Shown: one piece after another, positions 1 to 64,000 of the stretch
Position numbering within the stretch: the first letter of the stretch is position 1
Layout of the letters: the number at the start of each line of letters is the position of its first letter
Source: Bacteroidia bacterium
Lineage (GTDB): Bacteria; Bacteroidota; Bacteroidia; JADZBD01
DNA: 64,000 nucleotides
Direction of reading: 5' to 3'
Assembly (NCBI GenBank): GCA_020852255.1
Contig: JADZBD010000004.1
Coordinates: 62,001 to 126,000 of the forward strand
Notes under the pieces: generated by a model
What the model was told of the DNA's origin: nothing
The model's database searches: none
Seen by the model: the letters and a program-made list of their open reading frames with translations, nothing else
Program-made: the position numbers and the translations under genes

Positions 1-1
1 T

Positions 2-1318
2 GACAGCAATAAGGCAGATATTTTCAGAAGGCTGTATCGGTTAACGGTGAATTCTGAACCTGAAAAGGCTAAATACTTTCTTGAGCAGGGACTTACCCTT
101 TCCCGGAAAGCCGGGTTGCTAAAGCGGGAAGCCATCTTCCTGAACGGCTTGGGAGAATATTACAGGAGGAAGGGTGATTTTAAACAAGCAGTCAGCTTTT
201 ACATGCAGTCGCTGGCATTATGCCAAACACATAAATTCAGGCTGGAAGAATCCTGGGCATTCAACAATCTGGGAGAAGTGGCCCGGATGAAAGGAGATTA
301 TACCACTGCCTTGAAGCAATATCAACAGAGCCTGCGTATCAAAGAAGAGCTGAATGATCAAAAAGCTGTTTCGAGCACACTGAACAACATCGGATTAATC
401 TTTCTGGAGCAAAAGAAATATAAGGAAGCACTATTGTATTTTGAACGAAGCTTAGAAACCCGGGCCAAGCTTGGTCTGCGTGATCAGTTAGCCACTAATT
501 ACACGAATATCGGAAGAATCTATTATGAAAGCGGAAACTACCTTCTTGCCCTCCAGTACTTTCAAAAAAGTCTGGAGTTAGACAGGGAATTCAACATGCC
601 GGATGAGGTGATGATGGATTTGAATAATATCAGTGAGATGTATGTGCATTTGGGAAAAAGGGATTCCGCATTGATCATTATCCGGGAGGCGTTAAAAATT
701 GCCATAGAACTCGGAGATACCTACACGGAAACCCTGATCCGCGTGAATGTTGGAGATCAGCTGATGGAACGTGGAGATGATAAAGAGGCCATCGTGCACT
801 ATGAACGGGCTATTTCACTCGGGGAGCATTCCGGCTTCCGGGAGTTGCTGAAAGATGCCTATCGCGCACTCTCCGAATTATATTACAAGTGGGGCGATCA
901 CGAGAAGGCTTTCACCCTGCATCAGCAGTATACTATTCTGAAAGATTCCATTTATAATGCAGAAAATCTGCGCATCGGGAACGAGATGCAGGTCAAATAT
1001 GAGACGGAAAAGAAGAACAAGGCTTTAACAGCTAAAAAAGCAGATGCCGAAGTAGCAGTGGCCGAAAATAAGAAACGCAGTCTTGAGCGGAACATGATGC
1101 TGGGAGGGGTAGGATTAGGTATTGCTTTGGCCATTTTTGTTTTCCGAAGTTTCCGGCAACAGCAAAGAAACAATAAAATGCTTCAGGAGCAAAAGGAGAT
1201 CATTGAAGAAAAACAAAGGGAGATATTGGACAGCATTCGTTATGCCAGGAGGATACAGCAGAGCCTGATGCCTACGGAAAAGAATATATCCAGGCACATA
1301 AGCAGAACGAAATCCTGA
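2..1318 (+). CDS. TPR protein with membrane anchor and SpoIIE-type linker, 5' end outside window
   Basis: The reading frame is open to the left edge, so the first candidate start (GTG at 47) is probably not the real one. The visible part has about seven tetratricopeptide repeats, then a coiled coil, one membrane segment (genomic about 1100-1150) and a second coiled coil ending in the motif DSIRYARRIQQSLMPTEK. In the two large sensors at 43347 and 60410 that same motif leads into a PP2C/SpoIIE phosphatase domain. Here the protein stops about 13 residues later, so no phosphatase is present. It is probably a membrane-anchored adaptor or sensor with cytoplasmic or periplasmic TPRs. Whether the short ending is natural or a truncation is unclear. 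Confidence 0.8.
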   Translation, partial: DSNKADIFRRLYRLTVNSEPEKAKYFLEQGLTLSRKAGLLKREAIFLNGLGEYYRRKGDFKQAVSFYMQSLALCQTHKFRLEESWAFNNLGEVARMKGDYTTALKQYQQSLRIKEELNDQKAVSSTLNNIGLIFLEQKKYKEALLYFERSLETRAKLGLRDQLATNYTNIGRIYYESGNYLLALQYFQKSLELDREFNMPDEVMMDLNNISEMYVHLGKRDSALIIIREALKIAIELGDTYTETLIRVNVGDQLMERGDDKEAIVHYERAISLGEHSGFRELLKDAYRALSELYYKWGDHEKAFTLHQQYTILKDSIYNAENLRIGNEMQVKYETEKKNKALTAKKADAEVAVAENKKRSLERNMMLGGVGLGIALAIFVFRSFRQQQRNNKMLQEQKEIIEEKQREILDSIRYARRIQQSLMPTEKNISRHISRTKS

Positions 1319-1343
1319 ATAACGGGTTCAGAAAAAGAAATAC

Positions 1344-2486
1344 TTACTGCACCACCACCCTTTTAAGGGCCACTTCCTTGTTTCCTTCCATGATCTTACA
1401 GAGGTAAATACCTGAAGGAACATCTTTACGGTACAAGGTGAAGTGGGTTGCACCTGAAGGAATGATTTCTTCAGTGAGCTTACGTCCATCGGAACTATAC
1501 ACGGATAGAAGACCATTCTTCAAAGGCTGTGAGAAGGTGAATAGCGCCTCTGTTTCCATGGGGTTAGGGAAAATATTAACCTGCAGGCCTGATAATTCAT
1601 TCAGTGCGGATGGCCCAGGCGTATATTCCCAGAACATCTGAGAGCCTCCGTTCGCGTATCCTGTTCCTACATAACCCTTATTTCCGATCACGAAAGTTGC
1701 CTGACAACAACTGGGAGGACCGCCAAAATTGGCTACCTGTGTCCAGGTATTCCCTGCAGGATCATATTCCCACCAGTCGTTCATGTATGTGTTCGGATAT
1801 CCCGTTCCGATATATCCTTTCCCTGCTAAAGCAAACCCTACCGCTGCCCTCCTGGCATCAAAGAAATTTGCACGCTGGGTCCAGATGTTAGTTGCCTGAT
1901 CCCACTCCCAGAAATCCTGACGGTTTAAGTTTCCATCGAATCCTGTTCCATAATATCCTTTGGTGCCAATAGAAAATCCAACACCCCAATGCGAAGCAGC
2001 ACCTCCGAAATTCTGCCGCTGCGTCCAGCTATCTGTTACAGAATTATACTCCCAAAAGTCGTTTCCACCCGCATTACCCATTCCCACATATGCCAGACTT
2101 CCGATCACAAACGCTTGTGCTCCCGTACAAGACGGCCCGCCGTAAGGTGCCTTCACTGTCCAGGTATTGGTGCTTTGATCCCACTCATAAGTATCAGGTG
2201 CAGAGCCGGTGGTAACATATCCTTTGGTGCCAATAGCAAAAGCCACATGAAAATATTTTGAGACCGGGCAGTTAGCGCGTTGTGTCCAGCTATCCAGGGT
2301 CTGATCCCACTCCCACAACTCATTCCCGGAAACATTCCCACCCATGATATACCCTTTGGTGCCAATAGAAAATCCGGCAGCCTTTTCACGGGCAGCTCCG
2401 GCAAAGTTACTCCGCGCAACCCAGGACCCCTGGGCTAATACAGATGCTGACATAAACAGGGATGTAAGAATGGATAGCACTTTCAT
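1344..2486 (-). CDS. Secreted kelch-repeat protein with T9SS sorting domain
   Basis: 380 residues. An N-terminal signal peptide (MKVLSILTSLFMSASVLAQ) is followed by about six kelch-like repeats of the pattern GFSIGTKGYIGTG...WEWDQ..TNTWTQ, which predict a beta-propeller. The last ~75 residues are a type A T9SS sorting domain (NIFPNPM..., ending SGIYLCKIMEGNKEVALKRV). It is probably exported across the outer membrane and surface-attached or released. Ligand unknown. The gene converges on the TPR gene ending at 1318. Confidence 0.88.
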   Translation of the reverse strand: MKVLSILTSLFMSASVLAQGSWVARSNFAGAAREKAAGFSIGTKGYIMGGNVSGNELWEWDQTLDSWTQRANCPVSKYFHVAFAIGTKGYVTTGSAPDTYEWDQSTNTWTVKAPYGGPSCTGAQAFVIGSLAYVGMGNAGGNDFWEYNSVTDSWTQRQNFGGAASHWGVGFSIGTKGYYGTGFDGNLNRQDFWEWDQATNIWTQRANFFDARRAAVGFALAGKGYIGTGYPNTYMNDWWEYDPAGNTWTQVANFGGPPSCCQATFVIGNKGYVGTGYANGGSQMFWEYTPGPSALNELSGLQVNIFPNPMETEALFTFSQPLKNGLLSVYSSDGRKLTEEIIPSGATHFTLYRKDVPSGIYLCKIMEGNKEVALKRVVVQ

Positions 2487-2540
2487 AACGGGACTTTTTT
2501 TTCAAAGGTACTCCTTTTCCTTTGATTCTTTCATGGTTTG

Positions 2541-2548
2541 TACCTTTG
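2541..2548 (+). promoter_or_regulatory. -7 promoter box TACCTTTG of ttcA
   Basis: Exact match to the Bacteroidota -7 consensus TAnnTTTG. It ends only 4 nt before ATG 2553, so the transcript should start at or next to the start codon. This favours ATG 2553 over an in-frame TTG at 2538, which would lie upstream of the transcript start. Confidence 0.6.
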
Positions 2549-2552
2549 TGGT

Positions 2553-3335
2553 ATGAATCAACCGGATCTCATCACGCGAAAGCTGCGAAAAGCCGTTTGG
2601 GAGGCACAGGAAACCTTTTCCCTCATTTCTCCAAGCGACAAAGTGATGGTATGCCTCTCCGGTGGAAAAGATAGTTTCACCCTGCTTGACATGATCCTGC
2701 ATATGCAGCTGGTCATGAAACACTCCTTTGAAATTGTGGCCGTAAATCTGGATCAGAAACAACCCGGCTTTCCGGCTCATATTCTTCCGGAATATCTCCG
2801 TCAAAAGAAAGTATCCTTCCGGATCCTGGAACGCGATACCTATTCCATAGTCAGAGAAAAAATACCTGAAGGAAAAACCATGTGCAGCCTCTGTTCCCGG
2901 CTACGGCGCGGAACACTTTATTCCGCTGCAGAAGAAATGGGTGCTACCAAGATTGCACTTGGACATCACCGTGAAGATGTCCTCGAAACATTCTTCCTGA
3001 ATCTGTTCTTCTCCGGAAAACTGGAAGCCATGCCGGCAAAATACCGGACAGATGACGGAAAACACGTGGTCATTCGTCCATTGGCTTATTGTAAGGAAGA
3101 GGAGATTATCGCTTATGCTGCACAACAACAATTTCCCATTATTCCCTGTAATCTTTGCGGTTCACAGGAAAACCTGCAACGCAAAGTGGTAAAGAAAATG
3201 ATGCAGGAATGGGAAGAGGAATATCCGGACAGGAAAGAAGTGATGATGACTGCGTTGATGAACGTTCACTCATCACATCTCTATGACAGTTCCAGGTATG
3301 ATTTTGAAAAACTGAAAGAAATGATCAGCGGCTGA
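2553..3335 (+). CDS. ttcA: TtcA-like tRNA 2-thiocytidine synthetase
   Basis: 260 residues. N-type ATP pyrophosphatase: PP-loop SGGKDS at residues 36-41, CxxC at 111/114 ([11 protein letters not shown]) and a later CxxC at 199/202. These cysteines match the [4Fe-4S] ligands of TtcA, which adenylates and thiolates C32 of some tRNAs. The ATG at 2553 is chosen because a promoter box lies directly before it. The 3' end overlaps the convergent gene 3325-4185 by 11 bp. A related TtcA-family tRNA thiolase with another target is possible. Confidence 0.88.
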
Positions 3336-4185
3336 GCACTATCTTCTGCACGTAAGGCCGCTCCGCTCCCTCGATCACCACAAGATAAGTTCCTGCCGGC
3401 ATTCCGCCCGAGAAAATCTCCAGACTACCGTTTCCTTTCCACCCCGATGACCATACCTTGCTGCCGCCCGTACTCATAAGGCTGACTTTTAGAGACGTGC
3501 CGGGAACGAGACTTCCGGAGTTGACCTGAATTTTATCCGGCGTCACCGCCACGGAAAATCCGAATGGCGACGCATACTGGGTGCAGCATTCTCCCGTGGT
3601 GAGCGTATAATCTACCCGTAACTGAATATGATCTATACAAATGGTGGGCGAAAGTGCCGAGGAGTTATTTTTAATAATATAGGCCAGACCGAAATCCGGG
3701 CTGTTCACCTCATTTACTGTAAAAGGATAACCCCAGAGATCGGTTGCACCACCGTAAGTAACCACTGAATCCGTGCTGCCAAATACGTTGGGAACTGCAT
3801 AATTATTTCCCACCACAGCCCAATTCATGGGAACCAACCGCATGACAGAGTCGGATGCAATGCCGGGAATATCGGCGCTGCGCTCCACCTCCACTGTTAT
3901 GCCGGTGATGAGTGCGTTCAGGGGGATGCTGAAACCGAAACCATGTGCATAAAAATAGCGGGTATAAAAACAACTATCGTTCTGACAATCAGGGCGCAGC
4001 TCCAGTACCGCGTTCACACACTGATCATCACTGGCATTCGCATTCTGGATAGTAGCATAGTATTCACCGGGGTAGCAGGAACAGGGTGGCCGGTTCTCTG
4101 TGATGGTAGGAGCGGCCGGTCCAACGGTCTGTCCAAACGTAGGGGCCATACCCAGAAGGAAAAAAGATGTAAAGATCACTTTCAT
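3325..4185 (-). CDS. Secreted protein with T9SS sorting domain
   Basis: 286 residues from the ATG at 4185 ([19 protein letters not shown], a clear signal peptide). The open frame continues upstream to 4521, but that part lies antisense within the ABC-F gene and shows no signal. The mature part is Cys- and Pro-containing with a beta-rich domain (about residues 60-210), then a C-terminal sorting domain ending [20 protein letters not shown]. No catalytic motif is recognised. It converges on ttcA with an 11-bp overlap. Confidence 0.82.
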
Positions 4186-4195
4186 ACTGGAACGT

Positions 4196-4228
4196 TTTGC
4201 GACATCTAATATACAACAATTACCTTTG
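4196..4228 (+). promoter_or_regulatory. Promoter of the ABC-F gene
   Basis: TTTG at 4196-4199, a 21-nt spacer, then TACCTTTG at 4221-4228. Both boxes and the spacing fit the Bacteroidota -33/-7 consensus. The start ATG at 4237 is 8 nt past the -7 box, so the 5' UTR should be at most a few nucleotides. Confidence 0.7.
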
Positions 4229-4236
4229 CCCTCCTT

Positions 4237-6105
4237 ATGAACCTTCTGTCGGTAGAAAAGCTTTACAGGAATATGAGCGAAAAGATCCTCTTCGAGGATA
4301 TAAGCTTTGGCGTTGAGAGCGGGGAACGTATTGCTATGGTAGCCAGAAACGGGGCCGGAAAAACAACCTTGCTGAAGATCCTTCAGGGAAAGGAAACGGC
4401 CGACCGGGGCAAAGTGGTTTTCCGGAACAATCTGAAGGTCTCCTTTTTGGAACAGGATCCCGTTTTCCCCGCACAGTGCAGTGCGTATGATGCCCTGTTC
4501 CGTTCGGATAATGCTTTGCACCGTGTAGTGAGCGCTTATGAGAAAGCCCTGGCGCTACACGAAGCGGATCCCTCCGATAAGAACAGCACACTGCTGGAAT
4601 CTGCACTCAATGAAATGGAATCAGCCAATGCCTGGGATTACGAAGCGCGTGTGAAGCAGGTTTTATCGCATCTGAAACTTCTGCAGCTCGATCAGCCGGC
4701 GGCTTCGCTTTCAGGAGGAGAACAAAAACGGCTCGCACTGGCTAGAGTGTTGCTCGAGGAACCGGAGTTGCTTATTATGGATGAACCGACCAACCATCTT
4801 GATCTGGAAATGATCGAATGGCTGGAAGAGTACTTCAGGAGAAACGATGTTTCCCTGCTGGTTGTTACCCACGACCGCTATTTTCTGGACAATGTATGTA
4901 CCGCCATCCTGGAACTGGACCGTGGACAGCTGTACCGCTACGATGGCAACTATGAATATTTCATTCAGAAAAAAGCAGAGCGTGAGAGCAACGAAGCATC
5001 CGCACGTGCCAAAGCGGAGAACCTATACCGGAGGGAACTTGAATGGATCCGCAAATCTCCGCGGGCCAGAACCACGAAATCACGCTCTCGCATTAACGCT
5101 TTCGGAGAACTGGAAGAACGGCTGGCAGAGTATAAAGAGGAAGAAGAACTGGCGCTCAGCGTAAAAATGACCCGCATCGGGGGAAAGATCCTGGAGTTGA
5201 AAAGCGTGACGAAAGCATTCGGTGACAAAAAGGTGCTGGCCGGATTCGACCATGTATTCAAAAAAGGAGAGCGTATCGGTATTGTGGGAAAGAACGGTGT
5301 AGGGAAAACCACTCTCCTGAATCTCATCACCGGTAGCGAAACACCGGACACCGGCACGGTCAGTGTAGGGGAAACCATCACGTTCGGCTATTACTCTCAG
5401 AAGGGGATGGTGCTGAAGGAGGAAAAGCGCGTTATTGAGGTGGTGAAAGACGTAGCTGACCACATTCCAATGGCCGACGGCAGCTCCCTGACTGCTTCCC
5501 AGCTTTTACAACACTTTTTATTCTCTCCCGAAATGCAGTACACATTCGTTTCCAAGCTCAGCGGAGGAGAAAAGAAAAGGCTGTACCTGCTTACAGTGCT
5601 TATGAAGAATCCGAACTTCCTGATACTGGATGAACCAACCAATGATCTGGATCTGGCGACCCTGAGTACGCTGGAAAACTTTCTTTCAGATTACAATGGA
5701 TGCCTGATGATCGTTTCTCACGACCGGTACTTTATGGATAAACTCTGCGATACACTTTTTATCATGGAAGGAGAAGGCCGGATCACTCATTTCAACGGTA
5801 CCTATTCTGAATGGCGGGCGAGGGAAAAAAAGGAAGAACGGACGACACCGGTTTTGGAAAAAGAAAAAAGAGCGGTGCCAGCGACTAAAAAAGGTTTGTC
5901 CTACAAAGAAAAATTCGAGATGGAAACACTCGAAAAGGAAATGCCGGTGCTGGAGCAGAAAAGAAAAGAGCTGGAAGTTAGGCTCGGCTCCGGAATCACG
6001 GATCATGCCGAACTGCAGAAGTTATCAGCTGAGATCGGGAAGATCAGTGAGGCGCTGGACCGCCAGCAACTCCGCTGGCTTGAACTTGCAGACCGCACCG
6101 CCTGA
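4237..6105 (+). CDS. uup: ABC-F family ATPase (Uup-like)
   Basis: 622 residues with two ABC ATPase domains and no membrane segments. Domain 1 has Walker A ARNGAGKTTLL, signature LSGGEQKRLAL and Walker B LLIMDEPTNHLDL. Domain 2 has GKNGVGKTTLL, LSGGEKKRLYL and FLILDEPTNDLDL. A charged inter-domain linker and a C-terminal coiled coil (about residues 545-620) resemble Uup rather than EttA. ABC-F proteins act on ribosomes or, for Uup, on branched DNA and ribosome assembly. The first Walker A has an Arg where Gly is usual (ARNGAGK), which still fits the motif. Cytoplasmic. Confidence 0.9.
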   Translation: MNLLSVEKLYRNMSEKILFEDISFGVESGERIAMVARNGAGKTTLLKILQGKETADRGKVVFRNNLKVSFLEQDPVFPAQCSAYDALFRSDNALHRVVSAYEKALALHEADPSDKNSTLLESALNEMESANAWDYEARVKQVLSHLKLLQLDQPAASLSGGEQKRLALARVLLEEPELLIMDEPTNHLDLEMIEWLEEYFRRNDVSLLVVTHDRYFLDNVCTAILELDRGQLYRYDGNYEYFIQKKAERESNEASARAKAENLYRRELEWIRKSPRARTTKSRSRINAFGELEERLAEYKEEEELALSVKMTRIGGKILELKSVTKAFGDKKVLAGFDHVFKKGERIGIVGKNGVGKTTLLNLITGSETPDTGTVSVGETITFGYYSQKGMVLKEEKRVIEVVKDVADHIPMADGSSLTASQLLQHFLFSPEMQYTFVSKLSGGEKKRLYLLTVLMKNPNFLILDEPTNDLDLATLSTLENFLSDYNGCLMIVSHDRYFMDKLCDTLFIMEGEGRITHFNGTYSEWRAREKKEERTTPVLEKEKRAVPATKKGLSYKEKFEMETLEKEMPVLEQKRKELEVRLGSGITDHAELQKLSAEIGKISEALDRQQLRWLELADRTA

Positions 6106-6131
6106 CCTTCTCCGATCCGGGGGATGTTCCC

Positions 6132-6467
6132 TTACATCTTTGAATAGATGATTCGCACGGTATATACATGATCGCGGGATACATCGGAAGGAATCACCCT
6201 TTTTCCGTTCAGCCGTTCCATTATCTGCGCATTAAAATCCTTATCTCCGCCCTGGATCTCCAGAATTTCAATCAGGTCTTTTTCATTTACCCGGAAAAGA
6301 ACCGTAGCTGCTGTTTTTCCGGTTTCCAGATCATAGCGTTCACCAGAGAGCTTCTTAAGGATCTGATCGCTCATGCGAATCGCCTTACTTCCGAGTTTTC
6401 CTTCGCCGCCGGCATAGGAAACCAGGCTAAAAGATATGGCCAGCAGCAGTGACATTAGTGTTTTCAT
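6132..6467 (-). CDS. Small secreted protein of unknown function
   Basis: 111 residues from the ATG at 6467 (MKTLMSLLLAISFSLVSYA, a signal peptide). An ATG 39 nt upstream would place extra residues before the signal. The mature ~92 residues are predicted mixed alpha/beta with the stretch TAATVLFRVNEKDLIEILEI. This resembles the small periplasmic TonB-C-like or energy-transducer-like domains common in Bacteroidota, but I cannot assign it. No cysteine and no sorting domain, so it is probably periplasmic. The gap to lpxD is 86 bp. Confidence 0.65.
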   Translation of the reverse strand: MKTLMSLLLAISFSLVSYAGGEGKLGSKAIRMSDQILKKLSGERYDLETGKTAATVLFRVNEKDLIEILEIQGGDKDFNAQIMERLNGKRVIPSDVSRDHVYTVRIIYSKM

Positions 6468-6553
6468 GGTATTGATTTTTGGGATGTTTAACTCATTCAC
6501 ACCCATAGGACGTATACCCCCCCTGAAATGTTACACCCGAGAAATATTCTGAT

Positions 6554-7567
6554 TTACCCGTTTTTCTTTTCCAGCACCTCTACCCGCTTAACCAGGTCAT
6601 CCAGGTTCCTGAAATGGATATAGGACTTACGGTACCGGGTTACCTCAAATGCGGGCGATCCCATGAACGCCTCTCCCGGCTTATTTATGCTCTTTGAAAT
6701 ACCCGACTGGGCGGCGATAACGGTATTATCGGCCACTTTCAAATGGCCAACAATACCCACCTGTCCGCTGAACATACAGTTCTTCCCGATCTTGGTGGAT
6801 CCCGCGATCACACCTGCAGCAGCGATAAAAGTATTCTCTCCCACCTCTACGTTGTGGGCAATATGGATCAGGTTATCAAACTTGACTCCCTTGCGCAGAA
6901 TGGTGGACCCCAGGGTAGCCCGGTCAATGGCACAGTTGGCCCCGATCTCAACATCATCTTCAATAATCACATTACCGATCTGGGGAATTTTTTTCTGTTC
7001 GCCGAGAGCAAAGCGGAAACCGTCACTTCCGATCACGGTCCCGGAATGAATAATGCAGTTCTTCCCAACCACACAATCAGCATAAATCTGTACCCCGGAA
7101 AAAATCGTAGTGTTGTCGCCTATATGTACTCCCTCTCCTATATAGGTGTTGGGATAAATTTTCACGTTGTTACCTATGACCGCTCCGTCGCTAATTACGG
7201 CGAATTCACCCGCATAGAGATCCTTACCCGTTTTGGCGCTACCGGCAATATGTGCTTTCGGAGAAATACCCTTCTTATTCAGTTTGATCTGCGAATACAC
7301 TTCCAGAAGCTTCGCAAAAGCAGATTCCGGGCTTTCTACCCTTACCAGCGTACAGGAAACAGGACCGGTTAGCTCATAGGCTTTAGCGACAATCACCAGG
7401 GAGGCTTTGGTTGAATACAGGTACTGGTTGTAGAGGGGATTCGCCAAAAACGAGATGGTTCCCGGCCTCCCTTCTTCAATTTTTGCCACTCCTGATATCT
7501 TTACCCCATGATCGCCCTCCACGGTACCGTCAACGAGTTCAGCGATTTGTTTCGCAGTGAATTCCAT
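6554..7567 (-). CDS. lpxD: UDP-3-O-acyl-glucosamine N-acyltransferase LpxD
   Basis: 337 residues, the usual length for LpxD. An N-terminal uridine-binding domain (to about residue 100) is followed by a left-handed beta-helix of hexapeptide repeats. It contains the catalytic-histidine region NLIHIAHNVEVGENTFIAA and the segment GSTKIGKNCMFSGQVGIVGH. It adds the second 3-hydroxyacyl chain in lipid A synthesis. The TACCTTTA box at 7572-7579 lies 4 nt before the start codon. Confidence 0.95.
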   Translation of the reverse strand: MEFTAKQIAELVDGTVEGDHGVKISGVAKIEEGRPGTISFLANPLYNQYLYSTKASLVIVAKAYELTGPVSCTLVRVESPESAFAKLLEVYSQIKLNKKGISPKAHIAGSAKTGKDLYAGEFAVISDGAVIGNNVKIYPNTYIGEGVHIGDNTTIFSGVQIYADCVVGKNCIIHSGTVIGSDGFRFALGEQKKIPQIGNVIIEDDVEIGANCAIDRATLGSTILRKGVKFDNLIHIAHNVEVGENTFIAAAGVIAGSTKIGKNCMFSGQVGIVGHLKVADNTVIAAQSGISKSINKPGEAFMGSPAFEVTRYRKSYIHFRNLDDLVKRVEVLEKKNG

Positions 7568-7571
7568 GTAT

Positions 7572-7579
7572 TAAAGGTA
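7572..7579 (-). promoter_or_regulatory. -7 box TACCTTTA of lpxD
   Basis: Near-consensus TAnnTTTG box on the minus strand, 4 nt before the lpxD ATG. It predicts an almost leaderless transcript. Confidence 0.5.
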
Positions 7580-7596
7580 GCGCTTTTAAACGGTAT

Positions 7597-9864
7597 TCAG
7601 CGCACGATCATCAGCCGGCGACTGATCCCGGTATCTGTTCTGATAAAATAGAGTCCGTCGGGAAGTCCCGAAATGTCCAGCGAGGCAGAATTCATTTTTC
7701 CTGACCGGATAACATTCATCTGCTCTCCCGAAACATTGAGGATCTCCAGCACCTGAAATTCTTTTCCGGCAATAAAGGTCACATGCGACTGCGCGGGATT
7801 TGGAAAGACCTGTATTAAAGTATTCTCGCCGGTCTCCGCTATTCCTACCGAACAGTTGGAAGTACCAATAGTGGGCGATGTGGATATGCTGAAAGGTCCG
7901 TTGCCGTTCGGACAGCGATGAAATGAAACATCCGCAACAAGATTACCGAATGAAAGGGAATCAATGATCGTTCCGCTGGCATAGGAAAGCATCAGCTGTT
8001 CCCCGGACGACATGAGTTTGAAATTCGCATGTAGTCCCTGCTCGTTTCCTTCCTCATCGCACCAGATAATAAGGTAGCCACCGGCAGGAATCACTGCATT
8101 CACAGGAAAAGCCCACTTGGCAGGCGTAGTAAAGATATCCGTCATATATAGTCCGTCGAGCCCAATATTCGAAGGAGTGTTATTATACAATTCAACCCAG
8201 TCCTCATAATCACCATCGGGATCCGTAGTGTAGGTTACGTTCTGGCTCATGAATTCATTGATCGTAACTTGTCCGGGCAAAGCGGCGGGTACGGTGATCA
8301 GTATGGTGTGCCAATTGTGTTCCGCCCGTTCCGGAGAGAACAAACCGGCCGTGTTGTTTTCAGCATAAATATAATACTGTATCTCCCCACCCTGTGCCAT
8401 CACAAAGGCACCATAAATACCATCATTGGCGGCACCATCCTGGTGTAACCCATCATCCATCATATTCACGTAAGTGAATTTGTCCGGTGTAGCATACCTG
8501 TAACCCAGGTGCGCATAGGTGGGATTATTCAGCGAAGCGGTAATCCAAACCGTATCATTGGAGGCCGGTGCTCCGGGAGAATAATTAATGTTGCTGATAG
8601 AAGGCGGTACAGCAGAAAAATCTGCCAGGCCGCTGATATAAGATGAACGGGCATTCATCAGCCAGGAGATACCGGGAATGGACGAAGGAAAAGACGTGAT
8701 AGTTGTGGTCAGGTTATTAATAAAGTCGTTATAGGTATAGAATTTATAAGGATCATTGGTATAATATGGTCCAATGATTCCCTGTAGCGTTTGACCCGTA
8801 GTGTAATAGGAGTTATTCACGAAATTCTCATTATTCAGCGTCCGCATATGCGCGATGTACATTCTCTTATACTTCGGGTTCTGAAGAATTTTCTGGATCA
8901 GGGGCCTGTTGGAATTGGTGCTGTGCAGGAGGTGATTCATGGTTTGCATCTGGGTGGGAGACAAGCTTCCGCTTCCCGTATTTGAAAAAACCCCGAAGGC
9001 CATATTCAGATCCCACACCACAGAATTCATCCGGCCGTTATTATCCCTCACCAGGTAATAATTCTGGGCAAAGGCTCCGCTGTAACTGTCGAGATGAACC
9101 AGCAGATTACTAAAGGCCAGCATCCAGATCGCCCGGTCTACATCCAGGTTCTTATGCATGTTAGCCGCGTTATTCTGCAGCGTATCGCACAAACGCGTCA
9201 GATCCTTCCAGGCATAAGAGGATTTGAGTTCATAATAGGGATAATAGAGCGTGCTGTCGGATCCAAGATATTTCAGATTGGGTCCTGAGGTACTGGAAAC
9301 CTGCTGCGGGTTGCACTTTACGATGGTATTCCCGGAAACATAAAAATGATCGCTCACCCAGTCTTTGTTTACCGCTTCAGCATTCACATACACTCCCCGT
9401 AATCCTCCATTGATATATACCTGGGCAAAATTAGCCCTCGGGCAGTGCATATAATTTTTCAGAATGTCATAGGACAACACCTCACGGACGATGGAAGGGT
9501 CGCGGTAACAATTGTTCAGCTTAATATCCTGGATGCCCTGGTAGTTTTGTGATAAAACAGAATTCAGCTCTATATGTAAAGGGTTTTTATTGTTATTTGA
9601 ATTATACGAGCTGTTGCCTTTGTATTTTACCCCGCAGGAATCAAAACGAGTTCCGTTCACCACCACTGAATCTGCTATGATATATCCTTCGGCACCCGCC
9701 TTAGCCGTATCCATCCGGTAATCCCAGTTGCTGAATCCAAAATAGATGCGGATATCCTGCACATTGTTGAGATCATAAAATGTGGTTTGCGCCCCTGCCG
9801 GCAAAATACCAGCAAACAAGGATAACAAGGAGAAGATCCGCAGCATTCGCTTTCGTTTACCCAA
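7597..9864 (-). CDS. Secreted CotH-like kinase with lamin-tail and T9SS domains
   Basis: 755 residues. A signal peptide (LRIFSLLSLFAGILPAGAQ) is followed by a CotH-type domain to about residue 400 (GVKYKGNSSYNSNN, IQDIKLNNCYRDPSIVREVLSYDI, VYVNAEAVNKDWV). Then come an Ig-like region, a lamin-tail domain (VTINEFMSQN...GDYEDWVELYN) and a T9SS sorting domain ending GLYFIRTDTGISRRLMIV. CotH proteins are atypical protein kinases that act outside the cytoplasm; here the target would be a surface or secreted protein. Start is either ATG 9864 or the ATG six codons later. Confidence 0.85.
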   Translation of the reverse strand: MGKRKRMLRIFSLLSLFAGILPAGAQTTFYDLNNVQDIRIYFGFSNWDYRMDTAKAGAEGYIIADSVVVNGTRFDSCGVKYKGNSSYNSNNNKNPLHIELNSVLSQNYQGIQDIKLNNCYRDPSIVREVLSYDILKNYMHCPRANFAQVYINGGLRGVYVNAEAVNKDWVSDHFYVSGNTIVKCNPQQVSSTSGPNLKYLGSDSTLYYPYYELKSSYAWKDLTRLCDTLQNNAANMHKNLDVDRAIWMLAFSNLLVHLDSYSGAFAQNYYLVRDNNGRMNSVVWDLNMAFGVFSNTGSGSLSPTQMQTMNHLLHSTNSNRPLIQKILQNPKYKRMYIAHMRTLNNENFVNNSYYTTGQTLQGIIGPYYTNDPYKFYTYNDFINNLTTTITSFPSSIPGISWLMNARSSYISGLADFSAVPPSISNINYSPGAPASNDTVWITASLNNPTYAHLGYRYATPDKFTYVNMMDDGLHQDGAANDGIYGAFVMAQGGEIQYYIYAENNTAGLFSPERAEHNWHTILITVPAALPGQVTINEFMSQNVTYTTDPDGDYEDWVELYNNTPSNIGLDGLYMTDIFTTPAKWAFPVNAVIPAGGYLIIWCDEEGNEQGLHANFKLMSSGEQLMLSYASGTIIDSLSFGNLVADVSFHRCPNGNGPFSISTSPTIGTSNCSVGIAETGENTLIQVFPNPAQSHVTFIAGKEFQVLEILNVSGEQMNVIRSGKMNSASLDISGLPDGLYFIRTDTGISRRLMIVR

Positions 9865-9993
9865 ATTTAACTATTACGCTTCAATTCCATGTTTCTTCTT
9901 ACAGCGTGATAATCAGCCATATATAATAATCTCGCATACCCTTCCGGGTAGTAAAAGCCGGCCGGCTTCGTCTAAAATTCCCCTCAATCTCAG

Positions 9994-10001
9994 TATCTTT
10001 G
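9994..10001 (+). promoter_or_regulatory. -7 box TATCTTTG before the jelly-roll T9SS gene
   Basis: Exact TAnnTTTG match 28 nt before ATG 10030. The -33 region (TTCG at 9967-9970) is weak. Confidence 0.5.
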
Positions 10002-10029
10002 CTTTTTACCAGCATCTAAACCTAAACCA

Positions 10030-10977
10030 ATGAGAAAACTCTTTACAACACTTACCGTTCTTGCCTGTGCGGGGCTTTCCGCGCAGACCTCCTTCTGGAC
10101 AGAAAACTTCGGATCCGGCTGCAACCGGGGAACGATTGTTACTTCCTATACCGGAAGTAACGGAGCCTGGACCCTTACCAACGGAACAAACCAGACTTAT
10201 GCAAACCAGTGGTTTGTAAGCGCTACAGCCGGAGGAACGGCGGTGAACCAATGCGCATCGTCCTGTTTGCTTACCAGCAACACCAATCCCACACTTCATG
10301 TAGGCAATCCGGCAGTATCCATTCCCAACGTAATTAATATCGGTGCGGATACCACCTCAACCTATCTCACAGGGCTTTTCTGCGGTATGGGAATTTGTTC
10401 CACTACTGACCGCCGTGCAGAATCGCCCACGATCAATTGCACCAACCGTACAGGGATAAGCGTTACATTTCTCTACTATGAGAACGGAGAAACCACGAAC
10501 GATGATGCGACATTCTGGTATTACAACGGCTCTTCCTGGGCACAGCAGAATGCACTTGCAAAAACCACACTTGGAAATTGTGTACCGATGGGACAGTGGA
10601 CTACGATAACTATTAATCTTCCCGCTTCCGCCAACAACAATCCGAACGTGAAGATCGGATTCCGTTGGGTGAATAACGATGATGGGCTGGGAAATGATCC
10701 TTCCTTTGCTGTGGATGACATCAGCGTATCCGGCATGTCTACTATCGGAATGATTCAGACAGATCTGTCACATGTGAATGTATTCGCCGCAGGAAACGAA
10801 ATTTATGTGGAAAATGCAGGCAACTTTGAGGTGAAAGGTGTTTATGATCTTGTTGGTAAAGAGATTTCTTTCAACAGGAACGGCAATATCCTGAGCGTAA
10901 ACGCTCCCTTGGGGATTTACTTTGTTGAACTTTACACTGAAGGACAGCGTTTGGTTCGCAAGATCATGATCCGTTGA
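10030..10977 (+). CDS. Secreted jelly-roll-type protein with T9SS sorting domain
   Basis: 315 residues. A signal peptide (MRKLFTTLTVLACAGLSAQ) precedes one beta-sandwich domain of about 220 residues that ends in FAVDDISVSG. That ending is typical of MAM/cleaved-adhesin-like jelly rolls. Several cysteines (for example NQCASSC, GLFCGMGIC) could form disulfides. The T9SS domain ends GIYFVELYTEGQRLVRKIMI. Probably a surface adhesin or carbohydrate-binding protein. Followed by a strong terminator at 10999. Confidence 0.83.
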   Translation: MRKLFTTLTVLACAGLSAQTSFWTENFGSGCNRGTIVTSYTGSNGAWTLTNGTNQTYANQWFVSATAGGTAVNQCASSCLLTSNTNPTLHVGNPAVSIPNVINIGADTTSTYLTGLFCGMGICSTTDRRAESPTINCTNRTGISVTFLYYENGETTNDDATFWYYNGSSWAQQNALAKTTLGNCVPMGQWTTITINLPASANNNPNVKIGFRWVNNDDGLGNDPSFAVDDISVSGMSTIGMIQTDLSHVNVFAAGNEIYVENAGNFEVKGVYDLVGKEISFNRNGNILSVNAPLGIYFVELYTEGQRLVRKIMIR

Positions 10978-10998
10978 TCCCTTCTCTCTTTATGTATC

Positions 10999-11027
10999 AA
11001 CCCCGGCCTCATCCGCCGGGGTTTTTT
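10999..11027 (+). terminator. Intrinsic terminator
   Basis: A 9-bp stem AACCCCGGC / GCCGGGGTT with a 7-nt loop, followed by T6. It ends the 10030 gene. The minus-strand side has no clear U-tract, so it is weak for pheS. Confidence 0.85.
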
Positions 11028-11043
11028 ATTGCGCTTTTTACTT

Positions 11044-12057
11044 CTAAAGCAATGGAAACTGCCGCAGGAAGCGGATGTCATTCTCGGAAAACAGACGCAG
11101 GTCGTTCACTCGGTACTTCAACATCGTAATGCGCTCAATACCCATTCCGAAAGCATAACCCGAATAAACGGCTGGATCAATCCTACAATTCTCCAGTACT
11201 GCCGGATCAACCATCCCACATCCAAGGATCTCCACCCAACCGCTGTGTTTACAGATGTTGCATCCCTTCCCACCACAGAAAGGACAGGAGATGTCCATTT
11301 CCGCACTGGGTTCGGTAAACGGGAAAAAACTGGGACGCAACCGAATCCTGGTCTCAGCACCGAACATCTCGCGTGAAAAGAAGAGCAAGGTTTGTTTGAG
11401 GTCGGCGAAAGAAACATTCTTATCTACATACAATCCTTCCACCTGATGAAAGAAACAATGGGCTCGCGCGGAAATGGCCTCATTACGAAAAACTCTTCCG
11501 GGAGAGATCGTGCGAATGGGTGGCTTTTGCTTTTCCATTACCCGCACCTGCACTGAAGAGGTGTGGGTTCTCAGAGCAATATCCTTCTCAATGAAAAAGG
11601 TATCCTGCATATCGCGCGCGGGGTGATCTTCCGGGAAATTCAGTGCGGAAAAATTATGCCAATCGTCTTCGATCTCGGGTCCTTCGGAAACATTAAAACC
11701 AATGCGCGAAAAAATGCGAATGATCTCTTCCCGGATCAGTGAGATGGGATGGCGGGTTCCGGTTTCACGAGGCTCTCCAGGAAGAGTGAGATCATGCTCC
11801 TTTCCTTCTTCGCCTCCCTGTGTATCAAACTTCTCCTTCCATTGGTTGAGTTTCTCCTGCGCCTTGTTCTTCAGGTCGTTCAGCTTCACTCCCACTTCAC
11901 GTTTAAGTTCCGGCGATACATGTTTAAACTCATCGAAGAGCTGCGACAATTTTCCTTTGCGGCTCAGCATCTTCAGGCGAAATTCTTCCAGGTGCTCTTT
12001 GGATTCCACCCGGAAGTTATCCACTTCAGACATCAGCTCTTTAATGCGTTCAAGCAT
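11044..12057 (-). CDS. pheS: Phenylalanyl-tRNA synthetase alpha subunit
   Basis: 337 residues, the standard length. An N-terminal coiled-coil tRNA-binding region (residues 1-90) is followed by the class II core with motif 2 (GRVFRNEAISARAHCFFHQVEG) and motif 3 (YSGYAFGMGIERITML). An internal Cys cluster (CPFCGGKGCNICKHSGW) is as seen in many bacterial PheS. It charges tRNA-Phe together with PheT, which is not in the window. It lies 9 bp downstream of the cyclophilin gene and probably shares its transcript. No Phe-rich leader was seen. Confidence 0.96.
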   Translation of the reverse strand: MLERIKELMSEVDNFRVESKEHLEEFRLKMLSRKGKLSQLFDEFKHVSPELKREVGVKLNDLKNKAQEKLNQWKEKFDTQGGEEGKEHDLTLPGEPRETGTRHPISLIREEIIRIFSRIGFNVSEGPEIEDDWHNFSALNFPEDHPARDMQDTFFIEKDIALRTHTSSVQVRVMEKQKPPIRTISPGRVFRNEAISARAHCFFHQVEGLYVDKNVSFADLKQTLLFFSREMFGAETRIRLRPSFFPFTEPSAEMDISCPFCGGKGCNICKHSGWVEILGCGMVDPAVLENCRIDPAVYSGYAFGMGIERITMLKYRVNDLRLFSENDIRFLRQFPLL

Positions 12058-12066
12058 GGGACAAAA

Positions 12067-12948
12067 CTACGGTTTCTTAAGAATTTCCGCCTTCAGGATA
12101 CGGATATCGGTCAGCGGCCGGTTGTTATCGTCCGTTGCGGCCTGCGCCATGAGATCCACGATCTCCATTCCCTCTACCACTTCTCCGAAAACTGTATAGG
12201 ATCCGTCCAGGTGCGGGGTTCCTCCAAGCGTCTGGTAAAACTTCTTCTGCTCCGTCGTATACATGTGGGGAGGAATCTGTTTCAACTCCTCCGCTATGAG
12301 TTTCTCCAGTTCCGCATTCAGCGCCTTCATACTGTCAGGAATGCTCATGTTCTTTTTATATCGCTCAACAAAAAGTTTGTTCGCCGGATCACGGATAATA
12401 TTATTGGTTGCCAGAAAACGATCATTGCGTTTGCTCTGTACACCCAATAAACTATCGTTCCACGTTTTTCCGATCACAATGTAGAACTGACAGCCTGAGG
12501 ACTCCCGGTTCGGGCTGATAAAGTCGCTCTCCCTCGCTGCTCCCACCGCGCCTCGTTTATGATATAGCTGCGGAAGAATTTCTGCCGGCACTGTGTATCC
12601 CACATCCCCGTCTCCCAGCAGCACTCCGGGTTTTGCATTTTTCGATACGGGATCACCGGCCTGGGCAACAAAATTACGGATCACACGATGAAAAAGCAGA
12701 CTGTCGTAATGTCCCTTCTCCACCAGCTTAATAAAATTATCCCGGTGAAAAGGGGTTTCCTTAAACAACCTGATCTTAATATCACCCTTGGTTGTTTTGA
12801 TGAGAACAAGCGCCTCTCCGTCATTTATAACAATTTCATTTACAATGGGTTGAGGGTTACTTACAGGTGTTTTTAAATCCTGCCTTGTGCGGCAACCTGG
12901 CCCGGCCAGAAGCGTCATATAGAGCAGAAGCTTAAGCAGCTTGTTCAT
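12067..12948 (-). CDS. Cyclophilin-type peptidyl-prolyl isomerase, probable lipoprotein
   Basis: 293 residues. The N-terminus MNKLLKLLLYMTLLAGPGC resembles a lipoprotein signal, although Pro at -2 makes the lipobox weak. The cyclophilin domain starts near residue 45 (VLIKTTKGDIKIRLFKETPFHRDNFIKL). It contains YDSLLFHRVIRNFVAQAGDP and ends with DGSYTVFGEVVEGMEIVD. A roughly 70-residue charged helical insert (about residues 165-230) interrupts the fold, a layout seen in Bacteroidota periplasmic PPIases. It probably helps fold exported proteins. Confidence 0.88.
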   Translation of the reverse strand: MNKLLKLLLYMTLLAGPGCRTRQDLKTPVSNPQPIVNEIVINDGEALVLIKTTKGDIKIRLFKETPFHRDNFIKLVEKGHYDSLLFHRVIRNFVAQAGDPVSKNAKPGVLLGDGDVGYTVPAEILPQLYHKRGAVGAARESDFISPNRESSGCQFYIVIGKTWNDSLLGVQSKRNDRFLATNNIIRDPANKLFVERYKKNMSIPDSMKALNAELEKLIAEELKQIPPHMYTTEQKKFYQTLGGTPHLDGSYTVFGEVVEGMEIVDLMAQAATDDNNRPLTDIRILKAEILKKP

Positions 12949-12972
12949 TACCGGTTAATTTTATTAAATTTG
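12940..12972 (+). promoter_or_regulatory. Promoter of the small lipoprotein gene
   Basis: CTTG at 12940-12943, exactly 21 nt, then TAAATTTG at 12965-12972 (full -7 consensus). ATG 13020 lies 47 nt downstream. The -33 box overlaps the first codons of the divergent cyclophilin gene. Confidence 0.65.
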
Positions 12973-13019
12973 TTGTACAAAGCTAACATTTACAGGACAT
13001 TAGAATAATACAAAGGATC

Positions 13020-13376
13020 ATGAAAAATATCTTTACATCCTTCCGCACGCTGACTCTTTCCGGTCTTCTGTTGCTATTTGCCACGGCCAACATCGGGTGT
13101 TTACGTGAGACAGACTGTACGGCCGTTATAACAGTTGTGTATGCTTCTACAGGGCAACCGGTGGTGGGTGCCACGGTTAAGCTGGATTGTAACAGTTGTC
13201 AGCAGACAGGCACATTACAGGAAGACACACAGATCACGGATGGTTCCGGGAAAACGAACCATGTATTCCGCTACCCTGCCGTACTGGATGTCACCATTAC
13301 TTCTCCTGCCGGAGGAGCTACTGGTGTAATCAAACTGGAGGAGGGAGAAACAGTAGAGAAATCATTTCAGATCTAA
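13020..13376 (+). CDS. Small lipoprotein with carboxypeptidase-regulatory-like fold
   Basis: 118 residues. A lipoprotein signal ends at ATANIGC. The mature ~90 residues look like a single beta-sandwich (ITVVYASTGQPVVGATVKL ... DGSGKTNHVFRYPAVLDVTI), as in CarboxypepD_reg/Ig-like domains. Three further cysteines follow. Function unknown; probably an envelope lipoprotein. The 3' end overlaps the convergent gene at 13373 by 4 bp. Confidence 0.75.
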   Translation: MKNIFTSFRTLTLSGLLLLFATANIGCLRETDCTAVITVVYASTGQPVVGATVKLDCNSCQQTGTLQEDTQITDGSGKTNHVFRYPAVLDVTITSPAGGATGVIKLEEGETVEKSFQI

Positions 13377-13714
13377 GACGGATCTCGTTCCCTGAAGTAA
13401 TCAAGAACAGCCTTTTTTAATAAATCAGATTGCTGCCCCGGTGATAGCCGGGGCAATTTCTTTTTCGTTTTATAGTGAGGCCAGCCGTCCTGATCCACCT
13501 TCTCCAGTTCATAATATCCGTACTTCGCAAGAATCCGGCATGTAGCAACGTGTAGCATATCCATCTTCTCCTCCTTGCTGAGGGTGCGCTGTGCTGCGCC
13601 CATTTCCTGCACTCCTATCAGGAAGAGAATGCCATTCAGATCGAGGTCCGCGTTGAACCGGAGGTTCAACTTTTCAACAAGAAGGGTCCAGTGGTCTGTT
13701 AAGTTTTCGCTCAT
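13373..13714 (-). CDS. Conserved hypothetical protein
   Basis: 113 residues, no signal peptide, mostly helical. Recognisable segments are WTLLVEKLNLRFNADLDLNGILFLIGVQEMG and YGYYELEKVDQDGWPHY. It resembles short cytoplasmic proteins widespread in Bacteroidota, but I cannot name a function. It is convergent with the lipoprotein gene and divergent from the CvpA gene (42 bp apart). Its 3' coding part also contains a hairpin that may end the opposite transcript. Confidence 0.7.
   Translation of the reverse strand: MSENLTDHWTLLVEKLNLRFNADLDLNGILFLIGVQEMGAAQRTLSKEEKMDMLHVATCRILAKYGYYELEKVDQDGWPHYKTKKKLPRLSPGQQSDLLKKAVLDYFRERDPS
13434..13465 (+). terminator. Probable terminator lying inside the convergent gene
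   Basis: A 7-bp stem GCCCCGG / CCGGGGC with a 6-nt loop, followed by TTTCTTTTT. Read on the plus strand it would stop the 13020 transcript about 60 nt after its stop codon. The same bases encode the C-terminal part of the 13373 gene on the other strand. Confidence 0.5.
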
Positions 13715-13756
13715 GCCCCGCTAAGTTACAAAAGGAATTTGCCCTAATTTTCCGTC

Positions 13757-14305
13757 GTGAATTATCTTGATATTCTTTTCGTTGTTCCTCTGCTATGGGG
13801 ACTTTACAAAGGCATCACCCGCGGGCTGATTGTAGAAGCCGCTACGCTGGCTGCATTCTTTCTCGCGGTTTGGGTAGCAATACATTTCTGCGACTGGCTA
13901 ACGGGATTGCTCAGCGCGAAATTCGGAGCCGTAACTGAATACCTGCCCCTCATAGCTTTTGCCGTTTTGTTTCTCGGCGTGCTGGTGCTGGTGTTTTTTG
14001 TTGCGAAAATGGCGGAACGAACCGCAAAGTCCGGCGGACTCAGTGTGATCAATAAACTCTTTGGAGCTGTATTCGGGATGCTGAAATTCGCACTCATTAT
14101 TTCCCTTTTCATATTCATTTTTGAAGCAGTTGAGCGCAGTTATCCCATGATAAATCTTGAAACAAAGCAGGGATCACTGCTGTATGAACCCATTTCGAAA
14201 GTTGCTCCTGCTGTTATCCCGGGGTTAAAAGAAACAGAGATAACCCGGTATATTCCGGTGATGCCTGATACGCTCCGGGTGAACGTGCCGGTTACTCCGC
14301 CGTAA
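13757..14305 (+). CDS. CvpA family membrane protein
   Basis: 182 residues from a GTG start. Four membrane segments (about residues 5-20, 28-47, 64-86, 103-124) and the CvpA-type motifs [19 protein letters not shown] and [16 protein letters not shown]. CvpA proteins are inner-membrane proteins linked to envelope stress, biofilm and colicin V production. The 3' end overlaps the convergent pgk gene by 14 bp. Confidence 0.85.
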
Positions 14306-15485
14306 CCGCGTCAATTCCAGGAAGGGAACCCGATTCAATATATTCCAATAGTGCCCCCCCGCCTGTGGAAACATAGCTCACTTGCTTCCCCAACCCGTAT
14401 TTATTAACGGCCGCCACGGAATCTCCGCCGCCGATAAGTGAGTAGGCTCCTCCGGCGGTAGCTTTTACAATTGCGTCCGCCATGCTTCTCGTTCCGCTTT
14501 CAAATGCACTCATTTCAAAAACGCCCATCGGTCCGTTCCATAAAATAGTTTTAGATGCAGCAATTGCCGATGCAAACTGAAGGATACTCTCAGGACCTAT
14601 ATCCAGCCCCATCCATCCTTCTGGGATATTCAGTACCGGAAACGTTTTCACTGCTGCGTCGTTCGAGAATTTGTCGGCACACACAGCATCCACAGGCAGG
14701 TGAATGTGAACACCTTTTTCTTTGGCCCGGTTCAGGATCTCCCTTGCCGTATCAAGGCGATCGTCCTCCACAAGCGATTTTCCTATATTGCCTCCCATGG
14801 CTTTTGCAAAGGTGAATGCCATTCCGCCGCCGATGATAATGTGATCCGCCTTGGTCATGAGTTGCTCAAGGATCAGGATTTTATCCGATACTTTTGCCCC
14901 TCCCATAACAGCAGTGAAGGGCTTTGCGTTTCCATTCAACACATGTGCGATAGAACTGATCTCCCCGTTCATGACGTAGCCGAAACATTTGCGACCGGGG
15001 AAAAACTTCGCAATCACTGCGGTACTGGCATGCGCCCGGTGCGCCGTACCGAAGGCATCGTTCACGTAAATATCTCCCAACGCTGAGAGTTCCCGTGCGA
15101 AGGTTTCGTCGCCCTTTTCCTCCTCCTTATGAAAACGTAGGTTCTCAAGCAACAGCACCTCTCCTGCCTTCATTGCGCCGGCCGCTTTCCTTGCCACTTC
15201 ACCTGTGCAATCAGCCACAAAGGTTACATTCGCACCCAGCAAACGAGCAGCAGCATTCACAATATGTTTAAGAGAATATTTCTCCTCCGGCCCGTTTTTG
15301 GGCCGGCCCAGGTGCGACATAAGGATGGCACTTCCCCCGTCAGCCAGAATCTTACGGATCGTGGGAACAGCAGCGCGAATACGGGTGTCGTCGGTTACTT
15401 CGAACTTTTCATTCAGGGGTACATTGAAATCCACGCGGATCAGTGCTTTCTTCCCGCCGAAGTTAAAATGGTCAACGGTAATCAT
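14292..15485 (-). CDS. pgk: Phosphoglycerate kinase
   Basis: 397 residues, usual length. N-terminal DFNVPLN and [32 protein letters not shown], the hinge [15 protein letters not shown], and the C-terminal nucleotide motif [17 protein letters not shown] are all present. It interconverts 1,3-bisphosphoglycerate and 3-phosphoglycerate with ADP/ATP in glycolysis. Two TACTTTTG boxes precede the start. Confidence 0.97.
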
Positions 15486-15505
15486 TGGTCTTGGTCTTGG
15501 TCGGG

Positions 15506-15522
15506 CAAAAGTATCAAAAGTA
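15506..15522 (-). promoter_or_regulatory. Tandem -7 boxes TACTTTTG of pgk
   Basis: Two exact TAnnTTTG matches 9 bp apart on the minus strand (15515-15522 and 15506-15513), 20-29 nt upstream of the pgk ATG. The leader also carries three tandem copies of TTGGTC. Two start points may be used. Confidence 0.5.
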
Positions 15523-15557
15523 TTGGCAAAAAGAAGCTGATCTATTTCAGGGAAATG

Positions 15558-15565
15558 TATCTTTG
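15558..15565 (+). promoter_or_regulatory. -7 box TATCTTTG of holB
   Basis: Exact TAnnTTTG box ending 3 nt before ATG 15569. This marks ATG 15569 as the real start and predicts a leaderless mRNA. Confidence 0.6.
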
Positions 15566-15568
15566 AAA

Positions 15569-16717
15569 ATGCGTTTTCGGGATGTAACAGGACAGGAAGA
15601 ACTCAAACAGATTCTCCGCCGATCGGCAGGGTCGGAGCGCATTGCCCATGCACAATTATTCCAGGGACCAGAAGGGAGCGGTATGCTTCCACTGGCGCTC
15701 GCATTCGCTTCATATCTCTTGTGTGAACGTCCGGACGTCAATGACTCCTGCGGTGAGTGTGCTTCCTGCCGGATGACTTCAAAGCTGGCACATCCCGATC
15801 TGCATCTTTCCTTTCCGTTTTCCGTTAAAAAGGAATTTCCGGATTGCGACGCTCTGCTCAGGGAATTCAGGGATGCGGTACTTGCCCAACCCTACATGGC
15901 ATACCATGACTGGATGGAGCTCCTCGACGGCGAGAATAAACAGGGAATTATTCCGGTAAAGGAAAGCGAAAATATTCTGCGTAAACTTTCGCTGAAAAGT
16001 TTTGCAGGCCGGTATAAGATCCAGGTAATCTGGCTTCCGGAGAAAATGAACACGCAGGCTGCTAATAAACTGCTGAAGCTCCTGGAAGAACCTCCGGAAT
16101 CAACGCTTTTTCTGCTGGTAACAGAACATGAAGAACAATTGCTGCGCACCATCGTATCCCGCACACAAAGCATTAAGGGTGACCGCCTTCCGGATGAAGA
16201 AGTTAAAAACTACCTGCTGACACGCACCTCGCTTTCCGAAAAGGAAGCAGAAAATATTTCACGCCTTGCTGCCGGAAACCTTCGCGATGCTCTATTCATT
16301 GCCTCAGAAGGAAATGCAGGCGAAGACAACCCGTTTGCCCGCTTCCGCGACTGGATGCGGCTCTGTTACAAGGGTGACGTACCTGGAATTCAGAAATGGG
16401 TTCTCCGGGGATCTGAATTTAGCAGGGAATCATTAAAGGGATTCCTCGTGTACTCACTTCACATGATACGTGAGTCTCTTGTACTGAATTACGGCGATGA
16501 AAAGCTCGTTCACCTGAGCGGAGAAGAAATGGATTTTCTACGGAAATTTTCCGCCTTTATCCATAAAGGGAATTGCCGGAAAATGATGGAAGACCTGAAT
16601 GAAGCAGCCGTACAACTGGAATGGAATGCCAACGCCAAAATCCTCCTTACTGACCTGTCGCTCCGGCTGCGCGACCTGCTAAAAGTTCCCGACCCGGGAA
16701 CTAAAATCAAGGCCTAA
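15569..16717 (+). CDS. holB: DNA polymerase III delta' subunit
   Basis: 382 residues. AAA+ clamp-loader fold with a degenerate P-loop ([17 protein letters not shown], lacking GKT), as in delta' which does not bind ATP. A zinc site has Cys 52, 61, 64 and 67 (CGECASC). Sensor and arginine-finger regions are visible ([35 protein letters not shown]). It is part of the clamp loader of the replicative polymerase. The frame is open 28 codons further upstream, but a -7 box ends 3 nt before ATG 15569, so that start is chosen. The ricT-gldH pair follows. Confidence 0.9.
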
Positions 16718-16781
16718 GGCATGCCTGCCCTCTCTTTTTTTTATGTATTTTCGCTATCCCTGAAGAAAAAGGAAGGAAATC

Positions 16782-18053
16782 ATGGGATGCGGTGGATGTG
16801 CCGGAAGCAGAGGATGCTCAACTGTAACTAACGGATTACCAAAGGCTTGCGGTACCTGCGGAAGCGGGAGCTGTAACAAGCTGAACGTGTATGACTGGCT
16901 GGCAAACATGGAATTGCCTGCCGGGCAGAAAGCATTTGATGTAGTAGAAGTCCGCTTTAAAAACAGCCGAAAGGAATTTTTCCGAAACGTGAATAACCTG
17001 CCTTTGTCCATGGGTGAAGTTATAGCAGTAGAAGGAACCAGCGGGCATGACATCGGAACTGTTTCGGCTTCCGGAGAAATCGTTAAACTTTTGTTGAAGC
17101 GTAAAGGAATTAATTTTGATTCCTCGGAGATCAGGAAGGTATACCGGATAGCAAAACCAGCAGATCTGGAGAAGTGGAAAGAAGTGCAGGCGCTGGAGGT
17201 AAAAACGATGTACCATGCAAGAACCATTGCGGTCAAACTGGGTCTGCAGATGAAAATTTCTGATGTAGAGTATCAGGGTGATGGGATGAAGGCCACGTTT
17301 TATTACACAGCTGACGACCGTGTGGATTTCAGGGAACTCATTAAAGTACTGGCATCTGAATTCAGGGTGCGAATAGAAATGCGTCAGATCGGGGCACGGC
17401 AGGAAGCATCCCGCCTGGGGGGCATCGGTTCCTGCGGACGAGAACTCTGCTGCTCCACCTGGTTAACCGATTTCCGGACGGTTAATACCGGTGCGGCCCG
17501 TTACCAGCAACTTTCTCTCAATCCGCTTAAGCTTGCCGGTCAGTGCGGAAAACTCAAATGTTGCCTGAATTATGAACTGGATGCTTACATGGATGCGCTG
17601 AAGCATATTCCGGAGAGCAACATTAAACTGCAGACACAGAAAGGACCTGCCTTCCACCAGAAAACAGATATTTTCCGCGGCATGATGTGGTATTCCTATG
17701 AAAGTGAACCCTCCCGGTTCATTGCGCTGAGTGCCGTTACTGTAAAAGGAATCATTGAAATGAACAAGGGCGGACAATCTCCTGCGGAACTGGTAGATGA
17801 AATACAGGCTTTCCGCGCAGTAGAAAAATCAGCCTTACCTGATTTTGAAAATGTAGTGGGGCAGGATAGTCTGACTCGCTTTGATCACAAGAGAAAAAAA
17901 CACAAGGGCGGTAAAAACCGTCATAGAGGCGGGCAGGAAAAACAAGCAAAGTCCAAAGGCGGACAGGCACAAGAACAGAATAAAAATCAGGGCAACAGGA
18001 ATCACCGAAATCGCCGCAATAACCCGAACCGCAACAAACCTCCAGGCAAGTGA
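16782..18053 (+). CDS. ricT: PSP1/RicT-family protein with Cys-rich ends and basic tail
   Basis: 423 residues. The PSP1 C-terminal domain (about residues 60-290) carries the RicT cysteine motifs SCGRELCCSTWL and GQCGKLKCCLNYEL. In Bacillus RicT, with RicA and RicF, binds Fe-S clusters and affects RNase Y. An extra N-terminal Cys-rich segment (MGCGGCAGSRGC) and a Lys/Arg/Asn/Gln-rich disordered tail after about residue 365 could bind RNA. Its TGA stop overlaps the GTG start of gldH (GTGA), implying translational coupling. The RNA-processing role here is inferred from the family. Confidence 0.85.
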   Translation: MGCGGCAGSRGCSTVTNGLPKACGTCGSGSCNKLNVYDWLANMELPAGQKAFDVVEVRFKNSRKEFFRNVNNLPLSMGEVIAVEGTSGHDIGTVSASGEIVKLLLKRKGINFDSSEIRKVYRIAKPADLEKWKEVQALEVKTMYHARTIAVKLGLQMKISDVEYQGDGMKATFYYTADDRVDFRELIKVLASEFRVRIEMRQIGARQEASRLGGIGSCGRELCCSTWLTDFRTVNTGAARYQQLSLNPLKLAGQCGKLKCCLNYELDAYMDALKHIPESNIKLQTQKGPAFHQKTDIFRGMMWYSYESEPSRFIALSAVTVKGIIEMNKGGQSPAELVDEIQAFRAVEKSALPDFENVVGQDSLTRFDHKRKKHKGGKNRHRGGQEKQAKSKGGQAQEQNKNQGNRNHRNRRNNPNRNKPPGK

Positions 18054-18517
18054 CCAGGAAATTGTCTCTCCTTCTCACTGTTTCCCTGCTGATCCTGAGT
18101 TCCTGTGATCCGCTGAGGGTTTATGAAGAAAATAAAGAAATTGAAGGGGATTCATGGAAAGCTTCAGACAAAAAGATTTTTGAATTCCGGATGGAGGATA
18201 CGGTGAGCCCCTTCAACGTTTTTATCAATGTACGCCATCGCGGCGATTACCCCTACTCCAACCTGTACTTGTTTATTACTACGCACAGACCCGACGGAAA
18301 AATGTCTGTTGATACAGTTGAATGTATGTTGCAGGGTAATGAAGGAAAATGGCTGGGAGACGGCATTGGAGATTTGTACCATAATCGTTTGTTTTTTCGC
18401 TCCGGTGTGCGTTTCCCTGTAAAAGGAGACTACTCTTTTACCTTTGAGCAGGCGATGCGCACAGATGAACTTCCGCATATTACAGACATCGGCATGCGGG
18501 TTGAAAAAATGCCATAG
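18050..18517 (+). CDS. gldH: Gliding motility lipoprotein GldH
   Basis: 155 residues from a GTG that overlaps the ricT stop. A lipoprotein signal ends at LLILSSC. The mature part matches GldH in length and pattern (VYEENKEIEGDSW, FNVFINVRHRGDYPYSNLYLFI, GKWLGDGIGDLYHNRL, GDYSFTFEQAMR). GldH is an outer-membrane-directed lipoprotein needed for gliding in Flavobacterium johnsoniae and linked to T9SS function. The ricT-gldH pairing recurs in Bacteroidota. It ends 4 bp before the convergent oxidoreductase gene. Confidence 0.9.
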   Translation: MTRKLSLLLTVSLLILSSCDPLRVYEENKEIEGDSWKASDKKIFEFRMEDTVSPFNVFINVRHRGDYPYSNLYLFITTHRPDGKMSVDTVECMLQGNEGKWLGDGIGDLYHNRLFFRSGVRFPVKGDYSFTFEQAMRTDELPHITDIGMRVEKMP

Positions 18518-18521
18518 CCCG

Positions 18522-19574
18522 TTAGAAAAAACGACGGACATCTGTTTCCCCGGGCAATGTTGCCACCCCCCTGAGATATTTCAGAAATAGTTCTGAATAA
18601 TAAGGAGAAATCAAGGCTCCCTTCGTTCCCAAGCCATTGAATATGTGCAACTGTGAATGTGCAGGATGCGAGCCGAGCATAGGTGTGCGACCCACCGCTG
18701 CCGGCCGTACACCGGCTTCGTGTTTGAGAACAGTGAACTCACGTGTAACAAGATATCGCAGTTTTTCCAGCAATTCTTCCTTCGCCTTTTCCTCCGGTTC
18801 ATCATCCAAACGGTGCCATGAAAACGTAGCGCCCACTTTATAAACATCCTTCCCTTTCGGAATAATGTATACCCCCTTATTGATGACCTCATTCAGGTTA
18901 AGTCCGGGAATATGAACGGTGAGTATCTCGCCTTTTACGGGAGCGAATCCCGCCTCCGTAAACCAAGGATTTAAAAATCCCTTGTGTCCTTCACAGAAGA
19001 TCACGCCGCTGTATTCTTCTCCCTTCCAGCGAACGCCCCCCGAAATCAATTCCATCTCTTCATGCCGGAAAGGGCATTCTAAAAGTATTCCGGCCTGTCG
19101 CCACTGTTCTCCCGCACATTCTATCAATCCCCTCATATCAAGTATACCGCCTGACAACACACGTGCATATCCGAATGGAGTGCGGATACCGGAGTCATGT
19201 TCAGTTCGGAGACATGCCTCTTCAGCAAATCCTTGCAGTTCCGATACACGCTTTTCTTCCCAGAACGCACGATCTCTTTGATCGCCAAATATCTTTACCA
19301 GCGGTGTCGGGTTGTAAAAAGTTTTACCAAACTGGCTTTCACACCATAAATAGAATTCCCGGGCCTTCTGCAACATGTCGCCGGCCTGCTGAGGTAAGGC
19401 AAGGCGTTTCAGCACCACGGGATTGACAATCCCACCCGCAATTCGGGAGCAGGAACTCAAGGAAGGGTCATCTGCCACACGAAAATCAATGCCTTCCTGA
19501 AACAGCCTGCATCCTACCACCGTACCGGCCAGCCCCCTGCCAACCACCAAGTATCTTTCCCCGTTCATTTTCAT
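18522..19574 (-). CDS. FAD-dependent amino-acid-oxidase-like oxidoreductase
   Basis: 350 residues from ATG 19574 (the in-frame ATG 19568 is also possible). The open frame upstream to 19691 lies over the divergent gene and is unlikely to be used. The N-terminal FAD Rossmann motif VVGRGLAGTVVGCRL is followed by SCSRIAGGIVNPVV. The C-terminal DAO-type segment VRPAAVGRTPMLG...NGLGTKGALISPYYSE closes the FAD site. It belongs to the DAO superfamily (D-amino acid, glycine or sarcosine oxidase-like). Substrate not predictable. No signal peptide, so cytoplasmic. Confidence 0.82.
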   Translation of the reverse strand: MKMNGERYLVVGRGLAGTVVGCRLFQEGIDFRVADDPSLSSCSRIAGGIVNPVVLKRLALPQQAGDMLQKAREFYLWCESQFGKTFYNPTPLVKIFGDQRDRAFWEEKRVSELQGFAEEACLRTEHDSGIRTPFGYARVLSGGILDMRGLIECAGEQWRQAGILLECPFRHEEMELISGGVRWKGEEYSGVIFCEGHKGFLNPWFTEAGFAPVKGEILTVHIPGLNLNEVINKGVYIIPKGKDVYKVGATFSWHRLDDEPEEKAKEELLEKLRYLVTREFTVLKHEAGVRPAAVGRTPMLGSHPAHSQLHIFNGLGTKGALISPYYSELFLKYLRGVATLPGETDVRRFF

Positions 19575-19588
19575 TGGCGAAATTACGC

Positions 19589-19596
19589 TATCTTTA
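19589..19596 (+). promoter_or_regulatory. -7 box TATCTTTA of the rimB-rimK operon
   Basis: Near-consensus -7 box 9 nt before ATG 19606. It lies in the 31-bp divergent gap with the FAD oxidoreductase gene. Confidence 0.45.
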
Positions 19597-19605
19597 GTTC
19601 CCCTG

Positions 19606-20064
19606 ATGAGCAGTGAAAGAACAAAGCAGGTACTTGGAAAACGGGAATATGTGGACTTTCCGGACCTGGATCTTTTTGGGATTAACGCCAAAATAGATAC
19701 CGGGGCCTATACCACGGCCTTGCATTGCCACGGGGTCCGGTTGAAGAAGGCGGGTGAAAAAGAGTTACTATGTTTTACACCCCTGGGCAAAGGTGAGGAT
19801 GCGGGAGCCCGTGAGTTCTGTGTTACTGAATTTCACACCAAGTTAGTGCGTAACTCTTTCGGCGACAGTGAAGAACGTTACATGATTAAAACACGGATCC
19901 GCATCGGCAGAAAAACCATTCGTGCACTGATCTCACTCTCCGACCGGAGCGGGATGCGTTATCCTGTACTCATTGGCCGTAAGCTGTTAAAAAAACGCTT
20001 CCTCGTGGACGTAGAACTGGAACACGCGGGGCGTAAACTGAAAAAGAAAAAATCACGGTTATGA
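19606..20064 (+). CDS. rimB: RimB-type retropepsin-like protease (PF05618 family)
   Basis: 152 residues. N-terminal [20 protein letters not shown] leads into the aspartyl-protease-like motif DTGA at residues 31-34 ([14 protein letters not shown]). A basic C-terminal tail follows (KKKKSRL). The family was annotated as ATP-dependent zinc protease; in Pseudomonas RimB partners RimK in turning over poly-glutamate on ribosomal protein S6. Its stop overlaps the rimK start (ATGA), so the two are translationally coupled. Confidence 0.82.
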
Positions 20065-20948
20065 ATATTGCCGTTCTCTCCCGAAATCCAAACTTGTACA
20101 GTACCCGCCGCATTGTGGAAGCAGGAAAAAAGCGTGGACACTCCATGCATGTACTGGATCACACCAAATGTGTTCTCGTTTTGGAAAAAGGACATCCGCA
20201 TGTTTTCTACAAAGGCGAAGAGGTTAAGAGCGTTCAGGCCATTATTCCCCGCATAGGCGCCTCCGTTACTTTCTATGGTTCTGCGGTGGTGCGTCAATTT
20301 GAACAGATGCATATTTTCTCTTCGGTGGAATCCCAGGCCCTGGTCCGTTCGCGTGATAAACTGCGTTCACTGCAGTTGCTTGCCAAGGCCGGTATTGATA
20401 TGCCCAAAACGGCGTTTGCCTCCAGTCCGAAAAATATTGACAACGTGATTCAGCAGGTAGGCGGCGCACCCTGTGTTATTAAATTGCTGGAAGGAACACA
20501 GGGTATCGGAGTGATTCTGGCGGAGACACATAATTCCGCAAAGTCAGTGATCGAAGCATTCCTGGACGTAAAGGTGAATATTCTTGTTCAGGAATTTATC
20601 GCCGAAGCGAAAGGGGCCGACATCCGTGCGTTTGTAGTAGATGGCCAGGTAGTAGGCGCCATGCGCCGCAAAGGTGCACCGGGTGATTTCAGAAGTAACC
20701 TTCACAGGGGAGGAAGTGCAGAAGTGATTAATCTGAGTGCTGAAGAAAAAGCTACAGCTATTAAATCGGTGAAGAAACTGGGACTGGCGATTGCCGGTGT
20801 TGATATGCTTCAGAGTAAACGCGGTCCGTTGGTAATGGAGGTGAATTCATCTCCCGGATTGGAAGGTATTGAGGGCGCCACTAAAGTGGACATCGCGGGA
20901 AAGATCATTGAATACGTAGAACGCAACGAATTTCATCCTCATCTCTGA
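20061..20948 (+). CDS. rimK: RimK-type glutamate ligase
   Basis: 295 residues, ATP-grasp enzyme. [30 protein letters not shown], the ATP-binding loop [31 protein letters not shown] and the metal-binding [14 protein letters not shown] are all present. RimK adds glutamates to the C-terminus of ribosomal protein S6 and makes poly-glutamate in vitro. It sits in an operon with rimB (ATGA overlap) and an M14 peptidase 3 bp downstream. The natural target here is inferred. Confidence 0.93.
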
Positions 20949-20951
20949 TAC

Positions 20952-21896
20952 ATGCCGGCCGTAATTATTATCAATAAGCAGGCGATCGCACCCGGTGAAA
21001 ACAAAGAGGTTACTCTGAATATTTACCGTCTTCCCACACGCACAGTGATGGAAATTCCGGTACACGTATTCAGGTCAAGTGAAGAGGGCCCCTGTGTGCT
21101 GATCTCCGCGGGTTTGCATGGCGATGAGATCAACGGCATTGAGATTATACGTACTCTTCTCCGTGAGGGGCATTTTACCAGGCTGAAAAAAGGCAGCGTG
21201 CTTGCCATGCCCATCATCAATATTATATCTTTTCTAAGTGGTTCACGGGAATTGCCGGACGGAAAAGATCTGAATCGCTGCTTTCCCGGCTCGGTTAGCG
21301 GATCACTTGGCAGCCGGATCGCGTATGATCTCATGCAACAGGTTATTCCGCAGATTGATCTCGGAATTGACTTTCATACAGGCGGCGCCAAGATCAATAA
21401 CTTTCCGCAGGTACGGTGTACGTTCGATGAAGAGAAGAATCTGGAATACGGAAAATTATTCGGAGCACCTTTCGTAATCAATTCGGCCCTCCGTGAAAAA
21501 TCGCTGCGGGCGGAAGCTGCGCGGCTGGGGAAACCTATCCTGGTTTACGAGGCAGGAGAATCCATGCGTTTCAATTCGCTGGCTATCGGCGAAGGGGTGA
21601 GCGGATGTCTGCGGCTGCTTCATGGGTTGGGAATGTTGGATGCTGAAACTGCACCAAACAACACCCGGATCCTTATGGAATCCCGATGGATTCGTGCGGG
21701 AATGTCAGGGCTTTTTCGTACCCGTAAAAAATATGGAGCTCCGGTAAAAAAAAATGAAGTGGTAGGGTGGATCTCCGATCCCTTCGGCGAAACTGAACTC
21801 GAACTGCTCGCTCCTTCCAACGGTTACATCGTGGGTATCAATAACCAACCGGTGGTGAATGAAGGAGATGCCCTTATCCATATCGGAGTAGAGTAA
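20952..21896 (+). CDS. Succinylglutamate desuccinylase/aspartoacylase-like M14 zinc hydrolase
   Basis: 314 residues. The zinc ligands of the AstE/AspA M14 family are visible: His56 and Glu59 in GLHGDEINGIE, and His142 in DFHTGG. DLNRCFPG is at 106-113. The C-terminal ~90 residues form a lipoyl-like beta domain (GLFRTRKKYGAPVKKNEVVGWI...). Family members deacylate N-acyl amino acids or trim glutamyl peptides. Placement 3 bp after rimK suggests it acts on a RimK-made product, for example a poly-glutamyl or N-acyl-glutamyl group. No signal peptide. Confidence 0.85.
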   Translation: MPAVIIINKQAIAPGENKEVTLNIYRLPTRTVMEIPVHVFRSSEEGPCVLISAGLHGDEINGIEIIRTLLREGHFTRLKKGSVLAMPIINIISFLSGSRELPDGKDLNRCFPGSVSGSLGSRIAYDLMQQVIPQIDLGIDFHTGGAKINNFPQVRCTFDEEKNLEYGKLFGAPFVINSALREKSLRAEAARLGKPILVYEAGESMRFNSLAIGEGVSGCLRLLHGLGMLDAETAPNNTRILMESRWIRAGMSGLFRTRKKYGAPVKKNEVVGWISDPFGETELELLAPSNGYIVGINNQPVVNEGDALIHIGVE

Positions 21897-21921
21897 AGAA
21901 TACCGGCTGAAAAACTGAAAA

Positions 21922-22968
21922 ATGCTTGAAAATAAAAACAGCAGAACCGAATTAAGTGCACTGGGAGAGTTCGGACTCATTCACGAACTCAGCAAACACG
22001 TCACAATAAAAAACCAGAGCACGCTCAAGGGTATCGGCGACGATTGCGCGGTGCTGGATCATGGCGGGAAGAAGCTTTTACTCACAACGGACATGCTGCT
22101 AGAGGGAATACACTTCGATCTGGCCTATGTTCCGTTAAAACATCTTGGTTATAAGGCCATCGCAGTGAATGTATCCGACATCTGCGCCATGAACGGCACA
22201 CCAGCCCAGGTGCTCGTGGCACTGGGTATTTCCAACCGTTTCTCACTGGAGGCAGTAGAAGAGCTTTACAGCGGCATGCTGCTGGCCTGCGAAAAATACG
22301 GAGTGGATCTGGCCGGCGGTGACACCAGCGCGTCCCGCAGCGGACTCACGATTGCAGTCACTGCGATCGGAACAGGGGAGGAAGGAAAGATCGTTTACCG
22401 GAGCGGGGCCTGTGAAACCGACCTGATCTGTGTAACCGGGGATCTTGGTGGCGCGTATATGGGACTGCAACTGCTGGAGCGGGAAAAATCCGTTTTTCTC
22501 GATAACCCGAAAGTACAGCCGGATCTGGACGGGAACGATTACATACTTGAACGACAACTGAAACCTGAAGCCAGAACAGACATGATCACTCTGTTCCGTG
22601 AGCGGGGTATTCTACCTACTTCCATGATAGATATCTCCGACGGTCTGGCCTCTGAACTACTTCACCTCTGTCATGCCTCAGGGAAAGGTTGCCAGGTATA
22701 TGAGGAAAAGTTTCCCCTAGATCATCTGACTTCGGAGCGTGCGAAAGAATTCGGACTGGATCCCACTCTTTGCGCGCTCAGCGGCGGTGAGGATTATGAA
22801 TTACTGTTCACACTCCCTTTAAAACAATTCGACTTTATCAAGAATGATCCCAATATAACAGTCATCGGCCACGTCACTTCACAGGAAAGCGGCTGCAACA
22901 TGGTTACACGGGGCGGAAGTCTGGCAGAGATTACCGCGCAGGGCTGGGATGCTTTTCTCAGGAAATAA
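21922..22968 (+). CDS. thiL: Thiamine-monophosphate kinase
   Basis: 348 residues. ThiL/PurM fold: ELSALGEFGLIHELS, GIGDDCAVLD, LLTTDMLLEGIHFDL, YKAIAVNVSDICAMNGTPA, LAGGDTS, VTGDLGGAYMGLQLL, SMIDISDGLASELLH and CALSGGEDYELLFT. It phosphorylates thiamine monophosphate to the cofactor thiamine diphosphate. No THI-box leader is visible. Its TAA stop directly abuts the stop of the convergent gene at 22969. Confidence 0.95.
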   Translation: MLENKNSRTELSALGEFGLIHELSKHVTIKNQSTLKGIGDDCAVLDHGGKKLLLTTDMLLEGIHFDLAYVPLKHLGYKAIAVNVSDICAMNGTPAQVLVALGISNRFSLEAVEELYSGMLLACEKYGVDLAGGDTSASRSGLTIAVTAIGTGEEGKIVYRSGACETDLICVTGDLGGAYMGLQLLEREKSVFLDNPKVQPDLDGNDYILERQLKPEARTDMITLFRERGILPTSMIDISDGLASELLHLCHASGKGCQVYEEKFPLDHLTSERAKEFGLDPTLCALSGGEDYELLFTLPLKQFDFIKNDPNITVIGHVTSQESGCNMVTRGGSLAEITAQGWDAFLRK

Positions 22969-24516
22969 TCAGGCCGGCTGTTGTTCGGCAACCACATCCC
23001 GGAAGCGCCGGCGGGCAGTTTTACTCTTTGCCCAGGACAGAATATCAAAGTACTCAAAAACCGTACGCTCGAAAGGGTCCGCTTTCAATTGTTCCAGCGC
23101 TAATACAAAATCATGGTAAAGTTCTGTATTCTGACTTCCGTTGCCATCCTTCATCAGGCGGTTCATAAACTCAAGGAACACCGTCTCAAATTTATATACC
23201 CGCTTGCGGGTTTTCAGATAACGTTGCGCTGACTTGTAGGAATACGGGATGAGATCGTCATTGCCCAGCTCCAGATGTATCACCAGATCCATAATTCTGG
23301 CAAAACAATGAATATCCTGACTCTCTGCAATGTCCTGATCATTCAGCAGGGTGTTCACAAACCGAAGTGCCTTGTTATACTCTTCAATGCCAAAATAAGA
23401 AACGGCCATATTTAGTAAAAAATAGCCCCGGCGCGTAGGATTGATTTTCCCCCGATATTTTTCCAGTCCTTCCTCAATTTTCGGAATCAATGCAATGGAT
23501 TTTTCAAATTCTCCCATTGAGTTGTGCAATGTAATGGCGATACTGTTGGCAGAAGAAAAAAGTTTTATCTCCAAATCCTCGTTGTGGGAAAGATCGAACG
23601 TTTCCGGAACCGCATTCAGCTTGGCCAGATTGGCAAATGCTTCCGGGTAATGTTTCAGCTGTGTTCCGACATAGATGGCATTGGTAAGAATAGAAAAATA
23701 AATATTGGGTTCTTCCCTGAAAATATCCGGATTCTGCTCGATCAGGGCGATATTCTTCTTCAGATGCTCATAACAGGCCGGATGATCGTCTATCCCAAAA
23801 TAATAGGCCGAAAAAATATGATGAAACAGGTACTTGGTCTCCTGCGTAAGCGCCTGCCCTTCCGATTGAAGGAGGGGGTGAGAAATAATCGCACGAAACT
23901 TTTTGAGATCTTCCGTGCTGCGTGCCTTTCCCGCCTTATGAAGCAGCATGAAAAAGCGGCTCTTGATATTCCAGAAATCGTTGAAGTTTTTGATCTTCCG
24001 GGCAATGTCCTCGTCCTCACCCATAAGGTTATTGATATCATCGTCTGTTTTTCCCGAATAATTTTCGGTCTCAATCAGGCGCTTCTCCCAAAGACGGATC
24101 GCCGGCAGGGACTCATACCGCTCATATTTTAATGCCGTTTTTCTGGCACCCGACAGTACACGGGCACACTGGTCATACAGCGTTTTCTTAAATAGTATCT
24201 CTGCGTAATGAAGATCACGTTTCAGCCGTGCGTCAATAGAACTCTGTGTATGGAATGCATCCAGACTCCGGAGTACACTTTCATAGAGCCGGTTTTTCGC
24301 AATAGAAAAATTATTCAGGACGGGATCATGCTCCAGTTTTTCAAAAATGGCCGCTTCATCATATATGTTTTGCTCTGAAATGAGATCAAAAAGCAGGGCG
24401 TATTTGTTTTCCTCCGCTGAAACATGGCGTGATGCGAATAACTTGAAGTTCCGCTTTTCAGCTTTGGTAAGGGAACGGATAAGTTTGTGCAGATGATCGC
24501 TTGCTTTGTTAGACAT
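22969..24516 (-). CDS. Large alpha-helical cytoplasmic protein, function unknown
   Basis: 515 residues, no signal peptide or membrane segment, almost entirely helical with TPR-like pairs (for example FFMLLHKAGKARSTEDLKKFRAI and YFLLNMAVSYFGIEEYNKALRFV). It starts MSNKASDHLHKLIRSLTKAEKRNFKLFA, a pattern I associate with a Bacteroidota-specific family of unknown role. A helical-repeat scaffold is likely. A 481-bp non-coding stretch separates it from the divergent gene at 24998. Confidence 0.75.
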   Translation of the reverse strand: MSNKASDHLHKLIRSLTKAEKRNFKLFASRHVSAEENKYALLFDLISEQNIYDEAAIFEKLEHDPVLNNFSIAKNRLYESVLRSLDAFHTQSSIDARLKRDLHYAEILFKKTLYDQCARVLSGARKTALKYERYESLPAIRLWEKRLIETENYSGKTDDDINNLMGEDEDIARKIKNFNDFWNIKSRFFMLLHKAGKARSTEDLKKFRAIISHPLLQSEGQALTQETKYLFHHIFSAYYFGIDDHPACYEHLKKNIALIEQNPDIFREEPNIYFSILTNAIYVGTQLKHYPEAFANLAKLNAVPETFDLSHNEDLEIKLFSSANSIAITLHNSMGEFEKSIALIPKIEEGLEKYRGKINPTRRGYFLLNMAVSYFGIEEYNKALRFVNTLLNDQDIAESQDIHCFARIMDLVIHLELGNDDLIPYSYKSAQRYLKTRKRVYKFETVFLEFMNRLMKDGNGSQNTELYHDFVLALEQLKADPFERTVFEYFDILSWAKSKTARRRFRDVVAEQQPA

Positions 24517-24860
24517 GTTAAAATATACGTTAATTTATGAATACAATATGAAAATGCCCGGAAAAATGCCACTACCAAGTAATATGAGAACTCACGCTGT
24601 TTTATGGCATTTATGCTTCATTATTTAGACTTTTGCATTGATTTTATCTTGTTTTTGCCAATTACTTTCAAATAAGGTACGAAACAATTTCTTTAAAAGC
24701 CACCAATTTCCTTAAAATACGGACACGTGCGATTGAATTTAAACATGTTAATTTAATGAACATTTCGATCAATTGAAAGCAAATCAATATATCTAATTGT
24801 TTATCAATGATTTAAATGTTTCCAGATACGTCGGATATGTTAAACTACCTGAAAAGTGCA
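24517..24860. other. AT-rich divergent intergenic region
   Basis: No gene is supported here. The region is clearly more AT-rich than its neighbours and should hold the minus-strand promoter of the 22969-24516 gene, but I see no exact TAnnTTTG box for it. A weak inverted repeat AAATCA / TGATTT encloses an ATTG...CAAT pair near 24,780-24,815. Confidence 0.4.
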
Positions 24861-24893
24861 CTTGGAAGCCGGAGAGGACGGGTAATAGATTTG
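24861..24893 (+). promoter_or_regulatory. Promoter of the 24998 gene
   Basis: CTTG at 24861-24864, exactly 21 nt, then TAGATTTG at 24886-24893. The expected start near 24,898 gives a leader of about 100 nt that carries the structured element at 24,912. Confidence 0.65.
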
Positions 24894-24911
24894 AAGTAAG
24901 AGTCGCAGAAA

Positions 24912-24955
24912 GGTTCACCGGAAACAATATGGGGATGTTGTTAAACCGGTGAATC
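24912..24955 (+). ncRNA. Structured leader RNA element A (interrupted hairpin with GGGG loop)
   Basis: The outer 8-bp stem TTCACCGG (24914-24921) / CCGGTGAA (24946-24953) can be extended by a G-T and a G-C pair. After a 1/3-nt internal loop, an inner 8-bp stem AACAATAT (24923-24930) / ATGTTGTT (24935-24942, one T-G wobble) closes a GGGG tetraloop. A perfect palindrome CGAGC-G-GCTCG follows at 24955-24965. GGGGATGTT (24931-24939) can instead pair with AACATCCTC at 24970-24978 (9 pairs, one wobble), just before the start codon. The same architecture recurs at 39702-39743. Function unknown. Confidence 0.6.
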
Positions 24956-24997
24956 GAGCGGCTCGCCTGAACATCCTCCCAACTAATTAATTGCAAT

Positions 24998-26680
24998 ATG
25001 AAAATCTTAACGACATTGCTTTCGTGCGTAGCTCTAAGCGGCTTTTCACAATCCTTTGCTACCGACTATCTTGATATTGCCAATATTAAGGCCATGTTTG
25101 GAAGCTCGGGCGTTCTTTTCTGGAATGGCTCTACCTATTCTTTCGAGGTACCCAAAGACAGCGGGAAGCATACCTTGTTTGCCGGCAATCTCTGGATGGG
25201 CGGTATTGATGCACAAGGCGCTCTTCATGTAGCAGCACAAACCTACCGGCAAATGGGCGCTGACTATTTTCAGGGACCAGTAATGAATAATTCAGCCTAT
25301 TCCCCCTCTCAGGATCTGCTGTGGGATAAAGTATGGAAGATCAATAAAAGTATGATAGATAGTTTTAAGCTGGGATTATATACAAACTTACCTCCGGTGC
25401 TGCAAAACTGGCCCGGAAACGGAAATGTTTCTCTCGGTCAGGCTGCTCAACTGGCACCGTACAAAGACGTCAACGGAGATGGAATTTACAATCCTTCCAA
25501 CGGTGATTACCCCTGCATCAAAGGAGACCAGGCAGTATATTTTATTTTTAATGACGACAGAAATAACCATACCGAAAGTAACGGCCAGAAGATTAAGGTT
25601 GAGGTACACGGAATGGCATATGCGTTTAACGATACAGTCTATCCGCATCTGAAAAATACGGTATTTCTAAACTACCGAATCATTAACAGATCCGCTCAGC
25701 CTTACTATTCCTTTTATATCGGAATGTGGAATGACTTTGACATAGGAGATTCTTCTGACGACTTCATAGGCAGCGATGTAAAAGGGAATTACTTCTTCGG
25801 ATATAATGGAGACAATAATGATGGGACCAGTATCGGATACGGGGCGTCGCCACCGGCTCAGGGAACCGTGTTTCTGAAAGGCCCCGGAGCAGATTTAGGT
25901 GATGGTCTGGACAACAATCACAACTGCCTCATTGATGAACCATTCGAACAATGTATGATGAACTATTTCACTTACTATAACAATGATTTCTCCGCAATTG
26001 GGAATCCAACATCGGATACTGCATACTATCGCTTCACCCACGGGATCTGGAAGGATGGATCGAATATGACCTATGGAGGAAATGCCTACGGGGGCGTCAC
26101 CGTCTGTTCCTACATGTTTCCGGGAAGTTCCGATCAATCCATCGGCTGGGGAACCGGCGGATCCTGCACGAATCCATCCGTACAGCCTCCCTGGGATGAA
26201 ACCTCCAGCGGAAACATGCCTGCTGACCGGAGAGGAATTGGCTCCTGCGGGCCCTTTACCTTCAACGCGGGAGAAGAATTATGTCTTGATTTCGCTTTTG
26301 TATTTGCCCGAGGTCCCAATGGTAATCTTTCGAACATAACGCTACTTTCTTCGGCCGTTGATACCATTCGCTATTTCTATACAACTAACAACCTTGACAC
26401 CTGCGGATGCTATAGTGGTCCTCTTTCAGTCGTTGAGACCGACCAGCCCATTCAGTTGCGATTGGCCCCGAATCCTGCCGGTGATCTATTAACAATTGAA
26501 ACAGATCATGTGCTCTCTTCGCTCCTTTACATTTATGATCTCCAGGGAAATATCCTTTTGAAAAAAACAACAGAGACTCCGGTAACCAATATTGATATCC
26601 GCCACCTCTCACCGGGTGTGTATTTCATCAGCATTCAAAACAGCAAAGGCACCGTTGCAAAGAAATTTATCAAAGAATGA
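24998..26680 (+). CDS. Secreted T9SS protein with Asp-rich calcium-type repeats
   Basis: 560 residues. A signal peptide (MKILTTLLSCVALSGFSQS) is followed by a domain starting DIANIKAMFGSSGVLFWNG and FEVPKDSGKHTLFAGNLWMGGID, a pattern common in large Bacteroidota surface proteins. Asp/Asn-rich loops (DVNGDGIYNPSNGDYP, GDGLDNNHNCLIDEP) look calcium-binding. The T9SS sorting domain ends GVYFISIQNSKGTVAKKFI. Its long leader carries RNA element A. It converges on nosY with an 11-bp gap and is unlikely to be functionally linked to it. Confidence 0.85.
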   Translation: MKILTTLLSCVALSGFSQSFATDYLDIANIKAMFGSSGVLFWNGSTYSFEVPKDSGKHTLFAGNLWMGGIDAQGALHVAAQTYRQMGADYFQGPVMNNSAYSPSQDLLWDKVWKINKSMIDSFKLGLYTNLPPVLQNWPGNGNVSLGQAAQLAPYKDVNGDGIYNPSNGDYPCIKGDQAVYFIFNDDRNNHTESNGQKIKVEVHGMAYAFNDTVYPHLKNTVFLNYRIINRSAQPYYSFYIGMWNDFDIGDSSDDFIGSDVKGNYFFGYNGDNNDGTSIGYGASPPAQGTVFLKGPGADLGDGLDNNHNCLIDEPFEQCMMNYFTYYNNDFSAIGNPTSDTAYYRFTHGIWKDGSNMTYGGNAYGGVTVCSYMFPGSSDQSIGWGTGGSCTNPSVQPPWDETSSGNMPADRRGIGSCGPFTFNAGEELCLDFAFVFARGPNGNLSNITLLSSAVDTIRYFYTTNNLDTCGCYSGPLSVVETDQPIQLRLAPNPAGDLLTIETDHVLSSLLYIYDLQGNILLKKTTETPVTNIDIRHLSPGVYFISIQNSKGTVAKKFIKE

Positions 26681-26691
26681 GATCAAGCCCG

Positions 26692-27474
26692 CTAAAAATC
26701 TGTTCGTCTCACCCTCCTGATAAAATAGAACAGAGGTATCAGGAACCAGGCCAGCATGGCAGTCATTGACAGGATCATTCCGCTGGTTTCTCCAAAAAAG
26801 CTGTTGATCACTGCACCGGTATAACCCATCAGAGCAGATATATCCAGCTGAAGGAGAATAAAAACCCTGGAAAGGTCAATAGGATTCAGTAAGGTGAGCA
26901 CCACTGCAGGTGTTTCCAGCGGGTATTCACTGAACGCTACAAAAAACAAAAGGATCAGTCCATCGTAGATCACTGCAGTATACAGCCAGAACAGAATCGC
27001 CAGACCGAAACCCTTTACCCTGTTCTCATTCAGCAGGGCAATACAGAAAGCCACGGCAGAATAGATCATCGTCAGCATCACACCGGAGAGGATAAGCGCG
27101 AGGAAATTCCATACCTCCCCCGAAACCAGCAGCCCGTACACGGTAAAAGGTATGAATACCCCCAGAAAAAAACCCGCTGCCAGTGAAACTGACATCCCGA
27201 AAAACTGTCCCAGAAAAATATCTGTTCTCTTCAGCGGTTGCGCCAGCAACAATTCGATGAAATCTCTTGAATGATAATAATACATCACCGAAAACACCGT
27301 ACTCACCATTGGCGTAATGATGATAGTAATCTGCATAAGGTTCACAATCGCCTTTGATAAACTCCCTGAAAAGCCCAGCAGTCCGGTTGCGGACAACAAA
27401 AAAAACAGAAAATACATCAGGGTCCACCGACTCCTGAGGCCGTCATAAAAGGTATATTTAAATATTCTTCTCAA
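26692..27474 (-). CDS. nosY: NosY, ABC transporter permease of the nos cluster
   Basis: 260 residues with six membrane segments (for example LMYFLFFLLSATGLLGF and ISALMGYTGAVINSFF), typical of NosY/ABC-2 permeases. With NosF it forms a transporter that, together with periplasmic NosD, supports assembly of the CuZ site of nitrous oxide reductase. Its ATG overlaps the nosF stop by 4 bp. It is the last gene of the minus-strand nos cluster. Confidence 0.88.
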   Translation of the reverse strand: MRRIFKYTFYDGLRSRWTLMYFLFFLLSATGLLGFSGSLSKAIVNLMQITIIITPMVSTVFSVMYYYHSRDFIELLLAQPLKRTDIFLGQFFGMSVSLAAGFFLGVFIPFTVYGLLVSGEVWNFLALILSGVMLTMIYSAVAFCIALLNENRVKGFGLAILFWLYTAVIYDGLILLFFVAFSEYPLETPAVVLTLLNPIDLSRVFILLQLDISALMGYTGAVINSFFGETSGMILSMTAMLAWFLIPLFYFIRRVRRTDF

Positions 27475-28187
27475 TGGTTCTGCGTTTCTCTGGCGCTCAG
27501 CATGCGGGCGATCGCCCTTTCCAGGGTAGATTCCTTCTGAGTAATCTTTAACTCTTCCGGACTACCACGGTAATACACTTTTCCGTCCAGCAGAAAGATG
27601 ATTTCCTGCGACAGCTCTTCCACTTCATTCATCAGATGGGTAGTAAGTAATATCGTTTTCCCCCTGTCACGCTCCTTCAAAACATAGTCCCTGAAAATGA
27701 TTCTTGAAACGGGATCAAGTCCGGCTGTCGGTTCATCAAATATATACAGGTCGGGATTGAACATTAACGCCATCACCATATTTACCTTCTGACGTGTTCC
27801 GCCGGACAAGTGTCCCAGCTTTTTTGACAAAAAGGGAAGCAGTTTCAAGGCTTCCGTGATCTCCTCTCCCCTCGCTTCTGAGTTCCTGAGGTCCGCCACC
27901 ATTCTGAAAAGTTCACTTACCGTCAGATTCTCCGGAAAACGTGCCACCTGAGGCAAATAACCAATGTTTTTTCTGTAATCCCACCTGCCGGCGATCTGCT
28001 CCCCGTTAACAAAAATGCCTCCTCCGTCCGGCTTAACCATTCCCAATATAGACTTGATCAGCGTTGTTTTACCGGAGCCATTTGGTCCCAGGATGGCGAC
28101 TGATTTCCCTCCTTCCACACTGAAACTGACATCCTTTAAAACATGCAGCTTCCCAAAACGTTTGCTGACATGACTGATCTCTACCAT
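27471..28187 (-). CDS. nosF: NosF, ABC transporter ATPase of the nos cluster
   Basis: 238 residues. Walker A GPNGSGKTTLI, signature LSGGTRQKV and Walker B LYIFDEPTAGLDP are present, with H-loop TTHLMNEVEELS. It powers NosY and couples to NosD in NosZ maturation. It overlaps nosD by 7 bp and nosY by 4 bp, so the three are translationally linked. Confidence 0.92.
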   Translation of the reverse strand: MVEISHVSKRFGKLHVLKDVSFSVEGGKSVAILGPNGSGKTTLIKSILGMVKPDGGGIFVNGEQIAGRWDYRKNIGYLPQVARFPENLTVSELFRMVADLRNSEARGEEITEALKLLPFLSKKLGHLSGGTRQKVNMVMALMFNPDLYIFDEPTAGLDPVSRIIFRDYVLKERDRGKTILLTTHLMNEVEELSQEIIFLLDGKVYYRGSPEELKITQKESTLERAIARMLSARETQNH

Positions 28188-29407
28188 TTTATTTCCTTCA
28201 TTCGTGGTGCTTGATCCAGCAACAGCTCCGGGGTGAGAACGGGGGTGATCTTCTCTGAAACATCCAGCAGATTAACAAACAGGCTTCTCATGAGTATAAC
28301 CGATGCAGGCACTTCCTCAACAAGATAAGTAAATAACTTTACCGGTCGGTGCGGAATATCACCCACTCCGTCCTTATTCATATCATATCCGGAATAATCC
28401 GACCAGTAATTTTCCGCGAAATTATTCCGGTTATGCGCACTATTCGTTACCACTTCAAACGTATTGCTCATAAAATTATTCAGGCGGATAGCATTCTCCT
28501 CACAGTTCCCGAGAATCTTCAGCGCCCAACCGTTATTGATAAAATAATTATTCGTGATTGAAGTCCGCAAAACTCCCTCGGAGTAAATTCCGACCGGGTT
28601 ACGCCGGAATATATTGTACCCGATATAACTATCTGAAATGTCCTTTAGCAGAATTCCATTGGAGATGGAGCTCCAGTTGTCCGCAAAAACATTTTCCTTC
28701 ATGACAATCTTCTTTGAATACATTACAGCCACCCCTGCCCCATTATCGGAAAAACTATTTCTTCTGTATTCATTCTCCCCTGAGAACATGAAATGGAGTC
28801 CGTAACGAACATTCTGACGGCTGATATTTCCTGAAAAACTATTTTTCTCTGAAAATTCAATGTAAATCCCATCGCGGTGGCGCGTGATATAATTTCCGGA
28901 TACTACAATCCCGTTACAGGTAAATATCTGTATTCCATTGCCATTTCTTGTTTCGCTCTTCGCTGAACCTCTGATAATATTTCCGGTCAGCCGGCTTTTC
29001 TGTACATGACTGAGGTAAATGCCGAAAAAGCAATTCAGCAGAATACAATTCTTAACCACACAGGATTCCGACTTTTTGATAAGGATCCCTGCCCTGTCTT
29101 CCGTGTAACTGACACCGGTATTCCGGATCACCAGGTTTTCCAGAGTTACTGAATCAGAGAATACCTTGAGTATAGTTCCTCCATTATTTCCGTCCAGGTA
29201 CACCCGGCCTTCTCCGCGAATGGTGATGGGCCGGATAATTTCCGTGCCAAGCAGCTGATATACGCCGGGTAAGAGGGTAATCACATCACCCCCGGAAGAA
29301 GCATTAAGCGCATTCAGAAATGCCCTGGTGTTGTCTGCTTTCCACTCACGGGCATTTAAACATGCCGAGAGCAAAGTTCCGACTATCCAAAAAGCGATCT
29401 TCTTCAT
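28181..29407 (-). CDS. nosD: NosD, periplasmic copper-processing beta-helix protein
   Basis: 408 residues. The signal MKKIAFWIVGTLLSACLNA contains LLSAC, so it may be a lipoprotein rather than a soluble periplasmic protein. A right-handed parallel beta-helix of NosD/CASH repeats follows (for example ENLVIRNTGVSYTEDRAGI, NGIQIFTCNGIVVSGNYI) with the typical end NNFAENYWSDYSGYDMNKDG. It works with NosFY and NosL in CuZ assembly. The 24-bp gap to the NosL fusion suggests one transcript. Confidence 0.92.
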   Translation of the reverse strand: MKKIAFWIVGTLLSACLNAREWKADNTRAFLNALNASSGGDVITLLPGVYQLLGTEIIRPITIRGEGRVYLDGNNGGTILKVFSDSVTLENLVIRNTGVSYTEDRAGILIKKSESCVVKNCILLNCFFGIYLSHVQKSRLTGNIIRGSAKSETRNGNGIQIFTCNGIVVSGNYITRHRDGIYIEFSEKNSFSGNISRQNVRYGLHFMFSGENEYRRNSFSDNGAGVAVMYSKKIVMKENVFADNWSSISNGILLKDISDSYIGYNIFRRNPVGIYSEGVLRTSITNNYFINNGWALKILGNCEENAIRLNNFMSNTFEVVTNSAHNRNNFAENYWSDYSGYDMNKDGVGDIPHRPVKLFTYLVEEVPASVILMRSLFVNLLDVSEKITPVLTPELLLDQAPRMKEIKW

Positions 29408-29431
29408 GATCCGTGATGCTTTTCCGGATGA

Positions 29432-30601
29432 TCATTCTGAGAAGCGCTCTCTTAAATTTACCCAGTCCAGTTTCTCGCCCTCTCCCCGCACATCTATTTT
29501 GTCGCGCTCATGAGAATTTTCATATGCTGATAAAAAAGCGCCCATAGGACTGGGAACATCCTTACTGATAAGATAACTCGCACGGGAAGCATCAATCCAT
29601 TCACCGGGCCTGGTACAATCCGTGGTCAGGATATACTTAAAATCCATATTTCCCTTATTATACCCGCTATTCAGAAACCAAATCATACACTCCACCGAGT
29701 CAAATTTATAAATCTTCCCCTTCATTGTGACCAGTTCGCTTCCGAACTTATGATCACTAATAATCATGGAACAATGGGCACACTGATCGTGGCCGTAACG
29801 TATAGCTTGCGGCTCAGCAGTACACCCATAAAGGAAAAACAGCGAAATACATCCCATAAACTTTATCCATGCAGGTAGGTGAAACAGCTTCCCCATACGC
29901 GTCGCAGGAAGCGAGAGAGCGGAAAGACGCCCCTTTTCCTGCATGGAGATATCCTTTTGTTGGTGTTCTGAACCAGTGTCTACCGGTGCGGATGATTCCT
30001 CGTGGGTAGGTGTACGATACGCCATAAATACAGACAATCCGGAAATAAAAATGGCGAAAGCGAAACAAACTCCTCCCGTATAAGGGTAGGATCTGGCGGT
30101 AATATTCAGCAACTGTTTCTCTCCGAAAAGGGGTGGCTTATATGTTGCCCCCTCTATACGAATAGGAGCACGCGGATCAAGGTCACGTCCATAATCACTT
30201 TCCCAACGGTTCAGGTCATAGATTCCCGCAACTCCCAACACAACCGAGACCGTGAACCACACAGCCATTCCACTTCGCTTTCCAACAAGGGCGGAAATCG
30301 CGCCCAGCACCAACAATGCGATCAGAATGTATTTCATGTACTGAAGTTCCGGAATGGAGTCAGGTTCAATACGTTTCATCCCGATATAGTGGTTGAGCAG
30401 ATTTATATTTTCCAGGTCGTTCTCACCTGCACCGGTAACGGTATTGTAGTGAATAAACATCGTAAGCCCTTCCGGATATTGCGGTGCCTCCAGCTCAATC
30501 TGCCAAATAGGTGTGATAAACACCGGGAGGATAAAAAACAAGGAAAGAATAAAAAATGCCCTTGAAATAAAATTGGCCTTTTTCTCCGCAATGATTTCCA
30601 T
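29432..30601 (-). CDS. nosL: Membrane protein fused to NosL copper chaperone
   Basis: 389 residues. The N-terminal half has about four membrane segments (about 12-34, 89-106, 112-129, 176-194) around a periplasmic loop with NLLNHYIGMKRI. The C-terminal half is NosL: a lipoprotein-like signal (residues 236-260, ending LFFLYGC), then the Cu(I) motif HDQCAHCSMII (Cys274, Cys277, Met279) and DSVECMIWFL. NosL delivers copper to NosZ. In many clusters these are two genes. An internal ATG at 29896 could yield a separate 154-residue lipoprotein. The N-terminal domain may correspond to a clade II accessory membrane protein such as NosB (inference). Confidence 0.85.
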   Translation of the reverse strand: MEIIAEKKANFISRAFFILSLFFILPVFITPIWQIELEAPQYPEGLTMFIHYNTVTGAGENDLENINLLNHYIGMKRIEPDSIPELQYMKYILIALLVLGAISALVGKRSGMAVWFTVSVVLGVAGIYDLNRWESDYGRDLDPRAPIRIEGATYKPPLFGEKQLLNITARSYPYTGGVCFAFAIFISGLSVFMAYRTPTHEESSAPVDTGSEHQQKDISMQEKGRLSALSLPATRMGKLFHLPAWIKFMGCISLFFLYGCTAEPQAIRYGHDQCAHCSMIISDHKFGSELVTMKGKIYKFDSVECMIWFLNSGYNKGNMDFKYILTTDCTRPGEWIDASRASYLISKDVPSPMGAFLSAYENSHERDKIDVRGEGEKLDWVNLRERFSE

Positions 30602-30615
30602 AAATTTCTCTATTT

Positions 30616-30648
30616 AAAAAAAGAAGCAGGAGTTTTCTCTCCTGCTTC
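30616..30648 (-). terminator. Intrinsic terminator between nosZ and the nosL fusion
   Basis: On the minus strand, GAAGCAGGAG / CTCCTGCTTC form a 10-bp stem with a 6-nt loop, followed by T7. It lies in the 58-bp gap just after the nosZ stop. It should end most nosZ transcripts and lower nosLDFY expression relative to nosZ. Confidence 0.8.
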
Positions 30649-30659
30649 TAACCCAACCT

Positions 30660-32621
30660 CTATTGCCCCTCGTTCAGGCTCCATTTCAGGGGAGTGTTTG
30701 CGCTCTGATCAGACACTCTGATATATCCCTGCATTTCCTGGTGAAGAGCCGAACAAAAATCTGTACAGTAGAAAGGATACACGCCCGGAGTCTTCGGCTC
30801 CCAACGGAGCGTGGATGTTTCTCCCGGCATAATCAGCAATTCCGAATTACCGGCTCCCTTGACGGCAAAGCCGTGAGGAATATCCCAGTCCTGCTCCAGG
30901 TTGGTTATATGCCAGTAAACAACATCACCCACCTTGATTCCCTCGATATTATCCGGGGAGAAGTGCGAACGTATGCAAGTCATATAAATATGAACTTCAT
31001 TACCCTTCCGCACCACTTTGGATTCCTTCTCAGTTTTGGTTACATATTCGTGATGATTCTCCTCCAGCTTATAAATCTTTGTGCTATTTTTCATGATAAG
31101 ATCTGCCGCACAAGCCTGCGCGTAATGCGGTTCTCCCACGGTCGGAAAATCAAGCAACAGTTTCATTTTTTCCCCAGAAATGTCAATCAGTTGTGCCGAC
31201 TGCGTTAATTCAGGACCGGTGGGGAGGTAGCGGTCTTTTGTGATCTTATTCAGCGCGATCACATATTTCCCCTTTGGATTTTTGCTGTCACCCTCAGGAA
31301 TACAAAGGTGTCCTATAGAATAATATGTAGGAATGCGATCTACAACTTCCCAGGTGCCCAGTTTCCACTTCACAATCTCTGAAGAAAGGAACATGGACGT
31401 ATAACCGTAGCCCTGGTCATCAAACTCGGTGTGCAATGGTCCGAGCCCGGGCTTCTGAACTTCTCCGGCAATTACCGCATCGTATTTCAGTACAGGTATA
31501 CCATTCACTTCCCCATCGAATGCTTTGCTGTCTATCGCTTTGATCATCTTTTCGAAAGAATATACCGGAATCATGGCTGCGAGTTTACCGCCGGCGCAGA
31601 TGAATTCTCCGGTTGGACTCACATCTACGCCATGCGGCGATTTCGGACAGGGCATAAAATAAACTACACCCGGGCACTCCTTCGGATCAAGCAATTTCTG
31701 ATTCTTCAGCAGCTCCGATACCACCAGGTGCTTATCCTCCTGCAGCACATTATGGCAATAAGGCGTATTCATATCCTTCACCTTCCCGGCCTCCAGATAC
31801 TCAATCGCTTTTTTCCAGTTTACAGCCAGGATAAAATCCTTGTCATTCTGGCTGGCATTGGCCTCGAGCATGGTATTGGCCTGCTCGCTGTTATAGCAGG
31901 TGAAAAAGGTCCAGTCTTTGGAAACACCCTTGCCCGCGCGATTTTTATCATAATCGAATGGCGGAGCCAGGATCTGAACCGCAAGACTCATATTCCCTGT
32001 CTTATCATCCACTTTAATCAGAGAAATCAATCCGTTGAAATTCTCCTTGTAAGTGGAAATAGGCACATCCCGGTTATCCGGCACAGGTACGCTGAAACGT
32101 CCGCCGGCCACCAGGTACTCCGTGTTCTCCGTGCAATAGGGAGATGGGTGGTTTCCTCCACTATTAGGAATTTCAATAATCTCTGCCGTTTTAAAAGTTT
32201 TCAAATCAATCCGTGCAATCCGCGGGGTGTTGTTTTCATTAATAAACAGCCAGCGTCCATCGGCATTCCCTCCGGTTTTGGAAAGTACAGGATGGTGTGC
32301 ATCACCCCAGGGAACAAATCCATGCGAAGTCATCAACATGGGCTTGGTTTCTTCGCTGTAACCATATCCCTTTTCTGCATCCTGCGAAAAAACAGGTATT
32401 ACGCGGAACAGGCGTCCGGACGGTAGCCCGTAAACGCTCACCTGACCGCTGAATCCCCCGGAAGCGAACATATAAAAGTCGTCGTATTTCCCCGGTGCTA
32501 CATACACTGCATCTGCAGCATTACCGGCACCAGCGGCCAGATTAGTTTCTTTCTCACCGCATGCCCCGATCAGTACCGAGGCGAAGGCAAAGATTAAAGC
32601 AATTTTTCCTGTTGATCTCAT
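30660..32621 (-). CDS. nosZ: Nitrous oxide reductase, clade II
   Basis: 653 residues. The N-terminus is a Sec lipoprotein signal (ending ASVLIGAC) rather than a Tat signal, a mark of clade II NosZ. The seven-bladed propeller holds CuZ-type histidines (PYCHNVLQEDKHL, CPKSPHGVDVSPTGEF, LGPLHTEFDDQGY). The CuA domain has Cys619, Cys623, His627 and Met630 (CTDFCSALHQEM) with the distal DIPHGFAVKG. It reduces N2O to N2 outside the inner membrane. The cytochrome c gene 25 bp upstream is a likely electron donor, and the gene is probably driven from that gene's promoter. Confidence 0.97.
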   Translation of the reverse strand: MRSTGKIALIFAFASVLIGACGEKETNLAAGAGNAADAVYVAPGKYDDFYMFASGGFSGQVSVYGLPSGRLFRVIPVFSQDAEKGYGYSEETKPMLMTSHGFVPWGDAHHPVLSKTGGNADGRWLFINENNTPRIARIDLKTFKTAEIIEIPNSGGNHPSPYCTENTEYLVAGGRFSVPVPDNRDVPISTYKENFNGLISLIKVDDKTGNMSLAVQILAPPFDYDKNRAGKGVSKDWTFFTCYNSEQANTMLEANASQNDKDFILAVNWKKAIEYLEAGKVKDMNTPYCHNVLQEDKHLVVSELLKNQKLLDPKECPGVVYFMPCPKSPHGVDVSPTGEFICAGGKLAAMIPVYSFEKMIKAIDSKAFDGEVNGIPVLKYDAVIAGEVQKPGLGPLHTEFDDQGYGYTSMFLSSEIVKWKLGTWEVVDRIPTYYSIGHLCIPEGDSKNPKGKYVIALNKITKDRYLPTGPELTQSAQLIDISGEKMKLLLDFPTVGEPHYAQACAADLIMKNSTKIYKLEENHHEYVTKTEKESKVVRKGNEVHIYMTCIRSHFSPDNIEGIKVGDVVYWHITNLEQDWDIPHGFAVKGAGNSELLIMPGETSTLRWEPKTPGVYPFYCTDFCSALHQEMQGYIRVSDQSANTPLKWSLNEGQ

Positions 32622-32646
32622 AATGATATGTATTTATTTATAATTT

Positions 32647-33129
32647 TTATTTATCCAACGATCTGAAATATTCCAGAATGTTTCTCGCCTCCTCTTCCGT
32701 AAGACTTTGATTGGCCATTGGAGCCATGTATTGGGCGAGCAACTCTTTAGCCACAGGATCTTTTTCTGTCATCTCCACCGGGTTCAGGATCATATTCATC
32801 ACCCACTCCGGCGTGCGCCGTTTTGTTACACCCTGCAACGGAGGGCCAACGTGTTTGGCATCCCATTTATGGCAAGCCGTACATTTATTCTCATATAATG
32901 CCTTCCCCTTTTCGCTCATTTCTGTGCTGATATCCCCAAGCGAAACAGTTTTAACAGGTCCGATCCCCTTGTTTGACATAGGATCAGTGTTCGTCGGAGT
33001 TTCGCCAGACACTGTTGTTTCTGTGGTATTGACCGGTGCCGGGGTTCCCGCGTTTTCACCACAGGATGAAAATAAATATACTGCCAGTCCGAAGACTCCC
33101 CCCACTACTAAATGCGCTTTGCTTTTCAT
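32647..33129 (-). CDS. Lipoprotein cytochrome c of the nos operon
   Basis: 160 residues from ATG 33129; the ATG at 33162 would lie upstream of the predicted transcript start. A lipoprotein signal ends at VYLFSSC. A Thr/Pro-rich linker precedes a class I cytochrome c domain with heme motif CTACH and distal Met (QYMAPMANQSLT). It is first in the operon, 25 bp before nosZ, and is probably the electron donor for N2O reduction. The 14-bp palindrome at 33181 lies about 40 bp upstream of its start site. Confidence 0.9.
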   Translation of the reverse strand: MKSKAHLVVGGVFGLAVYLFSSCGENAGTPAPVNTTETTVSGETPTNTDPMSNKGIGPVKTVSLGDISTEMSEKGKALYENKCTACHKWDAKHVGPPLQGVTKRRTPEWVMNMILNPVEMTEKDPVAKELLAQYMAPMANQSLTEEEARNILEYFRSLDK

Positions 33130-33150
33130 AATCACTCCGTTTTTACGGTA

Positions 33151-33158
33151 CGAAGTAC
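33151..33158 (-). promoter_or_regulatory. Possible -7 element GTACTTCG of the cytochrome c-nosZ operon
   Basis: Minus-strand GTACTTCG resembles GTACTTTG at the narK promoter, with no -33 box. It is placed so the start site (about 33,147) is about 40 bp from the centre of the palindrome at 33181-33194, as expected for an FNR-type activator. Confidence 0.4.
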
Positions 33159-33180
33159 GCAACAGCGCGATAACTGAAAG

Positions 33181-33194
33181 ATGACTGATGTCAG
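33181..33194 (-). promoter_or_regulatory. FNR-type operator CTGACATCAGTCAT
   Basis: Palindromic half-sites TGAC-N4-GTCA, flanked by C and T. Read in gene orientation it matches the narK site CTGACAATGGTCAT at 11 of 14 positions. It lies between the FNR-like gene and the cytochrome c-nosZ operon. Probably bound by the neighbouring FNR-like protein (inference). Confidence 0.65.
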
Positions 33195-33234
33195 CCGGAA
33201 AAATACTTTTTCGTAGGATACCCGAAACGTGAGT

Positions 33235-33960
33235 TCAGACAGAAGACCTTGCCACCAGTTCCTCCGGATTCATTATGCGAATCTTTTTCCCCGAAAGCTC
33301 TATGAGTCCGTCCTTCTGAAAATCAGACAGAACTTTAGATACTTGTTCTTTTGTTGTGGCTGCATACTCCGCCCATTCGGTACGACTCAGCATCGCGCCC
33401 AGGTGGCCGGTCGGATCCACCCCAAACTTCTTCCTCAGCTGTAACAGCGCCTGGGCCATTTTTTCCGGAACCCTCATCTGAGCCAAATTCATCTCCCTTT
33501 CTTCCGAATCCTTTAATTCGTTAGCCATGAATAATAATAAAGTGTGAGACAGCTGGAAATTATTCATGAGTAACCGCATAAAATCTTCCCGTTTGAAACC
33601 ACACACCATACTATCCTCCAATACAATCCCCGAAACAGGATAGCTTTCACCATAAATTCCGCGATGTCCGAAAATATCGCCCGGAGCAGAAAATCTCAGT
33701 ATAGTATGCCTGCCCTCATTACTTACCTTTATCACCTTGGCCTTGCCGGAAAGAATAAAATAGATTTGCGAGGACGGGTCGCCCTGTGTAAAAACAGCCT
33801 GTCCCTTACTAAAGAACTCTGTCCGGCGGGATGCGTCCATTTTCCGCAGCTGCTCATCATCTGAAATTTCCCGTACAAGGCATTTATTCCTGCACCGGAG
33901 GCAGGAAACCGTTCCGGCAACTTCCTTCTGGGCGATCATCTCGGGTGGGTAAACTTTCAT
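33235..33960 (-). CDS. FNR-like Crp-family regulator with Fe-S cysteines
   Basis: 241 residues. The N-terminal Cys20-x2-Cys23-x3-Cys27 plus Cys120 mirror the four cluster ligands of E. coli FNR (20, 23, 29, 122), so it probably holds an oxygen-sensitive [4Fe-4S] cluster. The cyclic-nucleotide-type beta-roll (GQAVFTQGDPSSQIYFILSG) is followed by a dimer helix and a helix-turn-helix with recognition helix TKEQVSKVLSDF. The E-x-x-S-K pattern is close to FNR's E-x-x-S-R. It is flanked by the nos operon and narK, both of which carry the same palindrome. Confidence 0.88.
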   Translation of the reverse strand: MKVYPPEMIAQKEVAGTVSCLRCRNKCLVREISDDEQLRKMDASRRTEFFSKGQAVFTQGDPSSQIYFILSGKAKVIKVSNEGRHTILRFSAPGDIFGHRGIYGESYPVSGIVLEDSMVCGFKREDFMRLLMNNFQLSHTLLLFMANELKDSEEREMNLAQMRVPEKMAQALLQLRKKFGVDPTGHLGAMLSRTEWAEYAATTKEQVSKVLSDFQKDGLIELSGKKIRIMNPEELVARSSV

Positions 33961-33994
33961 GCTTGATCATTTATCTTTCACGCCGTTTATAGAG

Positions 33995-34004
33995 AATCAT
34001 GATT
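33995..34004. promoter_or_regulatory. Perfect palindrome AATCATGATT between fnr-like gene and narK
   Basis: A 10-bp perfect palindrome 35 bp upstream of the FNR-like start codon. It differs from the TGAC-N4-GTCA operators and from the canonical FNR site, so its role (autoregulation or another factor) is open. Confidence 0.3.
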
Positions 34005-34090
34005 AAAAGCAGAAACCTTCATGACCAAAGTTACCTGCCCTACTCCTCTCCGGCATACATCAAAGGTATTTCTGGGCGTTTTTTCGTCAA

Positions 34091-34104
34091 CTGACAATGG
34101 TCAT
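34091..34104 (+). promoter_or_regulatory. FNR-type operator CTGACAATGGTCAT before narK
   Basis: TGAC-N4-GTCA palindrome with the same flanks as the site before the cytochrome c-nosZ operon. Its centre is about 50 bp from the predicted narK start site, one helical turn farther than in the nos promoter. Confidence 0.65.
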
Positions 34105-34136
34105 GGTACAGTCTACCATTCGTCAGGTACTTTGCA

Positions 34137-34144
34137 CCCATCAA
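34137..34144 (+). promoter_or_regulatory. -7 element GTACTTTG of narK
   Basis: TA-n-TTTG box 15 nt before ATG 34159. No TTTG lies 21 nt upstream, which fits an activator-dependent promoter. Confidence 0.45.
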
Positions 34145-34158
34145 CAATAAAATCTGTT

Positions 34159-35655
34159 ATGGAAACTGAGGTTACAGGCAAGGCGCACCGCATGTTGTTT
34201 TTAAATACTCTGGCATTCACACTGTGTTTTGCAGTATGGATGTTTAATGGGGTTATGGTAACATTTTTGGTAGACAAAGGGATCTTTTCCTGGGGCCCGA
34301 TAGAAATAGGCTGGTTGCTGGGAATACCCGTGCTCACAGGTTCAATATTCCGGCTACCTGTAGGAATACTCACTGATAAGTTTGGAGGAAAATGGGTTTT
34401 TATCGGCACCCTGCTGATATGCGCACTACCGATGTTTCTCATGAGTTTCGCGACCACGTATCTCCATTTTGTCTTGCTTAGTTTCGGCATTGGCCTGGCG
34501 GGAACAGGATTTGCGGTGGGAATCGCTTACACTTCCGTTTGGTATCCGAAAAAATGGCAAGGTACTGCACTGGGAACCTTTGGAGCCGGAAATGCAGGTG
34601 CAGCCATCACCACACTGCTGGCTCCTACATTACTTTTACAATTTACCTCCAACGGAACAGACCTTGAAGGGTGGCGGCTTTTACCTAAAATATATGCACT
34701 TGGCCTTGTAGCTATGGCAGTGGTAATGATCATTTTCGCGATCAACCGGAAACCTGAGACCAAATCACAAACGCTGACGGAGATTTTACAGCCGCTGAAG
34801 AGCATCAGAATGTGGCGGTTTGGTCTGTACTATTTCCTTGTATTCGGTTGTTTTGTTGCATTTGCTCAGTGGCTGGTGCCATATTATGTGAATGTATATG
34901 GTACCTCACTGGTTGTTGCCGGACTTTTCGCCTCGCTGTTCAGTTTGCCGTCCGGGGTGATAAGGGCTTTGGGCGGATGGATGAGTGATAAATGGGGAGC
35001 ACGCATTGTAATGGTACGCGTATTTATGTTTTCCATTGCCCTGAGTGCCCTGCTTGTTTTCCCGCGTATGGATATTTTCACACCTGGTAAAGGGATTATC
35101 GCAGGGCAGAACGCCACCGTAGTTTCGGTTTCTGATACGCTGATCATTACAGATAACCTGCATTACCCCGTAAGTAAGAAAAAGGAGGTGTTGGATGAAA
35201 AAGCTGCCAGCACTTATTTCTTCCCCCATAAGATCAGCTGGCAGGAACCCGTGGTGAAGGAAGGAGATGCCGTAAAGAAAAAACAGTTGCTGGCCAGGGG
35301 AACTTCACATATCCATTTCAGCGCCAATATGTGGGTGTATTCCGTACTGGTGCTGATTATTGGTATTGTATGGGGTATTGGAAAAGCCGGTGTTTATAAG
35401 TTTATTCCGGATTATTTCCCCGGGCAGGTGGGTACCGTGGGAGGAATGGTGGGGGTTATCGGTGGTTTGGGAGGATTTGTATGTCCTATTGTTTTCGGAT
35501 ATCTGCTGGAATGGACCGGGATCTGGACCAGTTGCTGGATCCTCATGCTCCTGGTTTCCCTCCTTTGCTTTATCTGGATGCGGAGAGTGGTGGCTTCCGT
35601 TGTGCGCAAACACGCCCCATCCATCGCAGAGGACATGGAGCATCGCTCGCACTAA
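34159..35655 (+). CDS. narK: NarK-family nitrate/nitrite transporter with a domain insertion
   Basis: 498 residues from ATG 34159; the frame is open to 34021 but the operator and -7 box lie in that stretch. Twelve-segment MFS fold with both nitrate/nitrite porter signatures: GTFGAGNAGAAITTLLAP and VGTVGGMVGVIGGLGGF. Residues ~304-390 are an extra soluble block between two membrane segments, with beta/lipoyl-like features (VVKEGDAVKKKQLLARG). It imports nitrate or exports nitrite for anaerobic respiration. No nitrate or nitrite reductase of denitrification is in the window. Confidence 0.88.
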   Translation: METEVTGKAHRMLFLNTLAFTLCFAVWMFNGVMVTFLVDKGIFSWGPIEIGWLLGIPVLTGSIFRLPVGILTDKFGGKWVFIGTLLICALPMFLMSFATTYLHFVLLSFGIGLAGTGFAVGIAYTSVWYPKKWQGTALGTFGAGNAGAAITTLLAPTLLLQFTSNGTDLEGWRLLPKIYALGLVAMAVVMIIFAINRKPETKSQTLTEILQPLKSIRMWRFGLYYFLVFGCFVAFAQWLVPYYVNVYGTSLVVAGLFASLFSLPSGVIRALGGWMSDKWGARIVMVRVFMFSIALSALLVFPRMDIFTPGKGIIAGQNATVVSVSDTLIITDNLHYPVSKKKEVLDEKAASTYFFPHKISWQEPVVKEGDAVKKKQLLARGTSHIHFSANMWVYSVLVLIIGIVWGIGKAGVYKFIPDYFPGQVGTVGGMVGVIGGLGGFVCPIVFGYLLEWTGIWTSCWILMLLVSLLCFIWMRRVVASVVRKHAPSIAEDMEHRSH

Positions 35656-35681
35656 TCGCTGACACGGGGCTTAACAGAGAG

Positions 35682-35719
35682 CTGATTCTGCACTATCTTT
35701 ACTTTTATTACAGAATCAG
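35682..35719 (+). promoter_or_regulatory. Inverted repeat flanking the -7 box of the propeller kinase gene
   Basis: CTGATTCTG (35682-35690) and CAGAATCAG (35711-35719) are perfect 9-bp inverted arms 20 nt apart. The -7 box TATCTTTA (35694-35701) sits between them. A dimeric regulator bound here would cover the promoter. RNA hairpin formation is an alternative, though the start site lies inside it. Confidence 0.5.
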
Positions 35720-35727
35720 TGCACACA

Positions 35728-38676
35728 ATGCTTTCGGGGGTTCATAACGTATACCGGTGTGTCATCTGCGCATTTTGCATTTGCGCCTGGCTTCCTGTTA
35801 CCGGACAATCCTTTTACTTCCGGTACTATAACGTAAATGACGGAATGCCCTTTGCGCAAGTGAATGCCATCCATCAGGGGATGCAAGGATATCTCTGGAC
35901 CGGTGCCTACGGCGGACTAAGTCGTTTCGACGGAAGAAAATTTGTTAATTACAGCCCGAAGAACGGACTCATCACTTACTCTGTAAATTCCATCACAGCA
36001 GATGATGCCGATAATATCTGGATCGCCACGATTGCAGGAGTAAGCCGTTTTAGCAACAACCTGTTCAAAAATTATACGAAAGACCAAGGCCTTCCCAACG
36101 TATATGTGAATGTAATCATAAAGGATCAGAAAAACAGGATATGGGCCGGAACGCAGGGGGGGCTTGCCTATTTCGACGGAAAACGGTTTGTGACCTACTC
36201 TGATAAACTCCTCAGAGCAAATGCCCGTATTCTTTCTCTTCATGTGAACGGAAGCGGAGAGTTGTGGGTAGGCACCGGCCAAGGGGTTTTTCGTATCAAC
36301 ACGCTCACTTTAACAACGGAGGAAATGTTCAGAATGTCCGACGGCCTTTGTGATTCGGTTATTACCGCCATTACTTCGGATCAGACCGGAAGTATCTATC
36401 TCGGGACACCAAATGGTATCAGCATTCTTCGCGACGGAAAAATTCAGTCTATTCCTGCCGCCCCGGGCTTTCCGGACAACTCGGTTTCATCACTTGTTTA
36501 CGACCCGAGAGGAGGTGTTTGGATAGGAACCGCAGAAGGGCTGTGCCGGTTAGAAAAGAACATCTTTATCCCGTATCACATTGAAGGACCTTTTGGCGCC
36601 AACCGGATCCTTTCGCTTTTTACGGATCGAGAAGGAAATCTCTGGGTGGGAACATCCAATGGCTTGTATAAACACTCCGGTGCATTGTTCTCTACCTGGT
36701 CGGTTAAAGATGGCTTATCCGGCGCGTATGTTTTTCCTATTCGTAGAGATGCACGAGGCGCGCTCTGGATCGGTTCCGATGATGGGTTGAACTGTCTGGA
36801 AAATGGTAAACTCAGGGTGTATAAAAAACAAGACGGACTGGCCGGTAATGCGGTGAATGACCTTGCGTTGGGGACAGATGGTAAAATATATGCGGGAACC
36901 AATCAGGGTCTTAGTGTGTACAATGGAACCGGGTTCCGGAATTATTTCGGAAAAAAAGACGGGTTGATCAGTGATTCGGTGAGTGCCGTCCGGTTTGACC
37001 ATCTGGGCCGTCTCTGGTTAGGTGGTCACTGCGGGTACACATTAATGGAAAATGGAAAATTCTCACGGTATCCGCTGCCGGTTAAAAAAAACCGTTTCGA
37101 TATCTGGTTCCTGTTCGAAGATTCTAAAAACCGGATGTGGATCGGAACATTTCAGGGCGGATTGTTCATGTACGACGGTGCGATACATGACATGGCTGAA
37201 GAGCTTAGTATTTCAGACGAATCCTGTCTCGCGGTAAGTGAGGACGAAAACGGAAATATCTGGATCGGTTCACTGCGCGGGCTGTACATGTGGGATGGAA
37301 AGAGTATCCGGCATATTGACGAATCGAAAGGGCTGAATTCCGATCTGATATATGTTCTGGGTGCTGATAAGGATCCGGCCTATCTGTGGATCGGCACCAA
37401 CCAGGGTATGAATAAACTGAACCTCAAAAAATACCTGGAGGATGGTAAAGTGGAGATCACCGATTACGGAAAGGAAGACGGATTCATTTTCAGCGAAACC
37501 AACAGCAACGGATTCTGGAAAGATGAGGACGGGAGTATCTGGTACGGTACGGTGGGAGGAGTGATCCGCTACGATCCGAAATATTTGCCGCAGAAGGAAC
37601 TGGAGCCGATCACACATATTACATCTGTACAATTATTCTATAAGGATACAGCGCTGACGGCTAATTCCGAACTATCCTACGATCAGAATCACCTCGCATT
37701 CAGCTTTATCGGCATCCATTTTGCGAATCCTTCAAAAGTGAGATACCGCTACCGTTTGCACGGTTTTGAAACAGACTGGTCACCGGTAACGGCCATGAAC
37801 GCGGCCAATTACAGCAGTCTGCCCCCGGGCGAATACCGCTTTGAAGTGATGAGCCGAAACAATAACGGACTCTGGAATACATCACCAGTAACTTATTCCT
37901 TTACCATTCTTTCACCCTGGTGGAAAACATTATGGTTCCAGACTTCCCTCATCCTCTCCGTACTTCTGGCAGGTTACTCTGCTATACGTTTCCGGATCCG
38001 GCAGGTTCGACAGCGTGAACAAAACAGAACACGCCTGGCCGCGATGGAACTCAAAGCCCTGCGAGCTCAGATGAATCCTCATTTTATTTTCAATGCACTG
38101 AATTCCATTCAGCATTTCATCATGCACAGTAATGAGGAAGGCGCCACAAAGTATCTGAACAAATTCGCGCGTCTCATCCGCACGATCCTGAATAATTCCG
38201 AACGCTCTACTGTAACGCTGGAAGAAGAAGTAGAATCGCTACGTTTGTATCTTGACCTGGAGGTGCTGCGCTTTGAGAATAAATTTACCTGGGAAATTGT
38301 TGTAGACCCTGAGCTGAATCTCGACTTCTATGAAATTCCCACCATGCTTATCCAGCCGTATGTGGAAAATGCTATTTTGCACGGACTGGTTCCCAAACCC
38401 ACCATAGGGCACCTGCGCATTGAACTCCGCCTGGATGAACACCATATAGTCTGCGTCATCACCGATGACGGTATTGGAAGAAAAGCATCCCGAACGCTGA
38501 AAGAGCGCTCCATGAAACAAAAACATCAGAGCTTCGGCATGAAGATCACCCACGATCGCCTGGAGCTTCTCAACAATGTTCAGCAATCCAACCTGAGCGT
38601 TAATATTACCGACCTGGAAAATGATTTCGGAGAAGCTACCGGAACACGGGTGGAGATATTCACGCCAATTGCCTAA
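35728..38676 (+). CDS. Propeller-type sensor histidine kinase (LytS-like)
   Basis: 982 residues from ATG 35728 (a GTG at 35719 is possible). A signal segment (CVICAFCICAWLPVTGQ) is followed by two seven-bladed propellers of repeats such as DNIWIATIAGVSRF (to about 620), a Y_Y_Y domain (about 640-730) and one membrane segment (about 735-755). The cytoplasmic His_kinase region has MNPHFIFNALNSIQHF at 782-797, with His785 as phospho-acceptor, then an ATPase domain (QPYVENAILHGL, DDGIG). It senses an external ligand in the periplasm and signals to the LytTR regulator 9 bp downstream. Confidence 0.92.
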   Translation: MLSGVHNVYRCVICAFCICAWLPVTGQSFYFRYYNVNDGMPFAQVNAIHQGMQGYLWTGAYGGLSRFDGRKFVNYSPKNGLITYSVNSITADDADNIWIATIAGVSRFSNNLFKNYTKDQGLPNVYVNVIIKDQKNRIWAGTQGGLAYFDGKRFVTYSDKLLRANARILSLHVNGSGELWVGTGQGVFRINTLTLTTEEMFRMSDGLCDSVITAITSDQTGSIYLGTPNGISILRDGKIQSIPAAPGFPDNSVSSLVYDPRGGVWIGTAEGLCRLEKNIFIPYHIEGPFGANRILSLFTDREGNLWVGTSNGLYKHSGALFSTWSVKDGLSGAYVFPIRRDARGALWIGSDDGLNCLENGKLRVYKKQDGLAGNAVNDLALGTDGKIYAGTNQGLSVYNGTGFRNYFGKKDGLISDSVSAVRFDHLGRLWLGGHCGYTLMENGKFSRYPLPVKKNRFDIWFLFEDSKNRMWIGTFQGGLFMYDGAIHDMAEELSISDESCLAVSEDENGNIWIGSLRGLYMWDGKSIRHIDESKGLNSDLIYVLGADKDPAYLWIGTNQGMNKLNLKKYLEDGKVEITDYGKEDGFIFSETNSNGFWKDEDGSIWYGTVGGVIRYDPKYLPQKELEPITHITSVQLFYKDTALTANSELSYDQNHLAFSFIGIHFANPSKVRYRYRLHGFETDWSPVTAMNAANYSSLPPGEYRFEVMSRNNNGLWNTSPVTYSFTILSPWWKTLWFQTSLILSVLLAGYSAIRFRIRQVRQREQNRTRLAAMELKALRAQMNPHFIFNALNSIQHFIMHSNEEGATKYLNKFARLIRTILNNSERSTVTLEEEVESLRLYLDLEVLRFENKFTWEIVVDPELNLDFYEIPTMLIQPYVENAILHGLVPKPTIGHLRIELRLDEHHIVCVITDDGIGRKASRTLKERSMKQKHQSFGMKITHDRLELLNNVQQSNLSVNITDLENDFGEATGTRVEIFTPIA

Positions 38677-38685
38677 CTTTAACGC

Positions 38686-39435
38686 ATGATCCGTACCGTT
38701 GTTGTTGAAGACGAAAAAAAATCGCGGGAGGTAATCCTCTCTCTGATACAGAAATATTGCCCTGAACTGCATGTAACCGGGGAAGCATCCTCCGTTAAAG
38801 AAGCCGTGGAAGTGATTAAAAAAGAAAAACCTGAACTGGTATTCATGGACATTCAGCTGGCCGACGGCACCGGATTTGATATACTTCAGCAGGTACAGGG
38901 AATTGATTTCTACCTCATTTTTGCAACTGCCTTCGACCAGTACGCCATCAAAGCCATCAAATATTCGGCGATTGATTACCTGCTCAAGCCGATTGATGGC
39001 GACGAGTTGAAAAATGCCGTAAAGAAGGTCATTGAAAAAAAGAGCAGCTCCTCAAATGTGGATAACCTTAGATTTCTTATCAGTAATCTTAAAAAAGGAG
39101 AAGACGAGTTTTCGCGAATTACCCTTCCCACCGGCAATGCTTACGAGATTGTAAATATCAAAGATATTATCCGCTGCGAGGCCTCCGAATCCTACACGTA
39201 TTTCTTCCTGTCCGGTAAGAGAAAATTTCTGGTCACACAAGGTCTGAAGCATTATGAAGATATTTTGCCCGGAGACGCTTTCATTCGAGTACATCATTCC
39301 CACCTGATCAATATGAATCACGTTGTCCGTTATCTGAAAGAAGACGGAGGATACGCTGTAATGAGCGACGATTCCCGTATTGAGATCTCCCGCCGTAAAC
39401 GGGAAGCATTCCTGGAAAGGCTTAATAAGGCCTGA
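38686..39435 (+). CDS. LytTR response regulator
   Basis: 249 residues. Receiver domain with acidic pocket EDE (9-10), phospho-acceptor Asp55 (LVFMDIQLADG), Thr81 and Lys101 (LLKPIDG). A LytTR DNA-binding domain occupies about residues 145-245 (GLKHYEDILPGDAFIRVHHSHLINM). It is the output partner of the preceding kinase; target promoters are not known but may include its own or the neighbouring leader at 39,436. Confidence 0.95.
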   Translation: MIRTVVVEDEKKSREVILSLIQKYCPELHVTGEASSVKEAVEVIKKEKPELVFMDIQLADGTGFDILQQVQGIDFYLIFATAFDQYAIKAIKYSAIDYLLKPIDGDELKNAVKKVIEKKSSSSNVDNLRFLISNLKKGEDEFSRITLPTGNAYEIVNIKDIIRCEASESYTYFFLSGKRKFLVTQGLKHYEDILPGDAFIRVHHSHLINMNHVVRYLKEDGGYAVMSDDSRIEISRRKREAFLERLNKA

Positions 39436-39701
39436 TATTCAGTTAGTTACAGTGTAGTGAGTAGCAACGGGTTCCAGTTATTCCGTGCGCTTTACCACTT
39501 ATTGGATTTTCCCTGCCACTTATTAGAAACCATAAACTATACCCTGAAAGGCGCCGTAATATTGTGTAAGGTTAATTTGTTTGTGATTTCAATACAAAAG
39601 GAAATGTTCAGAACCGAAGCCATAATAAAAAACGAAAGGAAGGGCAGCCGATCGTTTGGGGTTTGCGCCGGGGTACTGAACAAGAGCGAAAGTTCTCGGA
39701 A
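39436..39701. other. Long upstream region of the small membrane protein gene
   Basis: No convincing gene here. It contains a possible hairpin GAAC / GTTC (39678-39681 / 39692-39695) just before element B and a weak TTAATTTG box near 39,572. An open frame of 109 codons (39457-39786) runs through it and through element B, but lacks coding features. Confidence 0.35.
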
Positions 39702-39743
39702 TTGGCCGGCCACACATGGGGATGTGGTTAACAGGCCGGCCAA
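39702..39743 (+). ncRNA. Structured leader RNA element B (interrupted hairpin with GGGG loop)
   Basis: Outer 10-bp stem TTGGCCGGCC (39702-39711) / GGCCGGCCAA (39734-39743). After a 1/7-nt asymmetric internal loop, the inner stem CACAT (39713-39717) / ATGTG (39722-39726) closes a GGGG tetraloop. The core ATGGGGATGTGGTTAA matches element A at 15 of 16 positions, while the outer stem differs fully but still pairs. CATC-g-CCCC at 39758-39766 can pair with the loop. T6 follows at 39752-39757. It lies 50 nt before the start of the small membrane protein gene. Confidence 0.6.
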
Positions 39744-39792
39744 CCCGTTCCTTTTTTCATCGCCCCTTCAGTTAAACGCAATATAAAGTAAC

Positions 39793-40005
39793 ATGGAACA
39801 GAAAGTAAGAAACGCGTACGATGACTCAAGGAGTCGCCGTATTGCAAGACACGAGAGACACATCATGAGGGTGAAAGCCTTGAAGGAAGGGCATTACCGT
39901 TCTACTGAAAAGAACGCTCATGACGGTGTAGACACCATTATCGGGATCCTTGGCGTAGCCACAGCAGGACTCGTAATGTATGCCGTTCTCAATGTGATCT
40001 TCTGA
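39793..40005 (+). CDS. Small membrane protein, 70 residues
   Basis: A basic, His/Arg-rich N-terminal half (about residues 1-40) precedes one membrane segment (GVDTIIGILGVATAGLVMYAVLNVIF). The N-in positive charges suggest the N-terminus stays in the cytoplasm. It is bracketed by element B upstream and a strong terminator downstream, so it is probably a single-gene transcript. Function unknown. Small proteins of this shape often bind larger membrane complexes. Confidence 0.65.
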   Translation: MEQKVRNAYDDSRSRRIARHERHIMRVKALKEGHYRSTEKNAHDGVDTIIGILGVATAGLVMYAVLNVIF

Positions 40006-40009
40006 ACAT

Positions 40010-40077
40010 TGATGGCAGGGAGGACAGGCTGGTAGGTTTAAGGGGATGTTGCTTATCATGCCGGTCCTCCCGCATCA
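40010..40077 (+). other. Large hairpin in the 3' UTR of the small membrane protein gene
   Basis: TGATG (40010-40014) / CATCA (40073-40077) and GGGAGGAC (40018-40025) / GTCCTCCC (40064-40071) form a 13-bp interrupted stem. The inner GGC / GCC pair leads to a loop that contains GGGGATGTTG. It lies between the stop codon and the terminator. A role in mRNA stability or as a 3'-UTR-derived RNA is possible. Confidence 0.45.
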
Positions 40078-40084
40078 GTAACAC

Positions 40085-40117
40085 AGACCGAGGTACAAGC
40101 GTTACCTCGGTCTTTTT
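40085..40117 (+). terminator. Intrinsic terminator
   Basis: An 11-bp stem AGACCGAGGTA / TACCTCGGTCT with a 7-nt loop, followed by T5. It ends the small membrane protein transcript. Confidence 0.9.
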
Positions 40118-40910
40118 ATTTTTTCCCAAAACACTTTCGAAGAAATCCCCTGATCCCTTTCTCTGAGGTAACCGGACTTTCAAAGAAACCCATGTGCCCG
40201 GCATTTTCCAGCAACAACACCTCCCCTTCACGGCATTTTTTAGCCTGAGCCTGTATTGAAGTACACGGAATAATCACATCCTTTTTGCCTGCGATAAAAA
40301 GAACGGGGAATTCCAGCTCCGGAAGCATAGCGATATAATCCGTACGGATCTTCATTCCCTCCAGGGCGGCAACGATGGCCTGCGGCGAGGTATTTCCGGC
40401 GATTCTTTTCAGCTGTTCGAGTGGCTCTGTCATCAGCGGTAGATTTTCTGGAGCAAACAACCGCTCGAGAAGCTGAAAAACGAACGCCCTTTTATCTGCC
40501 TTAACTGCCGCAATCGCCCTGTCGCGATCGGTCCTCTTTTCCGGAGCATCTGCAGCAGCCGTAGAATGAAACAGGATCAACCCACTCAGATGATTCCTGA
40601 ACCGTGCGGCAAAAGCCAGCGCTACATAACCTCCCATACTGTGCCCGCAGATCACATATTTCCTCAAACTCAGTTCATCCAACAGCATTTTCACGTGGTC
40701 TGCCATGGCATCCATGGAATGCACATATCCGATGCACTCTGAATCTCCGAAGCCGGGTAAATCTATCGTGATAATGCGGTAAGAACCTGATAATGCCTTC
40801 GTCAGCGGCTCCCATATCACCCTTGATTCCGGAAAACCATGTAAAAAGACCAGCACCCGCCCCTTTCCTGAGTCAGAATAGCCGATTTTTCTACCAAAAA
40901 GTTCGATCAT
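40116..40910 (-). CDS. Alpha/beta hydrolase
   Basis: 264 residues from ATG 40910 (MIELFGRKIGYSDSG); the ATG 12 codons upstream adds no conserved sequence. Oxyanion region FLHGFPES, nucleophile elbow GHSMGG (catalytic Ser), an Asp in GKKDVIIP and His in ENAGHMGFFESP complete the triad. Cytoplasmic esterase or lipase-like enzyme; substrate unknown. Divergent from the TPR-caspase gene. Confidence 0.88.
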   Translation of the reverse strand: MIELFGRKIGYSDSGKGRVLVFLHGFPESRVIWEPLTKALSGSYRIITIDLPGFGDSECIGYVHSMDAMADHVKMLLDELSLRKYVICGHSMGGYVALAFAARFRNHLSGLILFHSTAAADAPEKRTDRDRAIAAVKADKRAFVFQLLERLFAPENLPLMTEPLEQLKRIAGNTSPQAIVAALEGMKIRTDYIAMLPELEFPVLFIAGKKDVIIPCTSIQAQAKKCREGEVLLLENAGHMGFFESPVTSEKGIRGFLRKCFGKK

Positions 40911-40952
40911 TACGGGTATAATTCTCCTGCTGTAATTACGGTACAATTTATG

Positions 40953-40960
40953 TATTTTTG
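40953..40960 (+). promoter_or_regulatory. -7 box TATTTTTG of the TPR-caspase operon
   Basis: TAnnTTTG match 22 nt before ATG 40983. No good -33 box at 21 nt. Confidence 0.4.
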
Positions 40961-40982
40961 GTCGATAAAACCATCCCGTTCC

Positions 40983-43328
40983 ATGCGATCTGTTTTACGC
41001 TCCTTCCTCTGCTCGCTGATTCTGCTGAGTGCCACCCTGTCCGTTCAGGCTCAGACGGCCAAGAAATACTATTCTGCCGGAAAGAAATTTATGGAAATGG
41101 GTAATTGCCAGGAGGCTGTGAACAATTTCACGAAAGCCCTCGAAATGGATCCCCAGATGGAAGATGTGTATATCTCCCGTGCTGAATGTTATGAAAAGAT
41201 GGACAAAAAGACGGAGGCGGCGGAGGATTACCGCCTGGCAACCACCTTTGCCCCAAAAGAGGAAAAATACTTCTATAACGCCGGCAGGCTTTATTTCGAA
41301 ATCCGTCAGTTCGAAAAAGCAGACGAAATGCTTAAGAAAGCCCTCTCCCTTAACAAGAACTATCTTGATGCAATAGAGTACAGTATTTACACCTTGCTCC
41401 AGCTGAAAAAATTCACACAGGCCCTTACGCTGGCGGAACAGGCAGTAGATCTTAAGAAGAGTGGACTCACCTATCTGAACAATGCCATTGTTCTTGACAG
41501 TATGCAACTGTATGCAGAAGCAGAAAAAAAGTATAAAGACGCCAAATATTACGATTCTAAACTGGTGATGGCCTATGTGGGATTAAGTAACACTCAGGTT
41601 AAATTAAAAAAGCTGGATGATGCGATGAAAACCTGCCAGACAGGAATGGAAAAATTTGTTCCTGCCCGGAAAGAGATTCTTTTCGCCCGAAGTCAGGTGT
41701 ATGCCGCCAAAGGAGATTATCTTGCCGCTGTAAACGATCTTACACAAGTCATCCTGGCCGATGATAAAAGTGTAATCGCCTTTATGACACGTGGTGATTA
41801 CTACCTTAAACTGGCCATGTATCCCAATGCTGTAAACGATTACACCAAGGTGATTCTGATCCAGGAAAAAAACGCGAACGCTTATTTCAAGCGCGCTCAG
41901 GCCTACGAGCAGATGCAGAATTACAAGGAAGCGGTGAAGGATTATAATAAGATCAAGGAGATTGCGCCAAACGATCAAAATGCCATGAATTATCTTGTGG
42001 CAGCAAAGCAAAAACTCTTTGAGCTCAACAGGGAAAAGAATAAGCCTGAGATCGTCATGATCAGTCCGAAGGCCGACAAAAAATTTGTAGTTAAGATCGG
42101 AGGAGATAAAAAAGAAATGATGGTGAAGGGTACCATCACCGATGAAAGCAATATCAAAAGCATTACCGTGAACGGTAAGGAAGCCAATTTCCGGAACGAT
42201 ACCAACGTTACTGATTTCATTGTAACAATGGATGTCACAAAGCTCGAACAGCTGACTGTAATTGTTACGGATGTTTATAACAACGTACTTGAACAGCTGT
42301 TCGCCGTTGAATACACTGAAACCGGGAAGCCGATTGTTGCCCTGGTTGCTCCCTACACTTCATTCGACAAAGAAATTTATCTCGACAACTCAAACTCGGA
42401 ACTTTATATCGAAGGTCAGGTAAAAGACGAAAGCAAGATCGAATCCATTCGCATCGAAGGACAGAATGCAAGCTTTGACCCTTCCGCACAGGATCCCAAA
42501 TTTTCCGCCACCATCAGCATCTCCAATAAAATGAAGATCACCGTTTGGGTAAAAGATGTCTACGGGAATGAAACCATTGAAGATTTTAAACTGAACCGCG
42601 AAGGTGCCACCATCTCTGCCAATAACCCCATGGGTGTAACCTGGCTCATCTTCATCGAGAACAGCAATTACAAAAACTTCGCCTCGCTCGACGGCCCCTC
42701 AAAGGATGTTACACTAATGAAAACGGCCCTGGCCAACTATAAATTCAGCAATATTGTACATAAAAAAGATATGACCAAAGCCGAGTTGGATAAATTCCTG
42801 TCCATTGAGCTTCGTGACCTGATCAAGGCCAATAAGGTCAATTCACTGATGATCTGGTATGCAGGGCATGGAAAATTCCAGAATAATACCGGATACTGGA
42901 TTCCGGTAGACGCTAAGGTTGATGAGGAATATTCCTATTTCAGTATTGCCACGCTTAAATCCTATATGCAGTCCTACTCACTCGTTCATACCCTGGTGGT
43001 AACGGATGCCTGCGAATCAGGACCTACCTTCCTGGTTGCCATGCGGGCGGGCACTGAACAGAAGATGTGCGACGACTGGACAAAAACAAAATTCAAGTCC
43101 GCTCAGGTATTCACTTCCGCCGGATTTGAGCTGGCAGCCGATAATTCCCAGTTTACCAAAACCTTCGCAAACACCCTGATTAATAATCCCGACGGGTGTA
43201 TCGCTATAGACAAGATCGTTGAAAAGGTGAAACTCGCTGTAAAAGCGAAAGGTATGCAGGAACCCAAATTCGGTAAGATTTCCGGACTGGAAGATGAAGG
43301 GGGCACTTTCTTCTTTATGAAAAAATAA
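40983..43328 (+). CDS. Secreted TPR-Ig-caspase (C14) protein
   Basis: 781 residues from ATG 40983; a signal peptide (LCSLILLSATLSVQAQ) follows. TPR array in about residues 25-340, then two Ig-like beta domains (about 350-540) of a repeated type (VKGTITDESNIKSITVNG, IEGQVKDESKIESIRIEG). A caspase-like domain has catalytic His629 (WYAGHGKF) and Cys677 (VTDACESG). It should work outside the inner membrane; substrate unknown. Only 18 bp separate it from the propeller-SpoIIE phosphatase, so they are probably co-transcribed. Confidence 0.87.
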   Translation: MRSVLRSFLCSLILLSATLSVQAQTAKKYYSAGKKFMEMGNCQEAVNNFTKALEMDPQMEDVYISRAECYEKMDKKTEAAEDYRLATTFAPKEEKYFYNAGRLYFEIRQFEKADEMLKKALSLNKNYLDAIEYSIYTLLQLKKFTQALTLAEQAVDLKKSGLTYLNNAIVLDSMQLYAEAEKKYKDAKYYDSKLVMAYVGLSNTQVKLKKLDDAMKTCQTGMEKFVPARKEILFARSQVYAAKGDYLAAVNDLTQVILADDKSVIAFMTRGDYYLKLAMYPNAVNDYTKVILIQEKNANAYFKRAQAYEQMQNYKEAVKDYNKIKEIAPNDQNAMNYLVAAKQKLFELNREKNKPEIVMISPKADKKFVVKIGGDKKEMMVKGTITDESNIKSITVNGKEANFRNDTNVTDFIVTMDVTKLEQLTVIVTDVYNNVLEQLFAVEYTETGKPIVALVAPYTSFDKEIYLDNSNSELYIEGQVKDESKIESIRIEGQNASFDPSAQDPKFSATISISNKMKITVWVKDVYGNETIEDFKLNREGATISANNPMGVTWLIFIENSNYKNFASLDGPSKDVTLMKTALANYKFSNIVHKKDMTKAELDKFLSIELRDLIKANKVNSLMIWYAGHGKFQNNTGYWIPVDAKVDEEYSYFSIATLKSYMQSYSLVHTLVVTDACESGPTFLVAMRAGTEQKMCDDWTKTKFKSAQVFTSAGFELAADNSQFTKTFANTLINNPDGCIAIDKIVEKVKLAVKAKGMQEPKFGKISGLEDEGGTFFFMKK

Positions 43329-43346
43329 ACGTAGCTTCATGGCCTG

Positions 43347-46300
43347 ATGAGGCTATTTGGATCATACCTGCTGCTTTTATTTTTTACCTCCCTCTGTTTT
43401 GCCCAGACCTATTCCTTCACGAATTATACTGTTCAGGATGGATTAGCCCAGTCCAATATTCTTGGACTTGTACAGGATAAGAACGGATACCTCTGGATGG
43501 GAACCGAAAGCGGAGTATCGCGGTTCGACGGGAAAACATTTCTTAATTATACGGCGGATGAAGGATTAGCGGAGAATAATATCAGCAGCATGCTGATGGA
43601 TCGCAGCGGAGCGATCTGGTATGGTCACAATACCGGTTCCATCACACGCCAGGCCGGCCGGACATTTACTAAAATCGAGAATCCATCCTTCCCTGATGAG
43701 AAGAGCGTCTATACCTTCTTTCAGGACAAGCAGGGGCAATTGTGGATTTCCTTCATTCCCTACGGTGTCGTGGTGATTAAGGATCCGGCCGGAGATCTGT
43801 CTTCTCCATCTAATGTGATTGTTTACCAGGATAAAGACCTCGGAGAACAGGTTTACGCCATTGCCCAGGATCCGAAGGGCATAATGTGGTTTCACACACG
43901 TTATGGCATCAAACACCTTAATCCAAAGAACGGCAAGTTTGAATATTATCCGTCTGCCGAACTCTCCGGAGCGCAAACAACAGCGTTCATGATCGACCGG
44001 AAAGGAAATTTCTGGATGGGACAGCCTTACGGCACACTGAAAAAATTCGATCCTGCCACCGGAACGATGACACATTACACTCAGGAACACGGTTTACCAC
44101 CTATGTCGGTAAGCGAGGGAATGGTCGGAAATTTTGTAAACCTACTTTTCGAAGATTCAAGAGGTGATATCTGGATTGCGGCCTGGGACAGGGGAATCAG
44201 CCGCTTCCGGCCTGCAGCACCCGATGGCCGTCCTGCATTTACCAACTTCAGTACCGCAAACGGTCTTCCTATTAATAAAATCCGCAGCATCACAGAGGAC
44301 CGCGAAGGGAATATTCTTATGGGAACTTTCGGCAATGGACTATCTGTTTTTAAAGGCGAGAAATTCATTTCCTACACTACGGTAAATGGCCTGGTGAATA
44401 ACCAGGTTTGGGGAATACTAAAGGACAATAAGGGAAGATACTGGTTCAGCACGAATGAAGGTCTATCTATCTATGACCCCGGAGCTACGGAGGAAAAAAT
44501 ATTCACGAATTATAAGAATATCGAAGGGGCGTCCAGCAGCAGCATCCGCCCTATTGATATTGACAAAAACGGAAATATCTGGATGGGAACCTGGGGAAGC
44601 CGGATTATTAAGTATGATATGTCGCGAAACGCATTCACCCGTAACTTCCCGCTGAATGAAGTGGTATTCAATCATATCACGTGCCTGAAAGTGGATTCAA
44701 AAAACCGTGTGTGGGTGGGAACTCCCGTGGGACTCACTGTACTTGATCAGCAAAGCGGAGAGATTCGCAGTTACACAAAAAAAGATGGTCTTTCCGAAGA
44801 GGACATCACCTGTATCTACGAAGATGCCAAAGGAATTCTCTGGATAGGTACGCGTCAGAGGGGCGTGAATCGTTTCGACGAAAAATCTTTCTATTTCTAC
44901 GGAAAGGAAGAAGGGTTGAGCAACGGAAGCATCACATCCATCACCGAAGACAAAAACGGCAGCATCTGGCTGGGCACAGCAGGGGGTGGGATATTTACTT
45001 ACCGCGAAGGGAGATTTTCCGGATACAGGATGAAAGACGGTCTGATTTCAGACTATGTTTCCTCCGTTATTTCCGATAATAATGGAAATATCTGGGCCGG
45101 TACCAATAACGGACTCTGCCGGTTCGATCCCAAGGCAAGTACTTTTACTACCTACGGTAAAATGGATGGCTTCACAGGCGTGGAAACCAAAGCAAACGCC
45201 CGTTATAAAGATCAGGAAGGCAATTTATGGTTTGGAACTGCTAATGGCGTATTCCGCTTTGCCCCTGCCTTTGATACACCCAATACCGTTGAACCACTCC
45301 TGAATCTACAATCTGTTAAAGTGAACAATAAAGAACAGGAAATAACCGGAATGGAACTTTCGCATAAAGAAAATTCCCTTCTTTTTGAATTTACAGGTAT
45401 CAGCCTTAGCAATCCGGACGGAGTTCGTTATAAGGTAAAACTGGAAGGTTTTGACGACGACTGGAAAACCACCTCTAAGAATTATATCGAATATCCGAAT
45501 CTTGATCCCGGCAACTATTCCCTGTTACTGAAAGCCGTAAACAGCTCCGGCATGGAGAATGCTGAAGCACTAACGCTCAGCTTTCATATCACTCCGCCCA
45601 TTTGGAAACGCTGGTGGTTCTACGTATTGGTAACCCTTGCTGGTCTCAGTATTCTTTTCGCCTACATCAAAATTCGGGAACGGGCACTGATCCAGGAAAA
45701 AAGAGTGCTGGAAACTAAGGTTGCAGAACGCACTACCGAAGTGATGGAGAAGAACAAAGAACTGGCCGAGAAGAATAAAGATATCATGGACAGTATCCAT
45801 TATGCTAAACGGATACAGGATGCTATTCTTCCACCGAATGAACTGGTCCGTCAGTACTTGCCTCAGACCTTCATTCTTTTCAAGCCGAAAGATATCGTCA
45901 GCGGTGATTTTTACTGGCTGGCCGATAAAAAAGATAAAGTGTTGTTTGCCGCGGTGGACTGCACAGGACACGGCGTTCCGGGAGCTTTCATGAGTATTGT
46001 GGGACACAATATGCTGGAGAAAATCGTGAATGAGTATGATATCACACTGCCTAATGAGATCCTGGAAGCGCTGAATAAAAATGTGAGTGATACCCTGCGC
46101 CAATCCAATACAGAAGAGCACGAAGTAAAAGATGGCATGGATGCTTCGGTATGCATGTTTGACCGCAAAACCAACGAATTTCATTTCGCCGGCGCCATGA
46201 ATCCGCTCTACTTCATCCGCGGAGGAGTGCTGAAAGAGATCAAAGGAGATAAGATGCCTATCGGTAATTTAAAAGTAGGAGAGAGCCGGAAATACACCAA

Positions 46301-46538
46301 TCACCTGATTAAACTGGAAAAGGGTGACAGCCTGTACATCTTTACGGACGGGTATGCAGACCAGTTTGGGGGTCCGTCCGGGAAAAAATTCAAATATCAG
46401 CAACTGAAAGACACGCTCTTGAAGATCCAGGATCTTTCACTCGAAGAGCAGGGAAGTTATTTGCAACGCACCATTCATGAGTGGATGGGGCATTTGGATC
46501 AGGTGGATGACATTCTGGTGATCGGGACGAGGCTCTAG
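43347..46538 (+). CDS. Propeller sensor with SpoIIE phosphatase output
   Basis: 1063 residues. A signal segment (LLLLFFTSLCFAQ) precedes two beta-propellers of repeats such as KNGYLWMGTESGVSRFDG (to about 650), a Y_Y_Y domain, one membrane segment (about 762-783) and a coiled coil with KDIMDSIHYAKRIQDAILP. A PP2C/SpoIIE domain follows (FKPKDIVSGDFYW, AAVDCTGHGVPGAFMS, LYIFTDGYADQFGG). A periplasmic signal therefore controls a cytoplasmic Ser/Thr phosphatase. Partner anti-sigma factors are not in the window. It shares its stop codon overlap (CTAG) with the convergent peptidase gene. Confidence 0.93.
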   Translation: MRLFGSYLLLLFFTSLCFAQTYSFTNYTVQDGLAQSNILGLVQDKNGYLWMGTESGVSRFDGKTFLNYTADEGLAENNISSMLMDRSGAIWYGHNTGSITRQAGRTFTKIENPSFPDEKSVYTFFQDKQGQLWISFIPYGVVVIKDPAGDLSSPSNVIVYQDKDLGEQVYAIAQDPKGIMWFHTRYGIKHLNPKNGKFEYYPSAELSGAQTTAFMIDRKGNFWMGQPYGTLKKFDPATGTMTHYTQEHGLPPMSVSEGMVGNFVNLLFEDSRGDIWIAAWDRGISRFRPAAPDGRPAFTNFSTANGLPINKIRSITEDREGNILMGTFGNGLSVFKGEKFISYTTVNGLVNNQVWGILKDNKGRYWFSTNEGLSIYDPGATEEKIFTNYKNIEGASSSSIRPIDIDKNGNIWMGTWGSRIIKYDMSRNAFTRNFPLNEVVFNHITCLKVDSKNRVWVGTPVGLTVLDQQSGEIRSYTKKDGLSEEDITCIYEDAKGILWIGTRQRGVNRFDEKSFYFYGKEEGLSNGSITSITEDKNGSIWLGTAGGGIFTYREGRFSGYRMKDGLISDYVSSVISDNNGNIWAGTNNGLCRFDPKASTFTTYGKMDGFTGVETKANARYKDQEGNLWFGTANGVFRFAPAFDTPNTVEPLLNLQSVKVNNKEQEITGMELSHKENSLLFEFTGISLSNPDGVRYKVKLEGFDDDWKTTSKNYIEYPNLDPGNYSLLLKAVNSSGMENAEALTLSFHITPPIWKRWWFYVLVTLAGLSILFAYIKIRERALIQEKRVLETKVAERTTEVMEKNKELAEKNKDIMDSIHYAKRIQDAILPPNELVRQYLPQTFILFKPKDIVSGDFYWLADKKDKVLFAAVDCTGHGVPGAFMSIVGHNMLEKIVNEYDITLPNEILEALNKNVSDTLRQSNTEEHEVKDGMDASVCMFDRKTNEFHFAGAMNPLYFIRGGVLKEIKGDKMPIGNLKVGESRKYTNHLIKLEKGDSLYIFTDGYADQFGGPSGKKFKYQQLKDTLLKIQDLSLEEQGSYLQRTIHEWMGHLDQVDDILVIGTRL

Positions 46539-47827
46539 TGTTCATTCATTAACTCCTCAATCTCGTCTGCCTCTACCGGAATATTACTCATCAGATCAAC
46601 TGGGCCTTTTTTAGTAATGAGAATGTCGTTTTCGAGCCGGATGCCGAGGTTCTCCTGCGGAATATAGATACCAGGTTCACAGGTAAAGACCATGCCCTCT
46701 TCGAACTTACGCCAGCGCTCGCCTACATCGTGCACATCCAGTCCGAGGTAGTGTGATGTACCGTGCATAAAGTACTTTTTGTAGGCTGGTCGTTCCGGAT
46801 CCTGCTTGCGAACATCCGATATCCGTAACAGACGGAGTTTTAAGAGTTGCTCCGTCATCAGCTCTCCTACTGCTTTATTGTAATCTTCCAGGTTATTGCC
46901 TACCCTGAGCATTTTGATAGCTTTCTTCATTATGTGCAGCACAGAATTATACACGTTTTTCTGACGCCGGGTAAACTTTCCGCTAACGGGCAGGCAGCGG
47001 GTAAGGTCCGAGGCGTAGTTGCCGTATTCTGCTGCCACATCCAGCAATACTACATCTCCAGCCTTACACGGCTTGTTGTTTTCAACATAATGCAGTACAC
47101 AGGCGGAAGCGCCGCTGGCAATAATCGGCGAGTAGGCAAATCCGCGGGAACGGTTGCGAATGAACTCGTGGATCAGCTCCGCTTCGATTTCAAATTCCCA
47201 CACACCCGGCTTTACGAAGGGGAGCAGTCTGCGGAATCCCTTCTCCGTTATATCACATGCCTTTTGGATCAGGTCAATTTCATGCCTGGATTTAACTGCA
47301 CGCACTTGATGCATTAAAGGGGCTGACCGTTCAAAATCATGTAAGGGATACCGGCTTTGGCACCATTTGATAAAACGTGCATCACGGGTTTCGGTTTCCA
47401 CCACTGCACGGAGGTGCTCGTTAGAATTCAGGTACACCTCGTCCGCTTCCGCCATCAGGGAATGGAAAACCTGCGTGAAAGAGGACAGCCACATTATCGT
47501 TTTGATGCCAGAGGCTCTGGTTGCCTCTTCCTTGGTGTACTTATGTCCTTCCCAGACAGCGATCAGCTCACTGGTCTCCTTTAAAAACAGGATTTCTCTT
47601 TGCTGTGGATTTTTGGCGTCCGGAAACAGAAGCAGAATCGTCTCTTCCTGGTCTATTCCGCATAGCCAGAAAAGGTCCGAGTTCTGAATGAAAGCCATGT
47701 GCCCGTCGGCATTGGTAGGCAGCACATCATTGGAATTGAATACCGCCAGTGCTCCTTTATCGAGGAGTTTGGAAAAACGTTTCCGGTTTTCTGTAAAAAG
47801 CCGGGAAGAGATAGGTGCATACTTCAT
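46535..47827 (-). CDS. pepP: Xaa-Pro aminopeptidase (M24B)
   Basis: 430 residues. An N-terminal aminopeptidase P domain (RLFTENRKRFSKLLDKGAL) precedes the pita-bread fold with metal ligands in DVAAEYGNYASDLTRCLP (two Asp), HGTSHYLGLDVHD (His), TCEPGIYIP (Glu) and GIRLENDILIT (Glu). It removes an N-terminal residue before proline. No signal peptide, so probably cytoplasmic. It ends 1 bp before metZ begins on the same strand and is probably co-transcribed with it. Confidence 0.93.
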   Translation of the reverse strand: MKYAPISSRLFTENRKRFSKLLDKGALAVFNSNDVLPTNADGHMAFIQNSDLFWLCGIDQEETILLLFPDAKNPQQREILFLKETSELIAVWEGHKYTKEEATRASGIKTIMWLSSFTQVFHSLMAEADEVYLNSNEHLRAVVETETRDARFIKWCQSRYPLHDFERSAPLMHQVRAVKSRHEIDLIQKACDITEKGFRRLLPFVKPGVWEFEIEAELIHEFIRNRSRGFAYSPIIASGASACVLHYVENNKPCKAGDVVLLDVAAEYGNYASDLTRCLPVSGKFTRRQKNVYNSVLHIMKKAIKMLRVGNNLEDYNKAVGELMTEQLLKLRLLRISDVRKQDPERPAYKKYFMHGTSHYLGLDVHDVGERWRKFEEGMVFTCEPGIYIPQENLGIRLENDILITKKGPVDLMSNIPVEADEIEELMNEH

Positions 47828-47828
47828 A

Positions 47829-48998
47829 TTATTTGCTTTTCTTAAGTGCCTGTTCTATATCTGCGATGATATCTTCTATGTGCTCGAGTCCGCAGGAGAT
47901 CCGGACCAGCCCCGGCGTAATACCAGTAGCCTGCCGTTCTGCTTCCGACAGTTTCGCATGGGTGGTACTTGCCGGGTGCGATGCGATTGTTCGTGTATCA
48001 CCGAGATTGGCTGTGAGCGACGCCATTTTCAATGCATCCATAAAACGTGCACCTTGCCGAATTCCCCCCTTTAGCGTGAAAACTACGAGACCGCCGCCGC
48101 TGCTCATTTGCCTTTTTGCGATCTGATGCTGCGGATGAGAAGGAAGAAAAGGATACCTCACCGACTCAACTCCGCTTTGCTTTTCCAGCCATTTTGCCAG
48201 TTCCAGAGCGTTTGCCGCATGTCGTTCCATACGCACTTCGAGTGTTTCCATACTCTTGGCCAATACCCAGGCATTGAAAGGAGACAATGCGGGTCCGGTG
48301 GCACGGCAAAAAAGATAAATCTCCCGGATCAGTTCCTTTCTACCGACTACCGCTCCACCCAGTACCCTTCCCTGTCCGTCAAGCCACTTTGTAGCACTGT
48401 GCGAGACAAGGTCTGCGCCGTATTCAACCGGACGCTGAAAAACAGGAGTAGCAAAACAGTTGTCTACATGAAAGATCAGTTTATGCTTTTTCGCGATCTT
48501 TCCCACTTTCTCCAGGTCAACAATCTCCAGCCCCGGGTTGGTAGGTGTTTCAAGAAAAATCATTTTTGTGTTTTTCCTGATCAGCTTTTCGATCTGCTCC
48601 GGCCTTGCTGCATCGAAACAGGAATGCGCTATACCCCATTTTGGAAGATACTTACTCAATACGGTATGCGTGGAACCAAATACGGACCGGCAGGATATCA
48701 GATGATCGTCCTTATTAAGGAATGTTACGAAGCTCGCAAATATGGCCGCCATTCCCGAGGCGGTGGCATATCCTTCTTCCGCTCCTTCCCACGCACAAAG
48801 CTTATCGGTAAACTCCCTGACATTCGGATTTGAAAAGCGGGAATAAATATTGGCATCACGTTCATCCGCAAAAGTGGCACGCATTTCTTCTGCTGTATCA
48901 TAGGTAAAGCTGGAAGTAAGGTACAGCGGCGAAGAATGCTCCTTCTGTGCCGTTTGCTTTGATCTGATCCTTACTGCTTTAGAACTTCTCTTTTTCAC
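47829..48998 (-). CDS. metZ: O-acylhomoserine sulfhydrylase / Cys-Met PLP enzyme
   Basis: 389 residues. The Cys/Met metabolism PLP fold is shown by YSRFSNPNVREFTDKLCAWE, ATASGMAAIFA, FLETPTNPGLEIVDL, HVDNCFATPVFQ and the PLP-lysine region SHSATKWLDGQGRVLGG, closest to MetZ-type enzymes. With MetX and Hom in this window it would use sulfide and O-acetylhomoserine to form homocysteine. A cystathionine synthase or lyase role cannot be excluded. Confidence 0.88.
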   Translation of the reverse strand: MKKRSSKAVRIRSKQTAQKEHSSPLYLTSSFTYDTAEEMRATFADERDANIYSRFSNPNVREFTDKLCAWEGAEEGYATASGMAAIFASFVTFLNKDDHLISCRSVFGSTHTVLSKYLPKWGIAHSCFDAARPEQIEKLIRKNTKMIFLETPTNPGLEIVDLEKVGKIAKKHKLIFHVDNCFATPVFQRPVEYGADLVSHSATKWLDGQGRVLGGAVVGRKELIREIYLFCRATGPALSPFNAWVLAKSMETLEVRMERHAANALELAKWLEKQSGVESVRYPFLPSHPQHQIAKRQMSSGGGLVVFTLKGGIRQGARFMDALKMASLTANLGDTRTIASHPASTTHAKLSEAERQATGITPGLVRISCGLEHIEDIIADIEQALKKSK

Positions 48999-49035
48999 TT
49001 AACAATTCCTTTATTTTCCAAGAGGATAAAGTTAT

Positions 49036-49043
49036 TAAATTTG
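49036..49043 (+). promoter_or_regulatory. -7 box TAAATTTG
   Basis: Exact TAnnTTTG box 25 nt before ATG 49069, in the 70-bp divergent gap with metZ. No TTTG at the 21-nt spacing. Confidence 0.5.
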
Positions 49044-49068
49044 GCTTTGAACAACGATCTTTAATACC

Positions 49069-49983
49069 ATGAATAAACGATCCGCTCTTTTCCTCACCCC
49101 CCTGCTGTTACTCCTGCTCCCGTTTTCCATTGCCTCCCAGCATGTGCTTATTGCCGGACAGGATTTTGACACTATAGTTACACCCGCCTGGACTTATACC
49201 AGTAACGGACTGACATATATCAACGGGTTAAGCGCTTCCAACGACGCGCCTTCCAATTCTCCCTGGGGAATCGGAGGTTCCTGGGCCTGGGAAACCACAG
49301 CTACAGCAGATACAATGATTTTCAGCAATCTCAGCTTAGTCAATCATGATTCCGTTTACATTACATTCCGGCTTGCCGGCTTTTCTCTTAGCACCATTTC
49401 AAACGGTCCGGATCAGTTAGATCAGGTGCGGGTTTGGGTGAGCGTGAACGGCGGCACTACCTGGTATTCAAGCATTGAAGTTCACGGGTTTAACAATGCT
49501 ACCTGGTCGTATGCCGCCGGCACAGGCATGGCTCTGGATACTCTTCAATTGAACAACAACACAAATATTTACGAGCCAACGGCCGGAGGCCCGCAGACCA
49601 CCGAAGGCTACAGCACCGTGAAGATCTTTATTCCCGATGCCTACAACCAGGTGATGATACGCATTCGTTCCCGGGAAAGCACCGCACAGGAACGTTGGTG
49701 CATTGATAATGTCGAGGCCTGGGGAATTCCGATTGTTACCGGCATGAATGAAATGGGCGATGCCTTGTTCACGATATATCCCAATCCTTCCGACGGTTCC
49801 GTTTTTATTAGTAATCCGGGGGAAGAGTCAACGATCAAAATTCTAGGCGTTAAGGGCGATATGGTTACCGTATTAAAAATGAACAGCAACGAAACGAAAA
49901 TGCTGATGCTTTCAGCGGGTATATATATCGTAGAAAGAACAGGACCCGAAGGAACCTTCTATCAGAAGCTCATTATCCGTTAA
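49069..49983 (+). CDS. Secreted jelly-roll protein with T9SS sorting domain
   Basis: 304 residues. A signal peptide (LFLTPLLLLLLPFSIASQ) precedes one beta-sandwich domain of about 200 residues ending in WCIDNVEAWGI, typical of cleaved-adhesin/MAM-like folds. The T9SS domain ends AGIYIVERTGPEGTFYQKLI. Distantly similar in layout to the 10030 protein. The 3' end overlaps the OsmC gene by 11 bp. Confidence 0.8.
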   Translation: MNKRSALFLTPLLLLLLPFSIASQHVLIAGQDFDTIVTPAWTYTSNGLTYINGLSASNDAPSNSPWGIGGSWAWETTATADTMIFSNLSLVNHDSVYITFRLAGFSLSTISNGPDQLDQVRVWVSVNGGTTWYSSIEVHGFNNATWSYAAGTGMALDTLQLNNNTNIYEPTAGGPQTTEGYSTVKIFIPDAYNQVMIRIRSRESTAQERWCIDNVEAWGIPIVTGMNEMGDALFTIYPNPSDGSVFISNPGEESTIKILGVKGDMVTVLKMNSNETKMLMLSAGIYIVERTGPEGTFYQKLIIR

Positions 49984-50392
49984 GCTTCACTTCCCAGGTG
50001 ATCTTAGCGCCGGCACGGCGCAGAGTTTCCGCAACGGAACAGTATTTTTCCATAGAAAGATTTACGGCGCGTTGCGCTTTATCGGGATCTATGCTGCCTT
50101 TCAAAAAGAACGTGAGGTGAACCGCCTTCCATAAAGCCGGCTCTACTCCTTTTTCCCGCTCTCCATCCACTTCGATACGGATATCCTCCACCTTCTGCCT
50201 TTGCTTTTTCAGGATAAGCAACACATCAATGGCACTGCAGCCTCCCGCCCCGGCCAGCAACAACTGCATAGGGCGCAGTCCGCAGTCTTCTCCGCCGATA
50301 TCTCTGGTTCCGTCAAGATGGGAAACTACTCCGTCTTCATTCTTTGCTTCAAAGTGAAAGGCGGCATTTTTGCGCATGAGGCTTATCTTCAT
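49973..50392 (-). CDS. OsmC/Ohr family protein
   Basis: 139 residues. The OsmC fold has SHLDGTRDIGGEDCGLRPMQLLLAGAGGCSAIDVLLIL. The catalytic Cys pair is visible (EDCG... and GGCS), though the spacing suits an OsmC-like rather than classical Ohr enzyme. It reduces organic hydroperoxides or handles reactive sulfur. Cytoplasmic. Divergent from metX (40 bp). Confidence 0.85.
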   Translation of the reverse strand: MKISLMRKNAAFHFEAKNEDGVVSHLDGTRDIGGEDCGLRPMQLLLAGAGGCSAIDVLLILKKQRQKVEDIRIEVDGEREKGVEPALWKAVHLTFFLKGSIDPDKAQRAVNLSMEKYCSVAETLRRAGAKITWEVKLNG

Positions 50393-50420
50393 AAGACAAA
50401 TTTAGTAGATAAGACTTAAT

Positions 50421-50428
50421 TACCTTTG
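50421..50428 (+). promoter_or_regulatory. -7 box TACCTTTG of metX
   Basis: Exact TAnnTTTG box ending 4 nt before the GTG start codon at 50433. Predicts a leaderless metX mRNA, which rules out a SAM riboswitch directly upstream. Confidence 0.6.
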
Positions 50429-50432
50429 TCCG

Positions 50433-51476
50433 GTGCCGAAAGAACTGTATAAATATCAAGGGATCCTTTCTCTGGAATCCGGAGATCGCCTGGTAAATCC
50501 CGAGATCGCATACCACACCTATGGGAAACTCAACCCGGAGCGGAGCAATGTTGTCTGGATCTGCCATGCCCTGACTGCGAATTCCGACGCAGCGGATTGG
50601 TGGCACGGGATTGTGGGGAGAGGGAAAGCCTTCGACCCGGAAAAACATTTTATTGTCTGTGCCAATATCCTGGGGTCGTGTTACGGAACTACCGGACCCC
50701 TAAGTATTAATCCGGAAACCGGAAAAAAATACTATCACTCGTTCCCATTAATCACCATCCGCGATATGGTACAGGCCCATATCCTGCTGCGCAAGCATTT
50801 GGGGATTGAGAAGATCGCCGTGTGTGCCGGTGGAAGCATGGGTGGTTATCAATGCCTGGAGTGGGCGGTGATGGAACCCGGAGTGATCCGGAAGCTGTTT
50901 CTGACCACTACTGCTGCAAGGGAAAGTGCCTGGGGCATTGCCATACATGAAGCCCAAAGATTAGCGATACAGGCCGATCAGACATTTCGTGAAGAACGGG
51001 ATGACGCAGGCACTACGGGCCTGAAAGCAGCCCGCGCGATCGGAATGCTTACCTACCGGAATTATGAGGCCTTTGTGAAAACCCAAACGGATGAGGAGGC
51101 AAACAAATTGGAGAACTACAGGGCCGCTTCTTATATTCAGCACCAGGGAAATAAGCTTGTTGAACGCTTCAATGCACACTCCTATTTTACGCTTACAAAG
51201 TCCATGGATTCCCATCACCTGGCAAGAAGAAGATTCAGTGATCAGGAGTTAAAGAATCAGAAGGGACTTGAGCGGGTATTGAAATCCATTCCCTGCCCGG
51301 CCTTTGTGGTAGGAATCTCAACAGATCATCTGTGTCCGAATGAGGAACAAAAGTTCCTGGCTCAACATCTTGGGAACGGTAAATATATTCAGATCGATTC
51401 TTCCTTCGGACATGATGGGTTTTTGGTGGAAGGGGAGAAACTATGCAGTCTGGCTACTGATCTGCTGACTTGCTGA
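50433..51476 (+). CDS. metX: Homoserine O-acetyltransferase
   Basis: 347 residues from a GTG start. The alpha/beta hydrolase fold has HALTANSDAADWW, the nucleophile in VCAGGSMGGYQ, Asp in STDHLCPNEEQ and His in FGHDGFLVE, as in MetX. It makes O-acetylhomoserine for MetZ from homoserine supplied by Hom (59204). A succinyltransferase activity cannot be excluded from sequence alone. Confidence 0.93.
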   Translation: MPKELYKYQGILSLESGDRLVNPEIAYHTYGKLNPERSNVVWICHALTANSDAADWWHGIVGRGKAFDPEKHFIVCANILGSCYGTTGPLSINPETGKKYYHSFPLITIRDMVQAHILLRKHLGIEKIAVCAGGSMGGYQCLEWAVMEPGVIRKLFLTTTAARESAWGIAIHEAQRLAIQADQTFREERDDAGTTGLKAARAIGMLTYRNYEAFVKTQTDEEANKLENYRAASYIQHQGNKLVERFNAHSYFTLTKSMDSHHLARRRFSDQELKNQKGLERVLKSIPCPAFVVGISTDHLCPNEEQKFLAQHLGNGKYIQIDSSFGHDGFLVEGEKLCSLATDLLTC

Positions 51477-51495
51477 TCAAATTACGTACGGTTCA

Positions 51496-52272
51496 TCACC
51501 CTTTCCTGCCCGGGTAATTAAATAACACTGAAGTCAGCACCGGAACAAAGAAAATTCCTACCGTTATAATGGAGAACCAGAAATCCGTTTCATGACTTTC
51601 GATCATCAGTGAAAAGGCTTCTTTGGGATAATAGTGGGTGTAAAGTGAAATCATCAGTTTAAGCCCCAGGATGCCAACAACCAAAAAGGCAGCGGTACCC
51701 AGAAAAACGAATTTCTTCATCAGGTTCACAAATCCCTGGGCCACAAACCGCATAGCCAGGATTCCGATAAACACCCCCGTGCAAATGAGATAAATATTAT
51801 CAGTATAAGCGACCGCCGCCAGCACATTATCAATAGAAAAAGCCATATCCATCACCTCCACCAGGAACACCGTAGCCCAGAATTGCCCGAATAATCCAAG
51901 GGTATATTTATAAAGAACGCTCCCACTTTTATTCAGTGTATCATCGTCCGTCTGCGGAGTGGCTTTGGTTCTGAAATAATTCAGACTGAGATAAACCAGG
52001 TACGCACCACCCACTGGTTTGAGCCACCAGATCTCCACCAGCCACGAAGCAAAAAGCAGAGCCAGTCCCCTGAAAACATATGCGCCGATGATACCATATT
52101 TTAACGCTTTACCCCGCTGCTTTTCCGGCAGATCCATTACCATGGTTGCCAGTACTGCAGCGTTGTCCACAGAAAGCAGGCTTTCGATCAGGACCAGATT
52201 GAGAATGACAAATAATCCGGCCCTGGGATCACTGCCTAAAAAAGTATGTAAGAAGTCGTTAAACCATTCCAC
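51496..52272 (-). CDS. TerC family integral membrane protein
   Basis: 258 residues with about seven membrane segments. The TerC acidic motifs are visible: VLIESLLSVDNAAVLATMV and EVMDMAFSIDNVLAAVA. TerC/Alx proteins export Mn2+ or load metals onto exported proteins. The start codon lies 5 nt after a TAACTTTG box. It is divergent from the T9SS sialidase-like gene. Confidence 0.92.
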   Translation of the reverse strand: MEWFNDFLHTFLGSDPRAGLFVILNLVLIESLLSVDNAAVLATMVMDLPEKQRGKALKYGIIGAYVFRGLALLFASWLVEIWWLKPVGGAYLVYLSLNYFRTKATPQTDDDTLNKSGSVLYKYTLGLFGQFWATVFLVEVMDMAFSIDNVLAAVAYTDNIYLICTGVFIGILAMRFVAQGFVNLMKKFVFLGTAAFLVVGILGLKLMISLYTHYYPKEAFSLMIESHETDFWFSIITVGIFFVPVLTSVLFNYPGRKG

Positions 52273-52277
52273 AGGCG

Positions 52278-52285
52278 CAAAGTTA
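52278..52285 (-). promoter_or_regulatory. -7 box TAACTTTG of the terC gene
   Basis: Minus-strand exact TAnnTTTG match 5 nt before ATG 52272, overlapped by a TATCTTTA box at 52284-52291. Predicts a leaderless or near-leaderless transcript. Confidence 0.5.
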
Positions 52286-52350
52286 AAGATAAAACCCGGC
52301 GGATCGTTCCAAGAGAATTTTGTATCTTGGTCTTACCTAAAGCCCCGTTC

Positions 52351-53877
52351 ATGAAAAACATTCCGCTCCTTTTTCTTCTGCTTCCATTCTTTGGTGCAGC
52401 GCAATTCACCAATATTCAGATTGACCCCTCCAATACCTATGGAGAAACATCCATCCTGGTAAATCCCAAAAACACCAATGAACTGGTGGCCGGATGCAAC
52501 ATCAATAACATTTATTATTCTTCCAACGGAGGTTTGACATGGGGTACCGTACTGCTTACATCACAATGGGGTCACCAGGGCGATCCATGCGGAGCGGTAG
52601 ATACCAATGGTAACTGGTATTTTTCTCACCTGACTCCGTCGCAGGATCGTATTGTAATCGCCAAATCCACAAACGGCGGGGCCACCTGGCCGTCGGAAAG
52701 TTATACCGGATTTACGGTGAAGGATACCGACAAAGAATGGATCAAAGTGGACTGGTCGCCTAACTCACCCTATAAAAACGACTTGTACTGCACCTGGGCA
52801 GAAATGGATGCTTATTCCAGCAGCTCTCCTACCGATTCCAGCATTATTCTAATGTCCAAATCAACGGATGATGGTGCCACGTGGACGTCGCCCGTGCGTG
52901 TAAGTACCCAGGCCGGAAATTGCGGATTCAATGCGATCAAAGCGTCCATCCAGGCCTTTGGTCCGAACGGGGAGGTGTATGTTGTATGGTGTGGAAACGG
53001 AGTTTCCTTTCAGCGTTCACTGGACGGGGGTCAAACCTGGCTGATGAATGATATCACCATTGATTCTCAAACACCCACATGGTACTTTACCATTCCCGGA
53101 TTCACCTGGGGTACCGGTTTCCCCGGAATTGCCACGGATGTCAGCGGAGGAGCATACAATGGAAATATTTATGTCAGCTGGTGTGATCAGCGAAACGGAA
53201 CCAACAACACAGATGTGTTTCTGGCCCGCTCTTCTGATGGTGGAAATACCTGGACCACCTCGCGCATCAATAACGATGCTACCGTTACCCACCAGTGCCA
53301 TCCCTATGTAACGGTGGATCAAACCACGGGTATCGTCTACATGTCGTGGTACGACCGCCGCGACTTTACCTCCGGTAACAACACTCATGTATACCTGGGT
53401 TACTCCACCGACGGCGGTGCAACCTTCACCCAGATGCGCATCACCCAGAATGTTATCAATCTCACCAGCAGTGTATGGTGCGATTACAACGACATTACAG
53501 CTCACGCGGGCAAGATATGGCCTATCTGGACCGGGCAAAGTGCCAGTGTATGGATCGCACTTGTTACACAAACCCTTCTAAGTAGCCAGGAGATCGTGAA
53601 CGAATCCCGCACCACTTTATTCCAGAACTATCCCAATCCCTTCAACACGTATACGTTCTTCGATTTCTTTATCAGCGAACCCGGGAATGCCACCATGAAA
53701 ATTACCGATATGACTGGTAAAGAAGTAGCGGTGATTTTTGAGAATCAGCATTTCGAAAAAGGGAGCCAACATGCTGAAATTCACAACGATAAATTAAGGC
53801 TTGCAGGGGGTATGTACTATTGTACCCTTTACACGGCTGCCGGCATTTCCACTCAAAAGATCCAGCTGGTCAAATAA
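52351..53877 (+). CDS. Secreted BNR/Asp-box propeller protein with T9SS domain
   Basis: 508 residues from ATG 52351; upstream codons of the open frame precede the signal peptide (MKNIPLLFLLLPFFGAAQ). Six Asp-box motifs (SSNGGLTWG, STNGGATWP, STDDGATWT, SLDGGQTWL, SSDGGNTWT, STDGGATFT) predict a sialidase-like propeller. No clear sialidase catalytic set (Arg triad, Tyr) was found, so it may be a binding protein. The T9SS domain ends GMYYCTLYTAAGISTQKIQ. Confidence 0.85.
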   Translation: MKNIPLLFLLLPFFGAAQFTNIQIDPSNTYGETSILVNPKNTNELVAGCNINNIYYSSNGGLTWGTVLLTSQWGHQGDPCGAVDTNGNWYFSHLTPSQDRIVIAKSTNGGATWPSESYTGFTVKDTDKEWIKVDWSPNSPYKNDLYCTWAEMDAYSSSSPTDSSIILMSKSTDDGATWTSPVRVSTQAGNCGFNAIKASIQAFGPNGEVYVVWCGNGVSFQRSLDGGQTWLMNDITIDSQTPTWYFTIPGFTWGTGFPGIATDVSGGAYNGNIYVSWCDQRNGTNNTDVFLARSSDGGNTWTTSRINNDATVTHQCHPYVTVDQTTGIVYMSWYDRRDFTSGNNTHVYLGYSTDGGATFTQMRITQNVINLTSSVWCDYNDITAHAGKIWPIWTGQSASVWIALVTQTLLSSQEIVNESRTTLFQNYPNPFNTYTFFDFFISEPGNATMKITDMTGKEVAVIFENQHFEKGSQHAEIHNDKLRLAGGMYYCTLYTAAGISTQKIQLVK

Positions 53878-53882
53878 TAATA

Positions 53883-53915
53883 TTTGGATAATTGGTTAAA
53901 ACGTGCATACATTTG
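53883..53915 (+). promoter_or_regulatory. Promoter of the sulfate-assimilation operon
   Basis: TTTG at 53883-53886, exactly 21 nt, then TACATTTG at 53908-53915. Both boxes fit the consensus. ATG 53924 of the leader ORF is 8 nt past the -7 box. It lies upstream of the terminator at 54039, so transcription must pass that terminator to reach the sulfite reductase gene. Confidence 0.75.
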
Positions 53916-53923
53916 CTGCCTCG

Positions 53924-54013
53924 ATGAATTATACTATCCATACGATTTTGAACAAGGGCATGATGTGCTGTATGATGTGTTGCTGCCCGCGCGGTATGGA
54001 AATGTCTTGCTGA
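53924..54013 (+). CDS. Cys/Met-rich leader peptide of the sulfate-assimilation operon
   Basis: 29 codons, too short for usual gene callers. It starts at ATG 53924, 8 nt past the -7 box. From 53960 the codons read MMCCMMCCC, PRG, MEMSC, stop: 6 Met and 6 Cys in 17 residues. This is far above background for two rare amino acids that are the end products of the operon. The stop (54011-54013) lies 25 nt before the terminator stem, so a ribosome that reaches the stop should not cover it. It probably serves as an attenuation sensor of charged tRNA-Cys and tRNA-Met, not as a functional protein. Confidence 0.8.
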   Translation: MNYTIHTILNKGMMCCMMCCCPRGMEMSC

Positions 54014-54038
54014 TAAGAAAATAAAAGTAATAAAGCAG

Positions 54039-54068
54039 AGGGCCTTTCCGAATGGAGGGGCCCTTTTT
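54039..54068 (+). terminator. Attenuator terminator before sulfite reductase
   Basis: An 11-bp stem AGGGCCTTTCC (54039-54049) / GGAGGGGCCCT (54054-54064) with two G-T pairs, a GAAT loop and T5. It lies between the leader ORF and the sulfite reductase gene, inside the same transcript. GGAAA at 53998-54002 (in the leader ORF) can pair with TTTCC of its 5' arm; a longer antiterminator was not found. Confidence 0.85.
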
Positions 54069-54115
54069 CATTTTACATTCTTCAACAGAAATTAATCACA
54101 GTATAAACAGAACAT

Positions 54116-56221
54116 ATGATATCGTTTCAGACAGAGTTAGAAAATCCCATCGTTCAGAAGGACATCATTGAGTTGGAAAAAAAGATACGGCAGTACCGGG
54201 AAGGAACCATTGATCCGGACCAATTCCGTTCGCTTCGGCTGGCACGGGGCATCTATGGTCAGCGGCAACAGGGAGTTCAGATGGTACGCATAAAGCTTCC
54301 GTTCGGCAAAATTACGCCCCGCCAGCTGAGGAGGATCGCGGATATTTCGGACGAGTATTCCAATGGAAACCTGCACCTCACCACCCGGCAGGATATACAG
54401 ATTCACCACGTGAGCCTTGAACGCACACCGGAATTATGGTCGCTACTGGAGAAAGATGCTCTTACCATCCGTGAAGCCTGCGGCAATACGCTGCGAAATG
54501 TTACAGCCTCAGCCGAAGCAGGTATAGATCCACAAGAGCCTTTTGATGTATCTCCTTATGCTCAGGCGGTATTTGAATATTTTCTGCGTAAGCCTTTCGG
54601 ACAAGAGATGGGAAGGAAATTCAAGATCAGTTTTTCTTCCAACGAGAACGATACTGCCTTTGCCTTTATTCATGATATCGGCTTTATCCCGAAGGTAAAA
54701 ATCATCAACGGAGTAGTACAGCGGGGCTTTAAAGTCGTGATCGGCGGAGGGCTTGGTGCGCAGCCATTCAGTGCGCAGACGGCCTATGAATTCCTGGAAG
54801 AATACCGGATCATTCCGTTTGCGGAAGCCGTTATGCGGGTATTTGACCGTTACGGAGAGCGCAACAACAGGCATAAAGCAAGATTAAAATACCTTTTAGC
54901 ACAAACGGGTCTTGAAATATTTCTTGAAATGGTGAAAGCTGAAGCTCCGGCCCTGCAGCAAGAGGAAATCGCCATTCGCCGTGATTCCGTACCCTCTGTG
55001 CCGCCCTCCGGAAAAATCTTCACCTCTCTCAAACCTTCAGATCCGGAAAAATTCCGTCGCTGGACAGCCACAAATACATTTGAACAAAAGCAGCAAGGGT
55101 ATTACGGAGTATATATCCGGGTTACGCTGGGTAACATCACCTCCGCTCTCAGCAGGGAAGTGGCCCGGATCGCGGAAGCCTATGCCGCGGAAGAGTTACG
55201 GGTTACCGTTAACCAGGGATTGCTTTTGAAATTTGTTCCCTCTCAGGCTCTTCCTTCTCTGTTCCGGGAACTGGACGCGCTGGGGCTCGCCCTGCCGGGA
55301 TTCACCGGAGCTGGATATATTACAGCATGTCCGGGCACTGACACCTGTAATCTGGGCATCTCCTCTTCCACCGGGATTACCCGTGAGCTGGAAAAAGTAA
55401 TCAGTGAGGAATATCCTGATCTGATCTACCGGAAGGATCTGAAAATCAAAATCAGCGGCTGCATGAATTCCTGCGGTCAGCACTCCCTGGCGCAGATCGG
55501 TTTTCACGGAAGCTCCATCAAAGAAGGCAACACCGTTATTCCCGCCTTACTGCTTCTGCTGGGTGGCGGAGCGCTGGGAAACGGAAGTGGAAGATTTGCG
55601 GAAAAGATTCTGAAATTTCCTTCCCGCCGTGGCCCCGATCTACTTCGCGCACTCCTGAATGATATTCTTGCCAATGCAGCGAATACCGAATCGTTCAATG
55701 CCTACTTTGACCGCAAAGGGAAGGAATACTTTTATCATTTACTGAAAATATTTTCTGATACTTCCTCTTTTTCACAACAAGAGCTGATGGATTGGGGTCA
55801 GGAAGAAAAATTCAAACCAGTGATCGGAGTGGGTGAATGTGCGGGTGTTCAAATAGACCTCGTACAAACTCTTTTCCTGGAAGCAGATGAAAAACTACAG
55901 GCTGCACAAGAAAGCTTTCTCCTTCACTACTACGCTGATGCCGTGTACTACGCCTACGCTGCTCTTATTCATTCTGCCAAAGCCGCGTTGCTCAGCCGGA
56001 AGGTGTATGTAAATAGTCAGGATTCTGTTCTCCGGGCGTTCGATACCCATTTAGGTGACCAGATCGGACCGGAATGGAGGCCATTCAGGGATTTTGTGCT
56101 TGCCATCCGTCAGAAAAGGCCCGATCTTACTTTTGCCACCGCATATCTTGCCGGTGCTTCCGATCTTATAAAGAGTATCCGGAATATCCGTTTAAATGAA
56201 CTTTCAAAATCTTCTGCATGA
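54116..56221 (+). CDS. Sulfite (or nitrite) reductase hemoprotein with HEPN-like tail
   Basis: 701 residues. Two ferredoxin-like half-domains (LHLTTRQDIQIHHV; RVTVNQGLLLKFV) and the siroheme/[4Fe-4S] ligands Cys405-x5-Cys411 (ACPGTDTCNLG) and Cys449-x3-Cys453 (GCMNSCGQHS) are visible. A C-terminal helical domain (about 590-701; FLLHYYADAVYYAYAALIHSAKAALL) resembles HEPN domains. The context (siroheme synthesis, APS reductase) favours assimilatory sulfite reduction to sulfide, although proteins of this type are often labelled nitrite reductases. Controlled by the leader at 53924. Confidence 0.88.
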   Translation: MISFQTELENPIVQKDIIELEKKIRQYREGTIDPDQFRSLRLARGIYGQRQQGVQMVRIKLPFGKITPRQLRRIADISDEYSNGNLHLTTRQDIQIHHVSLERTPELWSLLEKDALTIREACGNTLRNVTASAEAGIDPQEPFDVSPYAQAVFEYFLRKPFGQEMGRKFKISFSSNENDTAFAFIHDIGFIPKVKIINGVVQRGFKVVIGGGLGAQPFSAQTAYEFLEEYRIIPFAEAVMRVFDRYGERNNRHKARLKYLLAQTGLEIFLEMVKAEAPALQQEEIAIRRDSVPSVPPSGKIFTSLKPSDPEKFRRWTATNTFEQKQQGYYGVYIRVTLGNITSALSREVARIAEAYAAEELRVTVNQGLLLKFVPSQALPSLFRELDALGLALPGFTGAGYITACPGTDTCNLGISSSTGITRELEKVISEEYPDLIYRKDLKIKISGCMNSCGQHSLAQIGFHGSSIKEGNTVIPALLLLLGGGALGNGSGRFAEKILKFPSRRGPDLLRALLNDILANAANTESFNAYFDRKGKEYFYHLLKIFSDTSSFSQQELMDWGQEEKFKPVIGVGECAGVQIDLVQTLFLEADEKLQAAQESFLLHYYADAVYYAYAALIHSAKAALLSRKVYVNSQDSVLRAFDTHLGDQIGPEWRPFRDFVLAIRQKRPDLTFATAYLAGASDLIKSIRNIRLNELSKSSA

Positions 56222-57033
56222 AAAGAAAACAACCAAAGCTAACAATCGCCGGTGCAGGCCCGGGCGATCCCGGTTTAATCACGTTGAAAGCGGTAACTGC
56301 TCTTCGTAACGCCGATGTTATTCTGTACGATGCCCTTGTGAATCCGGATTTGCTGAAACACGCTGCGCCCGGAGTGAAAAGGTTATATGTAGGAAAGCGA
56401 GATCATCGTCATACCCTTACCCAGGAACAGATCAATTCACTGATTGTTAAACTCGCATTAGAACATGGCCATGTGGTGCGTCTTAAAGGAGGAGATCCAT
56501 TTGTTTTCGGACGCGGCCAGGAAGAACTGGCTTATGCGGCATCCTTCAATATTCCTACGGAATACATTCCCGGGATCTCCTCCTCCGTGGGAGTACCGGG
56601 CATAGCCGGTATTCCGGTAACACACCGGGGATCCAGCGAAAGCTTCTGGGTAATCACCGGAACCACGAGGAGCGGAAAAATCAGCGAAGATGTGTTCAAG
56701 GCTGCCCAAACAGACGCAACCATTATAATCCTGATGGGTGTGAGTCACCTGGCCGGCATTGTAAATATTTTTCAAACAGCCGGTAAAACGGATCTTCCGG
56801 TGGCGGTAATCCAGGATGGTTCTCTTCCCACCCAAAAGGAGGCGGTAGGTGTGCTAAGCAACATTGAAGAACGCGTGAAGCAGGCAGGCGTGGGCTCACC
56901 GGCGGTAATCGTAATCGGAAAAGTGGTGAAAAGTCATCCGGACTTCAGGGAAAAAGTACGGGTTGCCACCCGAACAGCTCCGACCAAATCATCAGGAAAT
57001 ACGGTACTTTTGCACCCCCCGGTTTATAACTGA
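56218..57033 (+). CDS. cobA: Uroporphyrinogen-III C-methyltransferase
   Basis: 271 residues. SUMT motifs: GAGPGDPGLITLKAV, VVRLKGGDPFVFGRGQEEL, TEYIPGISSSVGVPGIAGIPVTHRG and ILMGVSHLAGI. It makes precorrin-2 for the siroheme of the sulfite reductase. Its ATG overlaps the preceding stop (ATGA), so translation is coupled. One nucleotide separates it from the next gene. Confidence 0.95.
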   Translation: MKRKQPKLTIAGAGPGDPGLITLKAVTALRNADVILYDALVNPDLLKHAAPGVKRLYVGKRDHRHTLTQEQINSLIVKLALEHGHVVRLKGGDPFVFGRGQEELAYAASFNIPTEYIPGISSSVGVPGIAGIPVTHRGSSESFWVITGTTRSGKISEDVFKAAQTDATIIILMGVSHLAGIVNIFQTAGKTDLPVAVIQDGSLPTQKEAVGVLSNIEERVKQAGVGSPAVIVIGKVVKSHPDFREKVRVATRTAPTKSSGNTVLLHPPVYN

Positions 57034-57034
57034 A

Positions 57035-58516
57035 ATGTCTAACAATTCCAACAATACCCTTTTCCCTGTCTTCCTGAAACTGGATGAACTGAACCTGCTG
57101 GTAGTAGGAGGAGGAAAAGTGGGTCTGGAAAAGTTACGCGCAGTAAAGAAAAACAGTCCCGGCTGCCTTATCACCTTAGTAAGCGAAAAGCTGGAAGAGT
57201 GCGAAGAGATTGAAGGGTTGAAAATCAGAAAAAAAAGGTTTGATGAGGGTGATCTCGAGGGACAACAAGTAGTAATTATAGCTGTCGGAGATGCAGTAGA
57301 AGCGAAAAAGATCCGGGATATTGCAAAAAAGCGCAACCTTTTGGTGAACGTAGCAGACAAACCGGATCTCTGCGATTTCTATTTAGGGAGCATTGTGCAA
57401 AAAGGAGATCTGAAGATTGCCATTAGCACGAATGGGAAATCACCAACCATGGCGAAGCGTGTAAGGGAAGTACTGGAAGAGAGTTTTCCTGAAGAAACGC
57501 AGGAAGTACTTGAAAATCTTTCTTCAATCCGGGAAAACCTGAAAGGAGATTTTGCCAAAAAAGTAAAGGAGCTGAACCGGATCACCTCAGGGCTGGTAGA
57601 AGAACAAAAGCGGGAACGCTCCCTCTGGAACCGAATCTTCAGGGCTACCGGGTACAGCGTTGCCATCCTGCTGATTATGATTGCGGGGCATTTCATTATC
57701 ACCTATACCCCATGGGAAGAAATGGGAGGTTTGGCCACCGGACTACTTGGCAATCTGGACCAGGATTTCTGGTTGTATGTAGCCGGTGGTTTTATTGCTC
57801 AGATGATTGATGGAGCATTGGGAATGGCTTACGGAGTATCTGTAACCACTTTTCTCCTCAGTCTGGGCATTCCTGCTATTACACCTGCTGTAGCCAGCGC
57901 CAGCATGCACGCATCAGAAATTTTTACCACGGGATCATCTTCCCTGGTTTACTTTCGGTACCGGAATATCAATATGAAGCTGTTCCGGAAACTTGTGATT
58001 CCGGGTGCTCTGGGTGCCATCGCCGGTTCCGCTACTATTTCTTTCCTGAGCAAAGACGCTGTGGCTTTTGTAAAACCCTTTGTAGCTGCTTATACGCTGC
58101 TGCTGGGTATTTATATCATTGTGCGTGCGATACGGCTGGTAAACAACAAAGCCTACAAGATAAAAACCATTCAACCCGTAGCTGGTATTGGCGGTTTCTT
58201 AGATTCGGTAGGTGGCGGAGGCTGGGGACCCATTGTAACCACTTCACTCATTGCCGGCGGAAGGGACCTGCGGTATTCCATTGGTTCGTCTCATTTGGCC
58301 AAATTTGTAGTTGCGCTGGTCAGTACTCTTTCATTTCTCATCTTTATCGGTCTGGATCACTGGCAGATTATTTTCGGTCTGGTAGTAGGAGGATCGGTTG
58401 CTGCCCCGTTTTCGATCTGGTTTTCAACAAAAATTCCTACGAAAGCCGGTTTGATCCTCGTAGGCTCCGTGGTTATCATTGTTAGTTTGCGTATCATCAT
58501 TTTAAGTTTAATCTGA
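57035..58516 (+). CDS. Siroheme synthase N-domain fused to TSUP sulfite/sulfate permease
   Basis: 493 residues from ATG 57035, one nucleotide after the cobA stop. Residues ~10-205 are the CysG-N/Met8-type NAD-dependent precorrin-2 dehydrogenase and ferrochelatase (LLVVGGGKVGLEKLRAV, NVADKPDLCDFYLGSIV, ISTNGKSPTMAKRVREVLEE). Residues ~225-493 form a TauE/SafE (TSUP) membrane permease (QMIDGALGMAYGVSVTTFLL, VGGGGWGPIVTTSLIAGG). The fusion joins siroheme assembly with transport of a sulfur oxyanion. Upstream codons of the open frame lie inside cobA and are not needed. Confidence 0.92.
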   Translation: MSNNSNNTLFPVFLKLDELNLLVVGGGKVGLEKLRAVKKNSPGCLITLVSEKLEECEEIEGLKIRKKRFDEGDLEGQQVVIIAVGDAVEAKKIRDIAKKRNLLVNVADKPDLCDFYLGSIVQKGDLKIAISTNGKSPTMAKRVREVLEESFPEETQEVLENLSSIRENLKGDFAKKVKELNRITSGLVEEQKRERSLWNRIFRATGYSVAILLIMIAGHFIITYTPWEEMGGLATGLLGNLDQDFWLYVAGGFIAQMIDGALGMAYGVSVTTFLLSLGIPAITPAVASASMHASEIFTTGSSSLVYFRYRNINMKLFRKLVIPGALGAIAGSATISFLSKDAVAFVKPFVAAYTLLLGIYIIVRAIRLVNNKAYKIKTIQPVAGIGGFLDSVGGGGWGPIVTTSLIAGGRDLRYSIGSSHLAKFVVALVSTLSFLIFIGLDHWQIIFGLVVGGSVAAPFSIWFSTKIPTKAGLILVGSVVIIVSLRIIILSLI

Positions 58517-58528
58517 AAACAGTAAGTC

Positions 58529-59176
58529 ATGGACAGCGCAGAATTAAATGAAAAATACCAGCTGCTTTCGCCTGAAGAGCGGTTCAGGGCTATTACACAA
58601 GATTTTCAAAAAGTGCTTCTTACTTCTTCCTTCGGCACCACGGCCGGTGTTTCACTTCATTTGTGGAGTAAAACCAATCAGAATAAACCCGTTTATTTCC
58701 TGGATACCACCTACCACTTCCCCGAAACATTACAGTATAAAGATACGTTGACCAGGCAGTTGCAACTAAATGTAGTAACCTTAAAAGGGGATGAATGGAG
58801 AAACAAATTCACTCGGGAAGACAAGACGTGGGAAAAAGATCCGGATCTCTGCTGCTCCATTAATAAAGTAGAGCCTTTAAATGCGATTAAACCTCAGTTT
58901 GATATCTGGATCAGCGGGCTGATGAAATCACAGAATGAACACCGGAGTTCTTTAAACTTTTTCGAAAAAAAGAATGGTATCATCAAATTCTATCCCCTGA
59001 TAGATATCACCGAAAAACAAGCCTTTCAGTACCTGACTGTAAACGGGATACCGGAACATCCCCTGAAGATAAAAGGGTATAATTCCGTTGGCTGCCTGCA
59101 TTGTACTTCTCCGGGAAAATCAAGAGAAGGAAGGTGGATTGATAAAAGTAAAACAGAATGCGGATTGCATGAATAG
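58529..59176 (+). CDS. cysH: Adenylyl-sulfate (APS) reductase
   Basis: 215 residues. The PAPS-reductase fold has SSFGTTAGVSLHLW and YFLDTTYHFPET. Cys108-Cys109 plus Cys189-x2-Cys192 are the [4Fe-4S] ligands that mark APS rather than PAPS reductases, and Cys211 in ECGLH is the catalytic thiol. It reduces APS to sulfite for the reductase at 54116. ATP sulfurylase (cysDN) is not in the window. The (TAG)5 repeat follows at 59179. Confidence 0.93.
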   Translation: MDSAELNEKYQLLSPEERFRAITQDFQKVLLTSSFGTTAGVSLHLWSKTNQNKPVYFLDTTYHFPETLQYKDTLTRQLQLNVVTLKGDEWRNKFTREDKTWEKDPDLCCSINKVEPLNAIKPQFDIWISGLMKSQNEHRSSLNFFEKKNGIIKFYPLIDITEKQAFQYLTVNGIPEHPLKIKGYNSVGCLHCTSPGKSREGRWIDKSKTECGLHE

Positions 59177-59178
59177 AT

Positions 59179-59193
59179 TAGTAGTAGTAGTAG
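59179..59193. repeat. (TAG)5 microsatellite between cysH and hom
   Basis: Five tandem TAG triplets, directly after the cysH stop codon. It sits in the 27-bp spacer before hom. Possibly a slippage-prone spacer, but no evidence of phase variation. Confidence 0.6.
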
Positions 59194-59203
59194 AAAAATA
59201 AAT

Positions 59204-60409
59204 ATGGGTAAAGAGAAAATTTCAATTGGGTTGTTTGGATTCGGATGCGTAGGCCAGGGGCTCTACGATGTGCTGAACCATTCACAGGGGCTGAAAGCCA
59301 CTATCGACAAAATTTGCGTGAAAAATCCTGAAAAGAAACGGAGGGTTGACATGTCGTATATCACCTACCGTCATGAAGATATTCTTGAAAAGGGTGGATT
59401 CGATGTGATCGTTGAGCTGATTGATAAATCGGATGAAGCATTCCGGATTGTAAAAGAAGCAATGGAACGAGGAGTGAACGTGGTAACTGCAAATAAAAAA
59501 ATGCTGGCGGAGAACTTTGAAGAACTCTATAAGCTTCAGGAAAAGCACAAGGTGGCACTTATTTATGAAGGCAGCGCAGGCGGATCTATTCCCATTATCC
59601 GTAATCTGGAGGAATATTACGACAATGAGCTGCTCACCAGCGTGAGCGGGATACTCAACGGCACCTGTAATTATATTCTTTCGCGAATGGAGCTGGAAAA
59701 TAAAGATTACGCCGAGATTCTCAAGGACGCGCAGGATAATGGTTTTGCAGAGAGCGATCCCTGGCTGGATGTGGCCGGATTCGATACGAAGTTCAAGCTC
59801 GTATTGCTCACCGTTCACGCTTTCGGGTTGGTATTAAAGCCGGATCAGGTGCTGAACCTGGGTATAGAAAATGTCTCATCCGATGACATTGTGTATGCAC
59901 GCGAGAAGGGAAAACGAATCAAGTTGATTGCGCGGGCAGAAAAAATTGGCGATAAATTCAGGGTGTACGCACTCCCCCACTTCATCGGGAAAGACAGTGA
60001 ACTGTTCAATGTTCTGTATGAATACAACGGCGTGGAGGTGGAAGGAGCCTTCTCCTGTAAGCAAACGTTCGTTGGCAAAGGAGCCGGTTCTCATCCCACA
60101 GGTTCCGCGGTACTTTCTGACATTTCTGCTCTAACCTACGATTATAAGTACGCCTATAAAAAACTGAAAAACATCCGCACACGTCTGAACGGGTCCTATG
60201 ACGCCGAAAATCTGCTCGACACAGACTTTTCGCTAAAGGTCTATCTGCGTTTTCAGGACCGTAAGCAACTGAACGGACTCGAAATTAATTCGGTTGAGGA
60301 GGAGTACAAATCAGCAAACACAAACTACATCGTTGCGAATGTCAATTTCCGCTCCTTATTCAAACTGTACAACCGGATCGACAATAAGGTTTTTGTATGT
60401 GTGGTGTGA
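59204..60409 (+). CDS. hom: Homoserine dehydrogenase
   Basis: 401 residues. An N-terminal NAD(P) Rossmann domain (IGLFGFGCVGQGLYDVL) and the catalytic domain with GSAGGSIPIIRNLEEY, VSGILNGTCNYILSRME and ESDPWLDVAGFDTKFKLVLL are present. A C-terminal ~80 residues could be a small regulatory part. It makes homoserine for MetX. Being last in the sulfate-assimilation operon, it is under the same Cys/Met leader. Its TGA stop abuts the convergent sensor gene (TGATCA). Confidence 0.93.
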   Translation: MGKEKISIGLFGFGCVGQGLYDVLNHSQGLKATIDKICVKNPEKKRRVDMSYITYRHEDILEKGGFDVIVELIDKSDEAFRIVKEAMERGVNVVTANKKMLAENFEELYKLQEKHKVALIYEGSAGGSIPIIRNLEEYYDNELLTSVSGILNGTCNYILSRMELENKDYAEILKDAQDNGFAESDPWLDVAGFDTKFKLVLLTVHAFGLVLKPDQVLNLGIENVSSDDIVYAREKGKRIKLIARAEKIGDKFRVYALPHFIGKDSELFNVLYEYNGVEVEGAFSCKQTFVGKGAGSHPTGSAVLSDISALTYDYKYAYKKLKNIRTRLNGSYDAENLLDTDFSLKVYLRFQDRKQLNGLEINSVEEEYKSANTNYIVANVNFRSLFKLYNRIDNKVFVCVV

Positions 60410-63400
60410 TCAGATCCTGATTCCGATAACGCAGATATCATCCACTTGTTCAAGTTCTCCGCGCCAATCTTCAAAATTGCGTTCCAGCAGCTGTTTTTGC
60501 TCGGGCATGGTGCGGCTTTGAATGTCGGTAATCAGGTTTTTAAACTGGTTAAACTTAAATTTCTTTCCGTTCGGACCCCCGAACTGATCTGTATAGCCGT
60601 CTGTGAAAAGATACACGCTGTCTCCCTTTTCCAGGGTAAACATCTGCGATCCGTATTTCCGGTCCGGCTCAAGGTCATAGCCTCCAATGGAAATCTTGTC
60701 GGCCTGCAGTTCATGCAGGTTCCCGTTGCGAACGATGTAAACAGGATTATATGCGCCGGAATACATCAGCTCCTTTCTGGAAAAATTAATATTGATGAGG
60801 GAAATGTCCATTCCGTCGCGTAGATCATCGTCCACTGAGGTAAGTTTCATGGTTTCACTTAAACCCTTGTTCAGGCGGTTCAGGATTTCTGCGGTGTCTA
60901 TGCCCGGCATATTCTCCACCGCTTGATTAAGAAGGTTATTCCCAACAATACTCATGAATGCTCCCGGAACGCCATGTCCTGTACAGTCCACCGCGGCAAT
61001 CAGAACATTATTACCCTGCTGGTGCATCCAGTAAAAATCACCACTGACAATATCCTTTGGTTTGAACAGAATAAAATAATCAGCAATAAATTTCCGGATG
61101 GTTTTCTCCGTCGGAAGAATGTTATCCTGGATGCGTTTTGCATATTTGATGGAATCCGTAATGTCTCTGTTCTTCTCCGCCAATTCTTCATTTTTGTAAG
61201 CCAGTTCCAGGGTACGGCTTTCCACCATTTTCTCCAGCCTGGATTTATCCGTCCTGAGTTTACTCACCCGCAGGCGGTCTGTAACAAGGATGAGGAGCAG
61301 GCCAACCACAATACACAGGAAATAGAACCACTTTGTTTTCCAGAACGGAGGTGTTATCGTAAATTTATATTCCGAAGGTTCAGCGTTCAGAAGCCCATCT
61401 GAATTCATTGCCTTTACCTGAAACGTATACTCACCGTGCGGGAGGCTGGCGTAGGTAACCTCATTTTTACTGAGCAGCGGCGACCATTCTTCCTCGAAAC
61501 CATGCAACCGGAATAGGTAACGAACCTTTCCGGGATTAGTAAGACTCACCCCCGCAAAGCGAAAGGTGAGATGATTCTGGTCGTAAGCAAAAATATTGTC
61601 TATCGGGAATACCGTGTCTCTCAGAAACATCTGAAGTCCGGTGATGCGCGTAATAGGTTCTGTCCGGTTCATCTGATCCTCTTCCGGATCAAATTTCACA
61701 GCTCCCACAATGGTCCCGAACCAGATCCGCTTGTCCAGGTCCATACACACCGCGTTGGGATTGGTTTCCACTCCGAAGAAACCCTCATCCTTTCCGTAAT
61801 GACGAAAAGTGAATTTCACTGCATCAAAGCGGTCGATACCGTTCGTAGTACCGATCCATATGCGGTTTCCCTTATCGGCAACAATGGCGTAAGGCGAGGG
61901 CGAACTCAATCCGTGCTCCACATTATAGTTGATAAACTGCTGTCCGTTGTACTTGTATAATCCTCCGCCATAAGCTCCGAACCACACATTCCCATTCTGA
62001 TCTTCGGTAATGGAAAGTATGAACCGGTGTCTCATTCCCTCTTCCTCATTGTACTTCCGGAAGCTGGATCCATCATACGACGTGAGGTTTCCGCCCAGCG
62101 CACCGAACCAGAGGTTTCCGCGGCTGTCGTTAAAAATCCGGTATATGGTATTACCGCCCAGTCCGTCATCCACGGTATATCTTCGGAAAGATCCGTCCGC
62201 CCGGTCATATCTCCAGGCCCCCGATTTAGTACCGATCCAGATATTCCTGAATTTATCTTCAGAGATGGTATAAACCGTTTGTCCGCTCAACCCATTTTCC
62301 GCTGTATTCATGGAACGGATTCGCTGCGTTTGCTTCTCCATCCGGCAAATGCCTCCGAAACCACACGCAAACCAGATATCGCCGTCGCTGTCCTGAAAAA
62401 TACTCAGAACAGCATTCCCCGTAAGTCCGTCTGCCATAGTAAAGTTGGTTACTTTATAATCTGTAACACCCTTTGCATTACGGCTAATCTGCATTTTAGA
62501 AACGCCGCGATTCGTTCCCAGCCATATATTACCTTCCGAATCGCAGAAATTTGCCCACACAAGGTTATTATTCATTCCGTCGGCTTCGTCAAAAAGCTGG
62601 AAGCGTTCTCCCCGGTACTGATTAAGTCCCACATCCGTTCCGATCCAGAGATTTCCCTCCCGGTCTTCCAGAATAGCATTGACATTATAGAAATTAAGTC
62701 CCTGGCGCGTGCTGTAATTCTTTACCACGGGATCTGCCCATCCTCCATCCTTTCCCGGTCGCAGGCGGGCCACTCCTCCGCCCTGTGTTCCCACCCATAC
62801 GTTTCCTGCACGGTCTGCGTAGATCGTTTTGATATTATTGGATCCCAGCCCTTCTGTTTCGCTTATCCGGAATATATTTTCACTTTGATTTTGTACAGAC
62901 TTTGCAGTGAAGGGGCCTTTGATCTTCAGGACATAAACTCCCGCGTCTTTGGTACCTATCCACACCTCATCTTCAGTAAGAAAAAGGCAGGTTACCTGAT
63001 CACTGCCGATCGCACCATTTTCAGTGCTCAGGTATCCGTAGGAAGAGGGAGATGTAATATCGTCATCCGAATCATACACGCAGACGCCCCGGTCTGTACC
63101 GATCCAGATGTTTCCCTTATCATCGGATCTCAGCGCGGTGACATTATCTCCGCTGATCCCCTCCTTGGTAGTAATGGAAATCATTTTATTAACTACCGGA
63201 TTAAATTTATAGATCCCTGCTCCTTCGGTTCCCAGCCAGATGCTACCCGCCGCATCCTCCATAATAGTATTCACGGATTTAAAACGGGTGTACATTTCTA
63301 CATTCAGATTAATAAATTTCTTCAGTTCCGGGTTGAAAACCGTAACGCCTCCGCCCCAGTGTCCGAACCAGAGGTTGCCGAGTTTATCCGTATAAGAGGA

Positions 63401-63661
63401 CGTAACCCAATCCTCTGCCATGCTGTCTTTACGGGTGAAGTTTTTAAAACCAAGTCCATTGTAGCGCGAGATTCCTCCCAATGTGCCTATCCAGAGTTCA
63501 CCGTTTTCGTCCTGGAGCAGTGTCTGTATCTGCGACTGTATAAGCCCGTTTTCCACACCGTACTGAATAAAACTGGTGGTTTGCCCCAAACCCGTCAAGG
63601 GAGAGGCGAACAACAGTATCCAGAATAATTGTTTGCACAGATAACGTAACATCGCGTTCAT
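60410..63661 (-). CDS. Propeller sensor with SpoIIE phosphatase output
   Basis: 1083 residues from ATG 63661, whose ATGA overlaps the stop of the upstream gene. A signal segment (LFWILLFASPLTGLGQ) precedes two beta-propellers of repeats such as GNIWIGTDRGVCVYD, a Y_Y_Y domain, one membrane segment (WFYFLCIVVGLLLILV) and the coiled coil KNRDITDSIKYAKRIQDNILPTEK. The PP2C/SpoIIE domain follows (FKPKDIVSGDFYW, AAVDCTGHGVPGAFMSIVG, VYLFTDGYTDQFGG). It mirrors the 43347 sensor. Periplasmic ligand and downstream partner unknown. Confidence 0.93.
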   Translation of the reverse strand: MNAMLRYLCKQLFWILLFASPLTGLGQTTSFIQYGVENGLIQSQIQTLLQDENGELWIGTLGGISRYNGLGFKNFTRKDSMAEDWVTSSYTDKLGNLWFGHWGGGVTVFNPELKKFINLNVEMYTRFKSVNTIMEDAAGSIWLGTEGAGIYKFNPVVNKMISITTKEGISGDNVTALRSDDKGNIWIGTDRGVCVYDSDDDITSPSSYGYLSTENGAIGSDQVTCLFLTEDEVWIGTKDAGVYVLKIKGPFTAKSVQNQSENIFRISETEGLGSNNIKTIYADRAGNVWVGTQGGGVARLRPGKDGGWADPVVKNYSTRQGLNFYNVNAILEDREGNLWIGTDVGLNQYRGERFQLFDEADGMNNNLVWANFCDSEGNIWLGTNRGVSKMQISRNAKGVTDYKVTNFTMADGLTGNAVLSIFQDSDGDIWFACGFGGICRMEKQTQRIRSMNTAENGLSGQTVYTISEDKFRNIWIGTKSGAWRYDRADGSFRRYTVDDGLGGNTIYRIFNDSRGNLWFGALGGNLTSYDGSSFRKYNEEEGMRHRFILSITEDQNGNVWFGAYGGGLYKYNGQQFINYNVEHGLSSPSPYAIVADKGNRIWIGTTNGIDRFDAVKFTFRHYGKDEGFFGVETNPNAVCMDLDKRIWFGTIVGAVKFDPEEDQMNRTEPITRITGLQMFLRDTVFPIDNIFAYDQNHLTFRFAGVSLTNPGKVRYLFRLHGFEEEWSPLLSKNEVTYASLPHGEYTFQVKAMNSDGLLNAEPSEYKFTITPPFWKTKWFYFLCIVVGLLLILVTDRLRVSKLRTDKSRLEKMVESRTLELAYKNEELAEKNRDITDSIKYAKRIQDNILPTEKTIRKFIADYFILFKPKDIVSGDFYWMHQQGNNVLIAAVDCTGHGVPGAFMSIVGNNLLNQAVENMPGIDTAEILNRLNKGLSETMKLTSVDDDLRDGMDISLININFSRKELMYSGAYNPVYIVRNGNLHELQADKISIGGYDLEPDRKYGSQMFTLEKGDSVYLFTDGYTDQFGGPNGKKFKFNQFKNLITDIQSRTMPEQKQLLERNFEDWRGELEQVDDICVIGIRI

Positions 63662-63999
63662 CTTATATTCTTGAATTTGAGAATTTCTGCAATAAATTCG
63701 ACCGACCGGATTTCCTCTCCGTTTCTGTAAAAATATTCTGTTCCCCATATAAAAACTTCTCTTGTAAGGACTGTCTTTTGCTTGTTATAGGTGATCGTAA
63801 CGGTAGTGATCCATGAAAACATGGATTCCGACTTTTCTACCACGAATACAGGCGGAGGAGGGAAAGAATAGTCCTTTACGTTACCCGCTCCCTTGGCGTT
63901 TTGTTCCTTAATAATTTTCTCCACCTGCGCGGCCGTTTTAATAATTCCGCTTTCTGCGAGAATTTTTTCCTTCTTCGCGTCCTCCTTTTTCTTTTTCAG
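63658..63999 (-). CDS. Partial gene of unknown function, 5' end outside window
   Basis: The frame is open to the right edge, so the GTG at 63924 is not necessarily the start. About 113 residues are visible. A Lys/Glu-rich stretch (KKKKEDAKKEK) precedes an apparent helix-beta domain with YSFPPPPVFVVEKSES and TTVTITYNKQKTVLTREVFIW. The stop overlaps the ATG of the propeller-SpoIIE gene (ATGA), so the two are translationally coupled and probably functionally linked. I do not recognise the family. Confidence 0.6.
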   Translation of the reverse strand: MKKKKEDAKKEKILAESGIIKTAAQVEKIIKEQNAKGAGNVKDYSFPPPPVFVVEKSESMFSWITTVTITYNKQKTVLTREVFIWGTEYFYRNGEEIRSVEFIAEILKFKNIR

Positions 64000-64000
64000 G

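Follow-up and report, generated by a model that had tools for sequence, protein, structure and literature searches.

Two hairpins that share a loop but not a stem lie far apart in a 64,000-nt stretch of a Bacteroidia genome (hereafter the window), one ahead of a T9SS protein gene and the other beside a two-component locus, which raises the question of whether they are copies of one functional RNA and, if so, what such an RNA would do. The original prediction had answered the first part in the affirmative, pointing to a conserved loop held by changing stems. Reading and folding the sequence confirmed both hairpins, here called copies A and B, and added a third, copy C. The three copies and the features around them are as follows.

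22969-24516, minus strand: BT2802-like gene, 515 aa (NF058569 at 198 bits, cut-off 550), divergent from copy A
24886-24893, plus strand: -7 box-like TAGATTTG, ~19 nt 5' of the copy A stem, matching TAnnTTTG
24900-24964, plus strand: copy A with its outer helix P0, GAGUCGC (24900-24906) with GCGGCUC (24958-24964), from the fold
24912-24955, plus strand: element copy A, 10-bp stem P1 and loop, core GGGGATGTTG at 24931-24940
24998-26680, plus strand: T9SS type A sorting domain protein, 560 aa (Por_Secre_tail, PF18962 / TIGR04183), downstream of copy A
35719-38676, plus strand: Reg_prop/Y_Y_Y/His_kinase sensor of the two-component pair beside copy B
38686-39435, plus strand: LytTR response regulator, upstream of copy B, with orthologs in other genomes
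39702-39743, plus strand: element copy B, 10-bp stem, core GGGGATGTGG at 39718-39727
39793-40005, plus strand: small basic membrane-type protein, 70 aa, after copy B, with orthologs at the same site in other genomes
40018-40071, plus strand: element copy C, in the 3' region of the small gene, core GGGGATGTTG at 40042-40051
40085-40126, plus strand: intrinsic-terminator-like hairpin with a U run, directly 3' of copy C (read and folded)

As predicted, the outer stems of A (GGUUCACCGG/CCGGUGAAUC, 24912-24921 with 24946-24955, 10 bp including one G-U) and B (UUGGCCGGCC/GGCCGGCCAA, 39702-39711 with 39734-39743, also 10 bp) are wholly different in sequence yet pair throughout, and the 16-nt core ATGGGGATGTnGTTAA is identical at 15 of its 16 positions. 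Copy C, with outer stem GGGAGGACaGGC/GCCgGUCCUCCC and core GGGGAUGUUGCUUA, lies 3' of its gene rather than ahead of it; farther along, at 40950-43328, is a TPR protein whose C-terminal part holds a caspase-like (Peptidase_C14) domain. When the flanks were dinucleotide-shuffled, an equally good stem formed around the core in 0/300 cases for A, 3/300 for B and 3/300 for C, and a covariance model built from the three copies (R1) returned only these above noise in their own genome. A strong 11-bp hairpin holding GGGGATGTTGTTT between rpoD and a GAPDH gene of the same genome (L020, 1481-1531) was rejected as chance or an unrelated terminator, its core being antisense to both genes and its score only 15 bits.

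Direct DNA similarity to the B region gave no match outside the own genome among 60 relatives, so synteny and the covariance model were used instead. The original prediction had called for such a model, and in related genomes it recovered syntenic copies: a 41.6-bit match in the sole genome of the same family (G001) has a LytTR regulator on one side and a small membrane-type protein on the other, like B, and a 25.5-bit match in G192 is divergent from an ortholog of the BT2802-like gene, like A. Orthologs of this gene were also collected by protein similarity and their upstream regions scanned for the core alone, with no hairpin required. The core, with at most one mismatch, was present ~320-480 nt upstream in nine of the 28 regions, the own genome's included, against ~2 of 28 expected by chance (a rough count from the pattern), and in all nine it sits within long hairpins whose stem sequences are mostly widely different. 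A search from the LytTR side placed the element after the regulator in eight genomes (G000, G001, G110, G142, G172, G192, G245 and G334) and after a regulator paralog in G354, and a model built from 23 copies (R3) matched 23 of the 36 genomes of genus g22, many of the matches lying at one or other of these two sites. Altogether, 40 copies were inspected from 27 genomes of families f1, f16, f19, f21 and f38, all of one class.

The decisive evidence for an RNA comes from the stem. In an alignment of 23 copies, 21 of them distinct, 97.6% of the cells of outer stem P1 are paired among the distinct copies and all four Watson-Crick types occur at each of its 8 pairs, and in a first round on 13 copies 99.0% of cells were paired, with two-sided changes at all 8 pairs and a covariation score of 1.152 against 0.225 when shuffled and at most 0.204 with the partner slid; these P1 figures are inflated, as the model behind some rows gives credit for pairing and the register of the stem was chosen by hand. 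The A-like rows upstream of BT2802-like orthologs were located by the core, with pairing playing no part. Compensatory changes thus keep the stem across homologs, as in a structured regulatory RNA, and the paired stem changes foreseen by the original prediction are borne out. Many copies carry the further outer helix P0 listed above for A. Under symmetric scoring, the stems hold 16 G-U against 4 A-C pairs (16 against 2 without a doubtful copy from G197, L048, which was kept), an excess indicating that the functional molecule is RNA of the plus strand, the strand that reads GGGGAUGUUG and on which the downstream genes are likewise in sense.

The loop behaves in the opposite manner to the stem, being asymmetric and fixed in sequence as A-rich-(A/U/C)GGGGAUGU(U/G)(G/C/A). 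Across the 23 rows the core GGGGAUGU is nearly invariant, with the columns GGGAUGU invariant and the first G nearly so; the two bases 3' of it are UG, GG, GC or UA, and the A-rich 5' side reads ACAU, AAAC, CAAA, UUAA or CUAA. An inner ACAU/AUGU helix is paired in 68.6% of cells and shows two-sided changes at only one of five pairs, which indicates that AUGU is kept as sequence and not by covariation. The compensatory A-T to C-G change originally proposed for this inner stem is real between A and B, but the column is unpaired in 12 of the 21 distinct copies.

The copies occupy two recurrent genomic homes. At the A-site the element and a BT2802-family gene point away from each other, and the element mostly precedes a gene for a T9SS or exported protein, an arrangement found in G000, G001, G019, G077, G110, G142, G172, G188, G192, G334 and G354; the stems are mostly unrelated between genomes and the downstream exported or sensor genes differ. 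The downstream gene is of T9SS type in G000, G001, G142 and G077, encodes an exported protein that carries YVTIPD or TVTIPD close to its beginning in G188, G334 and G354, a repeat-type exported protein in G192, and a Reg_prop-like sensor in G172 and probably in G110; at the G019 A-site no downstream gene on the same strand was recognised. The T9SS gene after the G001 element (L062) is apparently frameshifted shortly after its signal peptide, through assembly error or gene decay. The BT2802-like protein has seven or more homologs in several genomes, and its gene marks the A-site, many paralogs elsewhere not being known to have the element; some genomes with a BT2802-like ortholog lack the element. 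The promoter proposed ahead of A could likewise be recognised in TAGATTTG. The Bacteroidota -7 box consensus is TAnnTTTG, and transcription from the window's box would be predicted to start at copy A's outer helix, near 24900. Similar boxes lie close 5' of several A-site copies, among them TACATTTG ahead of the G192 copy.

At the B-site the order is LytTR regulator, element and small membrane protein of ~42-70 aa, as seen in G000, G001, G142, G172, G192, G245, G334 and many genomes of g22. The small protein has a basic N-terminus and one hydrophobic segment, with the consensus RKGHxYHxDGIGTITILLAIATVxFIFYSIY, and is encoded directly after the LytTR regulator in families f1, f21 and f38; members are the window's 39793-40005, L041 1607-1816, L115, L119, L120, L122 and L152-L172. 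It has no match in Pfam or NCBIfam, so the family, as judged from its sequences, is probably undescribed and often left unannotated. Scanned against the genome contigs, the small protein gave no match, and the T9SS protein gave three distant relatives, all without the element.

The two homes are joined in G172, where a single cluster runs element, sensor, regulator, element, small protein and T9SS-like protein, and in G142, G077 and G110 the A-site copy and the regulator are ~3-5 kb apart. G245 has four copies on one strand within ~6 kb, and the two that were examined closely lie ahead of a gene for an exported protein and one for a sorting-domain-like protein; in G127 the hairpin is ~25 nt upstream of a lipoprotein-like gene. 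The spacing from hairpin to start codon is typically tens of bases, up to ~150 nt. Near element copies there are also short proteins of ~70-80 aa that look like a T9SS sorting domain standing alone (L098, L147, L122); their Por_Secre_tail match is weak and they have no obvious signal peptide.

True copies are intergenic and syntenic, the location to be expected of a structured regulatory RNA and the non-random placement that the original prediction required. Model matches inside ORFs (most of L097, L100-L107 and L109; L140-L146) were regarded as false. In a phylum-wide draw, searched with strict filters that may miss weak copies, all seven matches in other genomes fall inside ORFs, and the element therefore appears confined to part of this class.

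At the level of sequence, covariation establishes the structure, and the comparisons further establish its sense strand, its conserved synteny and its place ahead of start codons; from the promoter boxes and spacing we infer that it is part of the downstream mRNA. A freely varying stem and a fixed loop ahead of several genes of related role favour a leader RNA bound by a trans-acting factor. Our main reading, to which we give a probability of about 0.5, is that the element is a cis-acting leader whose loop is recognised by such a factor, protein or small RNA, co-regulating the genes that carry it. The leader, ~45-100 nt long, would be made as the first part of the mRNA, those of the A-site encoding T9SS or exported proteins and that of the B-site the small membrane protein beside the LytTR two-component system; in some genomes it may lead the sensor kinase mRNA itself. 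P1, a long stem whose sequence is free to vary and which P0 often accompanies, would serve as scaffold and the loop as recognition site. The factor, probably a protein that binds RNA or, failing that, a small RNA, would attach there and change the stability or translation of all mRNAs that carry the element. In this way the two-component locus would be joined with the small membrane protein and the exported proteins in one post-transcriptional regulon. Against this reading count copy C, placed after its gene, the genomes in which a BT2802-like ortholog stands without the element, and the A-site copies of G019 and G172 discussed below. More tentatively, and at well below even odds, this may be an undescribed RNA regulon of Bacteroidota in which an RNA-binding regulator recognising the GGGGAUGUUG loop couples the LytTR locus, the new small membrane protein family and the T9SS cargo genes at the post-transcriptional level.

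Several other readings share part of this evidence. Each copy might instead be its own short transcript, a free-standing small RNA whose exposed GGGGAUGUUG loop is a seed for target mRNAs; exposed G-rich loops are typical of such seeds, and the -7 boxes close 5' of several A-site copies suit this account. It is favoured at two sites in particular, G019, with its missing downstream gene, and G172, where the A-site copy is ~200 nt upstream of the kinase start and, by eye, has a promoter box ahead of it and, in the stretch leading to the kinase gene, a terminator-like hairpin and another -7 box. In most copies, however, only some tens of bases, free of any terminator, separate the hairpin from a start codon, and the sites track certain types of downstream gene (exported proteins, the small protein), which makes small RNAs an unlikely explanation, if the next most likely after the leader. 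The loop might pair just before its own start codon, hiding or freeing it in a self-contained and perhaps ligand-responsive switch, and the complementarity this requires is real in A itself (partner GAACAUCCUCC, -13.0 kcal/mol, p ~0.02 by shuffling) and in a few others, namely G192 and G354 with UGCGUCCCCG (p 0.01 or less), G142 (p 0.015) and G001_B (p 0.06). In most copies tested, however, the pairing is absent (p >0.2), and the partner varies in position and sequence. The loop is also short for a metabolite aptamer, with one variable stem and one conserved loop in place of the several conserved helices and expression platform of a riboswitch, and a switch is rather improbable as the function of the element. 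The loop also holds an AUG, in GGGGAUG, that is accessible and invariant in 40/40 copies, often with another AUG ahead of it in the same frame (AUGGGGAUG), and might start a leader peptide (often MGML...) that couples to the main gene or draws ribosomes away from it. The predicted peptides nevertheless run from 2 to >40 codons and differ freely between families, with neither sequence nor stop position conserved across them, unlike those of a leader-peptide attenuator, and the invariant U after the AUG followed by a variable base (UUG, UGG, UGC, UUA) defies codon constraint, so that an upstream ORF is highly improbable.

Two readings remain. Copies cluster near the LytTR regulator gene and long inverted repeats occur at mobile-element ends, as might be expected of an operator, cruciform or mobile-element end that merely resembles an RNA hairpin; this is scarcely credible when pairing is kept while the stem sequence is free, G-U pairs included and outnumbering A-C 16 to 4, and when the own genome has no scattered copies beyond the three. 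An ordinary intrinsic terminator or read-through attenuator is suggested by the T-run (TTTTTT) a few bases after copy B and by those after the G142_B and G110_A2 hairpins, but most copies have no U-run directly after the hairpin, which indicates that the element is usually not a terminator. A-site copies, moreover, have no upstream gene on the same strand to terminate, and conservation of a 10-nt loop is foreign to terminators; we regard this explanation as very remote.

A leader RNA bound by a trans-acting factor would be of interest in a phylum where post-transcriptional control is poorly charted and which, to our knowledge, is largely without Shine-Dalgarno use and usually without Hfq and CsrA. 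Being compact, backed by decisive covariation and settled in two conserved genomic homes with a definite set of genes, the element could serve as bait for its regulator; it also draws attention to a family of small membrane proteins that is unannotated and linked to a two-component system.

Among known RNAs, the closest in sequence are the hairpins bound by CsrA/RsmA, whose SELEX consensus is RUACARGGAUGU. Like the element, they present GGAUGU in a hairpin, often with ACA...UGU flanks as in ACAUGGGGAUGU, in the leaders of several mRNAs; the element differs in having four G rather than two and in losing the ACA side in many copies (AAAC, CAAA, UUAA). CsrA (PF02599) was found in none of the 60 relatives searched, own genome included, by a search that finds the CsrA of E. 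coli, B. subtilis and T. maritima in control, and a Csr/Rsm target RNA was rejected on that ground. The original prediction had also suggested a scan with Rfam models, Flavo-1 and Bacteroidales-1 among them; Rfam 15 has no family above its gathering threshold for the element, and none at E up to 1 for the loci, the window giving only chance-level matches (E above 1) to unrelated families. The non-subscription literature on the core sequence and on Bacteroidota leader RNAs yielded no earlier description, and the sequence comparisons thus leave the element as a new candidate cis-regulatory structured RNA. It differs in this lack of any Rfam match from Flavo-1, Bacteroidales-1 and Bacteroides-1, candidate structured RNA motifs of Bacteroidetes (PMC2864571, Weinberg 2010), and resembles them in belonging to the same phylum and in having been found by covariation. 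Compared with ribosomal-protein leaders, the element stands ahead of exported-protein genes, of the gene for a small membrane protein and perhaps of a sensor kinase gene, and its partner is only postulated; what it shares with these and other protein-binding leaders (PMC7247131) is a 5' leader hairpin with a conserved loop on a free stem and, as proposed here, one factor serving several mRNAs.
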